Origin: an uncultured Gammaproteobacteria bacterium
GTDB lineage: Bacteria; Pseudomonadota; Gammaproteobacteria; JAADHQ01
DNA: 58,453 bases
Reading direction: 5' to 3'
Assembly: GCA_947258755.1 (NCBI GenBank)
Contig: CAMYJO010000016.1
Location: 1-58,453 of the forward strand
Part shown: piece by piece, positions 1 to 58,453 of the stretch
Layout: every line of letters begins with the position of its first letter
Numbering within the stretch: the stretch's first letter is position 1
Notes under the pieces: model-generated
Told to the model about the DNA's origin: nothing
Seen by the model: only the letters and a program-made list of their open reading frames with translations
The model's database searches: none
Program-made: the position numbers and the translations under genes

Positions 1-1
1 T

Positions 2-253
2 CCGTTAGTGGGAATTCCGATGCATCAAGAGCAGGCAGGCAACATTTCTCTCGTTAAAAGGCAAGGTGCCGGGCTAATGTTGTGGAAACAGGAATTAACG
101 AGAAAACATCTTGCATCAGCACTGGAGAGGCTTGCTGCCGATTCCCGGTTTCGAGAGAACATGAAACGACTAAAGCTGGAGCAGGATAAAATTGACGGAG
201 CAGCTAAGGCCGCCCAGGAAGTAGTCAATTTTCTTAAGAACAGTAATACATAG
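2..253 (+). CDS. UDP-glycosyltransferase (MGT/UGT family), C-terminal fragment
   Basis: Open reading frame that enters from the left edge; the reading frame is open from base 2, so the gene is cut by the window. The first visible residues read PLVGIPMHQEQAGN, then LVKRQGAG. This matches the end of the donor-binding motif of macrolide/UDP-glucuronosyl-type transferases (P-hydrophobic-P...DQ..NA..v...GAG), except that the usual D is E. It is followed by the amphipathic C-terminal helices with an ALERLAADSRFRENMKRL pattern, where the family has 'a-i..vl.d..yr..a..l'. These GT-B enzymes move a sugar from a UDP-sugar to a small hydrophobic acceptor. Substrate cannot be told from this piece. The GTG at 8 and ATG at 20 are internal, not starts. 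Confidence 0.7.
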   Translation, partial: PLVGIPMHQEQAGNISLVKRQGAGLMLWKQELTRKHLASALERLAADSRFRENMKRLKLEQDKIDGAAKAAQEVVNFLKNSNT

Positions 254-553
254 CAAATCACTGCCCCGGTTTTTTCTATCGTCGCAATGTTCACATCAGA
301 CATTTAAGTGAACGTTGAAGCTGTAGAAAATCTGTGGATAACTTTCGTAGATTAATTTTCGTAACGGAGAGTGTCCTCAAATATAATTGTTAGAGTCAAA
401 CAGATTCAGAATTTACGTAGGAGCGCGTTTTTTAGCCAATTTTTAAACTAAAAATAGGCTGGAGGTTTTTCTTCACCTTCGTTATACGCTATGAACTATC
501 ATCAGGTTTGTATGTCTACTAACAGTCAATCTTCATAACCCCGTAGGTGATGC
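254..553. other. Intergenic region, nothing recognised
   Basis: About 300 AT-rich bases between the glycosyltransferase end and the membrane protein gene. I see no convincing ORF, terminator or structured RNA. The promoter of the downstream gene presumably lies here but no clear -35/-10 pair stands out. Confidence 0.4.
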
Positions 554-1243
554 TTGCTATTTCAAAGAAGCGGCTATTACTTTATTGTTTTACTTTTTCT
601 AGTCCTGATAGGCTTTTGGGAATCATATTTTTCAAAACTATTTAGCGGGATTAATGGTTATAAGCATTTTCATGCAATTACGATGCTACTTTGGATAGGC
701 ATGCTTATAACACAGGCATTTTTAATAAAATACAATAAACGTTCTTTGCATAAGTGTATTGGTAAATTTTCATACGGCTTAGTTCCTGTGCTAGTTATTG
801 CACTTATATTGCTTGCGCATAGCCAAATCACGGTCCATGATTTTGGAATCACGTATGCTCGTCTTTATATTTTATTTTTACAACTTTCATTATTGGCAAT
901 ATTTATAATTTCCTATGTTTTAGCTATAATTTATAGAAAATCACCAAGTCACCATGCGCGCTATATGATATGCACATCGTTAACCTTGATTGATCCGGCT
1001 GTTGCCAGAATACCGCTAAACATACCGCCGCTACCTTTTGACTACCAGGTGCTAACATTCGCGCTTACTGATTTAATTTTGTTAATATTAATATTCATGG
1101 AACGTAACCAAAAACATGGGAGGGAGGTGTTCCCAATAATGCTGGCATTATTTTTAACGTTTCAAGGATTAAACCTAACATCGACAGATAATATTATTTG
1201 GGATAATTTTTCTATGTGGTTTGCTAAGCTTCCACTTACATAA
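554..1243 (+). CDS. Multi-span membrane protein of unknown function
   Basis: Predicted 229-residue integral membrane protein with about six or seven hydrophobic segments (roughly residues 8-25, 40-58, 75-92, 103-127, 165-182 and 192-206). A His-rich stretch (YKHFHAIT, residues 36-43) and LHKCIGKFSYG (residues 65-75) recall the histidine pattern 'H..G..W......Q..L....r..HR.lG' of DUF2306/cytochrome b561-like membrane proteins, so heme or quinone chemistry is possible but unproven. Codon use is strongly A/T-ending (many ttt, tta, ata), unlike the hyp and hydrogenase genes that follow, which suggests recent acquisition. It stands alone, preceded by the glycosyltransferase and followed by a palindromic repeat. 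The first start is TTG; no strong ribosome-binding site decides it. Confidence 0.6.
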   Translation: MLFQRSGYYFIVLLFLVLIGFWESYFSKLFSGINGYKHFHAITMLLWIGMLITQAFLIKYNKRSLHKCIGKFSYGLVPVLVIALILLAHSQITVHDFGITYARLYILFLQLSLLAIFIISYVLAIIYRKSPSHHARYMICTSLTLIDPAVARIPLNIPPLPFDYQVLTFALTDLILLILIFMERNQKHGREVFPIMLALFLTFQGLNLTSTDNIIWDNFSMWFAKLPLT

Positions 1244-1426
1244 GAAATGACGCGTATAATAATGCGCCCGTTCGGATGCAAACTACGCTGCGCTTCGTTT
1301 GCGCCACACAGATTGGTCGTTAATGTCTGTTTTTGTATGAGCCGCCCAGCCTTGAATGACCCGGTTTTTCTTGGTCTTTCAGCCATAATGAATTATAGGC
1401 TGCTATTGACTCAAAGTGGATGCTGA

Positions 1427-1544
1427 CCGTCATCCCCGAATGTTTTAGTCGGGGATCCATGGCCTTAAAGGTATCAGGCCCCTTTCTGCAATCGTGTGAC
1501 TAATGGATCCCCCGATCCCCGACTAAGTCTCTCGGGGATGACGG
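1427..1544. repeat. 118-bp palindromic (MITE/REP-like) element
   Basis: The ends are perfect 13-base inverted repeats: CCGTCATCCCCGA at 1427-1439 and TCGGGGATGACGG at 1532-1544. Inner parts pair again (AGTCGGGGATCCAT at 1448-1461 with ATGGATCCCCCGA near 1503-1515 and CCCCGACT near 1517-1524). It lies between the membrane protein gene and the 3' end of hypF. The 'GTCATCCCCGA...TCGGGGATGAC' type of intergenic palindrome is widespread in bacterial genomes. The remaining bases of the 1244-1620 gap hold nothing I recognise. Confidence 0.75.
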
Positions 1545-1620
1545 ACTGAAGGAATAGCGGCTTGTGGCCGATAGCTGACAAAAGCCACAGTCTATTGAAT
1601 AGAAAATATTTCAAAATTCA

Positions 1621-3873
1621 TTATTCGCCTTGGATGGCTTCCATAATCTGCCCCGTACATAAGCCGCCATCATTACAAGGGATTTGTCGGTTCATAAAAA
1701 CCTTGAAATCTTTCTGTTCGAGTAAATCTATAATATGCTCTGTTAGTCTTTTATTTTGAAATACACCGCCTGATAAACCTACTTGAAACGTACCATAACG
1801 TTGTCTTGATAGAACAGCCTGTTCAACAAGAGTGGCCGCAAGGGTCGCGTGAAAGTGGTTGCAGCGTTGGCTAATCGTCAGCTTGTTGTCCTGTAATACC
1901 GACAACAATGGACTCCAGTCGGCTTGCAGGACATTGTCGCTGTCGGTGATGGGGAGGGGCTCTGTCCTTTGCAGATCGGTGGTGTTGGCTTCCACCAACA
2001 TCGGCCCCTGACCCTCAAAACTGGCCTCGTCGAGCAGTCTGCTTAATGCGGCGGCGGCATCAAACAGGCGGCCAACCGCGCTGGTGCTTGCGCTGTTGAT
2101 GTCTTTCTCCCAGGCATGCTTGACCAGTTCGTTTTCCTGTGGAGCACTGTAGTCCAATCCTGTCTGCCAGCATAAGGCGGCTGCACTGCGCCAGGGCTGG
2201 CGTGCGGCATGATCACCAGCGGGTACGCGGAAAGGATTGAAACTGGCGACACGTTGCCAATTCCCAGGTCGCCCCAGCAATGCCTCGCCACCCCACAGTG
2301 AGCCATCAGGACCATAACCGACACCATCCCATGTGAATACCAGCCACGGGGTATCGTGCGGATATTCAAGTTCCAGTGTGGCGGCATGCGCGTGGTGATG
2401 GAATACCGGGATCAGCGGTAAGTCGGTTTGTCTGGCCCAGCGGTGCGATGCATAGCCGCGATGTGCATCGCAGGCAATCTGTTCAGCCTTGATTTCATAG
2501 AGGCGTTGCAGGTCATCAATGACTTGTTCAAATACCTTCAAGCTATGAGGAGAGTCCAGGTCGCCGATATGCGGTGATATCACCATGCGTTTGCCCCAGG
2601 CCAGCGCAACGCTATTTTTCATGTGTCCACCAACCGCCAGTGTGGGTTTGTTGATGGCAGTGGCCAGGGTTAGTTCAACAGGCGCCAGGCCGCGGCCGAT
2701 ACGCAGGGGGCGGGCATGTCCGGCAATGATGCGGAGTACACTGTCATCGGCCGGTCGGGCAATCGGGCGGTTGTGATGCAGGCAGGCATCGGTAATATGT
2801 GACAGCCGTTTTTGTACCTGTTGCTGCTCGGTGAGTACCGGTTCACCACTGACATTGGCCGAGGTCGCGACAACGGCGCGGCCGAAGGACTGCAGCAATA
2901 GATGATGCAAGGGGCTATACGGTAAAAACACCCCCAGTTGATTAAGACCCGGTGCGATGTGGCGTGAGAGCCTGGTAGGGTCTTTACTGTCGACCACAAC
3001 AATCGGTCGGCTCGGCTCACGTAGCAGCGCGGCCTCGGTATCCGAAATGTTTGCATGCTGACGAATCAGCTCAAGTTCATCTGCGCCGCTGGATGGAAAT
3101 ATGACCGCCAGGGGTTTATCCGGGCGTGGTTTACGTGTTCGCAGATTGATGACCGCCTGATCATTTTCGGCATCACACAACAGGTGATAACCGCCTATCC
3201 CTTTAACAGCGATGATCTGTCCAGTCTGTAATGCCGTAACCGCTTTGTGCAGCGCGAGATGGCTGTCATCGATGCTTTGTTCATGGTCGATAAACTGTAA
3301 TCGGGGTCCACATTCAGCGCAGGCAATCGGCTCGGCATGAAAGCGACGGTCTAAGGGATTGTTGTACTCCCGCGCGCAGGCCGCGCACAACGGAAAAACA
3401 GCCATCGTGGTATTCACACGGTCGTAGGGTAATTTTTCAATCAGGGTGAAACGCGGCCCGCATTGTGTGCAGTTGATGAAAGGATACTGATAGCGTCGAT
3501 TGTCGGGGTCATTCAGTTCGCGCAGGCATTCGGGGCAGGTAAAATAGTCTGTGGGTGTATGGATGTGTGCCTGACTACTGGCATCACTATCGCGTATTTC
3601 AAAGCGGGCCGGTGATTGACTGGCGACGCTTTTATTATCAATGATAATCGGTTTGGCAATGCTCGGCGCCTGCTGCACAATGGCCAGGGTAAATTTTTCC
3701 AGTGCCCGGGGTTCACCTTCAATATGAACGAGAACATCACCCTTCAGGTTTTGCACCCAACCGTGAAGTCCAAGGGAGTGCGCCAGTCGATAGACGAAGG
3801 GTCGGAAGCCGACGCCCTGAACCTGGCCGCTAATCCTGAGTTGCTGTGCTGTTGTGATTGTTGTTGCTGGCAA
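1621..3873 (-). CDS. hypF: Carbamoyltransferase HypF
   Basis: Makes the cyanide-ligand precursor for NiFe hydrogenase: it takes carbamoyl phosphate and ATP and passes the carbamoyl group to the C-terminal Cys of HypE. About 750 residues, normal for HypF. Domains in order: acylphosphatase (ISGQVQGVGFRPFVYRLA near residue 15), two zinc-finger units (CPEC..., NCTQCGPRF; CAAC..., ACAECGPRL), a YrdC-like domain (KGIGGYHLLCDA; TSANVSGEP), and a Kae1/TobZ-like domain (CDAHRGYASHRWA, VFHHHAHAA, FTWDGVGYG, GLSGGVFQN). The open frame runs on to 4455, but that part is hypD antisense-frame sequence. I choose the TTG at 3873 because it just precedes the acylphosphatase domain and follows the hypD stop by 19 bases. 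The start codon remains uncertain. Last gene of hypCABDF. Confidence 0.93.
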   Translation of the reverse strand: MPATTITTAQQLRISGQVQGVGFRPFVYRLAHSLGLHGWVQNLKGDVLVHIEGEPRALEKFTLAIVQQAPSIAKPIIIDNKSVASQSPARFEIRDSDASSQAHIHTPTDYFTCPECLRELNDPDNRRYQYPFINCTQCGPRFTLIEKLPYDRVNTTMAVFPLCAACAREYNNPLDRRFHAEPIACAECGPRLQFIDHEQSIDDSHLALHKAVTALQTGQIIAVKGIGGYHLLCDAENDQAVINLRTRKPRPDKPLAVIFPSSGADELELIRQHANISDTEAALLREPSRPIVVVDSKDPTRLSRHIAPGLNQLGVFLPYSPLHHLLLQSFGRAVVATSANVSGEPVLTEQQQVQKRLSHITDACLHHNRPIARPADDSVLRIIAGHARPLRIGRGLAPVELTLATAINKPTLAVGGHMKNSVALAWGKRMVISPHIGDLDSPHSLKVFEQVIDDLQRLYEIKAEQIACDAHRGYASHRWARQTDLPLIPVFHHHAHAATLELEYPHDTPWLVFTWDGVGYGPDGSLWGGEALLGRPGNWQRVASFNPFRVPAGDHAARQPWRSAAALCWQTGLDYSAPQENELVKHAWEKDINSASTSAVGRLFDAAAALSRLLDEASFEGQGPMLVEANTTDLQRTEPLPITDSDNVLQADWSPLLSVLQDNKLTISQRCNHFHATLAATLVEQAVLSRQRYGTFQVGLSGGVFQNKRLTEHIIDLLEQKDFKVFMNRQIPCNDGGLCTGQIMEAIQGE

Positions 3874-3892
3874 AATTCGTAGGTAGGCTCGA

Positions 3893-5023
3893 TCAGCTCT
3901 CGGTGGCAGTCGTCCGTGTTGGTTGCTGTTCGGATTCGCGCGTGCCACTCGACCACCAGATGCGACAAGCGCCTTCGTCCGATACCATGCAGGGGCCGAT
4001 CGGCTGGCGCGGTGTGCAGGCCGTGCCAAACAAGCGGCACTGGTTTGGATAGATCTTGCCGAGCACGACTTTGGTGCAGTCACAACCCGGTGGCATTTCA
4101 CCGATGCGTCGTCGCTTCGGATCCTGGTGATCGGGGAATTGCAGGCGCGCATCATGTGCTGCATAGGCGGGCTTGAGCGCATAGCCAGAGGCTGGAATCG
4201 TGCCGACACCACGCCAGTTGCTGTCAACGACTTCCATTGTGTTGTGCAAAAAATGCTGCGCCGTCGGGTTGCCGCCGGCGTGGGCGACTTCCGCATAACA
4301 GTTATCGAGAAACAGCCTGTCTTCCAGTGTCTGCCGCAGCACCGAATACAGCGCGGCCAGCAAGCTGTCCGGCTCAAAGCCGGCGACGGCGACCGCCAGA
4401 TGGTGTTTGTCGACAACAAATTGCCATTCCTCGGGGCCCATGACGGTCGATACATGGCCGGGTGCGATCAGTGCATCAAAACCGGGTTGATCCGAATCCA
4501 GTAACATGGCGACAGCGGGCCAGGTCAGTCGACCAGACAACAACAGGAACAGGTTGTCGGGTAGGCCCTGCGCGACCATTGCTGCTACCGGTGCGGTGGT
4601 GGTTTCAAAACCAGCGGCAAAAAATACCACGGGCTGATCCGGATTAGCCTGTGCAATCTGCACGGCCTCGAGCGGGGATGCAATCGGGCGAATATCGGCA
4701 CCCTGGGCAGCGGCCTGTTGCAGCGTACGCGCTTCGTTTTTAGGCACGTTGACCGGTACGCGTAACATATCGCCGAAGGCTACAACAATGACGTTTTCAT
4801 GCAGGCCCAGTTGCATGGCCTGGTAGATGTCTTCTTCCGGACAGATACAGACTGGACAGCCCGGCCCCGGAATCAGCTCGATATGTTCAGGTAGCAGGCT
4901 ACGAATGCCGGCCATGCTGATCGTGCGCTCATGACCGCCGCATACATTCATGACCTTTAGCGTTTTGCTTAGCGGCAGTTCGCGGATCTGTTGCAGCCAG
5001 AAGCGGGCGTCATGTTTACTCAT
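3893..5023 (-). CDS. hypD: Hydrogenase maturation protein HypD
   Basis: Iron-sulfur scaffold that, with HypC, carries the Fe(CN)2CO group before it is inserted into the hydrogenase large subunit. 376 residues, standard length. Conserved cysteines are visible: MNVCGGHE near residue 30, GPGCPVC near residue 60, and the C-terminal [4Fe-4S] region GCDCTKVVLGKIYPNQC followed by FGTAC and GPCMVSDEGAC. The central AGFETTTAP and APGHVSTVMG motifs are also present. The ATG at 5023 (MSKHDARFW) is preferred over the upstream ATG at 5146, because that extension would overlap the hypB coding region by 115 bases with unrelated sequence. Starts 8 bases after the hypB stop. Confidence 0.95.
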   Translation of the reverse strand: MSKHDARFWLQQIRELPLSKTLKVMNVCGGHERTISMAGIRSLLPEHIELIPGPGCPVCICPEEDIYQAMQLGLHENVIVVAFGDMLRVPVNVPKNEARTLQQAAAQGADIRPIASPLEAVQIAQANPDQPVVFFAAGFETTTAPVAAMVAQGLPDNLFLLLSGRLTWPAVAMLLDSDQPGFDALIAPGHVSTVMGPEEWQFVVDKHHLAVAVAGFEPDSLLAALYSVLRQTLEDRLFLDNCYAEVAHAGGNPTAQHFLHNTMEVVDSNWRGVGTIPASGYALKPAYAAHDARLQFPDHQDPKRRRIGEMPPGCDCTKVVLGKIYPNQCRLFGTACTPRQPIGPCMVSDEGACRIWWSSGTRESEQQPTRTTATES

Positions 5024-5031
5024 GGTTAGCG

Positions 5032-5859
5032 TTATGGAGCATGCATGGCGGCATGCATGCGTGGGCCGTCGGGCTGGATGGCCGGCTTGCGTGTCTGCCC
5101 CTGGCGGGTGCGTTCGGTTTGCGCCGATTTTTGTTGCTGCAGCCAATCCATCCAGGCATCCATGCCGATCTGCTTGCGTGCAGACAGTTGCATGACCGGC
5201 GCTGTACTGGCCAGGTTGCGCAGGTTAGTTTCGGCCCGCTGCGGATCGAAATCATCAAGTACGGCGAGCAGGTCGGTCTTGGTCAACAGCATCAGGTCGG
5301 AGGCACGGAACATGACCGGGTATTTGGATGGCTTGTCATCGCCTTCAGTGACCGATAACAGGGTGACATTCAAGTGTTGACCAAGGTCGAAACTGGCCGG
5401 GCAGACGAGGTTACCGACGTTTTCGATAAATACAATATCCAGGTCCTGCAGCGATAGCTGATGCAGGGCATCATGCACCATGTGGGCATCGAGATGACAG
5501 GCGCTGCCGGTACTGATCTGTATCGCGGGTATACCCTTCTGGCGAATACGCTCGGCATCGTTTTCTGTCTCCAGGTCACCTTCGATGACCGCGACCCGGA
5601 ATCGCTGTTTGAGTGCATCGAGTGTGGCCTCCAGCAATGCCGTCTTGCCGGAACCGGGTGATGACATCAGGTTAATGGCCAGTACGCCATGCTTGTCAAA
5701 GTGCTGGCGATTATGGTTTGCCGTGTGGTCATTCTCCGACAGCAGGCCCTTCAGTACAGTAACGGCCTCGTGGCCCTCGGCAGTGCGATAGAATTTACCA
5801 CCGGGTTTGAGTAGATGCTGGTTTGCCTTGGTAATATTGCAACCGCAGGTATCACACAT
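5032..5859 (-). CDS. hypB: Hydrogenase nickel incorporation GTPase HypB
   Basis: SIMIBI-class GTPase that delivers nickel with HypA to the hydrogenase large subunit. The N terminus MCDTCGCN carries the CxxCGC high-affinity nickel site. The P-loop is MSSPGSGKTALLE near residue 69. Further conserved parts are VIEGDLETENDAERI, the metal-site motif STGSACHLDAHMVHDAL, IENVGNLVCPASFDLG and the guanine-specificity NKxD equivalent LTKTDLL. There is no His-rich nickel-storage stretch as in some rhizobial HypB. The C-terminal tail (about 30 residues, basic and polar, ending MHAAMHAP) looks poorly conserved and is encoded over a GCATGC-rich palindrome around 5040-5062. The start overlaps the end of hypA by 8 bases. 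Confidence 0.95.
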   Translation of the reverse strand: MCDTCGCNITKANQHLLKPGGKFYRTAEGHEAVTVLKGLLSENDHTANHNRQHFDKHGVLAINLMSSPGSGKTALLEATLDALKQRFRVAVIEGDLETENDAERIRQKGIPAIQISTGSACHLDAHMVHDALHQLSLQDLDIVFIENVGNLVCPASFDLGQHLNVTLLSVTEGDDKPSKYPVMFRASDLMLLTKTDLLAVLDDFDPQRAETNLRNLASTAPVMQLSARKQIGMDAWMDWLQQQKSAQTERTRQGQTRKPAIQPDGPRMHAAMHAP

Positions 5860-6220
5860 GTGTGGCCTCCTGGTTATTTCGGGTCAATTCGAGACTGGCC
5901 AGTAACATTTCGTCGCCGCTCAGTAATTGAGTATGGTAATCGCCACAGTTTCCACATAACAGGCGATTGGCGCTGGCATCGGTTTCTGCCCCGCATTGTT
6001 GACAACGCACACGAATGGGCAGAGTTTCAATGATCAGCTGCGCATCCTGTGCTCGCGTGCCGGCCGCCGCGAACGGGAATGCCTGCTTTAATAGATGTGC
6101 TTCGACACCCGATAGCGGCCCGATGTGCAGGGTTATACTATCTATGGATATCGCCTGTTTTTCAGTCGCGATTCTGTCAACCTGCTGTAGCATTTCCTGA
6201 CAGACCGAGAGCTCATGCAT
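5852..6220 (-). CDS. hypA: Hydrogenase nickel chaperone HypA
   Basis: Small zinc/nickel metallochaperone working with HypB. The 122-residue protein begins MHELSVCQ, and His2 is the conserved nickel ligand. The zinc site is formed by CQQCG and CGNCG (two CxxC pairs near residues 74 and 91). The ATG at 6220 is fixed by the MHELS motif; the longer frame up to 6373 is only the hypC shadow. It overlaps hypC by 8 bases and hypB by 8 bases, so translation is likely coupled through hypCAB. Confidence 0.95.
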   Translation of the reverse strand: MHELSVCQEMLQQVDRIATEKQAISIDSITLHIGPLSGVEAHLLKQAFPFAAAGTRAQDAQLIIETLPIRVRCQQCGAETDASANRLLCGNCGDYHTQLLSGDEMLLASLELTRNNQEATHV

Positions 6221-6452
6221 TAGGGCTATCCGTGACCGCCAAAATTTCGTCAAACAGCTCCCATGAAGAGCGCGCCTGTTGTTCATCGATCTTCTGGATG
6301 GCATAGCCGACATGCACCATGACGTAGTCATCCACCGCCAATGTCTCGCCCTGCAACATGAACAGGCTGACATCGCGCTCCACTCCCTTGGCCTGGCAAC
6401 GCGCCATAAAGCCGTCTATATCTACAATTTGCATGGGTATTGCAAGGCACAT
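6213..6452 (-). CDS. hypC: Hydrogenase assembly chaperone HypC/HupF
   Basis: 79-residue chaperone that binds HypD and the immature hydrogenase large subunit through its N-terminal cysteine. The signature MCLAIPMQIV is at the start (Cys2), followed by the OB-fold core with VERDVSLFML and DYVMVHVGYAIQKID. First gene of the hypCABDF operon. The promoter should lie in the 188-base gap shared with the divergent endopeptidase gene. Confidence 0.95.
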   Translation of the reverse strand: MCLAIPMQIVDIDGFMARCQAKGVERDVSLFMLQGETLAVDDYVMVHVGYAIQKIDEQQARSSWELFDEILAVTDSPNA

Positions 6453-6640
6453 AATTGTTTTCGCTGTGTCTGTTGATCTGTGTCAGTAAACACCTATGAT
6501 TAAGTCAGTGTCAAGCTTGCACAATTGCCGGTCTGGTTATATGTTTAACCATAGCATGTATATTCTGCGTGAGAAGTTTTTTCAACCATATTTTTCGTTG
6601 TAGCCACATGCTGGATCACATATAACAGGCAAATAATAAA
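6453..6640. promoter_or_regulatory. Divergent promoter region, hypC operon / endopeptidase operon
   Basis: AT-rich 188-base gap between the divergent hypC and endopeptidase genes; both operons must start here. I searched for a sigma-54 type -24/-12 element (GG-N10-GC), common upstream of hydrogenase genes, and did not find a convincing one on either strand. No exact promoter is assigned. Confidence 0.45.
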
Positions 6641-7108
6641 ATGAAAACAGTCGTGTTAGGTCTCGGAAACACCTTGCTCGGTGATGATGGTGTCGGTATC
6701 CATGCCGTGGATCGGTTGCAGTCCGCCTGGACAGGGCAAGACCATGTCGAGTTTGTTGATGGTGGCACGCTCAGCTTTACCTTGACCGACGTTCTTGCCG
6801 ATGCCGATAAGCTGATTGTCATTGATGCCGCGCAGTTGGGTGCCAGGCCCGGCACCGTCAGTGTCTTTGAAGGCGAAGACATGGACCATTTCGTTCGTAG
6901 TGGCAAGTGCAGCAGCGTGCATGAAGTCAGTCTGGCGGAATTACTCGACATGGTTCGCTTGACTGATGATCTTCCAATGAAACGTGCGCTGGTGGGAATC
7001 CAGCCCGACAAGGTTGATTGGGATGAAAAATTAACACCTGAAATTAAAGACGCTATCCCTTTTGCGTGTCAGCACGCAACATCACTATTGGAGCAATGGC
7101 AATCATGA
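6641..7108 (+). CDS. Hydrogenase maturation endopeptidase, HyaD/HupD-like (M52)
   Basis: Nickel-dependent protease that removes the C-terminal peptide of a NiFe hydrogenase large subunit after metal insertion. 155 residues. The M52 motifs are clear: VLGLGNTLLGDDGVGIHAVD at residues 4-23 (Glu/Asp metal ligand in GDDG), a second metal-binding Asp in LIVIDAAQLG, and SSVHEVSLAELLD with the conserved His. The form (VDGGTLSFTL; SVFEGEDMDHF) is that of proteases for membrane-bound group 1 enzymes more than the HoxW/HycI type. It is not part of the hydBGDA operon, which has its own protease at 10217-10690. First gene of a short plus-strand operon diverging from hypC. Confidence 0.88.
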   Translation: MKTVVLGLGNTLLGDDGVGIHAVDRLQSAWTGQDHVEFVDGGTLSFTLTDVLADADKLIVIDAAQLGARPGTVSVFEGEDMDHFVRSGKCSSVHEVSLAELLDMVRLTDDLPMKRALVGIQPDKVDWDEKLTPEIKDAIPFACQHATSLLEQWQS

Positions 7109-7311
7109 ATTCACTCGAGGATATTGCTATACAAGTGGTTGATGGGCATGAGCCAGAGCCAGGGCAGGTAACGGCCAATGTCATGGCCATTCTGCATGAA
7201 ATCACCCACTTGCTGCAGGAATTGTTGGAGGAAAAATATGTTGGAAAAACTGAAATATATTCTGAGCGCCATAAGTGTTGTTTTATTTACACCCGTAACC
7301 AAGGCCCATAG
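7105..7311 (+). CDS. Small acidic protein of unknown function in hydrogenase accessory operon
   Basis: 68 residues. The ATG at 7105 overlaps the endopeptidase stop (ATGA), a coupled start. The first 45 residues are acidic and helical (MNSLEDIAIQVVDGHEPEP, then LHEITHLLQELLEE). The last ~24 residues are of different composition (ERHKCCFIYTRNQ) and overlap the signal peptide of the next gene by 74 bases, which is unusual. The frame can also be opened at 7066 but coupling favours 7105. I do not recognise the family. Its position suggests a hydrogenase-specific accessory role. The long overlap could also reflect a lost upstream stop or a sequence error. Confidence 0.55.
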   Translation: MNSLEDIAIQVVDGHEPEPGQVTANVMAILHEITHLLQELLEEKYVGKTEIYSERHKCCFIYTRNQGP

Positions 7312-7441
7312 CGGTGAACATGCTGTGGACGGTTTTGTAGCAGCCATACTTCATCAGTTGACGGCTGCAGATCACCTGCTGATTTTCCTCGTGTTGTGTC
7401 TGTTTATTGGTTTATTCATATCCGCTATTCGCCGAACATAA
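7238..7441 (+). CDS. Mini HupE/UreJ-like membrane protein
   Basis: 67 residues. The ATG at 7238 follows a good ribosome-binding site (GGAGG at 7227-7231). Residues 1-23 look like a signal peptide (KYILSAISVVLFTPVTKA) and are followed by HSGEHAVDGFVAAILHQLTAADHLLIF and one strong membrane segment (LIFLVLCLFIGLFISAI). The H...F..G..H.LT..DHLL pattern is that of the first part of HupE/UreJ nickel permeases, which are normally about 190-200 residues with six membrane spans. Here only the signal peptide and the first metal-motif helix are present and the gene ends cleanly at TAA. It is either a short HupE-like accessory protein or a truncated remnant. In the hydrogenase accessory operon. Confidence 0.6.
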   Translation: MLEKLKYILSAISVVLFTPVTKAHSGEHAVDGFVAAILHQLTAADHLLIFLVLCLFIGLFISAIRRT

Positions 7442-7503
7442 TAAAGATACGATGATGGCTGTTGGCTGATCTGTTTTGCTGTAATATTTAACGTATGTTT
7501 TAT

Positions 7504-7530
7504 CTCGGGGGGGTCTGAATCATTCCCGAG
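7504..7530 (+). terminator. Weak hairpin after the mini-hupE gene
   Basis: CTCGGG (7504-7509) can pair with CCCGAG (7525-7530) around a 15-base loop, just before the antiporter gene. It has no clear T-run, so rho-independent termination is doubtful; it may act as an attenuator or be incidental. Confidence 0.3.
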
Positions 7531-7545
7531 GATTATCCTTTATAT

Positions 7546-9048
7546 GTGGAAGTGTTTAACCTAAACATGCCTGAATCAAACAGCTGTAAGCGAAAAGATC
7601 AATTGAAAGTACGCGGATTATGGATTTTCTCATTTTTCCTTTTACTAATTTCAGTGCCTGTCTGGGCAGCTTCGCGCGGGCATGCGGATCCCATTGCACC
7701 GGTGATTCTGGGTGTCACCGGTATCCTGTTTTTCGCCGTACTGGGGAAGTTTGCCGCACGACGCTTTAACCAACCATCAGTACTCGGTGAGTTGTTGATG
7801 GGGATCGTTATCGGCAATGTTGGTTATTGGTTTGGGAACGATTTTATCGAGGTGCTACGCCAGGGGCCTGCAATCTTCGAGATGGTTGACTATGCCCTGT
7901 CAGGTGAGCCACTACCATCTGCTGCCGTACATGCGCTGGGGCAGAACGATTCGGTAACAATACTGAATATCCTGCAAGGGCCGGGTGGTGCGGCATTGAC
8001 CCAGGTGGCACAAACCGTTGATGTGTTTTCGCGCTATGGCGTAATCTTTATGTTATTTCTGATAGGACTGGAAACCAGTCTCGAAGAAATGCGCGAGGTT
8101 GGTGGTCCCTCTTTACGCGTTGCCGTCGTCGGTGTTGTGGCACCGTTTATATTGGGTTTCATGGCAGCGCGGGTATTGATGCCCGAGCTATCCATTGATG
8201 TTGACCTGTTCGTAGCGGCCACACTGGGTGCGACCAGTGTTGGTATTACCGCACGGGTCATGACCGAGTTGCGTGTCACGCATTGCCAGGAATCGCGGGT
8301 GATCCTCGGCGCCGCCATCATCGATGATATTCTCGGTCTGGTCATGTTGGCGATTGTATCCGGTATTATCGTTTCCGGTGAGTTTGAGATTGCCAGTACG
8401 TTTAGAATTATTGGTCTTGCGATGTTATTTTTATGGGTTAGTTTCAAGATTGGCCCCTACTTTCTCCGATATGTAATCAATCTGGTACGCCACCTCGACA
8501 TTGGTGAGGCCAAGATGTTTATCTCTTTCCTGTTTGTTATGGTGCTGGCTTGGACGGCCAATCTGGTCGGTCTGGCGACCATTGTCGGCGCCTTTGCGGC
8601 CGGCATGATCTTGCATGATACCTATTTCCGTCACTGGGGTGAAATACGTGAGCATCGGGTCAGTATCAAGGATTTGATCTCACCACTGGAAGTCATTCTG
8701 GTGCCGATCTTCTTTGTGTTAATGGGTGTGCAAGTTAAATTAGAGTCTATGTATGATCCGCGTGTGTTGTCTATGGCTGGCGGTTTGATCATTGCTGCTA
8801 TTATTGGGAAATTTATTAGTGGCTATTTCGCTGGTAAGGGTATTCGTTCACTGCCGGTGGGAGTTGGTATGGTGCCGCGAGGCGAGGTCGGTCTGGTGTT
8901 TGCGTCTATTGGTAAAAGTCTGGGTGTTATCAATGATGAATTATTTTCGGCATTGGTAATGATGGTCATAGTGACCACTGTATTGACGCCGCCTGCATTA
9001 AAGTTTGCATTCGCATACTGTGAGAAAAAGCAACGCATCAGTGATTGA
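7546..9048 (+). CDS. CPA2-family cation/proton antiporter
   Basis: About 500 residues: an N-terminal hydrophobic segment (residues 24-41, possibly a cleaved signal ending VWAAS) and then some 11-12 membrane helices. The Na+/H+ exchanger fold is supported by PSVLGELLMGIVIGN, FMLFLIGLETSLEE (the family's 'G.e.....l' motif), ATSVGITARVM, the ion-site helix GAAIIDDILGLVML with its double Asp, and the C-terminal GMVPRGEVGLVFASIG. These are typical of KefB/NapA-like CPA2 carriers. No RCK/TrkA-N domain is present. It exchanges Na+ or K+ for protons across the inner membrane; the ion cannot be decided. The start is GTG at 7546; ATG at 7567 (MPESNSCK) is an alternative. Confidence 0.88.
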   Translation: MEVFNLNMPESNSCKRKDQLKVRGLWIFSFFLLLISVPVWAASRGHADPIAPVILGVTGILFFAVLGKFAARRFNQPSVLGELLMGIVIGNVGYWFGNDFIEVLRQGPAIFEMVDYALSGEPLPSAAVHALGQNDSVTILNILQGPGGAALTQVAQTVDVFSRYGVIFMLFLIGLETSLEEMREVGGPSLRVAVVGVVAPFILGFMAARVLMPELSIDVDLFVAATLGATSVGITARVMTELRVTHCQESRVILGAAIIDDILGLVMLAIVSGIIVSGEFEIASTFRIIGLAMLFLWVSFKIGPYFLRYVINLVRHLDIGEAKMFISFLFVMVLAWTANLVGLATIVGAFAAGMILHDTYFRHWGEIREHRVSIKDLISPLEVILVPIFFVLMGVQVKLESMYDPRVLSMAGGLIIAAIIGKFISGYFAGKGIRSLPVGVGMVPRGEVGLVFASIGKSLGVINDELFSALVMMVIVTTVLTPPALKFAFAYCEKKQRISD

Positions 9049-9375
9049 GTCAAAGTTAATGCTTGAACTCGAATGCCGTAATCACTGTAATTGACGTTTA
9101 CTACTATAAAAAAAGTAAAGTGGCAGTAAAGTAAAGTAGTGTATGACGTTAATACTACTTGCTCCCATTGATGGCGTGCCTGATTCTGAAGTTTTTCTGT
9201 AAAAACCCGATCTTATATAGAATTTATTGTGGTAGCTGTTGTCAGAAAGCCAGGAAATATGAGTTCTACATCTATTTCATGACTTTAAACTGTCGATATT
9301 TTCCGGCAACTGTATTATTGTATGGCCAGACCGATCTGACGTGGTCATAGATTAAAGAATTCAAAGGAAGCTTAT
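9049..9375. other. Intergenic region before the FKBP gene
   Basis: AT-rich stretch of 327 bases with no convincing gene. A short ORF at 9159-9350 lacks a ribosome-binding site and protein-like composition. The FKBP ribosome-binding site (AAAGGAAG at about 9361-9368) lies at its right end. Confidence 0.4.
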
Positions 9376-10089
9376 ATGTTAGCGAAAATCAAAACCATTA
9401 CCGTGATATCTCTGCTATGTAGCTGTAGCTTGCCAGTGCTGGCAAAAGAAGATCCCAAGGGGCTCAAGGACAATGCCAGTTATAGCATAGGCGTTAATCT
9501 TGGCAGGCAGCTTGGCAAGAGCAAAGATGATATCAATCTCGACAAGTTTATTGAAGGACTGCAGGATTCGTTTTCTGGCAAGAAGACCAAGCTCAGTGAT
9601 GAGGAAATGAAAAAAGCATTACTGGCTTTCCGAGAGGTTCAGCAAAAAAGGCAGCAGGAAAAACAACAGATGCTGTCAAAAAAGAACGCAGAAGAAGGTG
9701 CCGCTTATCTTGCTAAAAACAAAAAAAAGAAGGGTGTGACTACATTGCCAAGTGGGCTGCAATATGAAGTGATTAAAGCAGGCAAGGGTCCTAGTCCAAA
9801 GGCATCCGATACGGTTGTGACCCATTACCATGGTACACTGGTCGATGGTACGGTCTTCGATAGCTCCGTTGACCGCGGTCAACCTGCCACATTCCCGGTG
9901 TCCGGTGTCATAAAAGGATGGACAGAAGCGCTGCAAAAAATGAAAGTTGGCAGCAAGTGGAAATTGGCTGTACCGGCAGCGCTCGCTTATGGTGACAGGT
10001 CGGCAGGTGGCAAAATCGGTCCGGGCTCGGTCTTGGTGTTCGATGTTGAATTACTCGAAATTAAAGATCCATCTCAACATAAACATTAA
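9376..10089 (+). CDS. FKBP-type peptidyl-prolyl isomerase, periplasmic (Mip/FkpA/FklB-like)
   Basis: 237-residue two-domain isomerase. A signal peptide (KTITVISLLCSCSLPVLA, cleavage near residue 23) sends it to the periplasm; LCSC could alternatively be a lipobox. Residues 30-120 are the dimerising helical FKBP_N domain (ASYSIGVNLGRQLG; a long Lys/Gln-rich helix around 80-115). Residues 130-232 are the FKBP domain with TLPSGLQYEVIKAGKG, VVTHYHGTLVDGTVFDSS, FPVSGVIKGWTEALQKM and ALAYGDRS...IGPGSVLVFDVELL, retaining the aromatic active-site residues. It catalyses cis-trans isomerisation of prolyl bonds in exported proteins. Monocistronic, with its own terminator. Confidence 0.93.
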   Translation: MLAKIKTITVISLLCSCSLPVLAKEDPKGLKDNASYSIGVNLGRQLGKSKDDINLDKFIEGLQDSFSGKKTKLSDEEMKKALLAFREVQQKRQQEKQQMLSKKNAEEGAAYLAKNKKKKGVTTLPSGLQYEVIKAGKGPSPKASDTVVTHYHGTLVDGTVFDSSVDRGQPATFPVSGVIKGWTEALQKMKVGSKWKLAVPAALAYGDRSAGGKIGPGSVLVFDVELLEIKDPSQHKH

Positions 10090-10157
10090 CGTGAAGGATT
10101 GGCAAACAACTGCTGACGGTTGTTTGCTGGTTCTGACGATGTATATTAATTACAGAT

Positions 10158-10186
10158 ATGCCCGCATTTACTGCGGGCATTTTTGT
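10158..10186 (+). terminator. Rho-independent terminator after FKBP gene
   Basis: Perfect 9-bp stem ATGCCCGCA (10158-10166) / TGCGGGCAT (10172-10180) with a 5-base loop, then a T-rich run. It also sits downstream of the convergent hydrogenase operon and may serve both directions. Confidence 0.9.
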
Positions 10187-10216
10187 TTATAGTAACCACA
10201 CAGTCAGACTGTTTTA

Positions 10217-10690
10217 TTACCTCGCCAGGGATTGTTGAAACTCACGTATTGCTTGTTGCAGGGCAGGTCCTGTAATTTGTGAAAGCTCGTCGGCATTCTG
10301 GGTTGCATCGGTCACGCTAATGCCGAATATGGCAATGTTGTTAGGCAATTGCCCGAGTGCTTTGGTGAGTTTGAGAGCATCAGAAACATTGAAACCATGA
10401 CTGGATGAATGCTTGCCCGCACAGAGCTGCAACTCATGCATTCCCAAGGCTATAATCTGTCCGGCCTCCTGCCCTGTTATGACGGCATCAATGATGACCG
10501 CGCTATCACAATCACGCAGTAATTCTGTCAGTTGTGCAGGGTTGCGACAGTTTTGTATGTCGATGTCGTCAGGCCAATGCATGTTTTTAAGATGATCACA
10601 GAGTAACCAGCCGAGCCTGTCGACACCATGGTGTGAGCCGATACCAATTACACGGACGATATTATTATGTTCAGGCAACTGTTTATTCAC
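10217..10690 (-). CDS. Hydrogenase maturation endopeptidase for the group 3b enzyme (HoxW/HycI-like, M52)
   Basis: 157 residues. N-terminal VIGIGSHHGVDRLGWLLCDHL replaces the usual G.GN...gDDG.G motif: Asp of the metal site is kept (GVDRLG) but the GN and the double Asp are changed, as in proteases of cytosolic NAD(P)-linked hydrogenases. The second metal ligand is in AVIIDAVITG and the conserved His in SSHGFNVSDALKL. It should cleave the large subunit encoded just upstream after His423. The start overlaps the end of the large-subunit gene by 8 bases, so it is the last gene of the hyd operon. Confidence 0.85.
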   Translation of the reverse strand: MNKQLPEHNNIVRVIGIGSHHGVDRLGWLLCDHLKNMHWPDDIDIQNCRNPAQLTELLRDCDSAVIIDAVITGQEAGQIIALGMHELQLCAGKHSSSHGFNVSDALKLTKALGQLPNNIAIFGISVTDATQNADELSQITGPALQQAIREFQQSLAR

Positions 10691-11981
10691 TGTGTACGTT
10701 CAGGCGTAGGAAGTGTGTGGCGCAGGATATGCATGGGTCATAGTTGCGGATCACGGTCTCGGCATGCAGGCGTATTGCATCTTCATCCTTATCCAGGCCG
10801 AATGCCTGCAGGGATTGTTTGATGTCCTGCTCGATGCGGCCCTGATTCTGGCTAGTGGGTGGGACAATTCTCGCACCACAAACCAGGCCGTGTTCGTCCA
10901 GCTCGTATCGGTGCCATAACAAGCCACGTGGTGCCTCGGTGGCGGCGATGGCGATTCCAGATCTGGGTTTGCAGGCAACTGCAGCCTGTTGTGGCATTGT
11001 ATAATTTTCCAATAGTCGGATTGCCTCATCAATAACCAGCCATATTTCCGCCGCACGCGCGATGATGCTGTGAAACATATTATCGCTCGGAAAGTGGATA
11101 TCCAGCTCGTCGAGCAAGGTTTGTAATGCCGGCGGTAGCCGGTCATGGTTCAGGTTCATGCGTGCCAGTGGTCCGACCAGGTAGACTTGTTCATCGAGTA
11201 GAGAATACAGGGCGGTAGAATGGGCTATCTGGAATTCGCGAAAATGATCGTCGTACTCGTTAACATCAATATCCAAACCCGCGCTGGATATAATGCGGCC
11301 CTTGTTCATCGGGTATTCATGCTCATGGCGTAACGCGACACTGACGAAATGCTGATGGTCATCGGCGATGGGTAGTGCCGCAGTCCAGCGCAAGAGCTCG
11401 GTAGCATCCTCACGGGCATCTAGCAGGCGTTGGTGGATTGCATTAACGCTGTTAACATCAGGGGCATGGTAGAAGCCACCGCAACGGGCGCCAACGGGAT
11501 GCACTGATCGTGCGCCGAATAATGCGATCAAGTCGTTGCCGAGTGCTTGCAGGCGCAGGCCGCGACGTACCTCGGTGGCATGTTGTGCGGCCATCTCGGC
11601 GACATTGTTAAAACCGAGGAAGTCCGGTGCCGCCAGTAAATGAATATGTAAGGCATGGCTCTGTAACCATTCGCCGCAATAAAATACCCGGCGCATATCA
11701 CGTATCCATGGCGTGACGTCGGTATCGAACAGTGCTTCAAACGCATGTACCGCCGTCATCTGGTAAGCGACCGGGCAAATACCGCAGATGCGCGCAACCA
11801 TGTCGATGACCTGGTCTGTTTCGCGCCGCTCCAGGAATTTTTCAAACAGACGCGGGGGTTCAAAGATGGTCAACTTCAGATCTTCAATTATGCCGTTCCT
11901 AATATGCAGGTCGAGGGCGCCTTCACCCTCGACGCGCGCCAGCACCGGGACATGGATGGAGATGTTGCGTTGCTCCGTCAT
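10683..11981 (-). CDS. hydA: NiFe hydrogenase large (alpha) subunit, group 3b
   Basis: 432-residue catalytic subunit that carries the NiFe site and splits or makes H2 in the cytoplasm. The proximal ligands are in RICGICP (Cys66, Cys69) and the distal ones in DPCISCATH (Cys417, Cys420). The nine residues after His423 (FLRLNVHSE) form the short peptide expected to be removed by the maturation protease. The N-terminal LARVEGEGALDLHI is the conserved L0-like motif. Length and motifs fit the NADP-linked sulfhydrogenase type (HydA of the hydBGDA set, group 3b), rather than the longer group 1 enzymes. ATGA overlap with the small-subunit gene. Confidence 0.95.
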   Translation of the reverse strand: MTEQRNISIHVPVLARVEGEGALDLHIRNGIIEDLKLTIFEPPRLFEKFLERRETDQVIDMVARICGICPVAYQMTAVHAFEALFDTDVTPWIRDMRRVFYCGEWLQSHALHIHLLAAPDFLGFNNVAEMAAQHATEVRRGLRLQALGNDLIALFGARSVHPVGARCGGFYHAPDVNSVNAIHQRLLDAREDATELLRWTAALPIADDHQHFVSVALRHEHEYPMNKGRIISSAGLDIDVNEYDDHFREFQIAHSTALYSLLDEQVYLVGPLARMNLNHDRLPPALQTLLDELDIHFPSDNMFHSIIARAAEIWLVIDEAIRLLENYTMPQQAAVACKPRSGIAIAATEAPRGLLWHRYELDEHGLVCGARIVPPTSQNQGRIEQDIKQSLQAFGLDKDEDAIRLHAETVIRNYDPCISCATHFLRLNVHSE

Positions 11982-12763
11982 GACTTCTTGTTCCCTATCG
12001 GGCTGATTTGAAAGGCAGCTTCGTTGCTGTAAATAGCATGAAAACGATTATGTATTTGTTCGGGTAACAGGCCGATGCCCTCGAATCGCCGCGCCAGTGC
12101 TTCGCCATTGATGTTTTCCGCCGGCCCATAACAGGCATAGCAATCGCGGCCGAATGATGGGCATAGTGCACCACAGCCGGTACGTGTCAATGGGCCCATG
12201 CAGGGACTGCCTTTTGTGACCATTACACAGGCCTGTTGCTGGCGCTTGCATTGCATGCAAAGTTTATCGGTTTCCTCGAACGGTAATGCGCCTAGTGACA
12301 GGTTGTTTATCAGGCCAATGAGTTGTTGTTTGTTGATCGGGCAACCCCAGAGTTCAAAGTCCACAGCTACATGTTCACGTATGGGTGATGCCTTATCCAG
12401 TGTGTCGATATGTTCGGGGTTCGTGTAAATAGCCTGAACCCAGTCATCGGTCTTTGCTATGTTACGCAAGGCCTGTAATCCTCCCGCGGTTGCACAGGCG
12501 CCGATGGTAATCAGGTAGTGACTGTGCTCGCGGATATTGCGGATGCGCTGGGCATCCTTGGCAGTTGAGATGCTGCCTTCGACAAAGGCAATGTCGATAT
12601 CTTGCGCTGTATCCATCATGCCGGCCTCGGCAAAGAAAATGATGTCGAGCTGCTGACTGAAGCTCAGCAGGTCCTCTCCCAGGTTGAGGAAGGCCAGTTG
12701 GCAACCATCGCAGGAACTGAACTTATGCACGGCGACGCGCGGCCGTTGCAGCAGATCTCCCAT
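11978..12763 (-). CDS. hydD: NiFe hydrogenase small (delta) subunit, group 3b
   Basis: 261-residue electron-transfer subunit with no Tat signal, so it is cytoplasmic. Cysteine ligands for [4Fe-4S] clusters are visible: SSCDGCQ (Cys18, Cys21), TIGACATAGG, ELWGCPI, and a C-terminal set in LCMQCKRQQQACVM, GSPCMGPLTRTGCGALCPSFGRDCYACYG. The ATG at 12763 (MGDLLQRP) is one base after the gamma-subunit stop. The longer frame to 12877 is a shadow of the gamma gene. It passes electrons between the NiFe site and the flavin subunit. Confidence 0.95.
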   Translation of the reverse strand: MGDLLQRPRVAVHKFSSCDGCQLAFLNLGEDLLSFSQQLDIIFFAEAGMMDTAQDIDIAFVEGSISTAKDAQRIRNIREHSHYLITIGACATAGGLQALRNIAKTDDWVQAIYTNPEHIDTLDKASPIREHVAVDFELWGCPINKQQLIGLINNLSLGALPFEETDKLCMQCKRQQQACVMVTKGSPCMGPLTRTGCGALCPSFGRDCYACYGPAENINGEALARRFEGIGLLPEQIHNRFHAIYSNEAAFQISPIGNKKS

Positions 12764-12764
12764 A

Positions 12765-13598
12765 TCAGATATTCCTCCTGGGCAATCGGTCTTGTACATC
12801 GGCATAACTGAACACGGGCCCGTCTTTGCAGATAAAATCCGGGCCATATTGGCAATGGCCGCACAGACCAACGGCACATTGCATGTTACGTTCCATGCTA
12901 AGCCAAATGTTTTGTGCTGAGGCCCGTTTCTCCAGCAGTTGTTTTGCCGTTGCCAGCATCATCATCTCCGGACCGCACATCATGGTCGCTGCCTGGCTGA
13001 CGTCGAGGTCTAGTTGCGGTAGCAACTCTGTTACCAGGCCTACATGCCATGGCCAGCCATGACTGGCGACGTCTGCGGCCAGTAGTACCTGGGTATTGTC
13101 CAGTTGCATCCATTCCTTGTAGCGCTCACGCCAGATCAGGTCTTCGCTATGTTTGACGCCCTGGATAATGGCCATGCGGCCAAACTGCTGTCGCCTGCGC
13201 ATGATGTAATTAATAATGGAAACAGATGGGGCGCAACCGAGACCGCCAGTGACTACAAGGATATCGCGATGTTGTAGTGATGCTAACGGCCAGCCGCGGC
13301 CGAATGGGCCGCGAATTCCCAGGCGATCACCAGGTTTGAGTTTTTCCAGGACCCGCGTGACACGGCCAACCGTACGTATCGTATGAATAACTTCATCGGT
13401 CGATTGTGGGTCGGAGACAATCGATATCGGTACTTCGCCAATGCCAAAGACATACAGCATATTAAATTGTCCGGGCTGGAAACGATACTGTTGGTTCAGC
13501 TCATCATCACTAAAGCGCAGCCCCAGTGAGAAAATAGTATCGGATTCCTGTGTGCGTCTGACCACGATGGCTTCGTGCGGTGTCTGCCTGTCAAACAT
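12765..13598 (-). CDS. hydG: Hydrogenase gamma subunit, FAD/NAD(P)-binding
   Basis: 277-residue ferredoxin-NADP reductase-like subunit that passes electrons between the iron-sulfur chain and NAD(P)H. FAD domain: [18 protein letters not shown] and EVPISIVS (where reductases have R-x-Y/F-S). NAD(P) domain: [18 protein letters not shown] and [12 protein letters not shown]. The C-terminal [2Fe-2S] motif is [25 protein letters not shown], shown here only by its Cys pattern (C-x4-C-x2-C-x8-C). The ATG at 13598 is favoured over 13604 because GAGGAA lies about 7-8 bases upstream of it. The start overlaps the beta-subunit end by 8 bases. Confidence 0.93.
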
Positions 13599-14700
13599 TG
13601 TCATATTCCTCGGCCAGGGCATGCAGCTCTTCGGTCACATCAATGCCAACCGGGCACCAGGTGATACAGCGTCCGCAACCGACACAACCACTGCGGCCAT
13701 ATTGCTCGAACCAGCCAGAGAACTTATGCGTCAACCATTGCCGATAGCGAAAGCGGGTCTCGTTGTGAATGACCATGCCATGGATATAACTATGGCCATG
13801 GCTGAAGCAGGAATCCCATTGGCGGATATGTGCTGAGCTCATGCTGTTGGCGGCGGGCTCATCATGCTGGCTGTGACAAAAACAACTGGGACAAACCGCC
13901 GTACAGTTACCACAAGACAGGCAGCGCTCGGCGATCTGCTGCCAGCGCCCTGAGCCCTGTAGATTTTTCAATGCCTGTTCGAGGTTGCCTTCCGGTAAAT
14001 GTTTTGTTTGTTGCTCGATAGCACGCAAATTTGCATGCTTGATTTCGTCCTGTTGTGAGTTTGTTAATGCTTCAAGCTGGAGTTGTTGGCAGATTTTTTC
14101 ACCCATCGGGCTTGCACTGCGAACCGCAAAACCGTCATCCAGTTCGTCCAATAACAGGTCGTAGTCCTGCTTGACCTCGGGGCCATCACCGCTGGAGTGG
14201 CAGAAACAATTTGCAGACGGGTGCGTGCAATTGACGGCGATCAGGATCAACTGTTGGCGGCGACGGGCATAGGCGCTGTCTTGTTCAAGGCCATCAAGAA
14301 AATGCTGATCCTGTAATGCCAGTGCAGCAAGATCGCAGGCGCGTACACCAATGACGGCGGTGAGTGGGGGCTCCTGCTTTGAATTGGAGAATTGCAAGTT
14401 ACCCTCGCTATCACGTTCGCTGCGCCACAGTATTTCCTGTGGCACGAACACCAATGGCTTTAGTGCCTGGGCGCCATTAGCCCAGGCAAACCAGCGTGAT
14501 TCTGTTGAGGTGCTGAGCCGATAGTGGCCGGGTCCCTGATGGTCATGAACCTGTTGTGGCAATTGTGTCGATGAAGTGAGCGTGGTGTAGTGGATACTGT
14601 CATCCATTACCGTTGGGCCTACGCAATGTGCGCCAAGCTTGTGTAAGGCTGTAAGCAAGGTATCAAAGTGATCACGTAACAGAAAGCCGCGGAATGACAT
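13591..14700 (-). CDS. hydB: Hydrogenase beta subunit, 4Fe-4S dicluster protein
   Basis: 369-residue first gene of the hydrogenase operon. The N-terminal two thirds resemble the HydB/anaerobic sulfite reductase A (AsrA) family, with a Cys cluster [14 protein letters not shown]. The C-terminal part has two [4Fe-4S] ferredoxin motifs: [17 protein letters not shown] and [15 protein letters not shown]. In the archaeal sulfhydrogenase this subunit and the gamma subunit were linked to sulfur/polysulfide reduction activity. Here that activity is only inferred. ATG at 14700 ([11 protein letters not shown]) is chosen; ATG at 14718 would add six residues. Confidence 0.92.
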
Positions 14701-15183
14701 GGCTGGAAAAGTCCTCAATTAGCGCTGATTTTATTAAAGCATAACGTCTATGGCTTGAGAAGATTTTTTGCCTCGGATAGTGTCACTTAATGATGTTGTG
14801 ATTTGCCTATGGTGCTTAGCCGTTTTTTTTTAGATATACAACTATGCTGCTAGAATGGCGTCGCTCATTATAGGCACGATCTGGGCTTGAAATCGGTGCG
14901 GATTGCACCCAAGTAATGGTGCAGGGATTCCTTGGGCTGTTTCCTGGCGCGTTATCGCCATATTACTGAGGTCACCCATAAAACATTAATATAAATAATG
15001 ATTTATAGATAAGCGGAGTTAATGCCTGGCGGGTTTTAGCACTAAAATGTGAAATGGGTCAAAGCTCGCAGTAAAATGCAAAAAAGTACTTTAAAAGTCC
15101 CTGGTTTGTCCGATATAGTATATGAACTGTTAAACATTGTGACTTGCCCTTATTAGAATTATTGATAGGAATGTATTAATTTT
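14701..15183. other. Long intergenic region with several hairpins, upstream of hydrogenase operon
   Basis: 483 bases between the divergent hydB and YcbK-like genes, so it must hold both promoters. Between 14895 and 14959 several pairings are possible: GGTGC/GCACC (14895-14909), CCCAAG/CTTGGG (14908-14913 with 14931-14936) and GGCG/CGCC (14946-14959). These could be part of a leader RNA or protein-binding sites. No known riboswitch family was recognised and no sigma-54 element was found. Confidence 0.4.
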
Positions 15184-15753
15184 ATGAAAAAGCCACTAGA
15201 AGATAAGCATTTGGTCAGTCGTAGGGGGTTTTTAGGTACTTTAGTTGGGGTTTCTGGTGGGCTGCTAATGCCTGCGGCCTTTGCTGCGCCAACCAATCCG
15301 GTCGATCGAGTACTTTCCTTTTATAATACCCATACCGGTGAGAAACTGACCACGACCTACTGGGCAGAAGGGCAATATCAACAGGATAGCCTGAAGGAAA
15401 TCGGCTGGTTATTACGTGATCATCGCGCCGAGCAGGCCCATGCGATCGATCCGCAATTGTTGGATACCATTCATGCATTACAGTCCTGTATCGAAAAGCC
15501 GAATTGTGATTTCCATATCATCTCTGGTTACCGTTCACCCAAGACCAATGCCAAGTTACGCAGTAAGTCCTCCGGTGTCGCCAAGAAAAGCTTCCATATG
15601 CGCGGCAAGGCCATCGACATAAGGGTACCGGGAGTTGATATTGCCCGTGTGCGCAAGGCGGCTGTGTCGCTGAAGGCCGGTGGTGTTGGCTATTACCCTC
15701 GATCAAACTTTATCCATCTGGATACCGGTAGGCCAAGGGCCTGGGGTAGTTAA
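15184..15753 (+). CDS. YcbK-family (DUF882/M15-like) murein peptidase, Tat-exported
   Basis: 189 residues. The N terminus has a twin-arginine signal (SRRGFLGTLVG, then a hydrophobic stretch and AFAA). The mature domain carries the metallopeptidase M15/DUF882 motifs ISGYRSPKTNAKLR, SFHMRGKAIDIR (zinc His and Asp) and SNFIHLDTGRPR (second His). Such proteins are thought to trim peptidoglycan cross-links in the periplasm (YcbK/MepK in E. coli). A ribosome-binding site (AGGAATG) lies about 10-16 bases before the ATG. It is usually found beside an L,D-transpeptidase gene, which is not present here. Confidence 0.88.
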   Translation: MKKPLEDKHLVSRRGFLGTLVGVSGGLLMPAAFAAPTNPVDRVLSFYNTHTGEKLTTTYWAEGQYQQDSLKEIGWLLRDHRAEQAHAIDPQLLDTIHALQSCIEKPNCDFHIISGYRSPKTNAKLRSKSSGVAKKSFHMRGKAIDIRVPGVDIARVRKAAVSLKAGGVGYYPRSNFIHLDTGRPRAWGS

Positions 15754-15920
15754 CGGGCCTGCATGATCCCCCTGTTTAGTATTGTTAAGCTGCCTGCGTG
15801 TGATCTGCAAGCAGTACCCGTCTGCTTGATTTAGCCACTCTATACATCAACTTATTCTCGCTCCAGCGACCCGGTTGCTCGTTGTATACGTATTAGCGTT
15901 TTTGAAATAAATCTATTAAC

Positions 15921-16169
15921 ATGGTCCATCTTTGCTTACGGGTCGCCATGATGGTCGATAGATTAAAGGTAGAACATTGTGTGGAAAGCCTGTGTCAGGA
16001 TGGTTGTGCGGCCGTCAATGCGACTATCAATGCGCTGGAAAAGGATCTCGATAGCATCGCCTTGCCCGGTTTGCAGTACGCTGACAAGGCGCAGGTATTA
16101 AAGGAATTACAGGACATCATGTCCATCTACGATCAGCCCTGCGAGATCAATTCGCGGCCCGTCAAATAG
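15921..16169 (+). CDS. Small hypothetical protein
   Basis: 82 residues from ATG 15921, or 73 from ATG 15948 (MMVDRLKVEH). Helical, with cysteines in HCVESLCQDGC and YDQPC. I do not recognise a family. The spacing of the Cys residues could allow metal or disulfide chemistry but nothing proves it. It is convergent with the yrfG-like gene, with only two bases between stops. Protein-like composition supports a real gene. Confidence 0.6.
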   Translation: MVHLCLRVAMMVDRLKVEHCVESLCQDGCAAVNATINALEKDLDSIALPGLQYADKAQVLKELQDIMSIYDQPCEINSRPVK

Positions 16170-16171
16170 CA

Positions 16172-16849
16172 TCAAGTCCCGGAGTTGTCTGCTGCGGGCA
16201 TGATTTCAAGAAAACTGTGTATGGCCGGAAATTCAAGGATATCTCTGGCGGGTTCCTTGCTGTCCGGTTTATAGACAGCGCACAGGTGTTTGATACCATA
16301 GTGTTCCGCAGAACGTAATACCGACAGGCTGTCATCGACTAGTAGCGTCTTCTGGTCGTTAAAGGGTTCTTTGCGCTGCAAGCGTTGCCAAAATTCCGGT
16401 TGTTCCTTGGGTATGCCAAAATCATGTGAGCAAATCAGCTTATCGAAATGACCGGCCAGTTGTGTGCGGTTCATTTTCAATGACAGGCTCTTGCCATGAG
16501 CATTGGTGACCAGGACAACACGTTTATTGGCATTGCGTACCGCATCCAGAAAATCGATAACGTGTGGGTGTATGGCGATCAGGTGGTCAATTTCCTCTTT
16601 TAATACAGCGATATCAAGGCCGAGTTCATTGCTCCAATAATCAATGCAATACCATTGTATGGTACCCTCGATCTTGCGGTAACGCGGCATGAGTTCCTGT
16701 TTGGCTTCCTCAACACTGATGTCATTGGCCTGGGCATAGCGTAGTGGTACATGTTCGAGCCAGAAATAATTATCAAAATGCAGATCCAGCAGGGTGCCGT
16801 CCATGTCCAAAAAGACGCTGTCGATATGTAACCAGTCAAATTTCATCAT
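16172..16849 (-). CDS. yrfG: HAD-family GMP/IMP nucleotidase YrfG
   Basis: 225-residue HAD phosphatase. Motif I is VFLDMDGTLLDLHFDNYFW (nucleophile Asp15, acid Asp17), motif II VVLVTNAHGK, motif III Lys in GIPKEQPEFW, and motif IV LLVDDSLSVLRSA. The D-G-T-L-L-D-L-x-F-D-N-x-F-W signature and the length match YrfG, which dephosphorylates GMP and IMP. In enterobacteria yrfG lies near nudE, as it does here (nudE at 17727), which supports the assignment. Confidence 0.9.
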   Translation of the reverse strand: MMKFDWLHIDSVFLDMDGTLLDLHFDNYFWLEHVPLRYAQANDISVEEAKQELMPRYRKIEGTIQWYCIDYWSNELGLDIAVLKEEIDHLIAIHPHVIDFLDAVRNANKRVVLVTNAHGKSLSLKMNRTQLAGHFDKLICSHDFGIPKEQPEFWQRLQRKEPFNDQKTLLVDDSLSVLRSAEHYGIKHLCAVYKPDSKEPARDILEFPAIHSFLEIMPAADNSGT

Positions 16850-16932
16850 CTAATAGTATGCCCGTCACTTAAAGAATACCAGTCTTGCAGCGTCAAAATC
16901 AGTCTTGCTATCTGCGTCGAATCGAATAACAC

Positions 16933-17002
16933 TTAAGGGGCATCTGATTAATTAGAAAATGTTAGTCATTGCGAGGACACATTAATCAGAGGTTCCTTAA
17001 GT
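16933..17002. repeat. 70-bp MITE-like inverted repeat (short copy)
   Basis: Left arm CTTAAGGGGCATCTGATTAAT (first 20 bases from 16933) pairs with the right arm ATTAATCAGAGGTTCCTTAAG (to 17002) with three mismatches in 21. The inside contains GTCATTGCGAGGA. The same arms and the same GTCATTGCGAG core bound a longer element at 55227-55430, so this looks like an internally deleted member of the same family. Lies just before the 17025 gene. Confidence 0.75.
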
Positions 17003-17024
17003 TAAATTCATTGAAGGTTGTATT

Positions 17025-17705
17025 ATGCATAATGTGTGTCATCAGCTGGGTATTGTTATTCTGTTATGCTTACATGGAGGGCTGTGTCTGGCCGCTGATG
17101 ATACGGATGAGCCGGATTGGTTTGACGAAGATCCAGACGCGATATTTAATGCCATTAACGAAGGTCAACTCACTTTTCTGGAAAAGCCACCCGAGAAACC
17201 GGTGCATCATCATATTAATACCTTGATAGTGCAGACTGACAGTGTTCGTAGTGGTTGGGTTAACCTGATTCAATGTCATAAGCATCTTGATATTTTTCCC
17301 AGTGCACAGATAGTCTATAACCGTAATAAGGTACGCAACATCACTCTGACCAGTTACCAGAACATCGAACAGGCCTGGGTGGAAGGGCCCTCCATACAGT
17401 TAAAAAACATTAGCGAAAATGCCAGCCTGTGTATCAAGGCCGAAAGTCGCGCTTTATGGCCGCAGGCGGATGGCAGTTACCTGTTGAAGAATGGACCCTT
17501 TATGAGAAAATTTCTTGATGGGTACTTTCCGATGAAAGTTTCCATGAATATAAACTTACCGGACAATCTTGTTTTCACCGCTATAGAACCAAAAGAGCAG
17601 AATGGCTTTAAGGTCAACAAAACGAAACAAGGTATCAGCTTTGATGCCTGGTTTGAAGGCAAGTTAAAGACCAGCATTCGCTTGCAATTATTGCCGTCGC
17701 GGTAG
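17025..17705 (+). CDS. Secreted hypothetical protein
   Basis: 226 residues with a clear signal peptide (GIVILLCLHGGLCLAA, cleavage near residue 24), so periplasmic or exported. The start of the mature part is very acidic (DDTDEPDWFDEDPD). The rest looks beta-rich, with two Cys (QCHKH, LCIKAE) that could pair. No family recognised. It sits between yrfG and nudE and ends 21 bases before nudE, so the two may be co-transcribed. In enterobacteria the yrfG-nudE interval holds igaA, which this protein does not resemble. Confidence 0.7.
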   Translation: MHNVCHQLGIVILLCLHGGLCLAADDTDEPDWFDEDPDAIFNAINEGQLTFLEKPPEKPVHHHINTLIVQTDSVRSGWVNLIQCHKHLDIFPSAQIVYNRNKVRNITLTSYQNIEQAWVEGPSIQLKNISENASLCIKAESRALWPQADGSYLLKNGPFMRKFLDGYFPMKVSMNINLPDNLVFTAIEPKEQNGFKVNKTKQGISFDAWFEGKLKTSIRLQLLPSR

Positions 17706-17726
17706 CACGTAGGAGAGAAGGGCGCT

Positions 17727-18266
17727 GTGCAAAAACCAAAAATAGTGAAGGCTAAAATCGTGGCTGAAACCGCATTATTCCGTATCGAACGACTGGATCT
17801 TGAGTTTTCCAATGGTGTCACAGCCCAATATGAGCGGATGCTTGGTTCTGAACGTGGAGCCGTGCTGATTGTGCCGATGCTGGACGACGATACCGTTTTG
17901 TTGATTCGCGAGTATGCTGCGGGCCTGCATCGATATGAACTGGCCCTGCCTAAAGGTAAAATCGAGAAAGACGAGGATATTCTGGTTGCCGCTAACCGTG
18001 AAATACAGGAGGAAGTCGGCTATGCGTCGAATAAGCTGACGCATGTGAACTCTTTGACTCTGGCGCCGGGATATTCAGGGCACACAACGCATATCGTCCT
18101 GGCCACCGATCTATATACCTCTACCGCCGAAGGGGATGAGCCGGAAGAAATCGAAGTGGTGCCGTGGTCGATCCGTGAGCTGGATGCCTTGTTGATGCGT
18201 GATGATTTCAGCGAGGCGCGTAGCATTGCTGCCCTTTATGTGATCAGGGATAGGCTGAGTCGCTAG
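17727..18266 (+). CDS. nudE: ADP compounds hydrolase NudE
   Basis: 179-residue Nudix hydrolase. The Nudix box GKIEKDEDILVAANREIQEE (G-x5-E-x7-R-E-x2-E-E, residues from about 76) is complete with its metal-binding Glu residues. Upstream strands AVLIVPMLDDDTVLLIREY and downstream LTLAPGYSGHTTHIVLA fit NudE, which splits ADP-ribose, Ap3A and NADH-type substrates. Start is GTG at 17727, after GGAGAGAAGGG. Confidence 0.9.
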   Translation: MQKPKIVKAKIVAETALFRIERLDLEFSNGVTAQYERMLGSERGAVLIVPMLDDDTVLLIREYAAGLHRYELALPKGKIEKDEDILVAANREIQEEVGYASNKLTHVNSLTLAPGYSGHTTHIVLATDLYTSTAEGDEPEEIEVVPWSIRELDALLMRDDFSEARSIAALYVIRDRLSR

Positions 18267-18272
18267 TCTTGT

Positions 18273-18668
18273 CTATCGGCTCCATTTTTTAAAACGTTTT
18301 TTACAATACGCGTGTAGGGCATCGTAGTCGGCAAAGAAGCGTTTAAAGTTTTTCTCTGGCGGCTCATCATATTCACAATAGTCATTGTCATAGACGCGAC
18401 ATATTTCCGGGCGCGTAGCGTATATGCCGCAACGCCCATCGTCCTGTAGATGTGTGCAGACTGATCGAAACATTAGATACCAGCCATCTGTATCCTGGTA
18501 GACCTGGGTGTTGGCATGTGAAATTTGCCACAATAAATGTTCGAAATCATATTTTGATCTCGGTGTATCCACATGCTGGGTAAAATAGGAGCAGCATTTT
18601 GATCCGGTACAGAAACCACATTTGTTCTCGGCTGTGATCTCAATATCGGCGATGCTATCTTTGTTCAT
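18273..18668 (-). CDS. YkgJ-family cysteine-cluster protein
   Basis: 131 residues. The Cys pattern CGFCTGSKCC, then SVCTHLQDDGRCGIYATRPEICRVYDNDYCEYD is the YkgJ/UPF0153 signature, a putative zinc- or iron-chelating domain. The biochemical role of the family is unknown. Convergent with nudE (6 bases between stops) and just downstream of the gene at 18705-20264, with which it may share a transcript. Confidence 0.85.
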   Translation of the reverse strand: MNKDSIADIEITAENKCGFCTGSKCCSYFTQHVDTPRSKYDFEHLLWQISHANTQVYQDTDGWYLMFRSVCTHLQDDGRCGIYATRPEICRVYDNDYCEYDEPPEKNFKRFFADYDALHAYCKKRFKKWSR

Positions 18669-18704
18669 GTCTGTTTCCTGTCTTGTTCTGTAAGGGCTTG
18701 GGTG

Positions 18705-20264
18705 TTAATTGTTAATGCTGGTAAAGTCGAAACGGTCAAACGTAAAGGTATCATCACGGAGAAAACCGGCCTTGATGCGTAAGGGTTGATTGCCGATGGT
18801 GACCTCGATGACACGGTCTCGTTGGTAGACTTTTTTTGGAGTAATGAGGGTGGCTGGACTATCGTTTAACGCCTGGCTGCTAACGAATATGGCCGCGAAA
18901 GTATTGTTGGTCTGCGGTCCATCAATAAGGTAACACATAGCTGCGAGTGGGTTACCGTTGATAAATTCTACGCCAATACTGACATTGCTTTTTTTGTCAT
19001 TTTTAATCCAGCGTATAACGCCGATGGTTTCCTGTTTATCCTCTGTCGTGGTCTCTTTTGACAGTAGGCCGATAATATCACCGACCCTGACGTCTTGTAG
19101 GCTAATGGATTCATTTTGCAGGCTGAGTCCGGACTGACTTTCATTGGTGATGGTCCATGATTCCAGTAAGTGTGGGCCAAAGCGGTCGGCGGTGGACTCA
19201 AGTACCTGTTCAAGTTCCTGTTTGTTGATATTGAGAAAGTAATGTACGGCATCAATACCGAAGCATATCTTGCATATTTTGTTGCAGTCGGTGCGTTCTG
19301 CCCCGCGCGTTCGATTCTTGCCGGCAACAATGAGTCGATTCAATAAAGCGGTTTCACTTTCAACAGAGAGTCCATGTTCTTCTTTCTCGATGCGGGAAAT
19401 TTCACTCTGTATTTCCGCAGTCATGACTTGCAGATCGAATATTCTCAGTATCTTTACTGCGCCGACGTCGGCGACTCTGCTTAGACTCCTTGGGGCTTCA
19501 TCCGATGCCAGGTCAGTGATAAAAACCGTTTCGGTATTTGACTGCGGTTGTTGTAGTAACTGGCAATGCGATGATAGCCGCGATAGGCGCTCGAATAGTT
19601 TTTCTGCTATACCGACAGGCCAGTGATATGGGTCCAGGTAAGACATGATCATGACCTGTTTATACAACAGGCCGATACTTCCTGCGCACAAGCTTAATTT
19701 GTCAGGCATTATATCGCGCTCGGTAACGGCGGTGTGTTCCGCAAGCAGGTAAAGTTGATGGATATCCTCGTACAGGTTCTGTGGTATGTCCTGGTATGTT
19801 CTAAAGCTGTTTAGAACAGCCAGTGCTAAAGCTTCCAGTGCATAATACAAGGGCTCGAATAACGCGCCAGGCGCTTGCGCATTGCCGTTTTCCAGGCTTT
19901 CTTTGATAATGACTTTATAGCCATCGGCGAGGGCAGTGCATAATTCTATCATTTGTTGCTTCAGGCTCTCCAGATCCTGAGCTGGCAACGATAGTCGTTT
20001 GAGCGCAAGCAGATTAAGGGACGGGTTGAGCTGTAGTATTACCTGGCGGTATTCCTGCAGTAGTGGCAAACGTTTTTTGGTAGGTAAGGGCTGGCGATTG
20101 ATCGTATCGATAGCATTTGTCAGTTGCTGTACTGTGGGTACGGGCTTGAGTAATGGCAAGGTTTCAAGCCACGTTCTTATTTCCGCAACAGTGGTGATGG
20201 CTTCGGGGTTACGGAAAGCCAGTTGTTCCGGCGTTCTAATGATGACCTGTTCTATATTGCTCAT
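18705..20264 (-). CDS. PilZ-like C-terminal domain protein, function unknown
   Basis: 519-residue soluble protein with a long helical N-terminal region (residues 1-250) and a conserved-looking middle (TDCNKICKICFGIDAVHYFLN near residue 325). The C-terminal ~150 residues (WTITNESQSGLSLQNE, VGDIIGLL, IGVIRWIKNDKKSNVSIGVEFI) have the strand order and 'N-x-S-x-x-G...G-V-R-W' features of PilZ-like domains, but the classical RxxxR c-di-GMP motif is not obvious. It may be a degenerate PilZ or 'cyclic-di-GMP-binding-like' regulator. Stands alone between rhlB and the ykgJ-like gene. Confidence 0.6.
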   Translation of the reverse strand: MSNIEQVIIRTPEQLAFRNPEAITTVAEIRTWLETLPLLKPVPTVQQLTNAIDTINRQPLPTKKRLPLLQEYRQVILQLNPSLNLLALKRLSLPAQDLESLKQQMIELCTALADGYKVIIKESLENGNAQAPGALFEPLYYALEALALAVLNSFRTYQDIPQNLYEDIHQLYLLAEHTAVTERDIMPDKLSLCAGSIGLLYKQVMIMSYLDPYHWPVGIAEKLFERLSRLSSHCQLLQQPQSNTETVFITDLASDEAPRSLSRVADVGAVKILRIFDLQVMTAEIQSEISRIEKEEHGLSVESETALLNRLIVAGKNRTRGAERTDCNKICKICFGIDAVHYFLNINKQELEQVLESTADRFGPHLLESWTITNESQSGLSLQNESISLQDVRVGDIIGLLSKETTTEDKQETIGVIRWIKNDKKSNVSIGVEFINGNPLAAMCYLIDGPQTNNTFAAIFVSSQALNDSPATLITPKKVYQRDRVIEVTIGNQPLRIKAGFLRDDTFTFDRFDFTSINN

Positions 20265-20370
20265 ACGGACCGTACTAAATCAATGGTTTGCTTGTGAAAA
20301 TTATAGTATGACAGGATGAAGAGAATAAAGGACTTTGCTCACCCTTTTTTGAATTTACTTAACTATTTCA

Positions 20371-21648
20371 TTAATGCCGCTTATGGCGATGTGGCTTGTT
20401 AGTCGATTTTCCCTGGCGATGATGCGAGGATTTGTTTCTGGGTGGTCGTTGGATTCTTACAGCGGGGCTGATGTCTGCCAATAATTCCGGGCTGACACTC
20501 TGTTGCTCTATTTTGTGACCTATGTATTCCTCGATGTCTGGCAAGGAGTAGGCAGAATCTTCACAGGCAAAGCTGATGGCATCGCCACTGGCCCCGGCAC
20601 GTGCAGTCCTGCCGATGCGATGCACATAGTCTTCGGGATCCTGTGGCAGGTCGAAATTGAAGACATGGCTGACCCCGGATATGTGCAGACCGCGGGCGGC
20701 TACATCGGTGGCGACCAGGATCGGTAATTCACCATCCTGAAACTGCTTAAGCAGGGCTTGACGTTTTTTTTGAGGCACGTCACCGGATAGGATGGCTGCC
20801 TTGATATTGTTGCCTTCCAGGCTCGCCCAAATTCTTTCAACCATACGCTTGGTATTGGCAAAGATGATACTGCGGCTGGCGTCATGTGATTTTATCAGGT
20901 TGATCAAGACCGGAATCTTTTCACTATTGGCAGTGTAGTAGACTGTTTGTTTGACCTTGTCCGCTGTGACCTTGTCGGCCTCGATTTTGACCATTTGCGG
21001 CTGGTTCATATGCTCATAGGCAAGCTCGGTGACCTTGAAATTCAGGGTCGCGGAGAATAGCAGGTTGAGGCGTTTGTCCGGTGGCGGCATCCGGCGAAAC
21101 AGATAGCGGATATCGCTGATAAAGCCGAGATCGAACATCCTGTCGGCTTCGTCGACAACCATGACCTGAATATGGCGCAGGTTGTAGACTTTTTGTTTGA
21201 AATAGTCGATCAGCCGGCCCGGTGTGCCGATCAGGATATCGACGCCATCGGCAATGGCCTGGCGTTGTTGTTCATAGCCGGTACCGCCATAGGCGACAGT
21301 CGTACGAAAGCCACAATGTTTTCCCAGCTCACAAGCATCCTTGTGTATCTGGATGGCAAGTTCGCGTGTCGGCGCAATAATCAAGGCGCGCGGGCTATTG
21401 CCGGTTGCACTTGCTTGTTCTTGATGACTGAGTAGGTGATTAAAAGTCGCCAGTAAAAAGGCCGCGGTTTTACCGGTGCCGGTCTGGGCCTGTCCGGCAA
21501 TATCTTTACCTGTCAGTGTGATCGGCAGGGTTTCGGCCTGAATAGGGGTGCAATAGTTAAACCCGGCTTCATGTATGCCTTTTACGACTTCCGGTCTTAG
21601 CCCCAGCTGCTCAAAGCTTGTCTCGGTTAAATGTTTTTCTTCAGACAT
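20371..21648 (-). CDS. rhlB: DEAD-box RNA helicase RhlB
   Basis: 425 residues. All helicase motifs are present: Q motif (FNYCTPIQAETLP), I AQTGTGKT, Ia PTRELA, GG, Ib TPGRL, II DEAD, III SAT, IV IIFANTK, V TDVAARGLH and VI HRIGRTARAG. A short basic C-terminal tail (RQGKSTNKPHRHKRH) should bind RNA. RhlB unwinds RNA for the RNase E degradosome in enterobacteria. Its position next to divergent trxA-rho is the conserved rhlB/trxA/rho neighbourhood and supports RhlB over RhlE. Confidence 0.9.
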   Translation of the reverse strand: MSEEKHLTETSFEQLGLRPEVVKGIHEAGFNYCTPIQAETLPITLTGKDIAGQAQTGTGKTAAFLLATFNHLLSHQEQASATGNSPRALIIAPTRELAIQIHKDACELGKHCGFRTTVAYGGTGYEQQRQAIADGVDILIGTPGRLIDYFKQKVYNLRHIQVMVVDEADRMFDLGFISDIRYLFRRMPPPDKRLNLLFSATLNFKVTELAYEHMNQPQMVKIEADKVTADKVKQTVYYTANSEKIPVLINLIKSHDASRSIIFANTKRMVERIWASLEGNNIKAAILSGDVPQKKRQALLKQFQDGELPILVATDVAARGLHISGVSHVFNFDLPQDPEDYVHRIGRTARAGASGDAISFACEDSAYSLPDIEEYIGHKIEQQSVSPELLADISPAVRIQRPPRNKSSHHRQGKSTNKPHRHKRH

Positions 21649-21898
21649 GTAATTTTTATATATTCTGTCAGCGTGCGGTCAGGTTTCTTCAATAAGATAT
21701 TGATCTTAACAGTTTTATTGTGTAAATCGTATATTTTGAGCTAATTATTTTAGCCATCATGACAATACCGGGGCATGAAAGGCTTGTTTTCTTTCGCAGT
21801 TTCCGCTCAAATGGTCTAGAATTCTGTGAATGAATTGATGGGTTGATTGCAGTAAAACCTATTACCTTAAATTTTTTATAAATAGGAGATAGATCGGC

Positions 21899-22225
21899 GT
21901 GAGTGAGCAGATTGTTTACCTGACTGATGGTTCTTTCGAGGATGAAGTCCTCAAATCTGATCAGCCTGTGCTGGTGGATTACTGGGCAGAGTGGTGCGGC
22001 CCGTGCAAAATGATTGCTCCCATTCTGGATGAGATTGCCGGTGAATATAACGGTAAGCTAAAAATAGCCAAGTTGAATATCGACGATAATCCGGAAACAC
22101 CGCCAAAATACGGTATTCGCGGAATCCCTACCCTGATGTTGTTCAAGGGCGGTAACGTTGAGGCCACCAAGGTAGGGGCTGTGTCCAAGTCACAATTAAC
22201 AGCCTTCCTGGACAGTAATCTTTGA
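21899..22225 (+). CDS. trxA: Thioredoxin 1
   Basis: 108 residues with the WCGPCK active site ([20 protein letters not shown]) and the cis-Pro loop [14 protein letters not shown]. Reduces disulfides in cytoplasmic proteins. Start is GTG at 21899, 10 bases after AGGAGA. Divergent from rhlB; followed by its own terminator and then rho. Confidence 0.97.
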
Positions 22226-22233
22226 TTTATTCG

Positions 22234-22266
22234 CGTCCAGCCCGTCAAAAGGCTGGACGTTATTAT
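22234..22266 (+). terminator. Terminator between trxA and rho
   Basis: 9-bp stem CGTCCAGCC (22234-22242) / GGCTGGACG (22251-22259), loop of 8, followed by TTATTAT. T-run is imperfect, so some read-through into rho is likely. Confidence 0.75.
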
Positions 22267-22421
22267 AAAGGCGTGCTACAGTTATAAACCAAGAATAATT
22301 CTTTTTAAACCTATCTTCTCTTAGAAAGAAATAACCCGGGAATCTCCCAGACATTAAATTTTTTATAAGCCGTGTCCTCCGTGGCCGCCTGTTTTTCAAT
22401 CCCCTTTAAGAATTACAAATC

Positions 22422-23681
22422 ATGAATCTTACTGAATTAAAACTGAAATCTGCATCTGAACTCGTTGATATAGCCGCATCCCTGAAGCTCGAAGGCCTGG
22501 CCCGCTCGCGTAAGCAGGATGTCATTTTCGGCATACTGAAAGCGCAAGCCAAGAACGGCGAAGATATTTTTGGCGATGGCGTACTGGAAATTTTACAGGA
22601 CGGTTTTGGCTTCCTGCGCTCGGCTGATAGTTCCTATCTGGCCGGTCCGGACGACATCTATGTTTCCCCTAGTCAAATACGCCGCTTCAGTCTGCGTACC
22701 GGCGACACGGTTTCAGGTAAAATTCGCCCGCCCAAAGATGGTGAGCGTTACTTTGCCTTGCTTAAGGTCAAAGAGATTAATTTTGATACGCCGGATAATG
22801 CGCGTAACAAGATTCTGTTCGAGAATCTGACCCCGCTGTTTCCGACAAAGCGTCTGCGCATGGAGCAGGGTAATGGTAGTTCCGAAGATATAACGTCCAG
22901 GATCATTGATCTGGCATCACCCGTTGGCAAAGGGCAGCGCGGTTTGATTGTATCACCACCCAAAGCGGGTAAAACCATGATGCTGGCCAGTATCGCGCAG
23001 TCGATTGCAAGTAATTGCCCTGACTGTCACCTGATCGTACTGTTGATCGATGAACGTCCTGAAGAAGTTACCGAGATGGAGCGTTCGGTACGTGGAGAAG
23101 TCATCTCCAGCACCTTCGATGAGCCGGCTAGTCGTCATGTGCAGGTGGCAGAGATGGTCATCGAGAAGGCCAAGCGCCTGGTCGAACATAAAAAAGACGT
23201 TGTTATATTGCTGGATTCCATCACCCGTTTGGCGCGCGCCTATAATACTGTTATTCCTTCATCTGGTAAGGTCTTGACCGGTGGTGTTGATGCCAATGCC
23301 TTGCATCGTCCGAAGCGATTCTTTGGTGCTGCCAGAAACATCGAAGAGGGCGGCAGCCTGACAATCCTGGCTACGGCTCTGATCGACACTGGCTCACGTA
23401 TGGATGATGTTATCTATGAAGAGTTCAAGGGCACCGGTAATATGGAAGTCCATCTAGACAGAAGGATTGCCGAAAAACGTATATTCCCTGCGATTAATAT
23501 TAATCGTTCCGGTACTCGTCGTGAAGAGAAAATCACCGATCAGGATGAGCTGCAAATGGTCTGGATCCTACGTAAGATCCTGCATCCCATGGATGAGATT
23601 GCGGCGATGGAGTTCTTGATGAATAAATTGAAAGATACCAAAACCAACGATGAATTCTTTAGTTCGATGAAACGCGGCTAA
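22422..23681 (+). CDS. rho: Transcription termination factor Rho
   Basis: 419 residues, standard length. N-terminal helical and cold-shock RNA-binding domains ([22 protein letters not shown]), then the RecA-like ATPase with Walker [29 protein letters not shown], Walker [18 protein letters not shown] and the Q/R loops ([23 protein letters not shown]). Hexameric RNA translocase that ends untranslated transcripts. The 155-base leader after the trxA terminator may hold autoregulation, as in other gammaproteobacteria. Confidence 0.98.
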
Positions 23682-23696
23682 ACTTCTTCTTTCGGC

Positions 23697-24812
23697 TTAA
23701 TATTGCTTGTTACCTAGATTATAAAGGCGCTGTATGCGCCTTGTTACCGGCGGATGTGTCGCCATCAGCGCGCTCGCACGCTCGCTAAAATTTTGCAGCG
23801 GGTTAACGATAAATAAGTGCTGAGTTGCGCGGTTGGCGCGATCGAACAACACGGTTTCCTGTGACAATTTTTCCAACGCGGAAATCATTGCATGCGTATT
23901 GCGTGTGAGGCGAACACTGGTAGCATCGGCTAGGAATTCACGTTGCCGTGAGACTGCCATCTGCACCATACGTGCGATGATCGGGGCGAGAATGGCCAGC
24001 ACCAGCATGGCGATCATCAAGATCGCGCCGGCGCCACCATCACCTTTATGGGTAGCGCGGCTGCGGCCGATACCGCCGCCATATAGCGAACCGCGCAGGA
24101 CCCCATCGCTGAGTAGTACAATCAAACCGACCAGTACACTGACCGCCGTGGCATAGCGTATATCCCAGTTGACGACATGTCCCATTTCATGGCCGATCAC
24201 GGCCTGCAGTTCTTCCCGGTTGAGCTTGTTCAACAGGCCGCGGGTGACGGCGACTGAAGCATTCGCTGGCGACATGCCGGTGGCGAAAGCGTTCATGGCA
24301 TCGGTTTCGATAATATATACCCTGGGTGCGGCCAGGCCCGCGGCCAGGGCCATTTCCTCGACCACATTATACAACTGTACCTCGGTATCACGATTGGCCA
24401 GCTGCGCCCCGGTTAATTTCATAACTATGCGGTCGCCACGCTTGAATGCGAATGATATCCATAACAGGCTGAGTCCGAGCAGGATAAAGGCGGCCAGCAC
24501 TCCCCAGGAGCTGAAGAAAATAATCGATTCGGCCTTGGCTGGAATATGGCCCATGCCGGTTTGCAGGGCCCAGCCACCCAGATAACCGAGGGCGGCGGCG
24601 ATCAGTAGCAGTAGAAAGACCAGTCTGCGGGTGGCGGTTTGGTTGGCACGACTGGCAGCGATGAAATCGGTACGGCGCAGGATTTTTTTACGCAGGCGCG
24701 GCTTGCTTTTGACCTTAGCGGGTTTGAGCGCCGCATTGCACAGGCGGCAGCTGGCGTTCTCTTTCCAGTTAAGCGTACCGCACTCCGGGCAAGGGGTGGT
24801 CTGCTGAGGCAT
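23697..24812 (-). CDS. HtpX-like M48 zinc metalloprotease with N-terminal zinc ribbon
   Basis: 371 residues. Residues 8-25 form a zinc-ribbon (CPECGTLNW...CRLC). Membrane helices lie at about 64-82, 101-122 and, after the active site, 218-240 and 262-285. The catalytic site is VIGHEMGH (His208, Glu209, His212) with a downstream Glu in REFLADATSVRLT. M48B proteases degrade damaged membrane proteins. It follows lemA with 24 bases between, the common LemA-M48 pair. The fused zinc ribbon is an addition relative to E. coli HtpX. Confidence 0.88.
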   Translation of the reverse strand: MPQQTTPCPECGTLNWKENASCRLCNAALKPAKVKSKPRLRKKILRRTDFIAASRANQTATRRLVFLLLLIAAALGYLGGWALQTGMGHIPAKAESIIFFSSWGVLAAFILLGLSLLWISFAFKRGDRIVMKLTGAQLANRDTEVQLYNVVEEMALAAGLAAPRVYIIETDAMNAFATGMSPANASVAVTRGLLNKLNREELQAVIGHEMGHVVNWDIRYATAVSVLVGLIVLLSDGVLRGSLYGGGIGRSRATHKGDGGAGAILMIAMLVLAILAPIIARMVQMAVSRQREFLADATSVRLTRNTHAMISALEKLSQETVLFDRANRATQHLFIVNPLQNFSERASALMATHPPVTRRIQRLYNLGNKQY

Positions 24813-24836
24813 TGCAGCGCGTCCCTGGTCGTCAGG

Positions 24837-25394
24837 TTAGCGCAGGTTGGCCGTCGGAGTAGCCGTTTCCCCCTCGGGAACCTCGAAGTAGGTGGCGTGC
24901 TTGAAAGCAAACATGTTAGCAATGATGTTGGATGGAAAGCTTTCCACGGCATTGTTCATGCCCATGACACTATCATTGTAAAATTGGCGTGCAAACGCGA
25001 TCTTGTTTTCAGTACCACTGAGCTCTTCCATCAGACGGCTGACATTCTCATTCGCCTTCAGGTCCGGATAGTTTTCCATCAATGCAAACAGTTTGCCCAA
25101 GGCGCCGGTGAGTATGCCCTCAGCGGCAATCGCCTGTTCCGGGCCTTGTGCATTGACTGCGCCATTGCGGGCCTGGATGACCTTCTCCAGGGTCTCCTTC
25201 TCATAGGACATATAGTCCTTGACCACTTCGACCAGATTCGGGATCAGGTCATGGCGGCGCTTCAGTTGCACATCGATCTGGCGCCAGGCATTTTTGACCT
25301 GATTGCGCAAGCTGACTAGATTATTGAATATACCAACCATCCAGACGATCAGCGCAGCAATGATGCCGATAACTATCCAGCTACCTGTTTCCAT
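24837..25394 (-). CDS. lemA: LemA family protein
   Basis: 185 residues: one N-terminal membrane anchor (SWIVIGIIAALIVWMVGIFN) and a long helical bundle with the family motifs LVSLRNQVKNAWRQIDVQLKRRHDLIPNLVE and IAFARQFYNDSVMGMNNAVESFPSNIIA (named here by their ends). The N terminus faces out and the bundle is probably periplasmic or cytoplasmic depending on species. Function is unresolved. Operon with the M48 protease. Confidence 0.93.
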   Translation of the reverse strand: METGSWIVIGIIAALIVWMVGIFNNLVSLRNQVKNAWRQIDVQLKRRHDLIPNLVEVVKDYMSYEKETLEKVIQARNGAVNAQGPEQAIAAEGILTGALGKLFALMENYPDLKANENVSRLMEELSGTENKIAFARQFYNDSVMGMNNAVESFPSNIIANMFAFKHATYFEVPEGETATPTANLR

Positions 25395-25551
25395 AGGGGT
25401 TCCTCTACTGGGTCAAATTCAAATAGCATAGTATTTACTTTTGTGTCTGACGGCAACTCCATAACATTATTTTATATATTGATATAAACCATCTGGCTAT
25501 TTAATAAATCAGGACGTTATAATATAGCTATTACTGATTACGGAGTTTCTG

Positions 25552-26067
25552 ATGAAGAATTTATTCCTGTTGTTTGCCGCTTTAGGATTAATCAGCCTGA
25601 CTGCCTGTGCCGGCGAGCCGGGTAATGAACCTGACAAAAAGCCGGTCAACGAGACGGTAGATGTTGATTATAAAACGACCCGAATGGTGAAGGATGATTA
25701 TCTCTTTGTCGTCGACTCTATCAAGGGCGCAATCGGTGATCGTGGTATCAAGATCAATGGCGTTAACTTTATTGGTAAAATGTTACGCCGTACCGCCGAT
25801 GCCGTCGGTGCCACCAAAGATATCTATAAACACGGACAGGCCTATAATTTCTGCAGCTCGACGCTATCGCGTGCGACCATGGAAGCAGACCCACATAATA
25901 TCGCCTTTTGTCCGTATATCATCACCATCTATGAGCTCAATGATGAGCCCGGCAATATATACATTACTTACCGCAAGCCTTTACTGGTTGGCAGTGAGGC
26001 CTCGAAAGAATCCTTGAAGGCGATTGGCGATTTACTTGACGGTATCGTTAACGACGCCATAAATTAA
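25552..26067 (+). CDS. DUF302 domain lipoprotein
   Basis: 171 residues. Signal peptide with lipobox LTAC (Cys19), so a lipid-anchored outer-membrane or periplasmic protein. The rest resembles the DUF302 fold, which in E. coli-type relatives has KVYNFCS...A......IA.CPY.I.IYE: here YNFCSSTLSRATMEADPHNIAFCPYIITIYE near residues 101-131. Role unknown. Single gene with its own promoter region. Followed by the complex palindromic region. Confidence 0.75.
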   Translation: MKNLFLLFAALGLISLTACAGEPGNEPDKKPVNETVDVDYKTTRMVKDDYLFVVDSIKGAIGDRGIKINGVNFIGKMLRRTADAVGATKDIYKHGQAYNFCSSTLSRATMEADPHNIAFCPYIITIYELNDEPGNIYITYRKPLLVGSEASKESLKAIGDLLDGIVNDAIN

Positions 26068-26071
26068 GGGT

Positions 26072-26437
26072 AGGGGAAAGGTACAAGGTTAAAGATACAA
26101 GGGGTGGTGCAGGCTAGCGCCTGGTTTAGTTATATTCTGCGGTCTTAATTATTAGTGGGAGCGGTCCCTTGGCCGCGATAAAACAGTAGCGGGTTGCTAG
26201 TGGCGAGTGGCTAGTAGCGAGGTAAAACAGGACACAGATCCCAGTCTTTTTCTAGCTACTAGCCACTCGCCCCTAGCTACTAGAAATATCGCGGCCAAGG
26301 GACCGCTCCTACAGGTGACATTTTTTTTAGGTCGGGGTGCAGATACAAGATAAACAAGGGGTGCCAGGCACCGCCTGGTACGCATTCCCTTTCATCTTGT
26401 ATCTTTACTTTTTCCCTGTATTTCTAACCTTTCCCCT
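26072..26437. repeat. Nested palindromic repeat cluster (three families inside one another)
   Basis: Outer arms: AGGGGAAAGGT (26072-26082) with ACCTTTCCCCT (26427-26437), and AAGATACAAG (26092-26101) with CTTGTATCTT (26396-26405). Middle arms: a perfect 22-base inverted repeat GGAGCGGTCCCTTGGCCGCGAT (ends 26158-26179 and 26288-26309). Inner palindrome 26186-26284 built from TAGTGGCGAGTGGCTAGTAGC-type units. The right outer arm runs into the last codons of purD. No gene lies in this 356-base gap; the middle repeat type (GGAGCGG...CCGCGA) is known from many gammaproteobacterial intergenic regions. Confidence 0.85.
26186..26284. repeat. 'GTGGCGAGTAGC' palindrome, copy 1
   Basis: Left arm GTAGCGGGTTGCTAGTGGCG... 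and right arm CTAGCTACTAGCCACTCGC... are inverted copies around a unique loop AAAACAGGACACAGATCCCA. Related copies lie at 27747-27836 and 49846-49935. Confidence 0.8.
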
Positions 26438-27713
26438 GCTCTCTATCTACCGCACGGTAACCAATGTCGGGCCGAAAAAACATCCCGTCCCAGCTGATTT
26501 TATCAACCAGGGCATAGGCGTTTTTCTGTGCTTCGGTAACCGTGTCACCCAGCGCAACGGCACAGAGGACCCGACCACCTGCAGTCACGAGTTTGCCGTC
26601 CTTCTCAGCCGTGCCGGCCTGGAAAACTTTCTGCGCAGCGCTCTCGGCAGGTATGCCATGAATAGGGTCACCACTGGCGTAACTACCGGGATAGCCGTCA
26701 GCAGCCAGGACGACGCCCAGTGATGCACGTTGATCCCATTCCGCCTCTGTCTGGTCGAGGCGCTTATCCAATGCAGCCAGACACAATTCAACCAGATCGG
26801 AGCGCAGACGCAACATGATCGGTTGTGTCTCCGGGTCACCGAAGCGGCAGTTGAATTCCAGTACCTTGGGGGTGCCATCCGCGGCGATCATGATGCCGGC
26901 ATACAGAAAGCCGGTGTAGGGATGGCCTTCGGCCGTCATGCCGTCAAGCGTCGGTATGATCACCTCGTGCATGATGCGCTCATGCATCGCCGGGGTGACC
27001 ACCGCCGCCGGAGAATAGGCGCCCATGCCGCCGGTATTCGGACCTTTGTCGCCGGCATCGCGGGCCTTGTGGTCCTGGGACGTGGCCAGCGGTAACACAT
27101 GCTCGCCATCCGCCATGACGATAAAGCTGGCTTCTTCGCCTTGCAGGAACTCTTCGACAACGACACGGTGGCCGGCCTCGCCAAAGGCATTACCCGCCAA
27201 CATATCGCGGATCGCAGCACTGGCCTGGTCCTCGGTGGTGGCGACGATGACACCCTTGCCGGCGGCGAGGCCATCGGCCTTGACCACAATGGGTGCACCC
27301 ATCTTGTTGACATAGGCTATAGCCGCATCGACTTCGGTAAATGTCTGGTATTCGGCCGTCGGAATATGATGCCTGGCGAGGAAATCCTTGCTGAAGCTCT
27401 TCGAGCCTTCGAGCTGCGCAGCCGCCTGGGTCGGGCCAAATATCGGTAGGTCGCGCGCCTGGAAATAATCAACCACGCCGGCCACCAGCGGAACCTCGGG
27501 GCCAACGATGGTCAATTCCACCTGATGAGCGCCAGCAAAATCGGCCAGGCCCTCAAGATCATCCACGGCAATCTGAATATTTTCAACTTGTGGTTCGAGT
27601 GCTGTTCCGGCATTTCCAGGGGCAACATATACGGTCTCGACCTGGTCAGACTGAGCTGCCTTCCATGCTAAAGCGTGCTCACGCCCACCGTTTCCTATGA
27701 TTAGTACATTCAT
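26424..27713 (-). CDS. purD: Phosphoribosylamine-glycine ligase PurD
   Basis: 429 residues. ATP-grasp enzyme joining glycine to phosphoribosylamine in de novo purine synthesis. It starts MNVLIIGNGGREHALAWK, then VGPEVPLVAGVVD, GPTQAAAQLEGSK, the ATP-grasp core (PIVVKADGLAAGKGVIVA) and the metal site LEFNCRFGDPETQ. Normal length. The final residues (EQGKG) are encoded by the arm of the neighbouring palindromic repeat, so the very C terminus was probably shaped by it. Downstream of purH; a palindromic repeat lies between them. Confidence 0.97.
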   Translation of the reverse strand: MNVLIIGNGGREHALAWKAAQSDQVETVYVAPGNAGTALEPQVENIQIAVDDLEGLADFAGAHQVELTIVGPEVPLVAGVVDYFQARDLPIFGPTQAAAQLEGSKSFSKDFLARHHIPTAEYQTFTEVDAAIAYVNKMGAPIVVKADGLAAGKGVIVATTEDQASAAIRDMLAGNAFGEAGHRVVVEEFLQGEEASFIVMADGEHVLPLATSQDHKARDAGDKGPNTGGMGAYSPAAVVTPAMHERIMHEVIIPTLDGMTAEGHPYTGFLYAGIMIAADGTPKVLEFNCRFGDPETQPIMLRLRSDLVELCLAALDKRLDQTEAEWDQRASLGVVLAADGYPGSYASGDPIHGIPAESAAQKVFQAGTAEKDGKLVTAGGRVLCAVALGDTVTEAQKNAYALVDKISWDGMFFRPDIGYRAVDREQGKG

Positions 27714-27746
27714 GTCAAGCCTCTGACTTCATCTTTTCTTTAAACA

Positions 27747-27836
27747 AGTAGCGAGTAGCAAGTGGCTGGTAGCGAGGTAACAAGTGGGTAAAATGCCTGC
27801 TTTTACTAGCTACTCGCCACTAGTTACTAGCTACTA
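27747..27836. repeat. 'GTGGCGAGTAGC' palindrome, copy 2
   Basis: AGTAGCGAGTAGCAAGTGGC... on the left and TAGCTACTCGCCACTAGTTAC... on the right form a stem between purH and purD; the loop (AAGTGGGTAAAATGCCTGC) is unrelated to copy 1. Could act as an intercistronic transcript stabiliser or terminator. Confidence 0.8.
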
Positions 27837-27839
27837 TGA

Positions 27840-29405
27840 TTAGTGCCTAAAATGCCGCATGCCGGTAAATACCATCGCAATACCGTGCTCATTGGCGGCT
27901 GCAATCACTTCATCATCGCGCATCGATCCGCCAGGCTGGATGACGGCGGTGACGCCGACTTCTGCGGCGGAGTCCAGGCCGTCCCTGAACGGGAAGAAAG
28001 CATCCGAGGCCATGACCGAGCCCTTGACCTCAAGATCGGCATCGGCGGCCTTGATGGCGGCTATACGCGCGCTGTAGACACGGCTCATCTGGCCGGCGCC
28101 AACACCTATGGTCATGCCCTGGTTGCAGTAGACGATGGCATTCGATTTGACATACTTGGCCACCTTCCAGGCGAACATCAGGTCTTGCATCTGTTGCGGG
28201 TCAGGCTGGCGTTCGGTCACCACCTTCAGCTCGGCCTCGCTGACCATGCCCAGATCTCTGTCCTGGACCAGCAGGCCACCGTTGACGCGTTTGAAGTCGA
28301 GACCGGGTGTGCGCGTGTCGGCCCATTCACCACAGGTCAGTACGCGTACATTTTTCTTGGTAGCCAGTACCGGGATGGCATCGTCGGCGACCGCCGGGGC
28401 GATAATCACTTCGACAAACTGACGATCGATAATAGTACTGGCTGTGGTTTTGTCCAGGGCCTGGTTAAAGGCGATGATGCCACCAAAGGCCGATGTCGGA
28501 TCGGTACTGTAAGCACGCTCATAGGCCTCGAGGATATTGCTGCCGATGGCTACGCCGCAGGGGTTGGCATGCTTAACAATGACGCAGGCCGGGACATCGA
28601 ATTGTTTGACGCATTCCAGCGCAGCATCGGTATCAGCGATGTTGTTATAGGATAGTTCCTTGCCCTGTAGCTGCGACGCGGTTGATACACAGGCCTCGGC
28701 CGGCGCGTGTTCACGGTAGAAGGCGGCCTGCTGGTGCGGGTTCTCGCCATAGCGCATTTCCTGCGTTTTAACGTATTGACTGTTGAAGGTACGTGCAAAT
28801 CCCGCCTGGCTGCCGTCTTCCTGGTAGCTACCCAGATAATTGGCAATGGCGCCGTCATAGCGGGCGGTGTGCTCATAGACCTTGGTGGCCAGTTTGAATC
28901 GTGTCGCCGCTGCGACCGTGCCATTATTGCTCTGTAGTTCTGACAGCACATGGTCGTAATCATCGGCATCGACAATGACGGTGACATCCTGATGATTTTT
29001 TGCGGCTGCGCGCAGCATCGTCGGCCCGCCAATATCGATATTCTCGATCGCCAATGCCAGGTCGCAATCAGGGCGGGCGATCGTTTGTTCAAAGGGGTAG
29101 AGGTTGACAACAACCATGTCGATAGCGGGTATATCATTGTCCTGCATGATCTGGTCATCGGTACCACGACGACCCAGTACGCCACCATGTATCTTCGGGT
29201 GCAGTGTTTTTACACGCCCATCCATCATTTCCGGGAAACCGGTGTAATCGGAGACCTCGATAACCGCAATGTTATTGTCGGCCAGTAGTTTTGCCGTGCC
29301 ACCGGTCGACAGCAACTCGATATCCAGACTCTGTAGCTGGCGGGCAAATTCGACAATGCCGGTTTTGTCTGAAACGCTGATCAGCGCGCGTTGAATGCGA
29401 CTCAT
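27840..29405 (-). CDS. purH: Bifunctional AICAR transformylase/IMP cyclohydrolase PurH
   Basis: 521 residues; last two steps of IMP synthesis. The N-terminal cyclohydrolase domain starts [19 protein letters not shown] with [22 protein letters not shown] (conserved Lys). The C-terminal transformylase domain has [11 protein letters not shown] (Lys-His pair), [23 protein letters not shown] and [12 protein letters not shown]. Upstream of purD as in many gammaproteobacteria, downstream of fis (72 bases). Confidence 0.97.
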
Positions 29406-29477
29406 ATGTTACCTCATATTTCCGGGGGCTGGCGATGATGATGGTGTGACAGCGAGGCCACACAACGGCGGTTAAAG

Positions 29478-29768
29478 CTATGACAGGTTATGTAATTGCA
29501 GTTTTTTTCTCAGCGTGCTGCGGTTCAGTCCCAATATTTCAGCGGCGCGGCTCTGGTTGCCACGTACCTGTTTCATGACGCTTTCCAGCAAAGGTTTTTC
29601 TATTTCATTGACAACCATACGATACAGGTCTGAAGGCATGTGTCCCTCGAGGTCCTGAAAATAAATTTCCATGGCGGCTTTGACATGCTTTGCGAGTGGG
29701 ATGCGATTAATTTCCACGTGTTGTTCTGTGCGTTTTTCTGTGCTTTCCTGGCCGATGGACATGGTCAT
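29478..29768 (-). CDS. fis: DNA-binding protein Fis
   Basis: 96 residues. The C-terminal helix-turn-helix MKQVRGNQSRAAEILGLNRSTLRKKL is the Fis DNA-binding domain (named by its ends), and LYRMVVNEIEKPLLESVM is the dimer helix. Nucleoid-associated regulator. Start overlaps the dusB stop (ATGA), the classic dusB-fis operon. Confidence 0.95.
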   Translation of the reverse strand: MTMSIGQESTEKRTEQHVEINRIPLAKHVKAAMEIYFQDLEGHMPSDLYRMVVNEIEKPLLESVMKQVRGNQSRAAEILGLNRSTLRKKLQLHNLS

Positions 29769-30751
29769 GCAGCGAGCTCCTCTACTTGTGCCAAGTGTTC
29801 AAAAAATTCATGTGTCATGGCTAATTGTTGTTCTATTGTTTCTACGCGATTAACTGCATTGCGAAATCGTGCGCCACCGGCCTGGCGTTTGCTGTACCAG
29901 GAGATATGCTTGCGAGCCACGCGCACACCGGTATATTCACCATAAAAGGAATACAGGTTATGCAAATGGCCGAGCAAAATGTCACGTATCTCACTGACCG
30001 ATGGCGCTGCTAAATGCGTACCCGTGGCCAGGAAATGCTCGATCTCACGGAAAATCCATGGTCGGCCCTGTGCCGCGCGGCCTATCATGACGGCGTCAGC
30101 CCCTGTTAAATCAAGGACTTGTCGTGCTTTTTCCGGGGTGGTGATATCGCCATTGGCGATAACGGGGATACTGATGGATTCTTTGACGGCGCGAATAGTG
30201 TCGTACTCAGCCTCACCTTTATAGGCACAGGCGCGGGTGCGTCCGTGGATCGCCAGCGCCTGGATACCGGATTCGACAGCGATTCGAGCAATGTTGAGGG
30301 CATTGCGGTGATCCCTGTCCCAGCCGGTGCGTATTTTCAAGGTGACCGGTATATCCACGGCCTCGACCACGGCTTCAAGGATATCGGCTACCAGCTTTTC
30401 GTGCTGAAGCAGGGCGGAACCGGCCATGACATTGCAAACTTTTTTGGCCGGGCAGCCCATGTTGATATCAATAATCTGGGCACCGTTATCGGCATTATGT
30501 TGCGCAGCTTCAGCCATCATCGCGGCTTCGGCGCCGGCGATCTGCACCGACTTGGGTTCGGTCTCTCCACTGTGGTCAGCACGGCGCTGGGTTTTTTTAC
30601 TACCCCATAACAGGCTATTAGATGAAACCATTTCAGACACGGCCATGCCTGCACCTAGCTCTTTGCATAACTGACGAAACGGTCTGTCAGTTACACCGGC
30701 CATTGGCGCAAGAATAAGATTGTTTTTAAGAATGTGTCTACCAATTTTCAT
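29765..30751 (-). CDS. dusB: tRNA-dihydrouridine synthase DusB
   Basis: 328 residues. FMN-dependent TIM-barrel enzyme reducing uridine in tRNA. Motifs: LAPMAGVTDRPFRQLC, the catalytic region INMGCPAKKVCNVMAGSALL (Cys), VTLKIRTGWD, LAIHGRTRACAYKG and IPVIANGDITTPEKA...DAVMIGRAAQGRPWIF. First gene of dusB-fis. Confidence 0.96.
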   Translation of the reverse strand: MKIGRHILKNNLILAPMAGVTDRPFRQLCKELGAGMAVSEMVSSNSLLWGSKKTQRRADHSGETEPKSVQIAGAEAAMMAEAAQHNADNGAQIIDINMGCPAKKVCNVMAGSALLQHEKLVADILEAVVEAVDIPVTLKIRTGWDRDHRNALNIARIAVESGIQALAIHGRTRACAYKGEAEYDTIRAVKESISIPVIANGDITTPEKARQVLDLTGADAVMIGRAAQGRPWIFREIEHFLATGTHLAAPSVSEIRDILLGHLHNLYSFYGEYTGVRVARKHISWYSKRQAGGARFRNAVNRVETIEQQLAMTHEFFEHLAQVEELAA

Positions 30752-30948
30752 TCAGTCAAAAAACCCGGTGCCTGATTTGAATACCTAAAATAATTTGCGC
30801 GATGCTTTATATTTTTATCTTGTACATTTTTAAGCGCAGGTCGCAAATAATACCGCTAATCTGCAGCGCAATAAAGTGATATTTTTTAGTTTATTATTTC
30901 AGCGGCTTATACAGACTTGACATAAGCAAAATATCTATGCTGGTGCTG

Positions 30949-31995
30949 TTAGAGAAAATCCAGCTGATAGGAGAGGATCGGGGCCTGTGGCTTGAGAATG
31001 TCAACAATAATCTCGACGGATGTAAGCGCGGGCAGTCCTTGCTTAATATCAATATGTTCACCCAGGTATTCTTGCGGTTGAAGCCTGCGCATCGCGGTTA
31101 CCTTTCCTGATTCGTCAGTCATCTTTATTTGTAAGCGCGGATAGGCCTGGCTATAGGTCGCTGTGTTGGAAAAGATCGCCTTGATTTGTAGTTGCTGATC
31201 ACTCTCTGGGCTTTTATCAATGGAGTGAGTGACCATTTGTAATGTGTTGATACCGCGTGCGGCGTCGTTACGCAATGGTACTTCACAGGAGAGCACCTTA
31301 CACATCGATACGACCAGGCCGCGATAGCTTTCATCCTTGGCAAGTGCATCGCGAAAGTAATAAAACCCTTGAAACAGCAGTGCAGCCAGCAGCAATACTA
31401 TCCCCAGTGGCCATACCCAGCCCGGGCTGCCTCGTTTGCCGGTGATGGCGGCGAGTTCTTCACGCAAGATGTGGGGTGTGTCAGCGGCATGGTCGTTGTC
31501 GACTTCATTACCACGGACATAGTCTGCGATATCCTCATCCTGGGCAATGAGATCCTCCATTTCAGCATCGTTCGGGAGTGAAAAGGATTCCTTTTCACTA
31601 TGCACATCGGCGTTACTATCGATGGGCTCCTCAGCGTGTTGGCGGTAGTCGCTTTCAACAGCAGGGCCCTTGTCGTCGCCGGCCATCAGTTCAGCCAGGG
31701 CCGAAGGCTCATCTTCCTCCAGGCTGGGCTCCGGTGGGCGTTCATCGTTATTGTCTTCCGACAGTAGATTATCTAATAAGGCATTTTCGTCAACGGCTTG
31801 ATCAACATCGTCTGGCGCTATCTGTGTATCTGATTGTGGGCCATCCTGGAGGTGGGCATCCCAGTCATCTTCGAGGTTGCCGAGGGCGTTAAAAATGGCC
31901 TGGCAGTAACCACAGCGAACCTGTCCATGCGCCGCATTTAAATGTGCGGCGGTGACCCTGAATACACTGGAACATTCTGGACAGGTAGTATGCAT
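30949..31995 (-). CDS. MJ0042 zinc-ribbon / DUF3426 membrane protein
   Basis: 348 residues. An N-terminal zinc ribbon (TTCPECSSVF...VRCGYCQAIFNA) is followed by a very acidic, disordered linker (about residues 40-180). One membrane helix follows (VWPLGIVLLLAALLFQGFYYF near 195-215), then a DUF3426 domain outside the membrane (CEVPLRNDAARGI..., IKAIFSNTATYSQAYPRLQI). The zinc end is cytoplasmic. Function unknown; it is regularly found between prmA and dusB in gammaproteobacteria. Confidence 0.85.
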   Translation of the reverse strand: MHTTCPECSSVFRVTAAHLNAAHGQVRCGYCQAIFNALGNLEDDWDAHLQDGPQSDTQIAPDDVDQAVDENALLDNLLSEDNNDERPPEPSLEEDEPSALAELMAGDDKGPAVESDYRQHAEEPIDSNADVHSEKESFSLPNDAEMEDLIAQDEDIADYVRGNEVDNDHAADTPHILREELAAITGKRGSPGWVWPLGIVLLLAALLFQGFYYFRDALAKDESYRGLVVSMCKVLSCEVPLRNDAARGINTLQMVTHSIDKSPESDQQLQIKAIFSNTATYSQAYPRLQIKMTDESGKVTAMRRLQPQEYLGEHIDIKQGLPALTSVEIIVDILKPQAPILSYQLDFL

Positions 31996-32106
31996 GAGTT
32001 CAGATTACCAGAGCCTGGCCGTACAGGTAAATGCCTTTGTCAGACCTGTGATTGTCGAGCACATGTTTAAGATGTTCTGCCCGGGATGCATTGTGCGTGC
32101 ATGGCA

Positions 32107-32997
32107 TCAAGCGACAGGCGCGGCTCGGCGTGTTCCATGCAGCAACACCCAGCCTTCCTTATTAATGCTGTTATCCATGGCAAACCAGGGCTGATAACAT
32201 GCGCGTACTTCGTCGGCCTGTTCCTGCAGAATACCGGAAAGCACTATCTCCCCACCTGTACGCACTGACTGTGCCAGGCGCTCGGCCAGTGCGCACAATG
32301 GTCCGGCCAAAATATTGGCGACACAGACATCGGCCTGGATAGCGGGTAGCGCATCTGGAAAAACCGTCTTCAGTTGTTTGCTGACCTGGTTATTGCTGGC
32401 ATTATCACGGCTGGCGATCAAGGCCTGCTCATCATTATCGACGGCCCAGGCCGTGCGCGCGCCCAGCAATAGTGCGGCGATCGCCAGGATGCCTGATCCG
32501 CAGCCATAGTCGAGCACTTCGCTGCCTTGCAGGTCCTGGCTATCCAGCCATGTCAGGCACAGGGAGGTGGTTGGGTGGGTGCCGGTACCGAAGGCCAGCC
32601 CTGGATCCAGACGCAGGTTAACGGCATTCTGATCGGGCGGGGTATAGGCGTGTGGGCAGACCCACAGGCGCTGGCCAAACGACATGGGTTCAAAGTGATC
32701 CATCCAGGTGCGAGTCCATTCCTGATCCTGAATCTCTTCTATCCGAATGCGTCCGGTATCGATACCGGTGGCTGTACTGATTTGTTTGAGTAATGCCGTC
32801 TGGTCGTTATCGGCAGAGAACAGGCCGGTCAGGATGACCTGGTCCCACAGCGGTGTTTCGCCAGGGCCAGGTTCCAGTAGCGCTTGATCAGCGGCATCGG
32901 TGGCCGTAACCGACAGCGCACCAGCCGCCTCCAGGGCCTGCTCGATGCCTTCGACATGCAGCTTGTCGGTCTGTATGGAGAATTGTAGCCAGCTCAA
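32107..32997 (-). CDS. prmA: Ribosomal protein L11 methyltransferase PrmA
   Basis: 296 residues. SAM-dependent trimethylation of ribosomal protein L11. N-terminal substrate domain (MSWLQFSIQT, DQEWTRTWMDHFEPMSFG) and a methyltransferase domain with LDPGLAFGTGTHPTTSLCL, motif I VLDYGCGSGILAIAALLLGA and NILAGPL (N-I-L-A post-motif). Downstream of accC by 30 bases. Confidence 0.96.
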   Translation of the reverse strand: MSWLQFSIQTDKLHVEGIEQALEAAGALSVTATDAADQALLEPGPGETPLWDQVILTGLFSADNDQTALLKQISTATGIDTGRIRIEEIQDQEWTRTWMDHFEPMSFGQRLWVCPHAYTPPDQNAVNLRLDPGLAFGTGTHPTTSLCLTWLDSQDLQGSEVLDYGCGSGILAIAALLLGARTAWAVDNDEQALIASRDNASNNQVSKQLKTVFPDALPAIQADVCVANILAGPLCALAERLAQSVRTGGEIVLSGILQEQADEVRACYQPWFAMDNSINKEGWVLLHGTRRAAPVA

Positions 32998-33027
32998 ATG
33001 TGTGTCAGTTCCGTGCGCAGCTCTGCT

Positions 33028-34371
33028 TCAAGACAGGCCCAGCTTCTTCTCAAGGTAATGGATGTTAGTCCCACCTGCCTGGAAGGCGCTGTCATCAATC
33101 AAACGCTGATGCAGAGGGATATTGGTTTTGATTCCTTCGATATATATTTCGAGTAACGCGGTACGCATGCGTCGCAGTGCGCTTTCACGCGTATTACCAT
33201 GCGCGATCAGTTTGCCAATCATGGAGTCGTAATGCGGAGGGACCATGTAGTTATCATAGATATGCGTGTCCATGCGGATGCCGGGTCCACCCGGGGCGTG
33301 AAATTCAGTTACCTTGCCGGGGCTGGGCATAAACGTATCCGGGTCCTCGGCATTGATGCGGCACTCGATGGCGTGGCCCTGGATCTTGATGTCATCCTGT
33401 TTAATGGATAAGGGTTCACCGGCCGCGATCATGATCTGTTCCTTGATGATATCGACACCGGTGACCATTTCAGAGACCGGGTGCTCGACCTGAACACGCG
33501 TATTCATTTCTATGAAATAGAATTCGCCGTTTTCATACAGGAACTCAAAGGTACCGGCGCCGCGGTAGCCGATCTTGCGGCAGGCTTCGGCACAGACCTT
33601 GCCCATTTTGTTGCGTAGTTTATTGGATATGCCCGGTGCCGGGGCTTCTTCGATGACCTTCTGGTGGCGACGCTGCATCGAACAATCACGCTCGCCCAGG
33701 TGGATGGCATGACCGTGGGTGTCAGACAAGATCTGGAATTCTATATGGCGTGGATGCTCGAGAAATTTTTCCATATAGACGACATCGTTGCCAAAGGCAG
33801 CGCCGGCTTCATTCTTGGTCAGCGAGATCGCATTGAGCAGGTTGGATTCACTTTGCACTACGCGCATACCGCGGCCACCGCCGCCGCCGGACGCCTTGAT
33901 GATAATCGGGTAGCCTATTTTGCGTGCGAGTTCGAGGTTGTGGTTGGCATCATCGGTAAGCGGGCCATCGCTACCGGGCACGCAGGGTACACCGGCCTTC
34001 TTCATCGCCTTGATGGCCTCGACCTTGTCGCCCATCATGCGAATCGTATCAGCCTTCGGGCCAATGAAGGTGAAGCCGCTTTGTTCGACGCGCTCGGCGA
34101 AATCGGCATTTTCGGATAAGAAGCCATAGCCGGGGTGTATAGCGACCGAATCGGTGACTTCGGCGGCACTGATCAGCGCCGGGATATTAAGGTAGCTATC
34201 AGCCGACGGCGCGGGTCCTATGCAGACCGATTCATCGGCCAGCAGGACATGTTTTAGTTCACTGTCCGCAGTTGAATGTACCGCGACCGTCTTGATGCCC
34301 AGCTCGGAGCATGCACGTAAAATACGTAAAGCAATTTCGCCACGATTGGCGATAACAATCTTGTCCAGCAT
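33028..34371 (-). CDS. accC: Acetyl-CoA carboxylase, biotin carboxylase subunit
   Basis: 447 residues. ATP-grasp enzyme that carboxylates the biotin of AccB, first step of fatty-acid synthesis. Motifs: [34 protein letters not shown], glycine-rich loop [27 protein letters not shown], and the active-site ending [18 protein letters not shown] (carboxylation site Arg, named by its ends). Follows accB by 36 bases. Confidence 0.98.
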
Positions 34372-34407
34372 AAATCAGAACCACTCTATAGTATAATCGC
34401 CCGAGGC

Positions 34408-34872
34408 TTATTCAATTACGATCAGGGCTTGTCCGAATTCGACCGGCTCGCCATTTTCAACCAGGATCGCCTTGACGACACCACTCTTGTCGGCCTCGAT
34501 CTGATTGAACATTTTCATGGCCTCGATGATACATAAGGTATCGCCAGCACTGACGCTCTTACCAACCTCAGTAAAAACAGGGGTCGCCGGTGACGGTGCA
34601 CGATAAAAGGTACCGACCATCGGTGATTCAACCACATGGCCTTCAGGTATAGCGGCCTCGTCCACGGCCGCCGCCACAGTTTCGGCAGGCGCAGTGACTG
34701 CGGCCACTGGCGCGCTAGTCTGGGGAACGCCTGCCGGCATGTACATTGGCGCTGGCGCATTCGGCGAATTGCGACTGATGCGCACCGACTCTTCGCCTTC
34801 TTTAATTTCTATTTCAGCGATGCCGGACTCTTCCAGCAGTTCGATCAGTTTTTTGATTTTGCGAATATCCAT
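34408..34872 (-). CDS. accB: Acetyl-CoA carboxylase, biotin carboxyl carrier protein
   Basis: 154 residues. N-terminal helix ([21 protein letters not shown]), a Pro/Ala-rich linker (residues 40-80), and a C-terminal biotinyl domain with [11 protein letters not shown] and the biotinylation motif IIEAMKMFN (Lys in E-A-M-K-M). It has the 'thumb' region typical of bacterial AccB. Upstream of accC, downstream of aroQ. Confidence 0.97.
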
Positions 34873-34898
34873 GATACTTCCCGTTAAAAGTATTTTGT

Positions 34899-35339
34899 TT
34901 ATTGGTTTAAATGAGCCAGTGCGGCTTGCAGTGCAAGGTCGTAACCTTGTGCGCCGAGACCACTGATAACACCGATGGCGATATCGGAGAAATAAGAATG
35001 CTGGCGAAATTCCTCGCGTTGACTGACATTGGATAGATGGACTTCAATAAAGGGTATGGCAACGCCCAGCAGGGCATCGCGCAAGGCGACACTGGTATGG
35101 GTAAAGGCCGCCGGATTGATGATAATAAAGTCAGTGCCCTCAGCGGCGGCGGCATGGATGCGATCGACTAGCGCGTGCTCGGCATTGGCCTGAAAACTTT
35201 CCAGGCTTAAACCGGCGTTGCGGGCCTTGTCTGCGAGGCTGTCCATGATATTGTCCAGCGTTGTATTGCCATATATCTCTGGCTCTCTTGTACCCAGCAG
35301 GTTCAGATTGGGTCCATTTAAAACAAGAATGTTAGCCAT
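34899..35339 (-). CDS. aroQ: Type II 3-dehydroquinate dehydratase
   Basis: 146 residues. Third step of the shikimate pathway. Motifs: [20 protein letters not shown] (catalytic Tyr in the lid loop), [32 protein letters not shown] (catalytic His) and [21 protein letters not shown]. Heads the aroQ-accB-accC-prmA block. Confidence 0.97.
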
Positions 35340-35596
35340 GATAGCGTCTCAATTCAGGCGTTTGCCGACTAGATGGAGCAAGATACACGATAGATGCCGA
35401 CAATTTCCGGTAACATACCGTCAGTATAGGCATAGCAGGATGCGATTGTGCATCAATGACACGCGATTGTCCAATATTAACTCATATTTAACGTAGATCG
35501 ATGCAGATCGATACCAACTAGACGCAATATGGCCTCAATGGTGTGGATTTATGATCGCAATAGGTCAATGCTGGACTGGCCGCTTTATCATCACCT

Positions 35597-36163
35597 CTAT
35601 AGCAGCGGTTTGATCTGTTTTTCGACGTCGGCAAAGCTGAGCTCGCCTTTGCCAACGAAGCGAATAGTACCCTGACGGTCAATAATCAGGCTATACGGAA
35701 GTTGGCCAAAACGATTCCCATAGGCCGCGCTGATGTTCATGGTCTTACTGTCACCAATCAGGATCGGGTAATTGGCGCCCAGACCATCGGCATAATCCTC
35801 AACCGCATCGCGCTCATCAATGGCAACACCTAGGACCTGGAAGCCTTGTGCGCCGTACTGTTCCTGTAATTCAATAAATGCCGGGATCTCACGGCGACAG
35901 GGTGGGCACCAGGTTGCCCAGAAATTTAACAGGATGACCTTGCCGTCCCATTCCTTGACGTGGCGTAACTTGTCTTCCAGGTCAGGTAGGCTGAATGCGG
36001 CGCGTTGTTGGTTAATGACCGAGTTAGCCTGGATAGGCTTTGCCTGCGCACCGCCTTGTTGCTTGGCGGCCACTTTATCCGGTGTTTGCGTACTCTGATA
36101 CAAGGCCCATCCGGCGAACATGCTGGCCAGTGCCAGCAGTACTACTATTATTCCATTCTTCAT
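35597..36163 (-). CDS. TlpA-like periplasmic thioredoxin
   Basis: 188 residues. An N-terminal anchor or signal (IIVVLLALASMFAGWALY) is followed by an AhpC/Redoxin-like thioredoxin fold with LLNFWATWCPPCRREIPA (C-P-P-C active site) and the cis-Pro loop GQLPYSLIID. It likely reduces periplasmic disulfides using electrons from DsbD, encoded 15 bases upstream, and could serve cytochrome c maturation. Confidence 0.9.
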   Translation of the reverse strand: MKNGIIVVLLALASMFAGWALYQSTQTPDKVAAKQQGGAQAKPIQANSVINQQRAAFSLPDLEDKLRHVKEWDGKVILLNFWATWCPPCRREIPAFIELQEQYGAQGFQVLGVAIDERDAVEDYADGLGANYPILIGDSKTMNISAAYGNRFGQLPYSLIIDRQGTIRFVGKGELSFADVEKQIKPLL

Positions 36164-36178
36164 CGACTATTTTCCTGA

Positions 36179-38530
36179 TTACTGGTTGAAGGATTGATTG
36201 ACGCGAGCGAGAAACGCGTCGGCCTTCATCAGCCCAAGGACACGTTGTTTGCGAATTTCTTTGCCGGCCGTGTTAAAGAACAAGATGGCCGGGGCGGTGA
36301 TGACATCAACGCGTTTCAGGACCTCTTTGTCCTGCTGGTCCTGCAGGGTGATATCGGCCTGTAATAAGACCGTATCCGACAGCGCCTGTTGTACCTTGGC
36401 ATCGGAAAAAACATAGTCATCGAATTGTTTGCAGTACGTGCACCAGTCGGCATAGAAGTCCAGCATCACGGTCTTGCCGGCCTGGTTGGCGGCCTGCAAC
36501 TCACGTTCGAAATCGGCCACAGTCTTGACCTTGATGAAAGTCAGGCCACCTTTGACGACGGATTTTTTACCCTGTGCAAAGGTCACATAGGCCGGTTTGG
36601 GGCCACTGCTACTGCTCAGCATGGCAGGCGCCTGGCCTGTGATCAGGCTTGAGCCATGCAGTGGGTCGTTGAAGTTGCGCGCACCGGTCAGGCCGCCGAG
36701 CAGGACGATAACGCCGTATACAAAGAGTACCAGACCCAGTCCCTTGAATAGTTTCATCCAGCCTGAACTGCCTTCCTTGATGGACTCGAAGGCGCCCATA
36801 TACGTGGCCGAGATAATAAACAGCATGGCCCACAGGGTCATGAAAACGACACTATTCAATACACGCTCGAGGAACACGATCGCTACCGCCAGCAGGATTA
36901 CACCGGCCACGGCCTTGACTGTATTCATCCAGGTACCTGCGCGTGGCAGTAATTGGCCACCGCCGGCGCCGACCACGAGTAGCGGCAGACCCATACCGAT
37001 GGCCAGTACGAACATGTACAGGAATCCCAAGGCCGCGCTGTTGGAAGCGGCGGCACCGGCGATGGTGGCCAGCAGGATCGGCCCACCGCAGGGGCCGATA
37101 ATCAAGGCCGATAATACACCCATGATGGACACGCCGATCAGCGAGCCTCCCTTCTGCCGATTGCTGATCTCGTTCAGGCGGCTCTGGATGGCGCTGGGCA
37201 TCTGGATGTTATAAAAACCAAACATCGACAGCGACAACAGTACAAACAGTGCTGCGAACAGGATTAATACCCACGGTTTTTGCATCTGCGCGGCAATATT
37301 ACTGGCTTCACCGGTAAAGCCGAAGATGGCGCCAATGACACCAAAGGTGACGGCCATGGCCAGTACATAGACCAGTGACAACATAAAGCCCTTCATCGCC
37401 GTGATCTTCTCGCCCTGGCCGACAATGATGCTGGATACAATCGGGATCATCGGGTACATGCACGCTGTGAATGCCAGTAACAGTCCAAAGCCGAGCAGGC
37501 TGGTAAGGACGGTCCATAGGCTCTCGCCTTTGAACAGGCGCACCAGTTTTTCATCATCACTAAGGGTATCAGTACTACTGGCGCTGGCACTTGCGGCGGC
37601 CGCGGCTGTTACGCTTGGCGCAGCCGCGCTAACACTGACACTGCTGTCACCAGCAGGATCATAATCGACTGTCTTGAAAATCGGTGGGTAGCATAGGCCG
37701 GCATCGGCACAGCCCTGGTAGACCAGTTCGACCTGTACCTTTTGCCCCTTGAGGTCGCCGATAACCGGGATCGGAGCCGTGACATCGTCATGGAATACCT
37801 TGATGTCGCCGAAGTATTCATCATGTTTGGTCTCGCCCTCAGGTAACACCACCTTGCCGAGTGATACACCTGCGGGTGCATTCTTCAGGTTGAATTTAAA
37901 TTTATCCCGATACATGTAATAGCCTTTGGCAATGCGCCAATTCGCCATCAGGGTCTGCGGCTCAGCGTTTTTTGTACTTAGGGCAAAGGCCTTGTCGGGT
38001 TCGAGGAACTCCTCTTCTTCAAGCCCCATATTATTACCAAGCTCGCTGATAGCCTGTAAGGGGTCGGCGACAGCGGCGGCAGGTTTTGCTGCGGCTGCGA
38101 TTAATTGGATCTGTGCACTTTGTTCAAATGGCGGATAGCATAGGCCCATGTCGGCGCAGCCCTGGGAGCGGCTGATCAAATTCATGCTACCGATGTCGGC
38201 CTGGCTGCGTGTGATTGGTATTTCAATCGTGATTTTGCCGCGCAGGGTTTCGACATCGCCGAAATAAGGATCTTTTTTGACCTTGCCGGCCGGAATGATT
38301 GGCGTTCCTAATTGGATACCGTCGGTATCGGTGCGGAAAGTGAATTTGTTGTGATACAGGTAGTAGGCATCGGCGATGGACCATTCAGTGATAAGCGTGT
38401 TGGCATCCTTGGCCTTGGCGGTCATCGGAAAGGCCTGTGCTGGGGGTAAGGGTTCTTCTTCGGCCAATAACAGGGCAGGGCTCAGTAATACCAGGGCCAG
38501 CAGTGATGCAAACAGCTTCTTCATTGTCAT
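36179..38530 (-). CDS. dsbD: Thiol:disulfide interchange protein DsbD with duplicated alpha domain
   Basis: 783 residues, well above the usual 560-620. After a signal peptide (residues 1-23) there are two DsbD-alpha domains: the first (about 25-145) with its redox Cys pair in QGCADMGLCYPP (Cys125, Cys131), the second (about 175-290) with QGCADAGLCYPP (Cys274, Cys280). An Ala/Ser linker (296-320) leads to the eight-helix beta domain with Cys357 (FTACMYPMIP) and Cys481 (IGPCGGPIL), then the gamma thioredoxin domain with WCTYCK (Cys697, Cys700). Moves electrons from thioredoxin to periplasmic proteins. ATG 38530 overlaps the cutA stop; ATG 38524 is the alternative. Confidence 0.93.
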   Translation of the reverse strand: MTMKKLFASLLALVLLSPALLLAEEEPLPPAQAFPMTAKAKDANTLITEWSIADAYYLYHNKFTFRTDTDGIQLGTPIIPAGKVKKDPYFGDVETLRGKITIEIPITRSQADIGSMNLISRSQGCADMGLCYPPFEQSAQIQLIAAAAKPAAAVADPLQAISELGNNMGLEEEEFLEPDKAFALSTKNAEPQTLMANWRIAKGYYMYRDKFKFNLKNAPAGVSLGKVVLPEGETKHDEYFGDIKVFHDDVTAPIPVIGDLKGQKVQVELVYQGCADAGLCYPPIFKTVDYDPAGDSSVSVSAAAPSVTAAAAASASASSTDTLSDDEKLVRLFKGESLWTVLTSLLGFGLLLAFTACMYPMIPIVSSIIVGQGEKITAMKGFMLSLVYVLAMAVTFGVIGAIFGFTGEASNIAAQMQKPWVLILFAALFVLLSLSMFGFYNIQMPSAIQSRLNEISNRQKGGSLIGVSIMGVLSALIIGPCGGPILLATIAGAAASNSAALGFLYMFVLAIGMGLPLLVVGAGGGQLLPRAGTWMNTVKAVAGVILLAVAIVFLERVLNSVVFMTLWAMLFIISATYMGAFESIKEGSSGWMKLFKGLGLVLFVYGVIVLLGGLTGARNFNDPLHGSSLITGQAPAMLSSSSGPKPAYVTFAQGKKSVVKGGLTFIKVKTVADFERELQAANQAGKTVMLDFYADWCTYCKQFDDYVFSDAKVQQALSDTVLLQADITLQDQQDKEVLKRVDVITAPAILFFNTAGKEIRKQRVLGLMKADAFLARVNQSFNQ

Positions 38531-38850
38531 TTTCCTGTACAGTGGTCGATCCAGTCTAGATAGGTAGTCAGTCCATTTTCTATTGGGACTGATATTATCT
38601 CTGGAAGTTCATAGGGATGTAGTGATGCAATCCTTGATTCAAGTTGTGTATAACATTCGCTGCGCGTCTTGATCATCAGCAGTACTTCGGTGCCAGTTTC
38701 CCGCTTACCCTGCCATTTATATATTGAGGTCAAACCCGGTACAATATTGACACAGGCAGCCAGCCCTTCATCAATCAGTGCATTGGCCAATGCGACGGCT
38801 TGCTCATGATCCGGGCATGTATTGAGGATAATCTGGTATTCTGGACGCAC
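38527..38850 (-). CDS. cutA: Divalent-cation tolerance protein CutA
   Basis: 107 residues. Trimeric CutA1 fold: LIDEGLAACVNIVPGLTSIYKWQGKRE and HPYELPEIISVPIENGLTTYLDWI (named by their ends). Historically linked to copper tolerance; molecular role unresolved. Upstream of dsbD with a 4-base overlap and divergent from fxsA, a conserved gammaproteobacterial arrangement. Confidence 0.95.
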   Translation of the reverse strand: MRPEYQIILNTCPDHEQAVALANALIDEGLAACVNIVPGLTSIYKWQGKRETGTEVLLMIKTRSECYTQLESRIASLHPYELPEIISVPIENGLTTYLDWIDHCTGK

Positions 38851-38946
38851 GTTTTATAGTGTTTATGTTTCATTCAATTCGGGCTATAGCCTAACCGCTG
38901 TGATGACAGTTGTCACGGAGCCAAGGGCCGGAAATCGGAAAATATT

Positions 38947-39396
38947 ATGGATCCACGACTGATAGCTATCATTCTCTTTATTGGACTACCGCTGCTGGAA
39001 CTGGCTATTCTGATCAAAGTGGGGACGTCTATTGGCGCCATAGCGACGATCTTTATCATTGTTTTTACAGGGGTTTTGGGTGCCTTGTTGTTGCGCCAGC
39101 AAGGCCTGCGTAACATGTCACGCATGCGTCAGAGTATGAATAGTGGTGAGCTGCCGGCACTGCCGATGTTTGAGAGCTTGTTCGTGTTTGCGGCTGCAGT
39201 GCTGCTGATTATCCCGGGTTTTATCAGTGATACACTGGGCCTGTTTTTACTGATCACGCCACTGCGACTATGGATGATCAGGCGCATAATGGGTTTGCAG
39301 CGCTTCAAGCCACCCGGTGGCGACGATCAGCCACCACCGCCGAGCCGATCGGGTACTCATATTATCGATGGTGAATTTACCCGCGATGACGACTAG
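38947..39396 (+). CDS. fxsA: FxsA family membrane protein
   Basis: 149 residues with three to four membrane helices (about 5-23, 26-46, 76-100) and a polar, Pro-rich cytoplasmic tail. Starts LIAIILFIGLPLLELAILIKVG; contains LLRQQGLRNMSRMRQSMNSGELP and ITPLRLWM as in FxsA, whose overproduction relieves phage T7 exclusion in E. coli. Usually followed directly by groES-groEL; here an 8.5-kb block intervenes. Confidence 0.92.
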   Translation: MDPRLIAIILFIGLPLLELAILIKVGTSIGAIATIFIIVFTGVLGALLLRQQGLRNMSRMRQSMNSGELPALPMFESLFVFAAAVLLIIPGFISDTLGLFLLITPLRLWMIRRIMGLQRFKPPGGDDQPPPPSRSGTHIIDGEFTRDDD

Positions 39397-39661
39397 GTCC
39401 GACTGGCAATCACGGATCACATCGCCACCCTGGCCATAGGGCCTGCAAAAACACTACTCTGTGGCAACTAGCGCGCAGACACCTATCTATTTAGCCTGTA
39501 TTGCGCCGCTGCTGCGTCAAAAAACCACTTTAAAATAATATATATTTATCAATTGTTTACAAAAATATCACTGAATTTTTTAGTAAAAATGCCGTTATTA
39601 ATATAGATCAATAGCAAAAAAGATGGCATTCATCATTCAATTGCATGAACAAGGAAAGCCT

Positions 39662-40417
39662 ATGCGCCTAATTAGATTCTTCTGGGTATCGCTATTCAGC
39701 CTCTGGGCTGGAGCGCTGTATGCCTCCAATATGCTGGTTATCAATACCACCGGCCAACCGCCGTTGAATACCGCGCAGGGCAGCGGTTTTATGGATCGGG
39801 TTGCCGCCGAGGCCCTGGCAAAAATAGGATATCGGCTGCAGACGATACGTTTGCCGGCAGAGCGTGGCCTCAGAAACTCGAATGCCGGCATCGACGATGG
39901 TGAGATGTCCAGGATCGCCGGGCTGGAAAAACTGTACCCTAACCTGATCAGGGTCCCGGAAAAAATTATGGACTGGGAATTCAATGCCTTTGCAAATCGT
40001 GAGATTCGCATGGATGGTGCCTGGTCGGCACTGTCTCCCTATGTTGTCGCTTACATCAATGGCTGGAAAATTCTTGAAAAGAATGTGCCCGTAGCTGCGC
40101 AGATAACTAAGGTAAAAAACCCCGAACAGTTGTTTTCTATATTACAAAAGGACCGTGCTGATGTGATCATTTATGAGCGCTGGGGTGGCTTACAAATGAT
40201 CCAGCAGCAGCATTTAAATAATACGCTGATATTGACGCCGCCATTGGCAACCAAGGAAATGTTTATTTATTTACATAAAAAACACAAGCACCTGGTGCCG
40301 AGACTGGCCAGGGCCTTGTCAGAAATGAAACAGAGTGGCGCCTATCAGAAAATATATGATGAGACCCTGGGGCCGCTGGCTAAAAAAAATAAAACCGGAG
40401 AGCAATCATTAAACTAG
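39662..40417 (+). CDS. Periplasmic amino-acid-type binding protein (SBP_bac_3-like)
   Basis: 251 residues from ATG 39662, which follows AAGGAAAG; the ATG at 39623 lacks such a site. Signal peptide (RFFWVSLFSLWAGALYA). The mature domain resembles family 3 solute-binding proteins: GSGFMDRVAAEALAKIGY, LPAERGLRNSNAGIDDGEMSRI (the place of the usual G..D....), VKNPEQLFSILQKDRADVIIYERW and LARALSEMKQSGAYQKIYDETLG. No transporter genes follow. Instead the next gene is a membrane-bound hybrid kinase, so it may be a ligand sensor feeding that kinase. Confidence 0.85.
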   Translation: MRLIRFFWVSLFSLWAGALYASNMLVINTTGQPPLNTAQGSGFMDRVAAEALAKIGYRLQTIRLPAERGLRNSNAGIDDGEMSRIAGLEKLYPNLIRVPEKIMDWEFNAFANREIRMDGAWSALSPYVVAYINGWKILEKNVPVAAQITKVKNPEQLFSILQKDRADVIIYERWGGLQMIQQQHLNNTLILTPPLATKEMFIYLHKKHKHLVPRLARALSEMKQSGAYQKIYDETLGPLAKKNKTGEQSLN

Positions 40418-40446
40418 CCTATCTAAAATCCGGGGTTGGCAGGCGC

Positions 40447-42690
40447 TTGATGCTCAGCGTTGTCCTGTTCAGTACATTACTGACGCTGATCATTACGGCT
40501 GCGCAGCTCTATCGTGATTACAGTAGCGATGTCAGCAGAATCGAAACACAACTGCAGCAGGTGAATGATGTTCACTTGCGAAGTTTGTCGGCCTTGTTAT
40601 GGGTCTCGGATATTGATGGGCTCAAGACACTGGCAGAAGGCATCATGCAGTTGGGTGATATGCAGTATCTTGAGATCAGTGATGAGGAAAAACAGTGGAT
40701 CGTTATCGGCAAGGCACAGGAGGCTGATGTTATCAGTCGGCAGTTCCCGCTGAGCTATCGACATCGGGATGACAACGTCGACATTGGCGCACTAAAGCTG
40801 GTCGCCAGTCTTGATGGTGTCTATGCGCGTTTATATGACAAGGTCATTGTTATTCTGGTCAGTAATGCGATCAAGACGTTTCTGGTCGCCATTTTTATCT
40901 TTATTGTTTTTCATTTTCTGGTAACGCGCCATATTATCGATATCGCCGCCTTTACCAAGGTCTTCGATATCGACGAGAAGAAAAAGCTGATACTGGACCG
41001 AAAGGCTTCCGGTCATGATGAGCTGGATGATCTGGTGGATGCCTATAACGCCATGCAGTCAAGACTGGCACGCTCGATTGAAAACCTGAAAGACAGTACG
41101 GCACGTTTCCGTTCGCTGGTGGAATATTCTGATGCCATCCCCTGGACATTGGACCTAGACGCTTATCGCTTTACCTATGTGGGTAAGCAGGCGGAGAAGA
41201 TATTGTCTTATCCTTTGCAGGACTGGTATGAAAAGGATTTCTGTCTTACTCATGTACATCCGGACGATGCTGAGTTTGTACGCACATATTGCAGAAAAAA
41301 GACGGAGCAGGGAAAAGACTTTGAATTTGAGTACAGGATGTTGGCCGCCGATGGCAGTATTGTGTGGATCCGTAATGATGTCAGTGTTGTTCAGGAGAAT
41401 GGCAATCCGGTACGCTTGCAGGGTTTTATGTTTGATATCACTGAGCAAAAATCGACAGAAGAGGCCTTGCAGCAATCCTATGATGCGCTTGAAGAGAAAG
41501 TCGCGAAACGCACCCATGACCTGATGCATGCGAAGAATGATGCCGAACGTGCCAATCGTTTAAAGACAGAATTCCTGGGTCGCGTCAGTCATGAGTTGCG
41601 TACACCGATGAATGCTATTCTGGGTTTTGGACAGTTATTGCAAGGCGAGAAGCTACAGCCGACTCAGCAGGAATCACTTAGCGAAATTATGCATGCCGGT
41701 GAGCATCTGTTGTACCTTATTGATGATGTACTGGATCTGTCCGTGGTTGAAACGGGTAATGTCAATCTATCCTTCCAGGATTTCAGAATGGATGAATGGA
41801 TGCAGGAATGCCTGACTATGGTGCAGGCGCAGGCGACTAAGCGCGGCATATCCATACATGCGGATTTAGACTGTAGTGTTGATACTTGCCTGCGTATGGA
41901 TCGGGAGCGTTTGAAAGAGGTGTTGGTGAATATTCTCACCAATGCGATTAAATATAATGCTGATGATGGGGAAGTGACCGTGTATTGTCAGCGGCCTACG
42001 GACGACAAACTTCGCATCCATGTTGCCGATACCGGCCCGGGTTTGACCCATGAACAGCAACTGGAGATGTTTGAACCATTTAATCGTCTCGGTGCCGAGT
42101 ATTCAGAAACCCAGGGGACCGGGATTGGGCTGACCATAGCCAGGCGCCTGATGACGCAAATGGATGGCGACATGGGTGTGCAGAGTGCGCCGGGTGAAGG
42201 CAGCATTTTCTGGATTGAATGCAATATTTGTCCACCCATAGTGCAGTCCAGTGGTCAGCCGATACAGGATCCTGAGCTGACAGTAGTCTCCTCTGCAGAT
42301 ACCCTCAAGGTACTTTGTATAGAAGATAATCTGGCGAATATGCGTCTGATCGAAAAAATACTCGCTACCAGGGCCGAGGTCGATTTGAGTACGGTACAAA
42401 CCGCAGAGAAGGGCCTGGAGTTTGCGCGTGAGCTCATTCCGGACATTATCCTGATGGATATTAACCTGCCAGGCATGGATGGCTATGAGGCCTTGTCGCG
42501 TCTGCGTAACTATCCACAGACGCGTCATATCCCGGTTATCGCTATCAGCGCGGAGGCCTCGGCACGTGATATAGAACGCGGGCAGGCCGCTGGTTTTCAT
42601 GCCTACATAACGAAACCGATTAATGTGACTGAGCTACTTGAATGCATGGAGGGGCTTGTGCAACATACTGTTGCCCGGATAGCGGATTAG
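40447..42690 (+). CDS. Membrane hybrid sensor histidine kinase with PAS and receiver domains
   Basis: 747 residues from TTG 40447. TM1 about 3-20, periplasmic domain 24-130, TM2 134-160, HAMP-like linker (HDELDDLVDAYNAMQ), PAS with PAC (about 220-335), coiled coil (340-372), HisKA with FLGRVSHELRTPMN (His382), HATPase with NILTNAIKY, DTGPGL and GTGIGL, and a receiver (KVLCIEDN...LMDINLPGMDGYE, Asp671; Lys in TKPIN). Autophosphorylates on His382 and can pass phosphate to Asp671; no output domain. The frame is open further upstream (after 40392) and encodes AYLKSGVGRRL, typical of the N terminus of this kinase type, so the true start may be a rare ATT/ATC near 40405-40408 after GGAGAG, overlapping the binding-protein gene. 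Confidence 0.9.
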   Translation: MMLSVVLFSTLLTLIITAAQLYRDYSSDVSRIETQLQQVNDVHLRSLSALLWVSDIDGLKTLAEGIMQLGDMQYLEISDEEKQWIVIGKAQEADVISRQFPLSYRHRDDNVDIGALKLVASLDGVYARLYDKVIVILVSNAIKTFLVAIFIFIVFHFLVTRHIIDIAAFTKVFDIDEKKKLILDRKASGHDELDDLVDAYNAMQSRLARSIENLKDSTARFRSLVEYSDAIPWTLDLDAYRFTYVGKQAEKILSYPLQDWYEKDFCLTHVHPDDAEFVRTYCRKKTEQGKDFEFEYRMLAADGSIVWIRNDVSVVQENGNPVRLQGFMFDITEQKSTEEALQQSYDALEEKVAKRTHDLMHAKNDAERANRLKTEFLGRVSHELRTPMNAILGFGQLLQGEKLQPTQQESLSEIMHAGEHLLYLIDDVLDLSVVETGNVNLSFQDFRMDEWMQECLTMVQAQATKRGISIHADLDCSVDTCLRMDRERLKEVLVNILTNAIKYNADDGEVTVYCQRPTDDKLRIHVADTGPGLTHEQQLEMFEPFNRLGAEYSETQGTGIGLTIARRLMTQMDGDMGVQSAPGEGSIFWIECNICPPIVQSSGQPIQDPELTVVSSADTLKVLCIEDNLANMRLIEKILATRAEVDLSTVQTAEKGLEFARELIPDIILMDINLPGMDGYEALSRLRNYPQTRHIPVIAISAEASARDIERGQAAGFHAYITKPINVTELLECMEGLVQHTVARIAD

Positions 42691-42710
42691 CAAATACGGG
42701 CAAGTGTTTC

Positions 42711-43949
42711 TCAGTCTTTCTCAACCTCGGCGGAGAGGTCTTTGAGTTCGTTCTCGACGCCGGCAGCATGCGTGAGTTCAGCGACATTGTCTTTGGCAAA
42801 GAAACCGTCAAAGTCACCAAAGCGCTGCACGTATTCGATAATCAGCGATGAATGTTCTGATGCGCTGGAAAATATCTGTTTTAGTCCTTCTTCCTTGGAA
42901 CCGATGACATCGAGTAGAAAATCCTTGCCCTGAGAGGCTATCTGGCTAACAACCATTTCTATATTTTCCATACCATTGCTTGTGCCATCGCGTACAGCCA
43001 TGGCGATGTGGTGCAGGCGTGGGCCATAGTTGCGCACGAAGGTTTCGGTTGGTGAGGGCAACTTGACCAGATGATTGACCAGGTATGGGGTGTTATTCGC
43101 AGTAAAAACCTTTGCCGGGCTCTTCAGTTCGCTGGAATAATGCACGTTTTTGGTCACATTGGTTGAGGAGTTCTGGTCCTTGATATTGTATGAGCCCCAG
43201 TAGTAATAGCTGGACATGGATAACCATTCAAGAATGGCTACTTCACGGTTCTGACTGTAAATACGGGTAGCCAGATGGTCGATGGGCAGTATTAATTCGT
43301 CTATTTGTAATTTTTTTTGTAGTTCCTTGGCGGCGCAATATGCATCCTGGACTTCAGGCATGATACTGCTGACCCCCAGCGAATAGACGCGTAACTGATC
43401 TTCGGGTCGTTCCATGTAGCCAATAATATTATGCGTATAGGGCGAGGGTTTGCTGATGCCGATGTTGCCCGGTAATTCCAGCTTGCGCACCTGGTCCTGG
43501 CTAAAGAAGCGGAAATCACGTTCCTGTTGAAGTTGTACGACGCCATGCAGGTCGTTGACTCTGAGTACCTCGCCCATGTAACGACTGTTGGGTTTATGTG
43601 AGCCAATCGGGTAGATCTCATTCAGGCTGCGAAAGATACCTTGTATGTTGGCATCCTTGACTTCACGTATCAGCAGGTCCGGGGAATTCATATCGACGCG
43701 TAGAACATGTGTCCAGTGGTTTTCACTCTCCAGGGTCACCAGGTAGTGATAGGGGGACATTAGCGACAGTTCAGCGATATAGCGAATCGAATGGCCAGGA
43801 TCCACGGTAATCATGATCGCATCGATTTCGTGGATCATGCCGGTCAGTCCGATCGAGTCCCTTTCCTCGAGTAGTCGAACCAGGTATTCCTCGAAGAAAT
43901 CGGAGTTTTGTTTGTCGCCGTTACGTTTGAAAGAAAGCGAGTTGAGCAT
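42711..43949 (-). CDS. Two-module VOC/4-hydroxyphenylpyruvate dioxygenase-like protein in Anbu operon
   Basis: 412 residues. I see a C-terminal half like the catalytic half of HPPD: LILPIDHLATRIYS (first metal His), GPRLHHIAMAVRD (second His) and SLIIEYVQRFGDFDGFFAKDNVAELT, with the metal Glu in I-E-Y-V-Q-R where HPPD has 'EIIQR.G..GFG.GN...L'. The H-H-E Fe(II) set therefore seems intact. The N-terminal ~200 residues (with IDAIMITVDPGHSIRYIAEL) are not recognised by me and do not clearly look like a VOC domain. Whether it oxygenates a substrate is unknown. Last gene of the ATP-grasp/alpha-E/Anbu operon, 38 bases after the Anbu gene. Confidence 0.65.
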   Translation of the reverse strand: MLNSLSFKRNGDKQNSDFFEEYLVRLLEERDSIGLTGMIHEIDAIMITVDPGHSIRYIAELSLMSPYHYLVTLESENHWTHVLRVDMNSPDLLIREVKDANIQGIFRSLNEIYPIGSHKPNSRYMGEVLRVNDLHGVVQLQQERDFRFFSQDQVRKLELPGNIGISKPSPYTHNIIGYMERPEDQLRVYSLGVSSIMPEVQDAYCAAKELQKKLQIDELILPIDHLATRIYSQNREVAILEWLSMSSYYYWGSYNIKDQNSSTNVTKNVHYSSELKSPAKVFTANNTPYLVNHLVKLPSPTETFVRNYGPRLHHIAMAVRDGTSNGMENIEMVVSQIASQGKDFLLDVIGSKEEGLKQIFSSASEHSSLIIEYVQRFGDFDGFFAKDNVAELTHAAGVENELKDLSAEVEKD

Positions 43950-43987
43950 GGATCTGTTCCATCTGTTCAGTTATACAAAAAATGTGT

Positions 43988-44815
43988 TCAGGTGATCTGT
44001 CGTTGAGGTTTGGTCATTTGTTCTGCCTGTGCCTGCGCCTGGCCCTGTTTCGTCGGAAAGTCGATCGATTGTTGAGCCAGTCCGTTAGAGTTCTCAAAAG
44101 TGGGCAAAGTGCTGAAGACGTTATTGATACCGCTGTTCCAGGCCTCGCGTAACTGGATCAGGTAAGGGTCTGATTGGTCAAAACTGCAGCGACAGCTGAG
44201 TTTCATGGTGTCTTTAGGATAGATGGCAACTTCAAAGGGTGGGCCCACGGTGATATTAGATCGTGTGGTGGCATCCAGTGACACTAATGTCAGGCGCGCT
44301 CCTTCATGTAATTGCAGGGCGGGGTCGGCAATGCGGTCCAGCGCCGGTTTGCCGTATTTGCTCTCGCCTATTTGCAAATAGGGTGTCTGTGGTGACGAGC
44401 TGATATAGTTACCTTCCGGGTAAATCATGATCAGCCCATGCGGCTGGCCTGCTATCTGACCACCAATTAGCAGGGTAGTTTTTCCACTGACGCCTGACTT
44501 GGAGAAGGCATGACTATGTTCCTGCTGTACCTGCTGGCTGATTTTGCCAACATATTCCGCTGCCTCGAATAAATACTTGACGTTCGCCAGGCTGGGCTCC
44601 CCGGTAGGGTAGTCGATATCGCGTTGGATGTGATTAATGACTTCCTGGGTGGTAGCCAGATTACCTGCGGATAAAATGACAAACAGGCGATCATCGGCCG
44701 GTGTGAACAGATGCATTTTGCTATAGGTGGTGACGTAATCCACGCCCGCATTGGTACGTGAGTCCGAGGCGAATACCAGACCGTCTTCAAGGCTGAGTCC
44801 AACGCAATAAGTCAT
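43988..44815 (-). CDS. Anbu, proteasome-like self-compartmentalising peptidase
   Basis: 275 residues. ATG 44815 gives MTYCVGLSLEDGLVFASDSRTNAGVDY; after removal of Met, Thr1 is the predicted nucleophile, with Asp17 (in ASDSRT) and Lys32 (YSKMHLF) in the places of the Ntn-hydrolase catalytic residues of HslV/proteasome beta subunits. GKTTLLIGGQIAG and LIMIYPEGNYISSSPQTPYLQIGESKYGKP (ends given) are Anbu features. Biochemistry of Anbu is poorly understood. A Gln-rich C-terminal tail (KQGQAQAQAEQ) looks disordered. Part of the operon ATP-grasp, alpha-E, Anbu, VOC. The TTG at 44821 would mask the N-terminal Thr and is rejected. Confidence 0.9.
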   Translation of the reverse strand: MTYCVGLSLEDGLVFASDSRTNAGVDYVTTYSKMHLFTPADDRLFVILSAGNLATTQEVINHIQRDIDYPTGEPSLANVKYLFEAAEYVGKISQQVQQEHSHAFSKSGVSGKTTLLIGGQIAGQPHGLIMIYPEGNYISSSPQTPYLQIGESKYGKPALDRIADPALQLHEGARLTLVSLDATTRSNITVGPPFEVAIYPKDTMKLSCRCSFDQSDPYLIQLREAWNSGINNVFSTLPTFENSNGLAQQSIDFPTKQGQAQAQAEQMTKPQRQIT

Positions 44816-44932
44816 AAGCAAACCCGTGATTTTAAAGTTTTGTCATTATGTTCTAAATCGGCACCACGCGAAAGTCCTGAATAGATTGCCTGAAGCCTAA
44901 TACATTAAAATTAATATAGTAAATAGCAACTG

Positions 44933-45868
44933 CTAATGTGGTAGAAAATATTGTTTTTCAAGGGCATCGTGAAAACGCCTGATATTAAGCTGCAGGTCAT
45001 CAATAAAATCATGCAGGGCTTGTTGTTTGAGATTATCCATCTTTTGCCTGTTGAGTTTCTGTTCTACGATACGCAAGGCCTTCAATGGCAATGTGCTATT
45101 GGCCAGCGTAGCGACGCTTTCTTCGACAGAAGTCAGGCAGTGTCCGATGGAGCGAGGAAAATGTACATCATGAAACAGAAATTCAAGCACCGGCGTCCTG
45201 CTCACGCGCACTTGCATCGTGCGCCGGTAAATGGAGTAGGCCGATAGTGATTTCAGGATGCTGATCCATTGCACTGTTTCAAAACTCCTGGATTCAAACA
45301 GTTCCTCAGCGTCGCTCAGCAGGTCAGTCGAGCGTACATCGAGAATACGCGTGGTCATTTCCGCACGCTCGATATTTCTACCAATACGCAGAAAGTGCCA
45401 TGCCTCATCCTGGTACATAACGGAAGCAAACAGCCCGTTGAGTTGTTGCGAGCCGGCAATGATGCCATCGAGATAACTGTCCCTGCCTTTCTGGGTCAGG
45501 CCGGATGGCACACTGTCTTTCGCAAACAGGTAGAGTTTATTCAGTCTTTGCCAGGCGGTGCGTGGGATGATTTCACGGATGGTGCGACAGTTTTCCCGCG
45601 CAATTTTCAGAGAGCTGAGTACAGAGCTAGGGTTTTTCGGATCGCCGATCAGGAATTTAACCACGTTGCGCTCACTCATTTCATCGCTGCCCTGTTCGAA
45701 TTCCGGGCCCAGTCCGGTGATGGAGATCAAGGGTTCCCAGCCAGGAGAGATACCTTTCGGCGTATCCATCATCAAATGAGAATTAACCCGGATGAGTCGG
45801 GCTATGTTTTCGGCACGTTCGATGTAACGGCCGGCCCAGTATATAGCTTCTGCAACACGAGACAGCAT
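44933..45868 (-). CDS. Alpha-E domain protein (DUF403)
   Basis: 311 residues, all-helical. Starts MLSRVAEAIYWAGRYIERAENIARLI, then AWQRLNKLYLFAKDS, IIAGSQQLNGLFASVMYQDEAWHFLRIGRNIERAEMTTRILDVRS (ends given) and FPRSIGHCLTSVEES, the alpha-E signature with repeated 'iERAe' motifs. Family proteins accompany circularly permuted ATP-grasp enzymes and Anbu, in a predicted peptide or amide-bond-forming system. Starts 2 bases after the ATP-grasp stop, clearly co-translated. Confidence 0.9.
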   Translation of the reverse strand: MLSRVAEAIYWAGRYIERAENIARLIRVNSHLMMDTPKGISPGWEPLISITGLGPEFEQGSDEMSERNVVKFLIGDPKNPSSVLSSLKIARENCRTIREIIPRTAWQRLNKLYLFAKDSVPSGLTQKGRDSYLDGIIAGSQQLNGLFASVMYQDEAWHFLRIGRNIERAEMTTRILDVRSTDLLSDAEELFESRSFETVQWISILKSLSAYSIYRRTMQVRVSRTPVLEFLFHDVHFPRSIGHCLTSVEESVATLANSTLPLKALRIVEQKLNRQKMDNLKQQALHDFIDDLQLNIRRFHDALEKQYFLPH

Positions 45869-45870
45869 GC

Positions 45871-47328
45871 CTAGCTTCCCGTATCCGCGACAATCCAGGT
45901 GTCTTTTGAACCACCACCCTGTGATGAATTGACTATCAGGGAGCCCCTGCGCATGGCCACACGGGTCAGTCCACCGGTGGTTACCGACGAGAAGTTCTTG
46001 CCACTGAGAATGAAGGGCCTGAGGTCGACGTGACGTGGTTGCAGGGTATTGCCGATGACCGTCGGCACCGTGGAAATGGCCAGCGTTGGTTGGGCAATAT
46101 AGTTGCGCGGGTTTTTCCTGATCAATTTTGCAAACGTATCACGCTCTTCCTTAGGGGCCTTGGGGCCGATCATCATGCCGTAACCACCGGACTCATTGGC
46201 GGGTTTGACCACCAGTTTATCGAGATTATCGAGTACGTATTCACGTTCTTCCTTATACATACAGCGGTAGGTGGGCACATTGGGAATGCCGGGCTCTTCA
46301 TTCAGATAATAACGAATGATATCCGGGACGAAGGCGTAGACGACCTTGTCATCCGCCACGCCGGCGCCAGGGGCATTGGCCATACCCACATTGCCTGCCT
46401 TCCAGGCACGCATCAGGCCGGGTACGCCGAGCATCGAATCTTCGTTAAAGACTTCTGGGTCGATGAACTCATCATCGATCCTGCGATAAATGACATCGAC
46501 GCGTTGCGGGCCGGCAACGGTTCGCATATACACACATTCGTCCTTATCAACAAACAAATCCCTGCCTTCGACCAGTTCAGCGCCCATTTGGTGCGCCAGA
46601 TAGGCATGTTCAAAATAGGCAGAATTGTATATGCCGGGTGTTAACACGACCACTTCGGGGCGTTTGACCTTTCGCGGCGACAGCGATGAGAGCATGTCAT
46701 CAAGCTGGGTTGGATAGTCACCCACCGGCAAGGGTGCATAGGTCTCAAACAACTCGGGAAAGATGCTTTTGGTGACTTCCCTGTTTTCGAGCATGTAAGA
46801 GACGCCGGAGGGAACCCGCAGGTTATCTTCCAGCACATAGACGGTGCCATCGACGTCCCGCACCAGGTCAGAGCCACAGATGTGGGCCCAGATGCCGGCG
46901 GCAGGCGTGACCCCCACGCACTGCGGTCTGAAATTTTTTGAGTCCGCCAGGACCTCGGCAGGGAATACTCCATCCTTGATGATTTTCTGTTCATGGTAAA
47001 GGTCATTAATGAATAGATTTAATGCCTTGACGCGCTGTAACAGACCGGCTTCGATGCCATCCCATTCGGACTTCGGGATCAGTCTGGGAACAATGTCAAA
47101 AGGCCAGCTGCGATCGATGGTGCCTTCTTTCGCACTGTAGACGGTAAACGAGATACCCATTTCCTTGATCGCCAGTTCGGCAGCCGATTGTCGGGCGGAT
47201 AACTCATCCTTATCCATTTTACGAAACAGTTTGACCAGCTCCTTGCTATAACTGCGTGAGCGGTTTTTACCGGCCAGGGTCTCATCGTAGAAAGCACCGG
47301 GATCATAGTGTGTGAGATCAATGGGCAT
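45871..47328 (-). CDS. Circularly permuted ATP-grasp type 2 protein
   Basis: 485 residues from ATG 47328 (MPIDLTHYDP), which follows AGGAACACACC; the ATG at 47343 lacks a ribosome-binding site. Conserved parts: ALNLFINDLYHEQKIIKDG, ICGSDLVRDVDGTVYVLEDNLRVPSGVSYMLENR (ends given), DVIYRRIDDEFIDP, ANAPGAGVADDKVVYAFVPDIIRYYL, LVVKPANESGGYGMMIG (nucleotide loop) and HVDLRPFILSG. These match the DUF404/DUF407 circularly permuted ATP-grasp family, predicted to form peptide-like bonds with ATP. First gene of the operon; the promoter lies in the gap up to groES. Confidence 0.92.
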   Translation of the reverse strand: MPIDLTHYDPGAFYDETLAGKNRSRSYSKELVKLFRKMDKDELSARQSAAELAIKEMGISFTVYSAKEGTIDRSWPFDIVPRLIPKSEWDGIEAGLLQRVKALNLFINDLYHEQKIIKDGVFPAEVLADSKNFRPQCVGVTPAAGIWAHICGSDLVRDVDGTVYVLEDNLRVPSGVSYMLENREVTKSIFPELFETYAPLPVGDYPTQLDDMLSSLSPRKVKRPEVVVLTPGIYNSAYFEHAYLAHQMGAELVEGRDLFVDKDECVYMRTVAGPQRVDVIYRRIDDEFIDPEVFNEDSMLGVPGLMRAWKAGNVGMANAPGAGVADDKVVYAFVPDIIRYYLNEEPGIPNVPTYRCMYKEEREYVLDNLDKLVVKPANESGGYGMMIGPKAPKEERDTFAKLIRKNPRNYIAQPTLAISTVPTVIGNTLQPRHVDLRPFILSGKNFSSVTTGGLTRVAMRRGSLIVNSSQGGGSKDTWIVADTGS

Positions 47329-47812
47329 GGTGTGTTCCTGCATTCAAAATCATGGTAGTTGAATTACTATTTTTTCCTCAAGTCCAATGTAAACGGGTGA
47401 TCTGGATGCGGGTGAACCATCCTGACCCGTCATTTACCACCTGGTTGCTGGCGCGGCTACTGAGAACGACTGTACTGAAAAACGCTTAATCTGCGATTGA
47501 TTAGTCACATTTCATTCCAGGTCATGCAAGGCGTGGATGATAGAAGAGGAAAGGCATCACTGTCCATTTATATTTGCAGGCTTCAGTAGCCAGTACGTCA
47601 CTGGATGGTTCATGCTGGTATCGCCAGGCGTCCTCGCTTGAAAGCAAGAGCAGCGTTTACTCTATAACCGTTAATTACCATTATTAATATGCCCTTAATG
47701 ACGGTGAGTGCACTACCAATTGTAATGCCTCGATATCGGTGTTCTAACTTTAGGGTAGAGCAGTAGCCATTGCGAATGTATTAAATTATTCGACTAATCT
47801 GCCCTCCAGCCC

Positions 47813-47840
47813 TTGACTCTCGAAAATTAGCCCCTATTAT
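47813..47840 (+). promoter_or_regulatory. Sigma-70 type promoter of groESL
   Basis: TTGACT (47813-47818) and TATTAT (47835-47840) with a 16-base spacer, directly before CIRCE. Consistent with a vegetative promoter repressed by HrcA; no sigma-32 consensus was noticed. Confidence 0.75.
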
Positions 47841-47866
47841 TAGCACTCATCAATCAAGAGTGCTAA
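47840..47866 (+). promoter_or_regulatory. CIRCE operator (HrcA site)
   Basis: TTAGCACTC, nine bases, GAGTGCTAA: a perfect match to the CIRCE inverted repeat. It overlaps the end of the -10 box and the likely transcription start, so HrcA binding would block groESL. hrcA itself is not in the window. Confidence 0.97.
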
Positions 47867-47938
47867 GCAATGCTTTGTACTCTTTTATTTTTTTATAGAA
47901 AACAACTTGTTAATCTTCGAAGTGAGGAGAACTTTTCG

Positions 47939-49788
<1,850 letters not shown>

Positions 49789-49803
49789 ACCCGGCTCCGC
49801 CGC

Positions 49804-49838
49804 AAAAAAACCGCCCGTTACTGGGCGGTTTTTTTTTG
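49804..49838 (+). terminator. Rho-independent terminator after groEL
   Basis: Stem CCGCCC (49811-49816) / GGGCGG (49823-49828), extended by an A-run on the left and a T-run of about nine on the right. Confidence 0.93.
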
Positions 49839-49845
49839 AGCGGAG

Positions 49846-49935
49846 CAGTAGCTAGTCGCTAGTGGCGAGTAGCGAGGTCATTAAGAAGATAGGTACTGTT
49901 TTTTCCTGGCTACTCGCCACTCGACACTAGCTACT
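49846..49935. repeat. 'GTGGCGAGTAGC' palindrome, copy 3
   Basis: CAGTAGCTAGTCGCTAGTGG... on the left and CTACTCGCCACTCGACACTAG... on the right, ending CTAGCTACTG. Same family as 26186-26284 and 27747-27836. It lies between the groEL terminator and the convergent pilU stop. Confidence 0.8.
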
Positions 49936-49936
49936 G

Positions 49937-51097
49937 TTATTCCAACGATAAACTCATCCCCCCAGCCGCCGGCAGCGCCGGCTCTTCATCCTGCTCATCA
50001 TTCAACGCCATTGCACTATTACCCGTATCAGCGGAGCGCCCTTCAGATAGACTGATTTTCAGGCGCAGGTTGTTGGCTGAGTCGGCATTGCGGATGGCTT
50101 CTTCTTCAGTAATTCTGCCTTCCTTGTGCAGGTCAAACAGTGCCTGGTCAAAGGTCTGCATGCCGAGGTTCCTGGATTTTTCCATGATCTCTTTCAGTTC
50201 AGAGATGTCACCGCGTTTGATCATGTCACAGACCAGCGGAGTTCCGAGCAGTACTTCAATCGCGGCGCAACGTTTGCCTTCAACGGTGGGAATCAGGCGT
50301 TGTGAGACGAAACCGCGCAGGTTCAGGGACAGGTCCAGTAATAACTGGTTGCGACGTTCTTCCGGGAAAAAGTTGATAATACGATCCATGGCCTGGTTGG
50401 AGTTGTTGGCGTGCAGTGTGGAGATGGCGAGGTGGCCGGTCTCGGCGAAGGCCATCGCGTGTTCCATGGTCTCGCGATCACGGATCTCACCAATCAGGAT
50501 GACGTCGGGCGCCTGGCGCAATGTGTTTTTCAATGCATCTTCATAGCAGTCGGTATCCATGCCCACTTCGCGCTGGTTGATGATGCTTTTCTTATGCTGA
50601 TGGACAAATTCGATTGGGTCTTCGATGGTGATGATATGGCCGGTACTGTTGGTATTGCGGTAGTCGATCAGTGATGCCAGCGAGGTCGATTTACCGGAAC
50701 CGGTAGCGCCGACAAACAATACCAGGCCACGCTTGGCCATGATGATTTTGGACAGGATCGGTGGTAGTCCCAGCTCCTGCATATTCGGGATGTTGGTCTT
50801 GATGTTACGGATGACCATGGCGACCTGGTTACGCTGTTTGAAGATGTTGACACGGAAACGGCCAATACCGGGTTCGGACAGGGCCAGGTTCATCTCGGGC
50901 TTGCCTTCAAAGTCGGCGATCTGTTCGTCATCCATGATGCTGTAGGCAATTTCCTTGACCTTGCCGGCCGCCAGTGAGGCTTTTTCAATCGGCCTCAGTA
51001 CACCATCAAATTTTGCACTCGGTGGCGCGCCCGTGGTCAGGTAGATATCGGAGGCATCTTTCATGACCATGATCTTGAGGTAATCTTTAAATTCCAT
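49937..51097 (-). CDS. pilU: Twitching motility ATPase PilU
   Basis: 386 residues. PilT/PilU family secretion ATPase. Starts MEFKDYLKIMVMKDASDIYLT, with Walker A LFVGATGSGKSTSLASLI, Asp box IITIEDPIEFVHQH, Walker B ALKNTLRQAPDVILIGEIRDRETM (ends given) and His box FAETGHLAISTLHANNSNQAMDRI. The long C-terminal tail after LRLKISL and the KNSTGHII-like NTNSTGHIITIED favour PilU over PilT. Drives retraction of type IV pili together with PilT. No pilT neighbour is present here. Confidence 0.92.
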   Translation of the reverse strand: MEFKDYLKIMVMKDASDIYLTTGAPPSAKFDGVLRPIEKASLAAGKVKEIAYSIMDDEQIADFEGKPEMNLALSEPGIGRFRVNIFKQRNQVAMVIRNIKTNIPNMQELGLPPILSKIIMAKRGLVLFVGATGSGKSTSLASLIDYRNTNSTGHIITIEDPIEFVHQHKKSIINQREVGMDTDCYEDALKNTLRQAPDVILIGEIRDRETMEHAMAFAETGHLAISTLHANNSNQAMDRIINFFPEERRNQLLLDLSLNLRGFVSQRLIPTVEGKRCAAIEVLLGTPLVCDMIKRGDISELKEIMEKSRNLGMQTFDQALFDLHKEGRITEEEAIRNADSANNLRLKISLSEGRSADTGNSAMALNDEQDEEPALPAAGGMSLSLE

Positions 51098-51273
51098 CGC
51101 TCATCCCAGATGTTTAATGCAGCTTGGCACTGATCTGCAGGTGACATTCGCTTATTGATTGCCCTATATTTCGGCCAATAGAAGGGCTTCTTAAGCCGAT
51201 TCAGATTGAAAAATGATTGTATCTGTCACATTTTCGGTTAAAGTCTAGGCAAGTGACCCGAACAAGCCTGTAA

Positions 51274-54174
51274 ATGACTAAAAATAACCCCAGAATCCAG
51301 ATTGAAACCTTACCCGCGGTCTTAGCAGATCGCCTGCAACAGGACTGGGATGCATTCCAGCATGCCCTGGAGCAGGGCTCCATGACGTATTCACCGGGCC
51401 CGGAGTTCTGCAAAATACTGCTGCAGGTTTGGGCGAGTAGCCGTTATATGAGTCATTTCTGCATTGACCATCCCGAGACATTTTTGAATTTATTGCATAG
51501 CGGTGACTTGCATCGTGATTATCATCCGGCTGAATTCCGCCAGCGCCTGCAGCAGGCCTTGGTCAGTGATAAAGATGAAGCGGCCTTGATGAGCACCTTA
51601 CGAGAGTTTCGGCAACGCGAAATGTTTCGGATTGCCTGGCGTGATCTGGCTTCCTGGGCGCCGTTAAATGAAACCCTGCGCGACCTGTCCTTACTTGCCG
51701 ACGCCTGTGTGGATCTGTCCCTGGCACGCTTGCATCAATGGGCCTGCAAGCAGTGGGGTATACCACGTGACAGCAATGGCAGGGCGCAGCAATTGGTGGT
51801 CCTGGGCATGGGTAAGCTGGGTGCTTATGAGCTGAATTTTTCATCCGATATCGACCTGATCTTTAGCTACCCTGAAGATGGGCAGACACGCAAACGTAAT
51901 GGTTTAAGTTGTGAAGAATTTTTCACTCGCCTGGGGCGGCAGTTGATTCATGTGATCGATGCCTCGACTGACAAGGGTTTTGTGTTTCGGGTCGATATGC
52001 GCCTGCGGCCCTATGGTGAAAGTGGTGCCCTGGCTGTCTGTTTTGCGGCAATGGAAGAGTATTATCAGTATCAGGGTAGGGAATGGGAGCGTTACGCGAT
52101 GATCAAGGCGCGCGTCATCGCCGGTGATTTTGTCGCCGGCGAGGAATTATTGGCTGCGCTGCGTCCGTTCACCTACCGTCGTTACCTGGATTACAGCGCC
52201 TTCGAATCATTGCGGGATATGAAAGGCATGATTGCGCGGCAGATGCAGCGCAAGGGCATGCAGGAAAATATCAAACTGGGTCTCGGCGGTATTCGTGAGA
52301 TTGAGTTTATCGGCCAGGCCTTTCAGTTGATACGCGGCGGGCGCGAACCGGAATTACAGGTCAGGGGTATTGTGCCGGTATTGCAGCGACTGGCGCAGAA
52401 AAATTACCTGCCGGAATATGTCACCGAGCAGTTATTACAGGCCTATACCTTTCTGCGAAATACCGAAAACCATCTGCAGGCCTATGCCGAGCAGCAGCTC
52501 CATGTGTTGCCGGCCGATGACGAGGAGCGCGCCAGTCTGGCGCTGTCGATGGGCTTTATGGATTGGCAGCTTTTTTATAATGAATTGCAACAACACCGCG
52601 ACAATGTGCACAGTGCCTTTGATCAGGTGATGGCGGCACCACAGGTGAGTGCGGACGATGATACCCCTGATCAGCTGTCTTCGGTTTGGGAAGGTCAGCT
52701 GGATGATGATGTGGCCTTGGACTTGCTGCAGGAGCAAGGCTACCAGGACCCGGACTATGTGCTGGACCTGATCAAGGGTCTGCGTTCCAGCTATGCCTAC
52801 AGTAGTCGCAGTAAGATCGGTCAAGAGCGTATGGACCGCTTGATGCCGCTGTTACTGGGTGCGGCCGGGCGTGCGGAGTTACCCGATCGCTGTCTGTTAA
52901 GGCTGATTGGACTACTGGAAACGATTTCGGGCCGCAGTACCTACCTGGCATTGTTGATGGAAAACCCGATGGCCCTCTCGCAGGTCGTGCAATTGTTCGC
53001 GCAGAGTGAATGGATTGCCGAGTACCTGACACAGCATCCGGTATTGCTGGATGAATTCCTCGATCCGCGTACCTTGTATGCTCCCTTGCAACGACGTGAA
53101 TTACACGTTGAGTTGATCAATTTGCTCAAACATCTTGATGCCAATGACCTTGAACAGCAGATGGAGAGTTTGCGCTACTTCAAACAATCACATGTCCTGC
53201 ACGTGGCCGCGGCCGACCTGAGTAATGCCATTTCCCTGATCAAGGTCAGTGATCATCTGACCGAGATTGCCGAGGTGATCCTTGGGCAGGTGCTTGAAAT
53301 TGTCACCCATACCTTGCGCATGAAGCATGGTGCGCCCGTTTGCCAAAGTGGGCAGAGCAAGAGAACGCCTGGCTTTATCGTTATCGGCTACGGCAAACTG
53401 GGTGGAGTCGAGCTGGGCTATGGTTCCGATCTGGACCTGGTTTTTCTGCATAATTCTACCGGGAAAAAACAATCGACGACGGGTCCGAAAAAGCTCGACA
53501 ACGCGGTATTTTTCGCACGCCTGGGACAGCGTTTCATTCATATCCTGAATACACCGACGGCCTCAGGCGTGCTCTATGAGGTGGATATGCGTCTGCGGCC
53601 CAGTGGCGCTTCCGGCTTGTTAGTTACCAGCCTGGAAGCCTTCCGCCAGTATCAGCTGGAAGAGGCCTGGACCTGGGAGCATCAGGCCCTGGTACGCGCA
53701 CGCGCTATCGTCGGTGACCCGGAATTGATGGATGCCTTCGAGCAGGTACGCAGGGAGATATTGTGTCAACAGCGTGAGCCGCAGGCATTACGTAAGGACG
53801 TCGTCGAGATGCGTGAACGTATGCGTAGTGAATTGGGCAGTAAACGACAGGACCGTTTTCACCTGAAGCAGGACGTGGGTGGCATGGCCGATATCGAATT
53901 TATGGTCCAGTATCTGGTATTGCGCTGGGCGCATAACTACCCGGATCTGGTCGACCACAGTGATAATCTGCGTCAGCTCGAAGGGCTGAAAAGGCATGCG
54001 CTGCTCGAGCCCGCGCAGGCAGATGACCTGTTTGAGGCCTACAGGTCATATCGTGCCCAGGGGCATCGGCAGACCTTGATCGATGAGCCCTCTTATGTCG
54101 GCGCCGACCAGTTTGTTGAGTCCCGTCAGCGGGTCAAGGAATTATGGCAGCAATTCATGCTGGATCCGCTCTAG
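51274..54174 (+). CDS. glnE: Glutamine synthetase adenylyltransferase/adenylyl-removing enzyme GlnE
   Basis: 966 residues, normal length. Two nucleotidyltransferase domains: the N-terminal deadenylylating one with VLGMGKLGAYELNFSSDIDLIF (near residue 170) and the C-terminal adenylylating one with VIGYGKLGGVELGYGSDLDLVF (near residue 705), each with its G-S/S-D-x-D metal motif; named by their ends. Central and C-terminal helical PII-response domains (RLRPSGASGLLVTSLEAF, GGMADIEFMVQYLVLR). It adds or removes AMP on glutamine synthetase according to nitrogen status. Followed by ilvE, 95 bases on. Confidence 0.97.
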   Translation: MTKNNPRIQIETLPAVLADRLQQDWDAFQHALEQGSMTYSPGPEFCKILLQVWASSRYMSHFCIDHPETFLNLLHSGDLHRDYHPAEFRQRLQQALVSDKDEAALMSTLREFRQREMFRIAWRDLASWAPLNETLRDLSLLADACVDLSLARLHQWACKQWGIPRDSNGRAQQLVVLGMGKLGAYELNFSSDIDLIFSYPEDGQTRKRNGLSCEEFFTRLGRQLIHVIDASTDKGFVFRVDMRLRPYGESGALAVCFAAMEEYYQYQGREWERYAMIKARVIAGDFVAGEELLAALRPFTYRRYLDYSAFESLRDMKGMIARQMQRKGMQENIKLGLGGIREIEFIGQAFQLIRGGREPELQVRGIVPVLQRLAQKNYLPEYVTEQLLQAYTFLRNTENHLQAYAEQQLHVLPADDEERASLALSMGFMDWQLFYNELQQHRDNVHSAFDQVMAAPQVSADDDTPDQLSSVWEGQLDDDVALDLLQEQGYQDPDYVLDLIKGLRSSYAYSSRSKIGQERMDRLMPLLLGAAGRAELPDRCLLRLIGLLETISGRSTYLALLMENPMALSQVVQLFAQSEWIAEYLTQHPVLLDEFLDPRTLYAPLQRRELHVELINLLKHLDANDLEQQMESLRYFKQSHVLHVAAADLSNAISLIKVSDHLTEIAEVILGQVLEIVTHTLRMKHGAPVCQSGQSKRTPGFIVIGYGKLGGVELGYGSDLDLVFLHNSTGKKQSTTGPKKLDNAVFFARLGQRFIHILNTPTASGVLYEVDMRLRPSGASGLLVTSLEAFRQYQLEEAWTWEHQALVRARAIVGDPELMDAFEQVRREILCQQREPQALRKDVVEMRERMRSELGSKRQDRFHLKQDVGGMADIEFMVQYLVLRWAHNYPDLVDHSDNLRQLEGLKRHALLEPAQADDLFEAYRSYRAQGHRQTLIDEPSYVGADQFVESRQRVKELWQQFMLDPL

Positions 54175-54269
54175 CCCTGCAGAAAAATGTCGATCGCGTC
54201 TGCCCCTCGACGGCAAAATCCGTTACAATCAACTTTCGTAAATTTTCTAGTGTATAAGGAGTTCGGTCC

Positions 54270-55190
54270 ATGTCGATGGCAGACCGCGATGGCGTAATTT
54301 GGATGGATGGTGAGATGGTTCCCTGGCGGGATGCCAAGATTCATGTGCTCACCCATACCCTGCATTATGGCATGGGCGTGTTCGAGGGCGTGCGCGCCTA
54401 CAAGACAGACAAGGGTACCGCCATTTTCCGTTTGCAGGAGCATACCGATCGCCTGTTCAATTCTGCGCATATCATGAATATGACGATCCCTTATGACAGG
54501 GAAACCATCAACGAGGCCACGCGTGCAGCGGTGCGTGAAAATAAGCTGGAGACCGCCTACATCAGACCGATGTGCTTCTATGGTTCTGAGGGCATGGGGC
54601 TGCGCGCCGACAACCTGAAAACGCATGTGATGATAGCGGCCTGGGAATGGGGTGCCTACCTTGGCAGCGAGGCGCTGGAGAAAGGTATCCGCATTCGCAC
54701 CTCATCGTTTTCTCGGCACCATGTCAATGTCAGCATGTGTCGCGCCAAGGCCAACGGGCAATACATTAATTCCATGATGGCCCTGCAAGAGGCCATGTCC
54801 TGCGGCTATGACGAGGCCCTGTTGCTGGATACGCAAGGCTTTGTCATGGAAGGCAGTGGCGAAAATATTTTTATCGTACGTGATGGCGTACTGTATACGC
54901 CGGACCTGAGTTCTGCGCTGGACGGTATTACCCGTAATGCGATTATGCGCCTGGCCGAAGATGAGGGTATCAGTGTCGTTGAAAAACGGATCACGCGCGA
55001 TGAAGTATACATTGCCGATGAAGCTTTCTTTACCGGTACAGCGGCTGAAGTCACGCCGATACGCGAGCTCGATGACCGTGACATCGGTAGCGGCACACGT
55101 GGTCCGATCACCGCCAAACTGCAAAAGCTGTATTTTGATCAGGTGCATGGGCGACGTGAGCAATACCCGGAATGGCTGGCGTTGGTCTGA
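54270..55190 (+). CDS. ilvE: Branched-chain amino-acid aminotransferase IlvE
   Basis: 306 residues. PLP fold-type IV transaminase. HTLHYGMGVFEGVRAY, then the PLP-Lys region SMCRAKANGQYINSMMALQEA, LLLDTQGFVMEGSGENIFIV, and EAFFTGTAAEVTPIRELDDR identify IlvE. Last step of Leu/Ile/Val synthesis. ATG 54270 after AAGGAG. The glnE-ilvE pair leads into lipopolysaccharide-type genes as in pseudomonads. Confidence 0.96.
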   Translation: MSMADRDGVIWMDGEMVPWRDAKIHVLTHTLHYGMGVFEGVRAYKTDKGTAIFRLQEHTDRLFNSAHIMNMTIPYDRETINEATRAAVRENKLETAYIRPMCFYGSEGMGLRADNLKTHVMIAAWEWGAYLGSEALEKGIRIRTSSFSRHHVNVSMCRAKANGQYINSMMALQEAMSCGYDEALLLDTQGFVMEGSGENIFIVRDGVLYTPDLSSALDGITRNAIMRLAEDEGISVVEKRITRDEVYIADEAFFTGTAAEVTPIRELDDRDIGSGTRGPITAKLQKLYFDQVHGRREQYPEWLALV

Positions 55191-55226
55191 AGATCTGCTT
55201 GCTATTCGATTTAAAGTTAAAATTTT

Positions 55227-55430
55227 TAAGGAACCTCTGATTAATTTGTCATTGCGAGCGCAGCGTGGCAATCTGTTAAATAGAGTCATGTAGTTACAGA
55301 TTGCTTTACCGAAGGGTATCCTTTAGGGCGTCGCTCCACTCGACTGCATGCTCCAGGCGCAGTCTACCGCCTACATCCCTGTAGGCGTCCTCGCAATGAC
55401 AAAAATTATTAATTAATCAGAGGTTACATA
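55227..55430. mobile_element. ~204-bp MITE-like element (long copy)
   Basis: Left end TTAAGGAACCTCTGATTAATT (first 20 bases from 55226) and right end AATTAATCAGAGGTTACAT (to about 55429) are imperfect inverted repeats. Next inward, TGTCATTGCGAG (55247-55258) pairs with CTCGCAATGACA. The 'GTCATTGCGAGCGCAG...GGCAATCTG' core is a type of dispersed repeat seen in many bacteria. Related to the 70-bp element at 16933-17002. Inserted between ilvE and the zinc-finger gene. No ORF inside looks real. Confidence 0.8.
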
Positions 55431-55464
55431 AACAGTGACCACTACTGCTGGAAGGAGTTTTGAG

Positions 55465-55662
55465 ATGACGATGCAAAATGGAAAACCTGCGCAGGATAGT
55501 AGCCAACGGAAAATCGAAGTGACGCGTGCAGACCTGCCTTTACATTGCCCGATGCCGGGTATGAGTTTGTGGGATTCGCATCCACGCGTGTTCATTCCGA
55601 TCGAAGACAGCGGCAAGGCCGTGTGCCCCTATTGTGGTGCGGAGTATATCCTTAAGGACTAG
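55465..55662 (+). CDS. CHCC-type zinc-finger protein (NDUFS6-like)
   Basis: 65 residues from ATG 55465, 7 bases after GAAGGAG; the upstream GTG 55435 lacks such a site. Zinc ligands: LHCPMPGMSLWDSHPRVFI (C...H) and AVCPYCGAEYIL (CxxC), the zf-CHCC pattern also found in the complex I subunit NDUFS6. Function in bacteria is unknown. It is regularly found after ilvE in gammaproteobacteria. Two bases before the ELM1-like gene. Confidence 0.9.
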   Translation: MTMQNGKPAQDSSQRKIEVTRADLPLHCPMPGMSLWDSHPRVFIPIEDSGKAVCPYCGAEYILKD

Positions 55663-55664
55663 TC

Positions 55665-56570
55665 TTGGCTGCCCCCAAACCACTCGTCATCTGGCGATTC
55701 AGCGACGCCAAGCCAGGCCATGAAAACCAGACCCAGGGTTTGGTGCAGGCGCTGGTGGAGCTGACCGATGTCAAGGTCTATGACCTGAGCCCGCTTTCCT
55801 TCAAACAGGCAAGCAAAACCATTCTGAAAAAATCATTTCCCATAGAGGACAGAATGCCGCCATCGATCATCATCGGCGCGGGTCATGCAACCCATTTGTC
55901 GGTGCTAGCGGCAAAGCGTAGCGTCGGTGGAAAATCAGTGATCCTGATGAAACCTTCCTTGCCCACACGCTTGTTCGACTATTGTATTGTGCCGCAGCAT
56001 GACGGACTCAAGGAGCGTAATGGTGTCATTACTACCTTGGGTGTACTAAATCGCATCAAGCCGTCGACGCAACATGACCCTGGACGCGGTTTGATCCTGA
56101 TAGGCGGGCCGTCTGCGCACTATGACTGGCACAATGATGCCATGCTCGAACGCATTCGTATGATTGTAGAGCGAGACACTAAACAATGGGTATTAACGAC
56201 TTCACGCAGGACGCCTGAGAACTTTGTCGAACAGCTGCAACAGCTTGCGCTGCAAAACCTGGATATAATCCCCGTGAATAAGACCGGGCCCAATTGGCTG
56301 CCAGGTCAATTACAGTATTCGGGCCAGGTTTGGATAAGCGAAGACAGCGTGTCGATGGTCTACGAGGCGCTGACATCGGGTGCGGATTGTGGTTTGTTGC
56401 CAGTACAGCGCAAGCGTGACAGCCGTGTTAGTGCCGGCATCGATCAACTCGTCGCCCGTGGCCGACTGAGTAGTTTCGATGACTGGATGAAGAGCGGTCA
56501 GCTCGTGCATAACGAGGTACCGCTTCATGAGGCCGGGCGCATCGCCGAGTATCTGTTGAAACATGTCTGA
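55665..56570 (+). CDS. ELM1/GtrOC1-like putative nucleoside-diphosphate-sugar epimerase
   Basis: 301 residues from TTG 55665, preceded by TAAGGA. The fold shows IWRFSDAKPGHENQTQGLVQAL at the start, IIGAGHATHLSVLAAKR, VILMKPSLPTRLFDYCIVPQHDG, LILIGGPSAHYDW and VWISEDSVSMVYEALTSG (the E-D-S-V/M-x-x-E site of GT-B folds). These match the mitochondrial fission ELM1 family, thought to act in surface-glycan synthesis. Overlaps the next glycosyltransferase by 8 bases, so the two likely work together. Confidence 0.85.
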   Translation: MAAPKPLVIWRFSDAKPGHENQTQGLVQALVELTDVKVYDLSPLSFKQASKTILKKSFPIEDRMPPSIIIGAGHATHLSVLAAKRSVGGKSVILMKPSLPTRLFDYCIVPQHDGLKERNGVITTLGVLNRIKPSTQHDPGRGLILIGGPSAHYDWHNDAMLERIRMIVERDTKQWVLTTSRRTPENFVEQLQQLALQNLDIIPVNKTGPNWLPGQLQYSGQVWISEDSVSMVYEALTSGADCGLLPVQRKRDSRVSAGIDQLVARGRLSSFDDWMKSGQLVHNEVPLHEAGRIAEYLLKHV

Positions 56571-57684
56571 GCGAAAAATTACAGTAGTACAAATGTTGCC
56601 TGCATTGGATGCAGGCGGTGTCGAAAAAGGCACGATTGAAGTCGGCCGCGAACTGGTCGCAAGAGGTCACCGCTCCATCGTGATTTCGGATGGAGGCCGA
56701 ATGTTGGATCAGTTGTTGGCAACGGGCAGCGAGCACTTATGTTGGCCGGTTGGAGAGAAGCGTTTATCAACCATAAAGTGGATTTGGAAAGTGAGGCGCT
56801 ACTTACGTGAACAAAAGCCGGACATTCTGCATTTACGCTCACGTCTGCCCGCCTGGATAGGGTATAGGGCGTGGAAAGGCTTACCTGAAAATGACAGGCC
56901 GCATCTGGTGACGACTGTGCATGGTTTTTATACCGTAGGGCGATACAGTGCGGTCATGACAAAGGGTGAACGCGTCATTGCGGTGTCAAACTCCGTGAAA
57001 GATTATATTCTGAATAATTATACGGAAGTAAATCCTGAGGTAATTCGCGTTATACATCGTGGTGTTGACATTGAAAAATACCCGCATGGTTTTAAACCGT
57101 CCAGTGAATGGATGCAGCGTTGGGATAATGAATGCCCTCAGCTCCAGGGTAGGTTTGTGATTACCTTGCCAGCGAGAATCACCCGCTGGAAAGGCCAGGA
57201 GGATTTTGTCAGCATTATTGGCGGCTTGAAATCTCGTGGTTTGCCAGTGGCAGGTTTGATCGTTGGTGAGCCGCATGCGCGTAAACAGGCATTTGCTGAT
57301 GAGCTTAAGACAAAGATCAAAGAGGCTGGCCTTGTGGAGGATATTATATTCACCGGCCATCGTGGCGACATACGGGAAATTATGTCTATATCAAATGTGG
57401 TTTTATCGCTGTCGAAAGACCCTGAAGCCTTTGGGCGTACAACCATTGAAGCGCTGAGTCTGGGTGTACCGGTCGCCGGCTATGAGCATGGAGGAGTGGC
57501 CGAGCAGTTATCAGAGGTTTATCCTCAAGGCCTTATTCAGTTGGGAAATGTAGGCGAAATGATAAATTGTCTGGAGAAATGGTATATTGAAGGTGCCCCT
57601 GCTGTTCCTGACGAGCATCCATTTACAACAATGCGCATGCTTGATTCTACATTTGGTGTCTATCAGGAGTTGCTAGCCCTCTAG
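56563..57684 (+). CDS. GT4-family glycosyltransferase (surface glycan)
   Basis: 373 residues. GT-B fold: N-terminal VVQMLPALDAGGVEKGTIEVGRELVARGH (ends given), LRSRLPAW, TVHGFYTVGRYSAVMTKGERVIAVSNSVKDYIL; C-terminal ITLPARITRWKGQEDFVSII, ADELKTKIKEAGL...IIFTGHRGDIREIMSISNVVLSLSK and PEAFGRTTIEALSLGVPVAGYEHGGVAEQL with the donor-binding E-x7-E motif. Retaining transferase, probably for lipopolysaccharide core or a similar glycan. Acceptor and sugar unknown. Confidence 0.92.
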   Translation: MSERKITVVQMLPALDAGGVEKGTIEVGRELVARGHRSIVISDGGRMLDQLLATGSEHLCWPVGEKRLSTIKWIWKVRRYLREQKPDILHLRSRLPAWIGYRAWKGLPENDRPHLVTTVHGFYTVGRYSAVMTKGERVIAVSNSVKDYILNNYTEVNPEVIRVIHRGVDIEKYPHGFKPSSEWMQRWDNECPQLQGRFVITLPARITRWKGQEDFVSIIGGLKSRGLPVAGLIVGEPHARKQAFADELKTKIKEAGLVEDIIFTGHRGDIREIMSISNVVLSLSKDPEAFGRTTIEALSLGVPVAGYEHGGVAEQLSEVYPQGLIQLGNVGEMINCLEKWYIEGAPAVPDEHPFTTMRMLDSTFGVYQELLAL

Positions 57685-57757
57685 CTATTCTGTGGTCTCC
57701 ATGTTTGAAAAGACCGTAGGCATGTTTCATGAGCTTAAGCCAGGACACGTATAAATT

Positions 57758-58453
57758 TTATAGGCTCCAGTCTTTCGGCAATAATGTAATGTCACTGCCT
57801 TTTTTAATAAGTAATAGATCGAAATGGATAGATTTACCTGGCTTAAGTGTTTTTGAGCGTTGCTGACAGTAATCCGCCAGGGATGTTATTTTTTTGAATT
57901 GAGTAGAGTTTTTCTTCACAGGTACATACAGGTCAAACTGGAATAATGCCTCATCCTGATATTTATCAGCGGTCCAGCCCGATTTCTTCAGAAAGCCTGA
58001 GTCGAACTCTGCAAAGCCAAAAGCATTTTTTACACCGTTAATAGTGTTTTTCATGCCTAATAATACATAGGGCTCGTATCCTTCAACATCAACCTTGAAA
58101 ACGAGCGATTCAGGCAGCAATTCCCTTTCTTTCAGCGTTGAATCTATGCTGACTGTTTTAACCTTGATCGATTGAATTTTCTTTTCAGATTCTGCAATGG
58201 CTGCTACCGCAGTTGAGCCGCCGCTCCAGTTCTGATTGATAAAAAAATCAACTTCATTACCAATCTGTTTGTCAACCAGTGCATTAATTAATTCTATATT
58301 GTTTGATGAAGGATGAATTTGTTTTGTTTTTTCAAGATAGTTAAGAAGTTCAGGATTCGCCTCATAGCCGATCGCGTATGTGCTTTCCGGGTATTTAGGT
58401 GAGAATAAACATTCTCCATAATTGGCGCCTATATCAAGAGCAACGTCCGGTTT
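57758..58453 (-). CDS. FkbM-family methyltransferase, partial (5' end outside window)
   Basis: The reading frame is open from the stop at 57758 to the right edge, giving 231 visible residues. The part before 58120 is real coding: it begins KPDVALDIGANYGECLF with the SAM-binding D-I-G-A-N-x-G motif, then AIGYEANPELL, VKTVSIDSTL, and LVFKVDVEGYEPYVLLGM, the FkbM pattern 'vD.l....i...llKiDvEG.E..vl.G'. It would O-methylate a sugar or surface glycan. Codons are A/T-rich relative to the preceding genes. Convergent with the GT4 gene. Confidence 0.88.
   Translation of the reverse strand, partial: KPDVALDIGANYGECLFSPKYPESTYAIGYEANPELLNYLEKTKQIHPSSNNIELINALVDKQIGNEVDFFINQNWSGGSTAVAAIAESEKKIQSIKVKTVSIDSTLKERELLPESLVFKVDVEGYEPYVLLGMKNTINGVKNAFGFAEFDSGFLKKSGWTADKYQDEALFQFDLYVPVKKNSTQFKKITSLADYCQQRSKTLKPGKSIHFDLLLIKKGSDITLLPKDWSL

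Follow-up and report, generated by a model that had tools for sequence, protein, structure and literature searches.

A DsbD protein with two alpha domains

The locus considered here raises the question of why an electron hub of the DsbD type should carry two N-terminal alpha domains. It lies in a window of 58,453 nucleotides from an uncultured gammaproteobacterium, by which we mean the whole stretch of DNA that was analysed. An earlier note on this sequence had described two cysteine-bearing N-terminal domains ahead of beta and gamma in a protein of 783 residues. Pfam matches, cysteine positions and alignment all agree with that description, and the domain search and structure prediction that it proposed return two alphas, both matching the nDsbD fold. 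The gene order is fxsA, cutA, dsbD, a TlpA-like gene and aroQ, beyond which lie open reading frames that we take to be accB and accC. The features are as follows (the dsbD coordinates are exact).

38527..38850, minus strand: cutA, directly upstream, with a 4-nt overlap with the dsbD start
36179..38530, minus strand: dsbD, 783 aa, with a signal-like N-terminus, alpha1, alpha2, beta (TM) and gamma
38120..38458, minus strand: alpha1 (DsbD_N), residues 25-137, 91.3 bits, Cys125/Cys131 in QGCADMGLCYPP (123-134)
within alpha1: cap loop, D87-P88-Y89-F90-G91
37673..38014, minus strand: alpha2 (DsbD_N), residues 173-286, 117.2 bits, Cys274/Cys280 in QGCADAGLCYPP (272-283)
within alpha2: cap loop, D237-E238-Y239-F240-G241
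36857..37519, minus strand: beta (DsbD_TM), residues 338-558, Cys357 and Cys481
36182..36547, minus strand: gamma, thioredoxin-like, residues 662-783, WCTYC (Cys697/Cys700), structural match to 2fwe at Z 22.1
35597..36163, minus strand: TlpA/ResA-like thioredoxin, a candidate client, 188 aa, WCPPC, 15 nt downstream of dsbD

Both alpha scores come from a search of the organism's own genome, in which the cut-off was 25 bits. Pfam likewise places DsbD_N twice in the protein (overall E 1e-59), followed by DsbD_TM at 338-558 and Thioredoxin_7 at 672-753. The eight cysteines listed above are the only ones in the protein and make four pairs. The two alphas are identical at 46 of 116 positions (40%), and the BLASTP E of 1e-29 places this likeness beyond chance. 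An AlphaFold model built on 52 sequences (mean pLDDT 81.9, pTM 0.57) gives both alphas mostly more than 90 pLDDT, with low confidence in the stretches between domains (150-159, 162-172 and 296-320), and solved nDsbD structures match each of them (6dps_A to residues 174-302, Z 17.4; 1z5y_D to 24-147, Z 15.8). With two nDsbD-type alphas that each hold a Cys pair, a DsbD_TM domain with two cysteines, a gamma domain with CxxC and an NCBIfam NF001419 (DsbD) score of 666.9 bits, where the cut-off is 330, the window protein is a genuine DsbD variant with two alpha domains.

The E. coli K-12 protein, our control, also scores above the NF001419 cut-off, has the beta and gamma domains and is encoded directly downstream of cutA. 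In contrast to the window protein it has one alpha (one DsbD_N stretch), and no tlpA adjoins its gene. A passage of PMC5403849 describes ScsB, CcdA and DsbD as membrane proteins of similar but non-identical structure that maintain thiol oxidoreductases in the reduced state; the window protein is set apart from ScsB and CcdA by its score above the DsbD subfamily cut-off, and its neighbours, for comparison with ScsB, are cutA, the TlpA-like gene and aroQ.

DsbD_TM has one match in the organism's genome, which rules out a second DsbD sharing the work and makes the window protein the sole DsbD-type hub found there, with many possible clients. The same genome has one DsbC_N match, 18 matches to TIGR00385 (one above the CcmG cut-off and 17 weaker) and 23 Redoxin matches that overlap with these; the adjacent TlpA/ResA-like protein does not reach the curated cut-off of any of the named NCBIfam models. 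No other genome among the 56 of the class sample described below has as many TIGR00385 matches as the window's own, which also has 19 cytochrome c (PF13442) matches.

Distribution of the double-alpha form

We counted alpha domains in the nearest distinct homologous loci, drawn from genome contigs, and found two in 64 of 79 and one in the other 15, three of which (L042, L043 and L048) have a contig end at their start and could be truncated doubles. These three also enter the trees and neighbour counts below and are absent from the analysis of client number. Record titles of the doubles include Gammaproteobacteria MAGs, Thiobacillus, Hydrogenophilales, Sedimenticola, Chromatiaceae and Granulosicoccaceae. 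In a class-wide sample of 56 genomes, among them the window's own, a single frame holds two linked DsbD_N matches in 21 (18 of 53 families), and over all 115 classifiable genomes of the class a double-alpha DsbD is present in 48. The double form is therefore no oddity of the window genome but common in its class, which is what the earlier note had named as a refutation of its view, and its premise that DsbD normally has one alpha holds for E. coli but not for this class.

In one genome of the class (G087) phmmer found, among cutA, tlpA, aroQ and accB, a single alpha domain only (L218:2105-2767, minus strand), and neither beta nor gamma was found within that stretch.

Conservation of the two heads

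Both cysteines are kept in 81 of 81 alpha1 and 81 of 81 alpha2 domains of double-alpha DsbDs, as are the Gln and Gly of QGC and the second Pro of CYPP. A decayed alpha1 is ruled out by its cysteine pair. The same conservation, in each copy, makes it highly improbable that one alpha is a structural spacer devoid of redox function, an idea for which we found no supporting point.

The cap loop, which in E. coli nDsbD is thought to guard the thiols against non-cognate exchange (in passages of PMC7347389), is conserved in both heads as well, with the Asp equivalent to E. coli D68 present in 81 of 81 alpha1 and 79 of 81 alpha2 domains. At the position of E. coli E69 the window protein has Pro88 in alpha1 and Glu238 in alpha2; this split is not systematic, with Glu in 42 of 81 alpha1 and 34 of 81 alpha2 domains. 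The residue before QGC is Ser in 59 of 81 alpha1 domains, Tyr or Trp in 65 of 81 alpha2 domains and Tyr in 29 of 36 singles, the singles including the three contig-end loci that may be cut doubles.

Age of the duplication

The earlier note had asked whether phylogeny would reveal a recent duplication; the alpha tree points instead to a mainly old one. The tree spans 133 alpha domains; one side holds 50 of 52 alpha1 domains with five alpha2 (L094, L052, L019, L025 and L038) and three singles, and the other holds 47 of 52 alpha2 and 26 of 29 singles with two alpha1 (L086 and L088). None of 500 shuffles gave a grouping value as low. This was a quick tree, in which the dividing branch has a weak support of 59 and 67 of 130 inner branches are open, and given this support and the misplaced rows a single origin of the duplication is likely rather than proven. 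The alpha2 domains of L019, L052, L025 and L038 sit among alpha1 domains as if later copied from alpha1. The window's alpha1 and alpha2 each cluster with their counterparts in the nearest relatives, and a recent duplication in the window genome is excluded by the 40% identity between the copies against 75% to the nearest counterpart of each in the thinned tree.

On a tree of the beta-gamma part of 81 proteins, also quick and carrying a long-branch warning, the double or single state needs 13 changes, seven of them forced by starred branches, or 10 with four forced when the three cut rows are left out. Both trees are unrooted and no roots were inferred, so that gain and loss of an alpha look alike on them. 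Since alpha1 and alpha2 share 40% identity and most alpha1 domains stand apart from alpha2 and singles, the history that fits best is a duplication of mainly old date followed by losses, and gains may also have occurred.

These trees bear on two readings of the second head. In a serial relay, electrons would run from gamma to alpha2 to alpha1 and on to clients, the second domain extending the reach of the hub. The order alpha1-alpha2-beta, which puts more sequence between alpha1 and the membrane, is compatible with such a relay, as are the low-confidence linkers, and alpha2 clusters with single alphas, as expected had it kept the contact with gamma. We know of no precedent, however, for exchange between alphas. 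Both alphas carry the cap loop thought to shield thiols in E. coli (passages of PMC7347389), and we consider the relay improbable. The other reading, a sub-case of parallel heads, holds that two equivalent heads raise throughput and do not divide the clients. The likeness of Cys motif and cap loop in the two alphas speaks for it, and the best beta-gamma tree calls for 10 or more switches of state, the pattern expected of a part that can be dispensed with, but type-specific residues recur in distant families, and we regard full equivalence of the heads as rather doubtful.

Double alpha and the number of client-like proteins

What is new here is an association between the double alpha and the number of CcmG/TlpA-like proteins, taken as TIGR00385 matches per genome with E up to 0.001. 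The traits counted on the class sample were three families, TIGR00385, PF00691 and PF13442. The idea arose from this first sample, in which 18 double-alpha genomes have a median of 9.5 client-like proteins and 31 single-alpha genomes a median of 4 (p 2e-6). The comparison leaves out of the 56 genomes G001-G003, which belong to the window's genus, and G021, G023, G042 and G052, which have no alpha; a strict set, also without G011, G017, G028, G034 and G041 (cut, unlinked or distant alpha), comprises 18 and 26 genomes.

For replication in other genomes the DsbD genes were fetched and their domains counted. Among the 89 new genomes, 71 could be used, and 18 were dropped for having no DsbD, a fragmentary one or a distant one (G056, G061, G063, G071, G075, which looks single, G087, G088, G089, G092, G094, G097, G101, G105, G107, G109, G113, G132 and G136). 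Here 30 doubles and 41 singles differ in the same direction, with medians of 10 and 5 (p 4e-7), where at most the best 22 candidates were scored per genome and counts for the richest genomes mean at least that number. The difference holds with log genome size in the model (p 3e-7) and within the range 2.0-4.2 Mb (25 against 29 genomes, rank test p 1e-5), and in all 115 genomes with size it reaches p 4e-10. Exceptions occur in both directions, for example a double with three matches (G043) and a single with 14 (G139).

Allowing for kinship makes the association smaller. Phylogenetic regression (PGLS) on the beta-gamma tree, which is a tree of the DsbD gene itself rather than of the species, gives p 3e-4 and an about 1.3-fold difference in 102 genomes, 11 long tips of 113 being omitted; G033 and G051, single by the DsbD_N matches of the class sample, are among the 115 genomes and outside the tree. 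Keeping tips up to length 3 gives p 1e-4 (109 genomes), and restriction to genomes at least 95% complete gives p 6e-4 (81 genomes). The replication set alone gives p 4e-6 in 65 genomes with a fitted lambda of 0, at which the tree plays no part, so that this value carries no more weight than an ordinary regression would. The four independent pairs on starred branches favour neither side, scoring 0.5 in the same direction against 0.6 in the opposite one. The association, roughly twofold between doubles and singles, is firm in these data, and it is correlational.

The OmpA-domain control (PF00691) shows no excess with double alpha, neither in the 115 genomes with size (p 0.58) nor by PGLS (p 0.10 with a negative sign, 0.07 at lambda 1). 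Cytochrome c (PF13442) counts, on the other hand, do rise with double alpha (p 2e-7 with size, PGLS p 7e-4). It is conceivable, though less likely than not, that a lifestyle rich in cytochrome c drives both counts and that the second alpha itself has no bearing on client number, a view compatible with two active heads. The client-like term nevertheless survives with cytochrome as a covariate, at p 7e-5 in plain regression on 115 genomes and, weakened, at p 0.014 in PGLS.

The adjacent gene, whose product the earlier note had proposed as a partner, gives a less uniform picture. Next to dsbD, on its downstream side, lies a TlpA-like gene in 40 of 69 doubles and 18 of 35 singles (Fisher p 0.54); once near-copies are removed the counts become 35 of 44 doubles and 13 of 29 singles (p 0.005). 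On the tree the relation has p 0.10 (66 rows), and a pair test over seven pairs (1.7 same, 0.3 opposite) is not significant. No adjacent tlpA was found in this search for any of the 13 doubles titled Thiobacillus or Hydrogenophilales, and a neighbouring TlpA is thus not required for a double alpha.

The suggestion in the earlier note that a second alpha lets DsbD serve extra partners finds correlational support, also visible on the gene tree. According to passages of PMC7347389 the one alpha of E. coli DsbD already serves CcmG, DsbC and DsbG, so that serving two partners does not call for a second head.

A proposed mechanism and its implications

By analogy with E. coli, electrons from cytoplasmic thioredoxin would pass to the membrane domain (Cys357/Cys481) and then to gamma (Cys697/Cys700), which would reduce either of two periplasmic alphas, both equipped with a Cys pair and a cap loop and joined by linkers predicted to be flexible. 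Each alpha would hand electrons to periplasmic thioredoxin-fold clients such as CcmG, DsbC and TlpA-like proteins. We infer that gamma reduces both heads, that these would act in parallel and that the second would be kept for the additional output it allows, and we hypothesize some division of clients between them. To one hub with two parallel output heads, kept for capacity and perhaps for split clients, we assign a probability of about 0.6; it fits best because the cysteines and cap loops are conserved and because E. coli DsbD offers the analogy. A bolder version, in which the old duplication split the client sets of a widespread second form of the hub and gain or loss of an alpha follows the size of the TlpA/CcmG-like repertoire, seems to us unlikely. 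If the link to client number were causal, it would describe a redox hub that scales with its clientele.

Among the matches listed from open-licence PMC, no title or abstract opening concerns a two-alpha DsbD. The 'additional N-terminal domain' mentioned in PMC8945050 belongs to Trx2 rather than DsbD, and the question of how one alpha can deal with several clients that are unrelated to each other has been studied on single-alpha DsbD, for example from E. coli and Neisseria (in passages of PMC7347389). The common natural double-alpha form is a ready test for this question, offering two heads on one engine that can be mutated separately. Three genomes carry both a double- and a single-alpha DsbD gene (G057, L138/L137; G076, L155/L154; G122, L191/L192) and provide a natural comparison. 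A further genome with a double-alpha DsbD (G054) also encodes a stand-alone DsbD alpha of 156 aa (L217:2075-2545, plus strand) whose start resembles a lipobox (LSAC) and whose Cys pair is intact; it may be a lipoprotein that acts as a redox shuttle.
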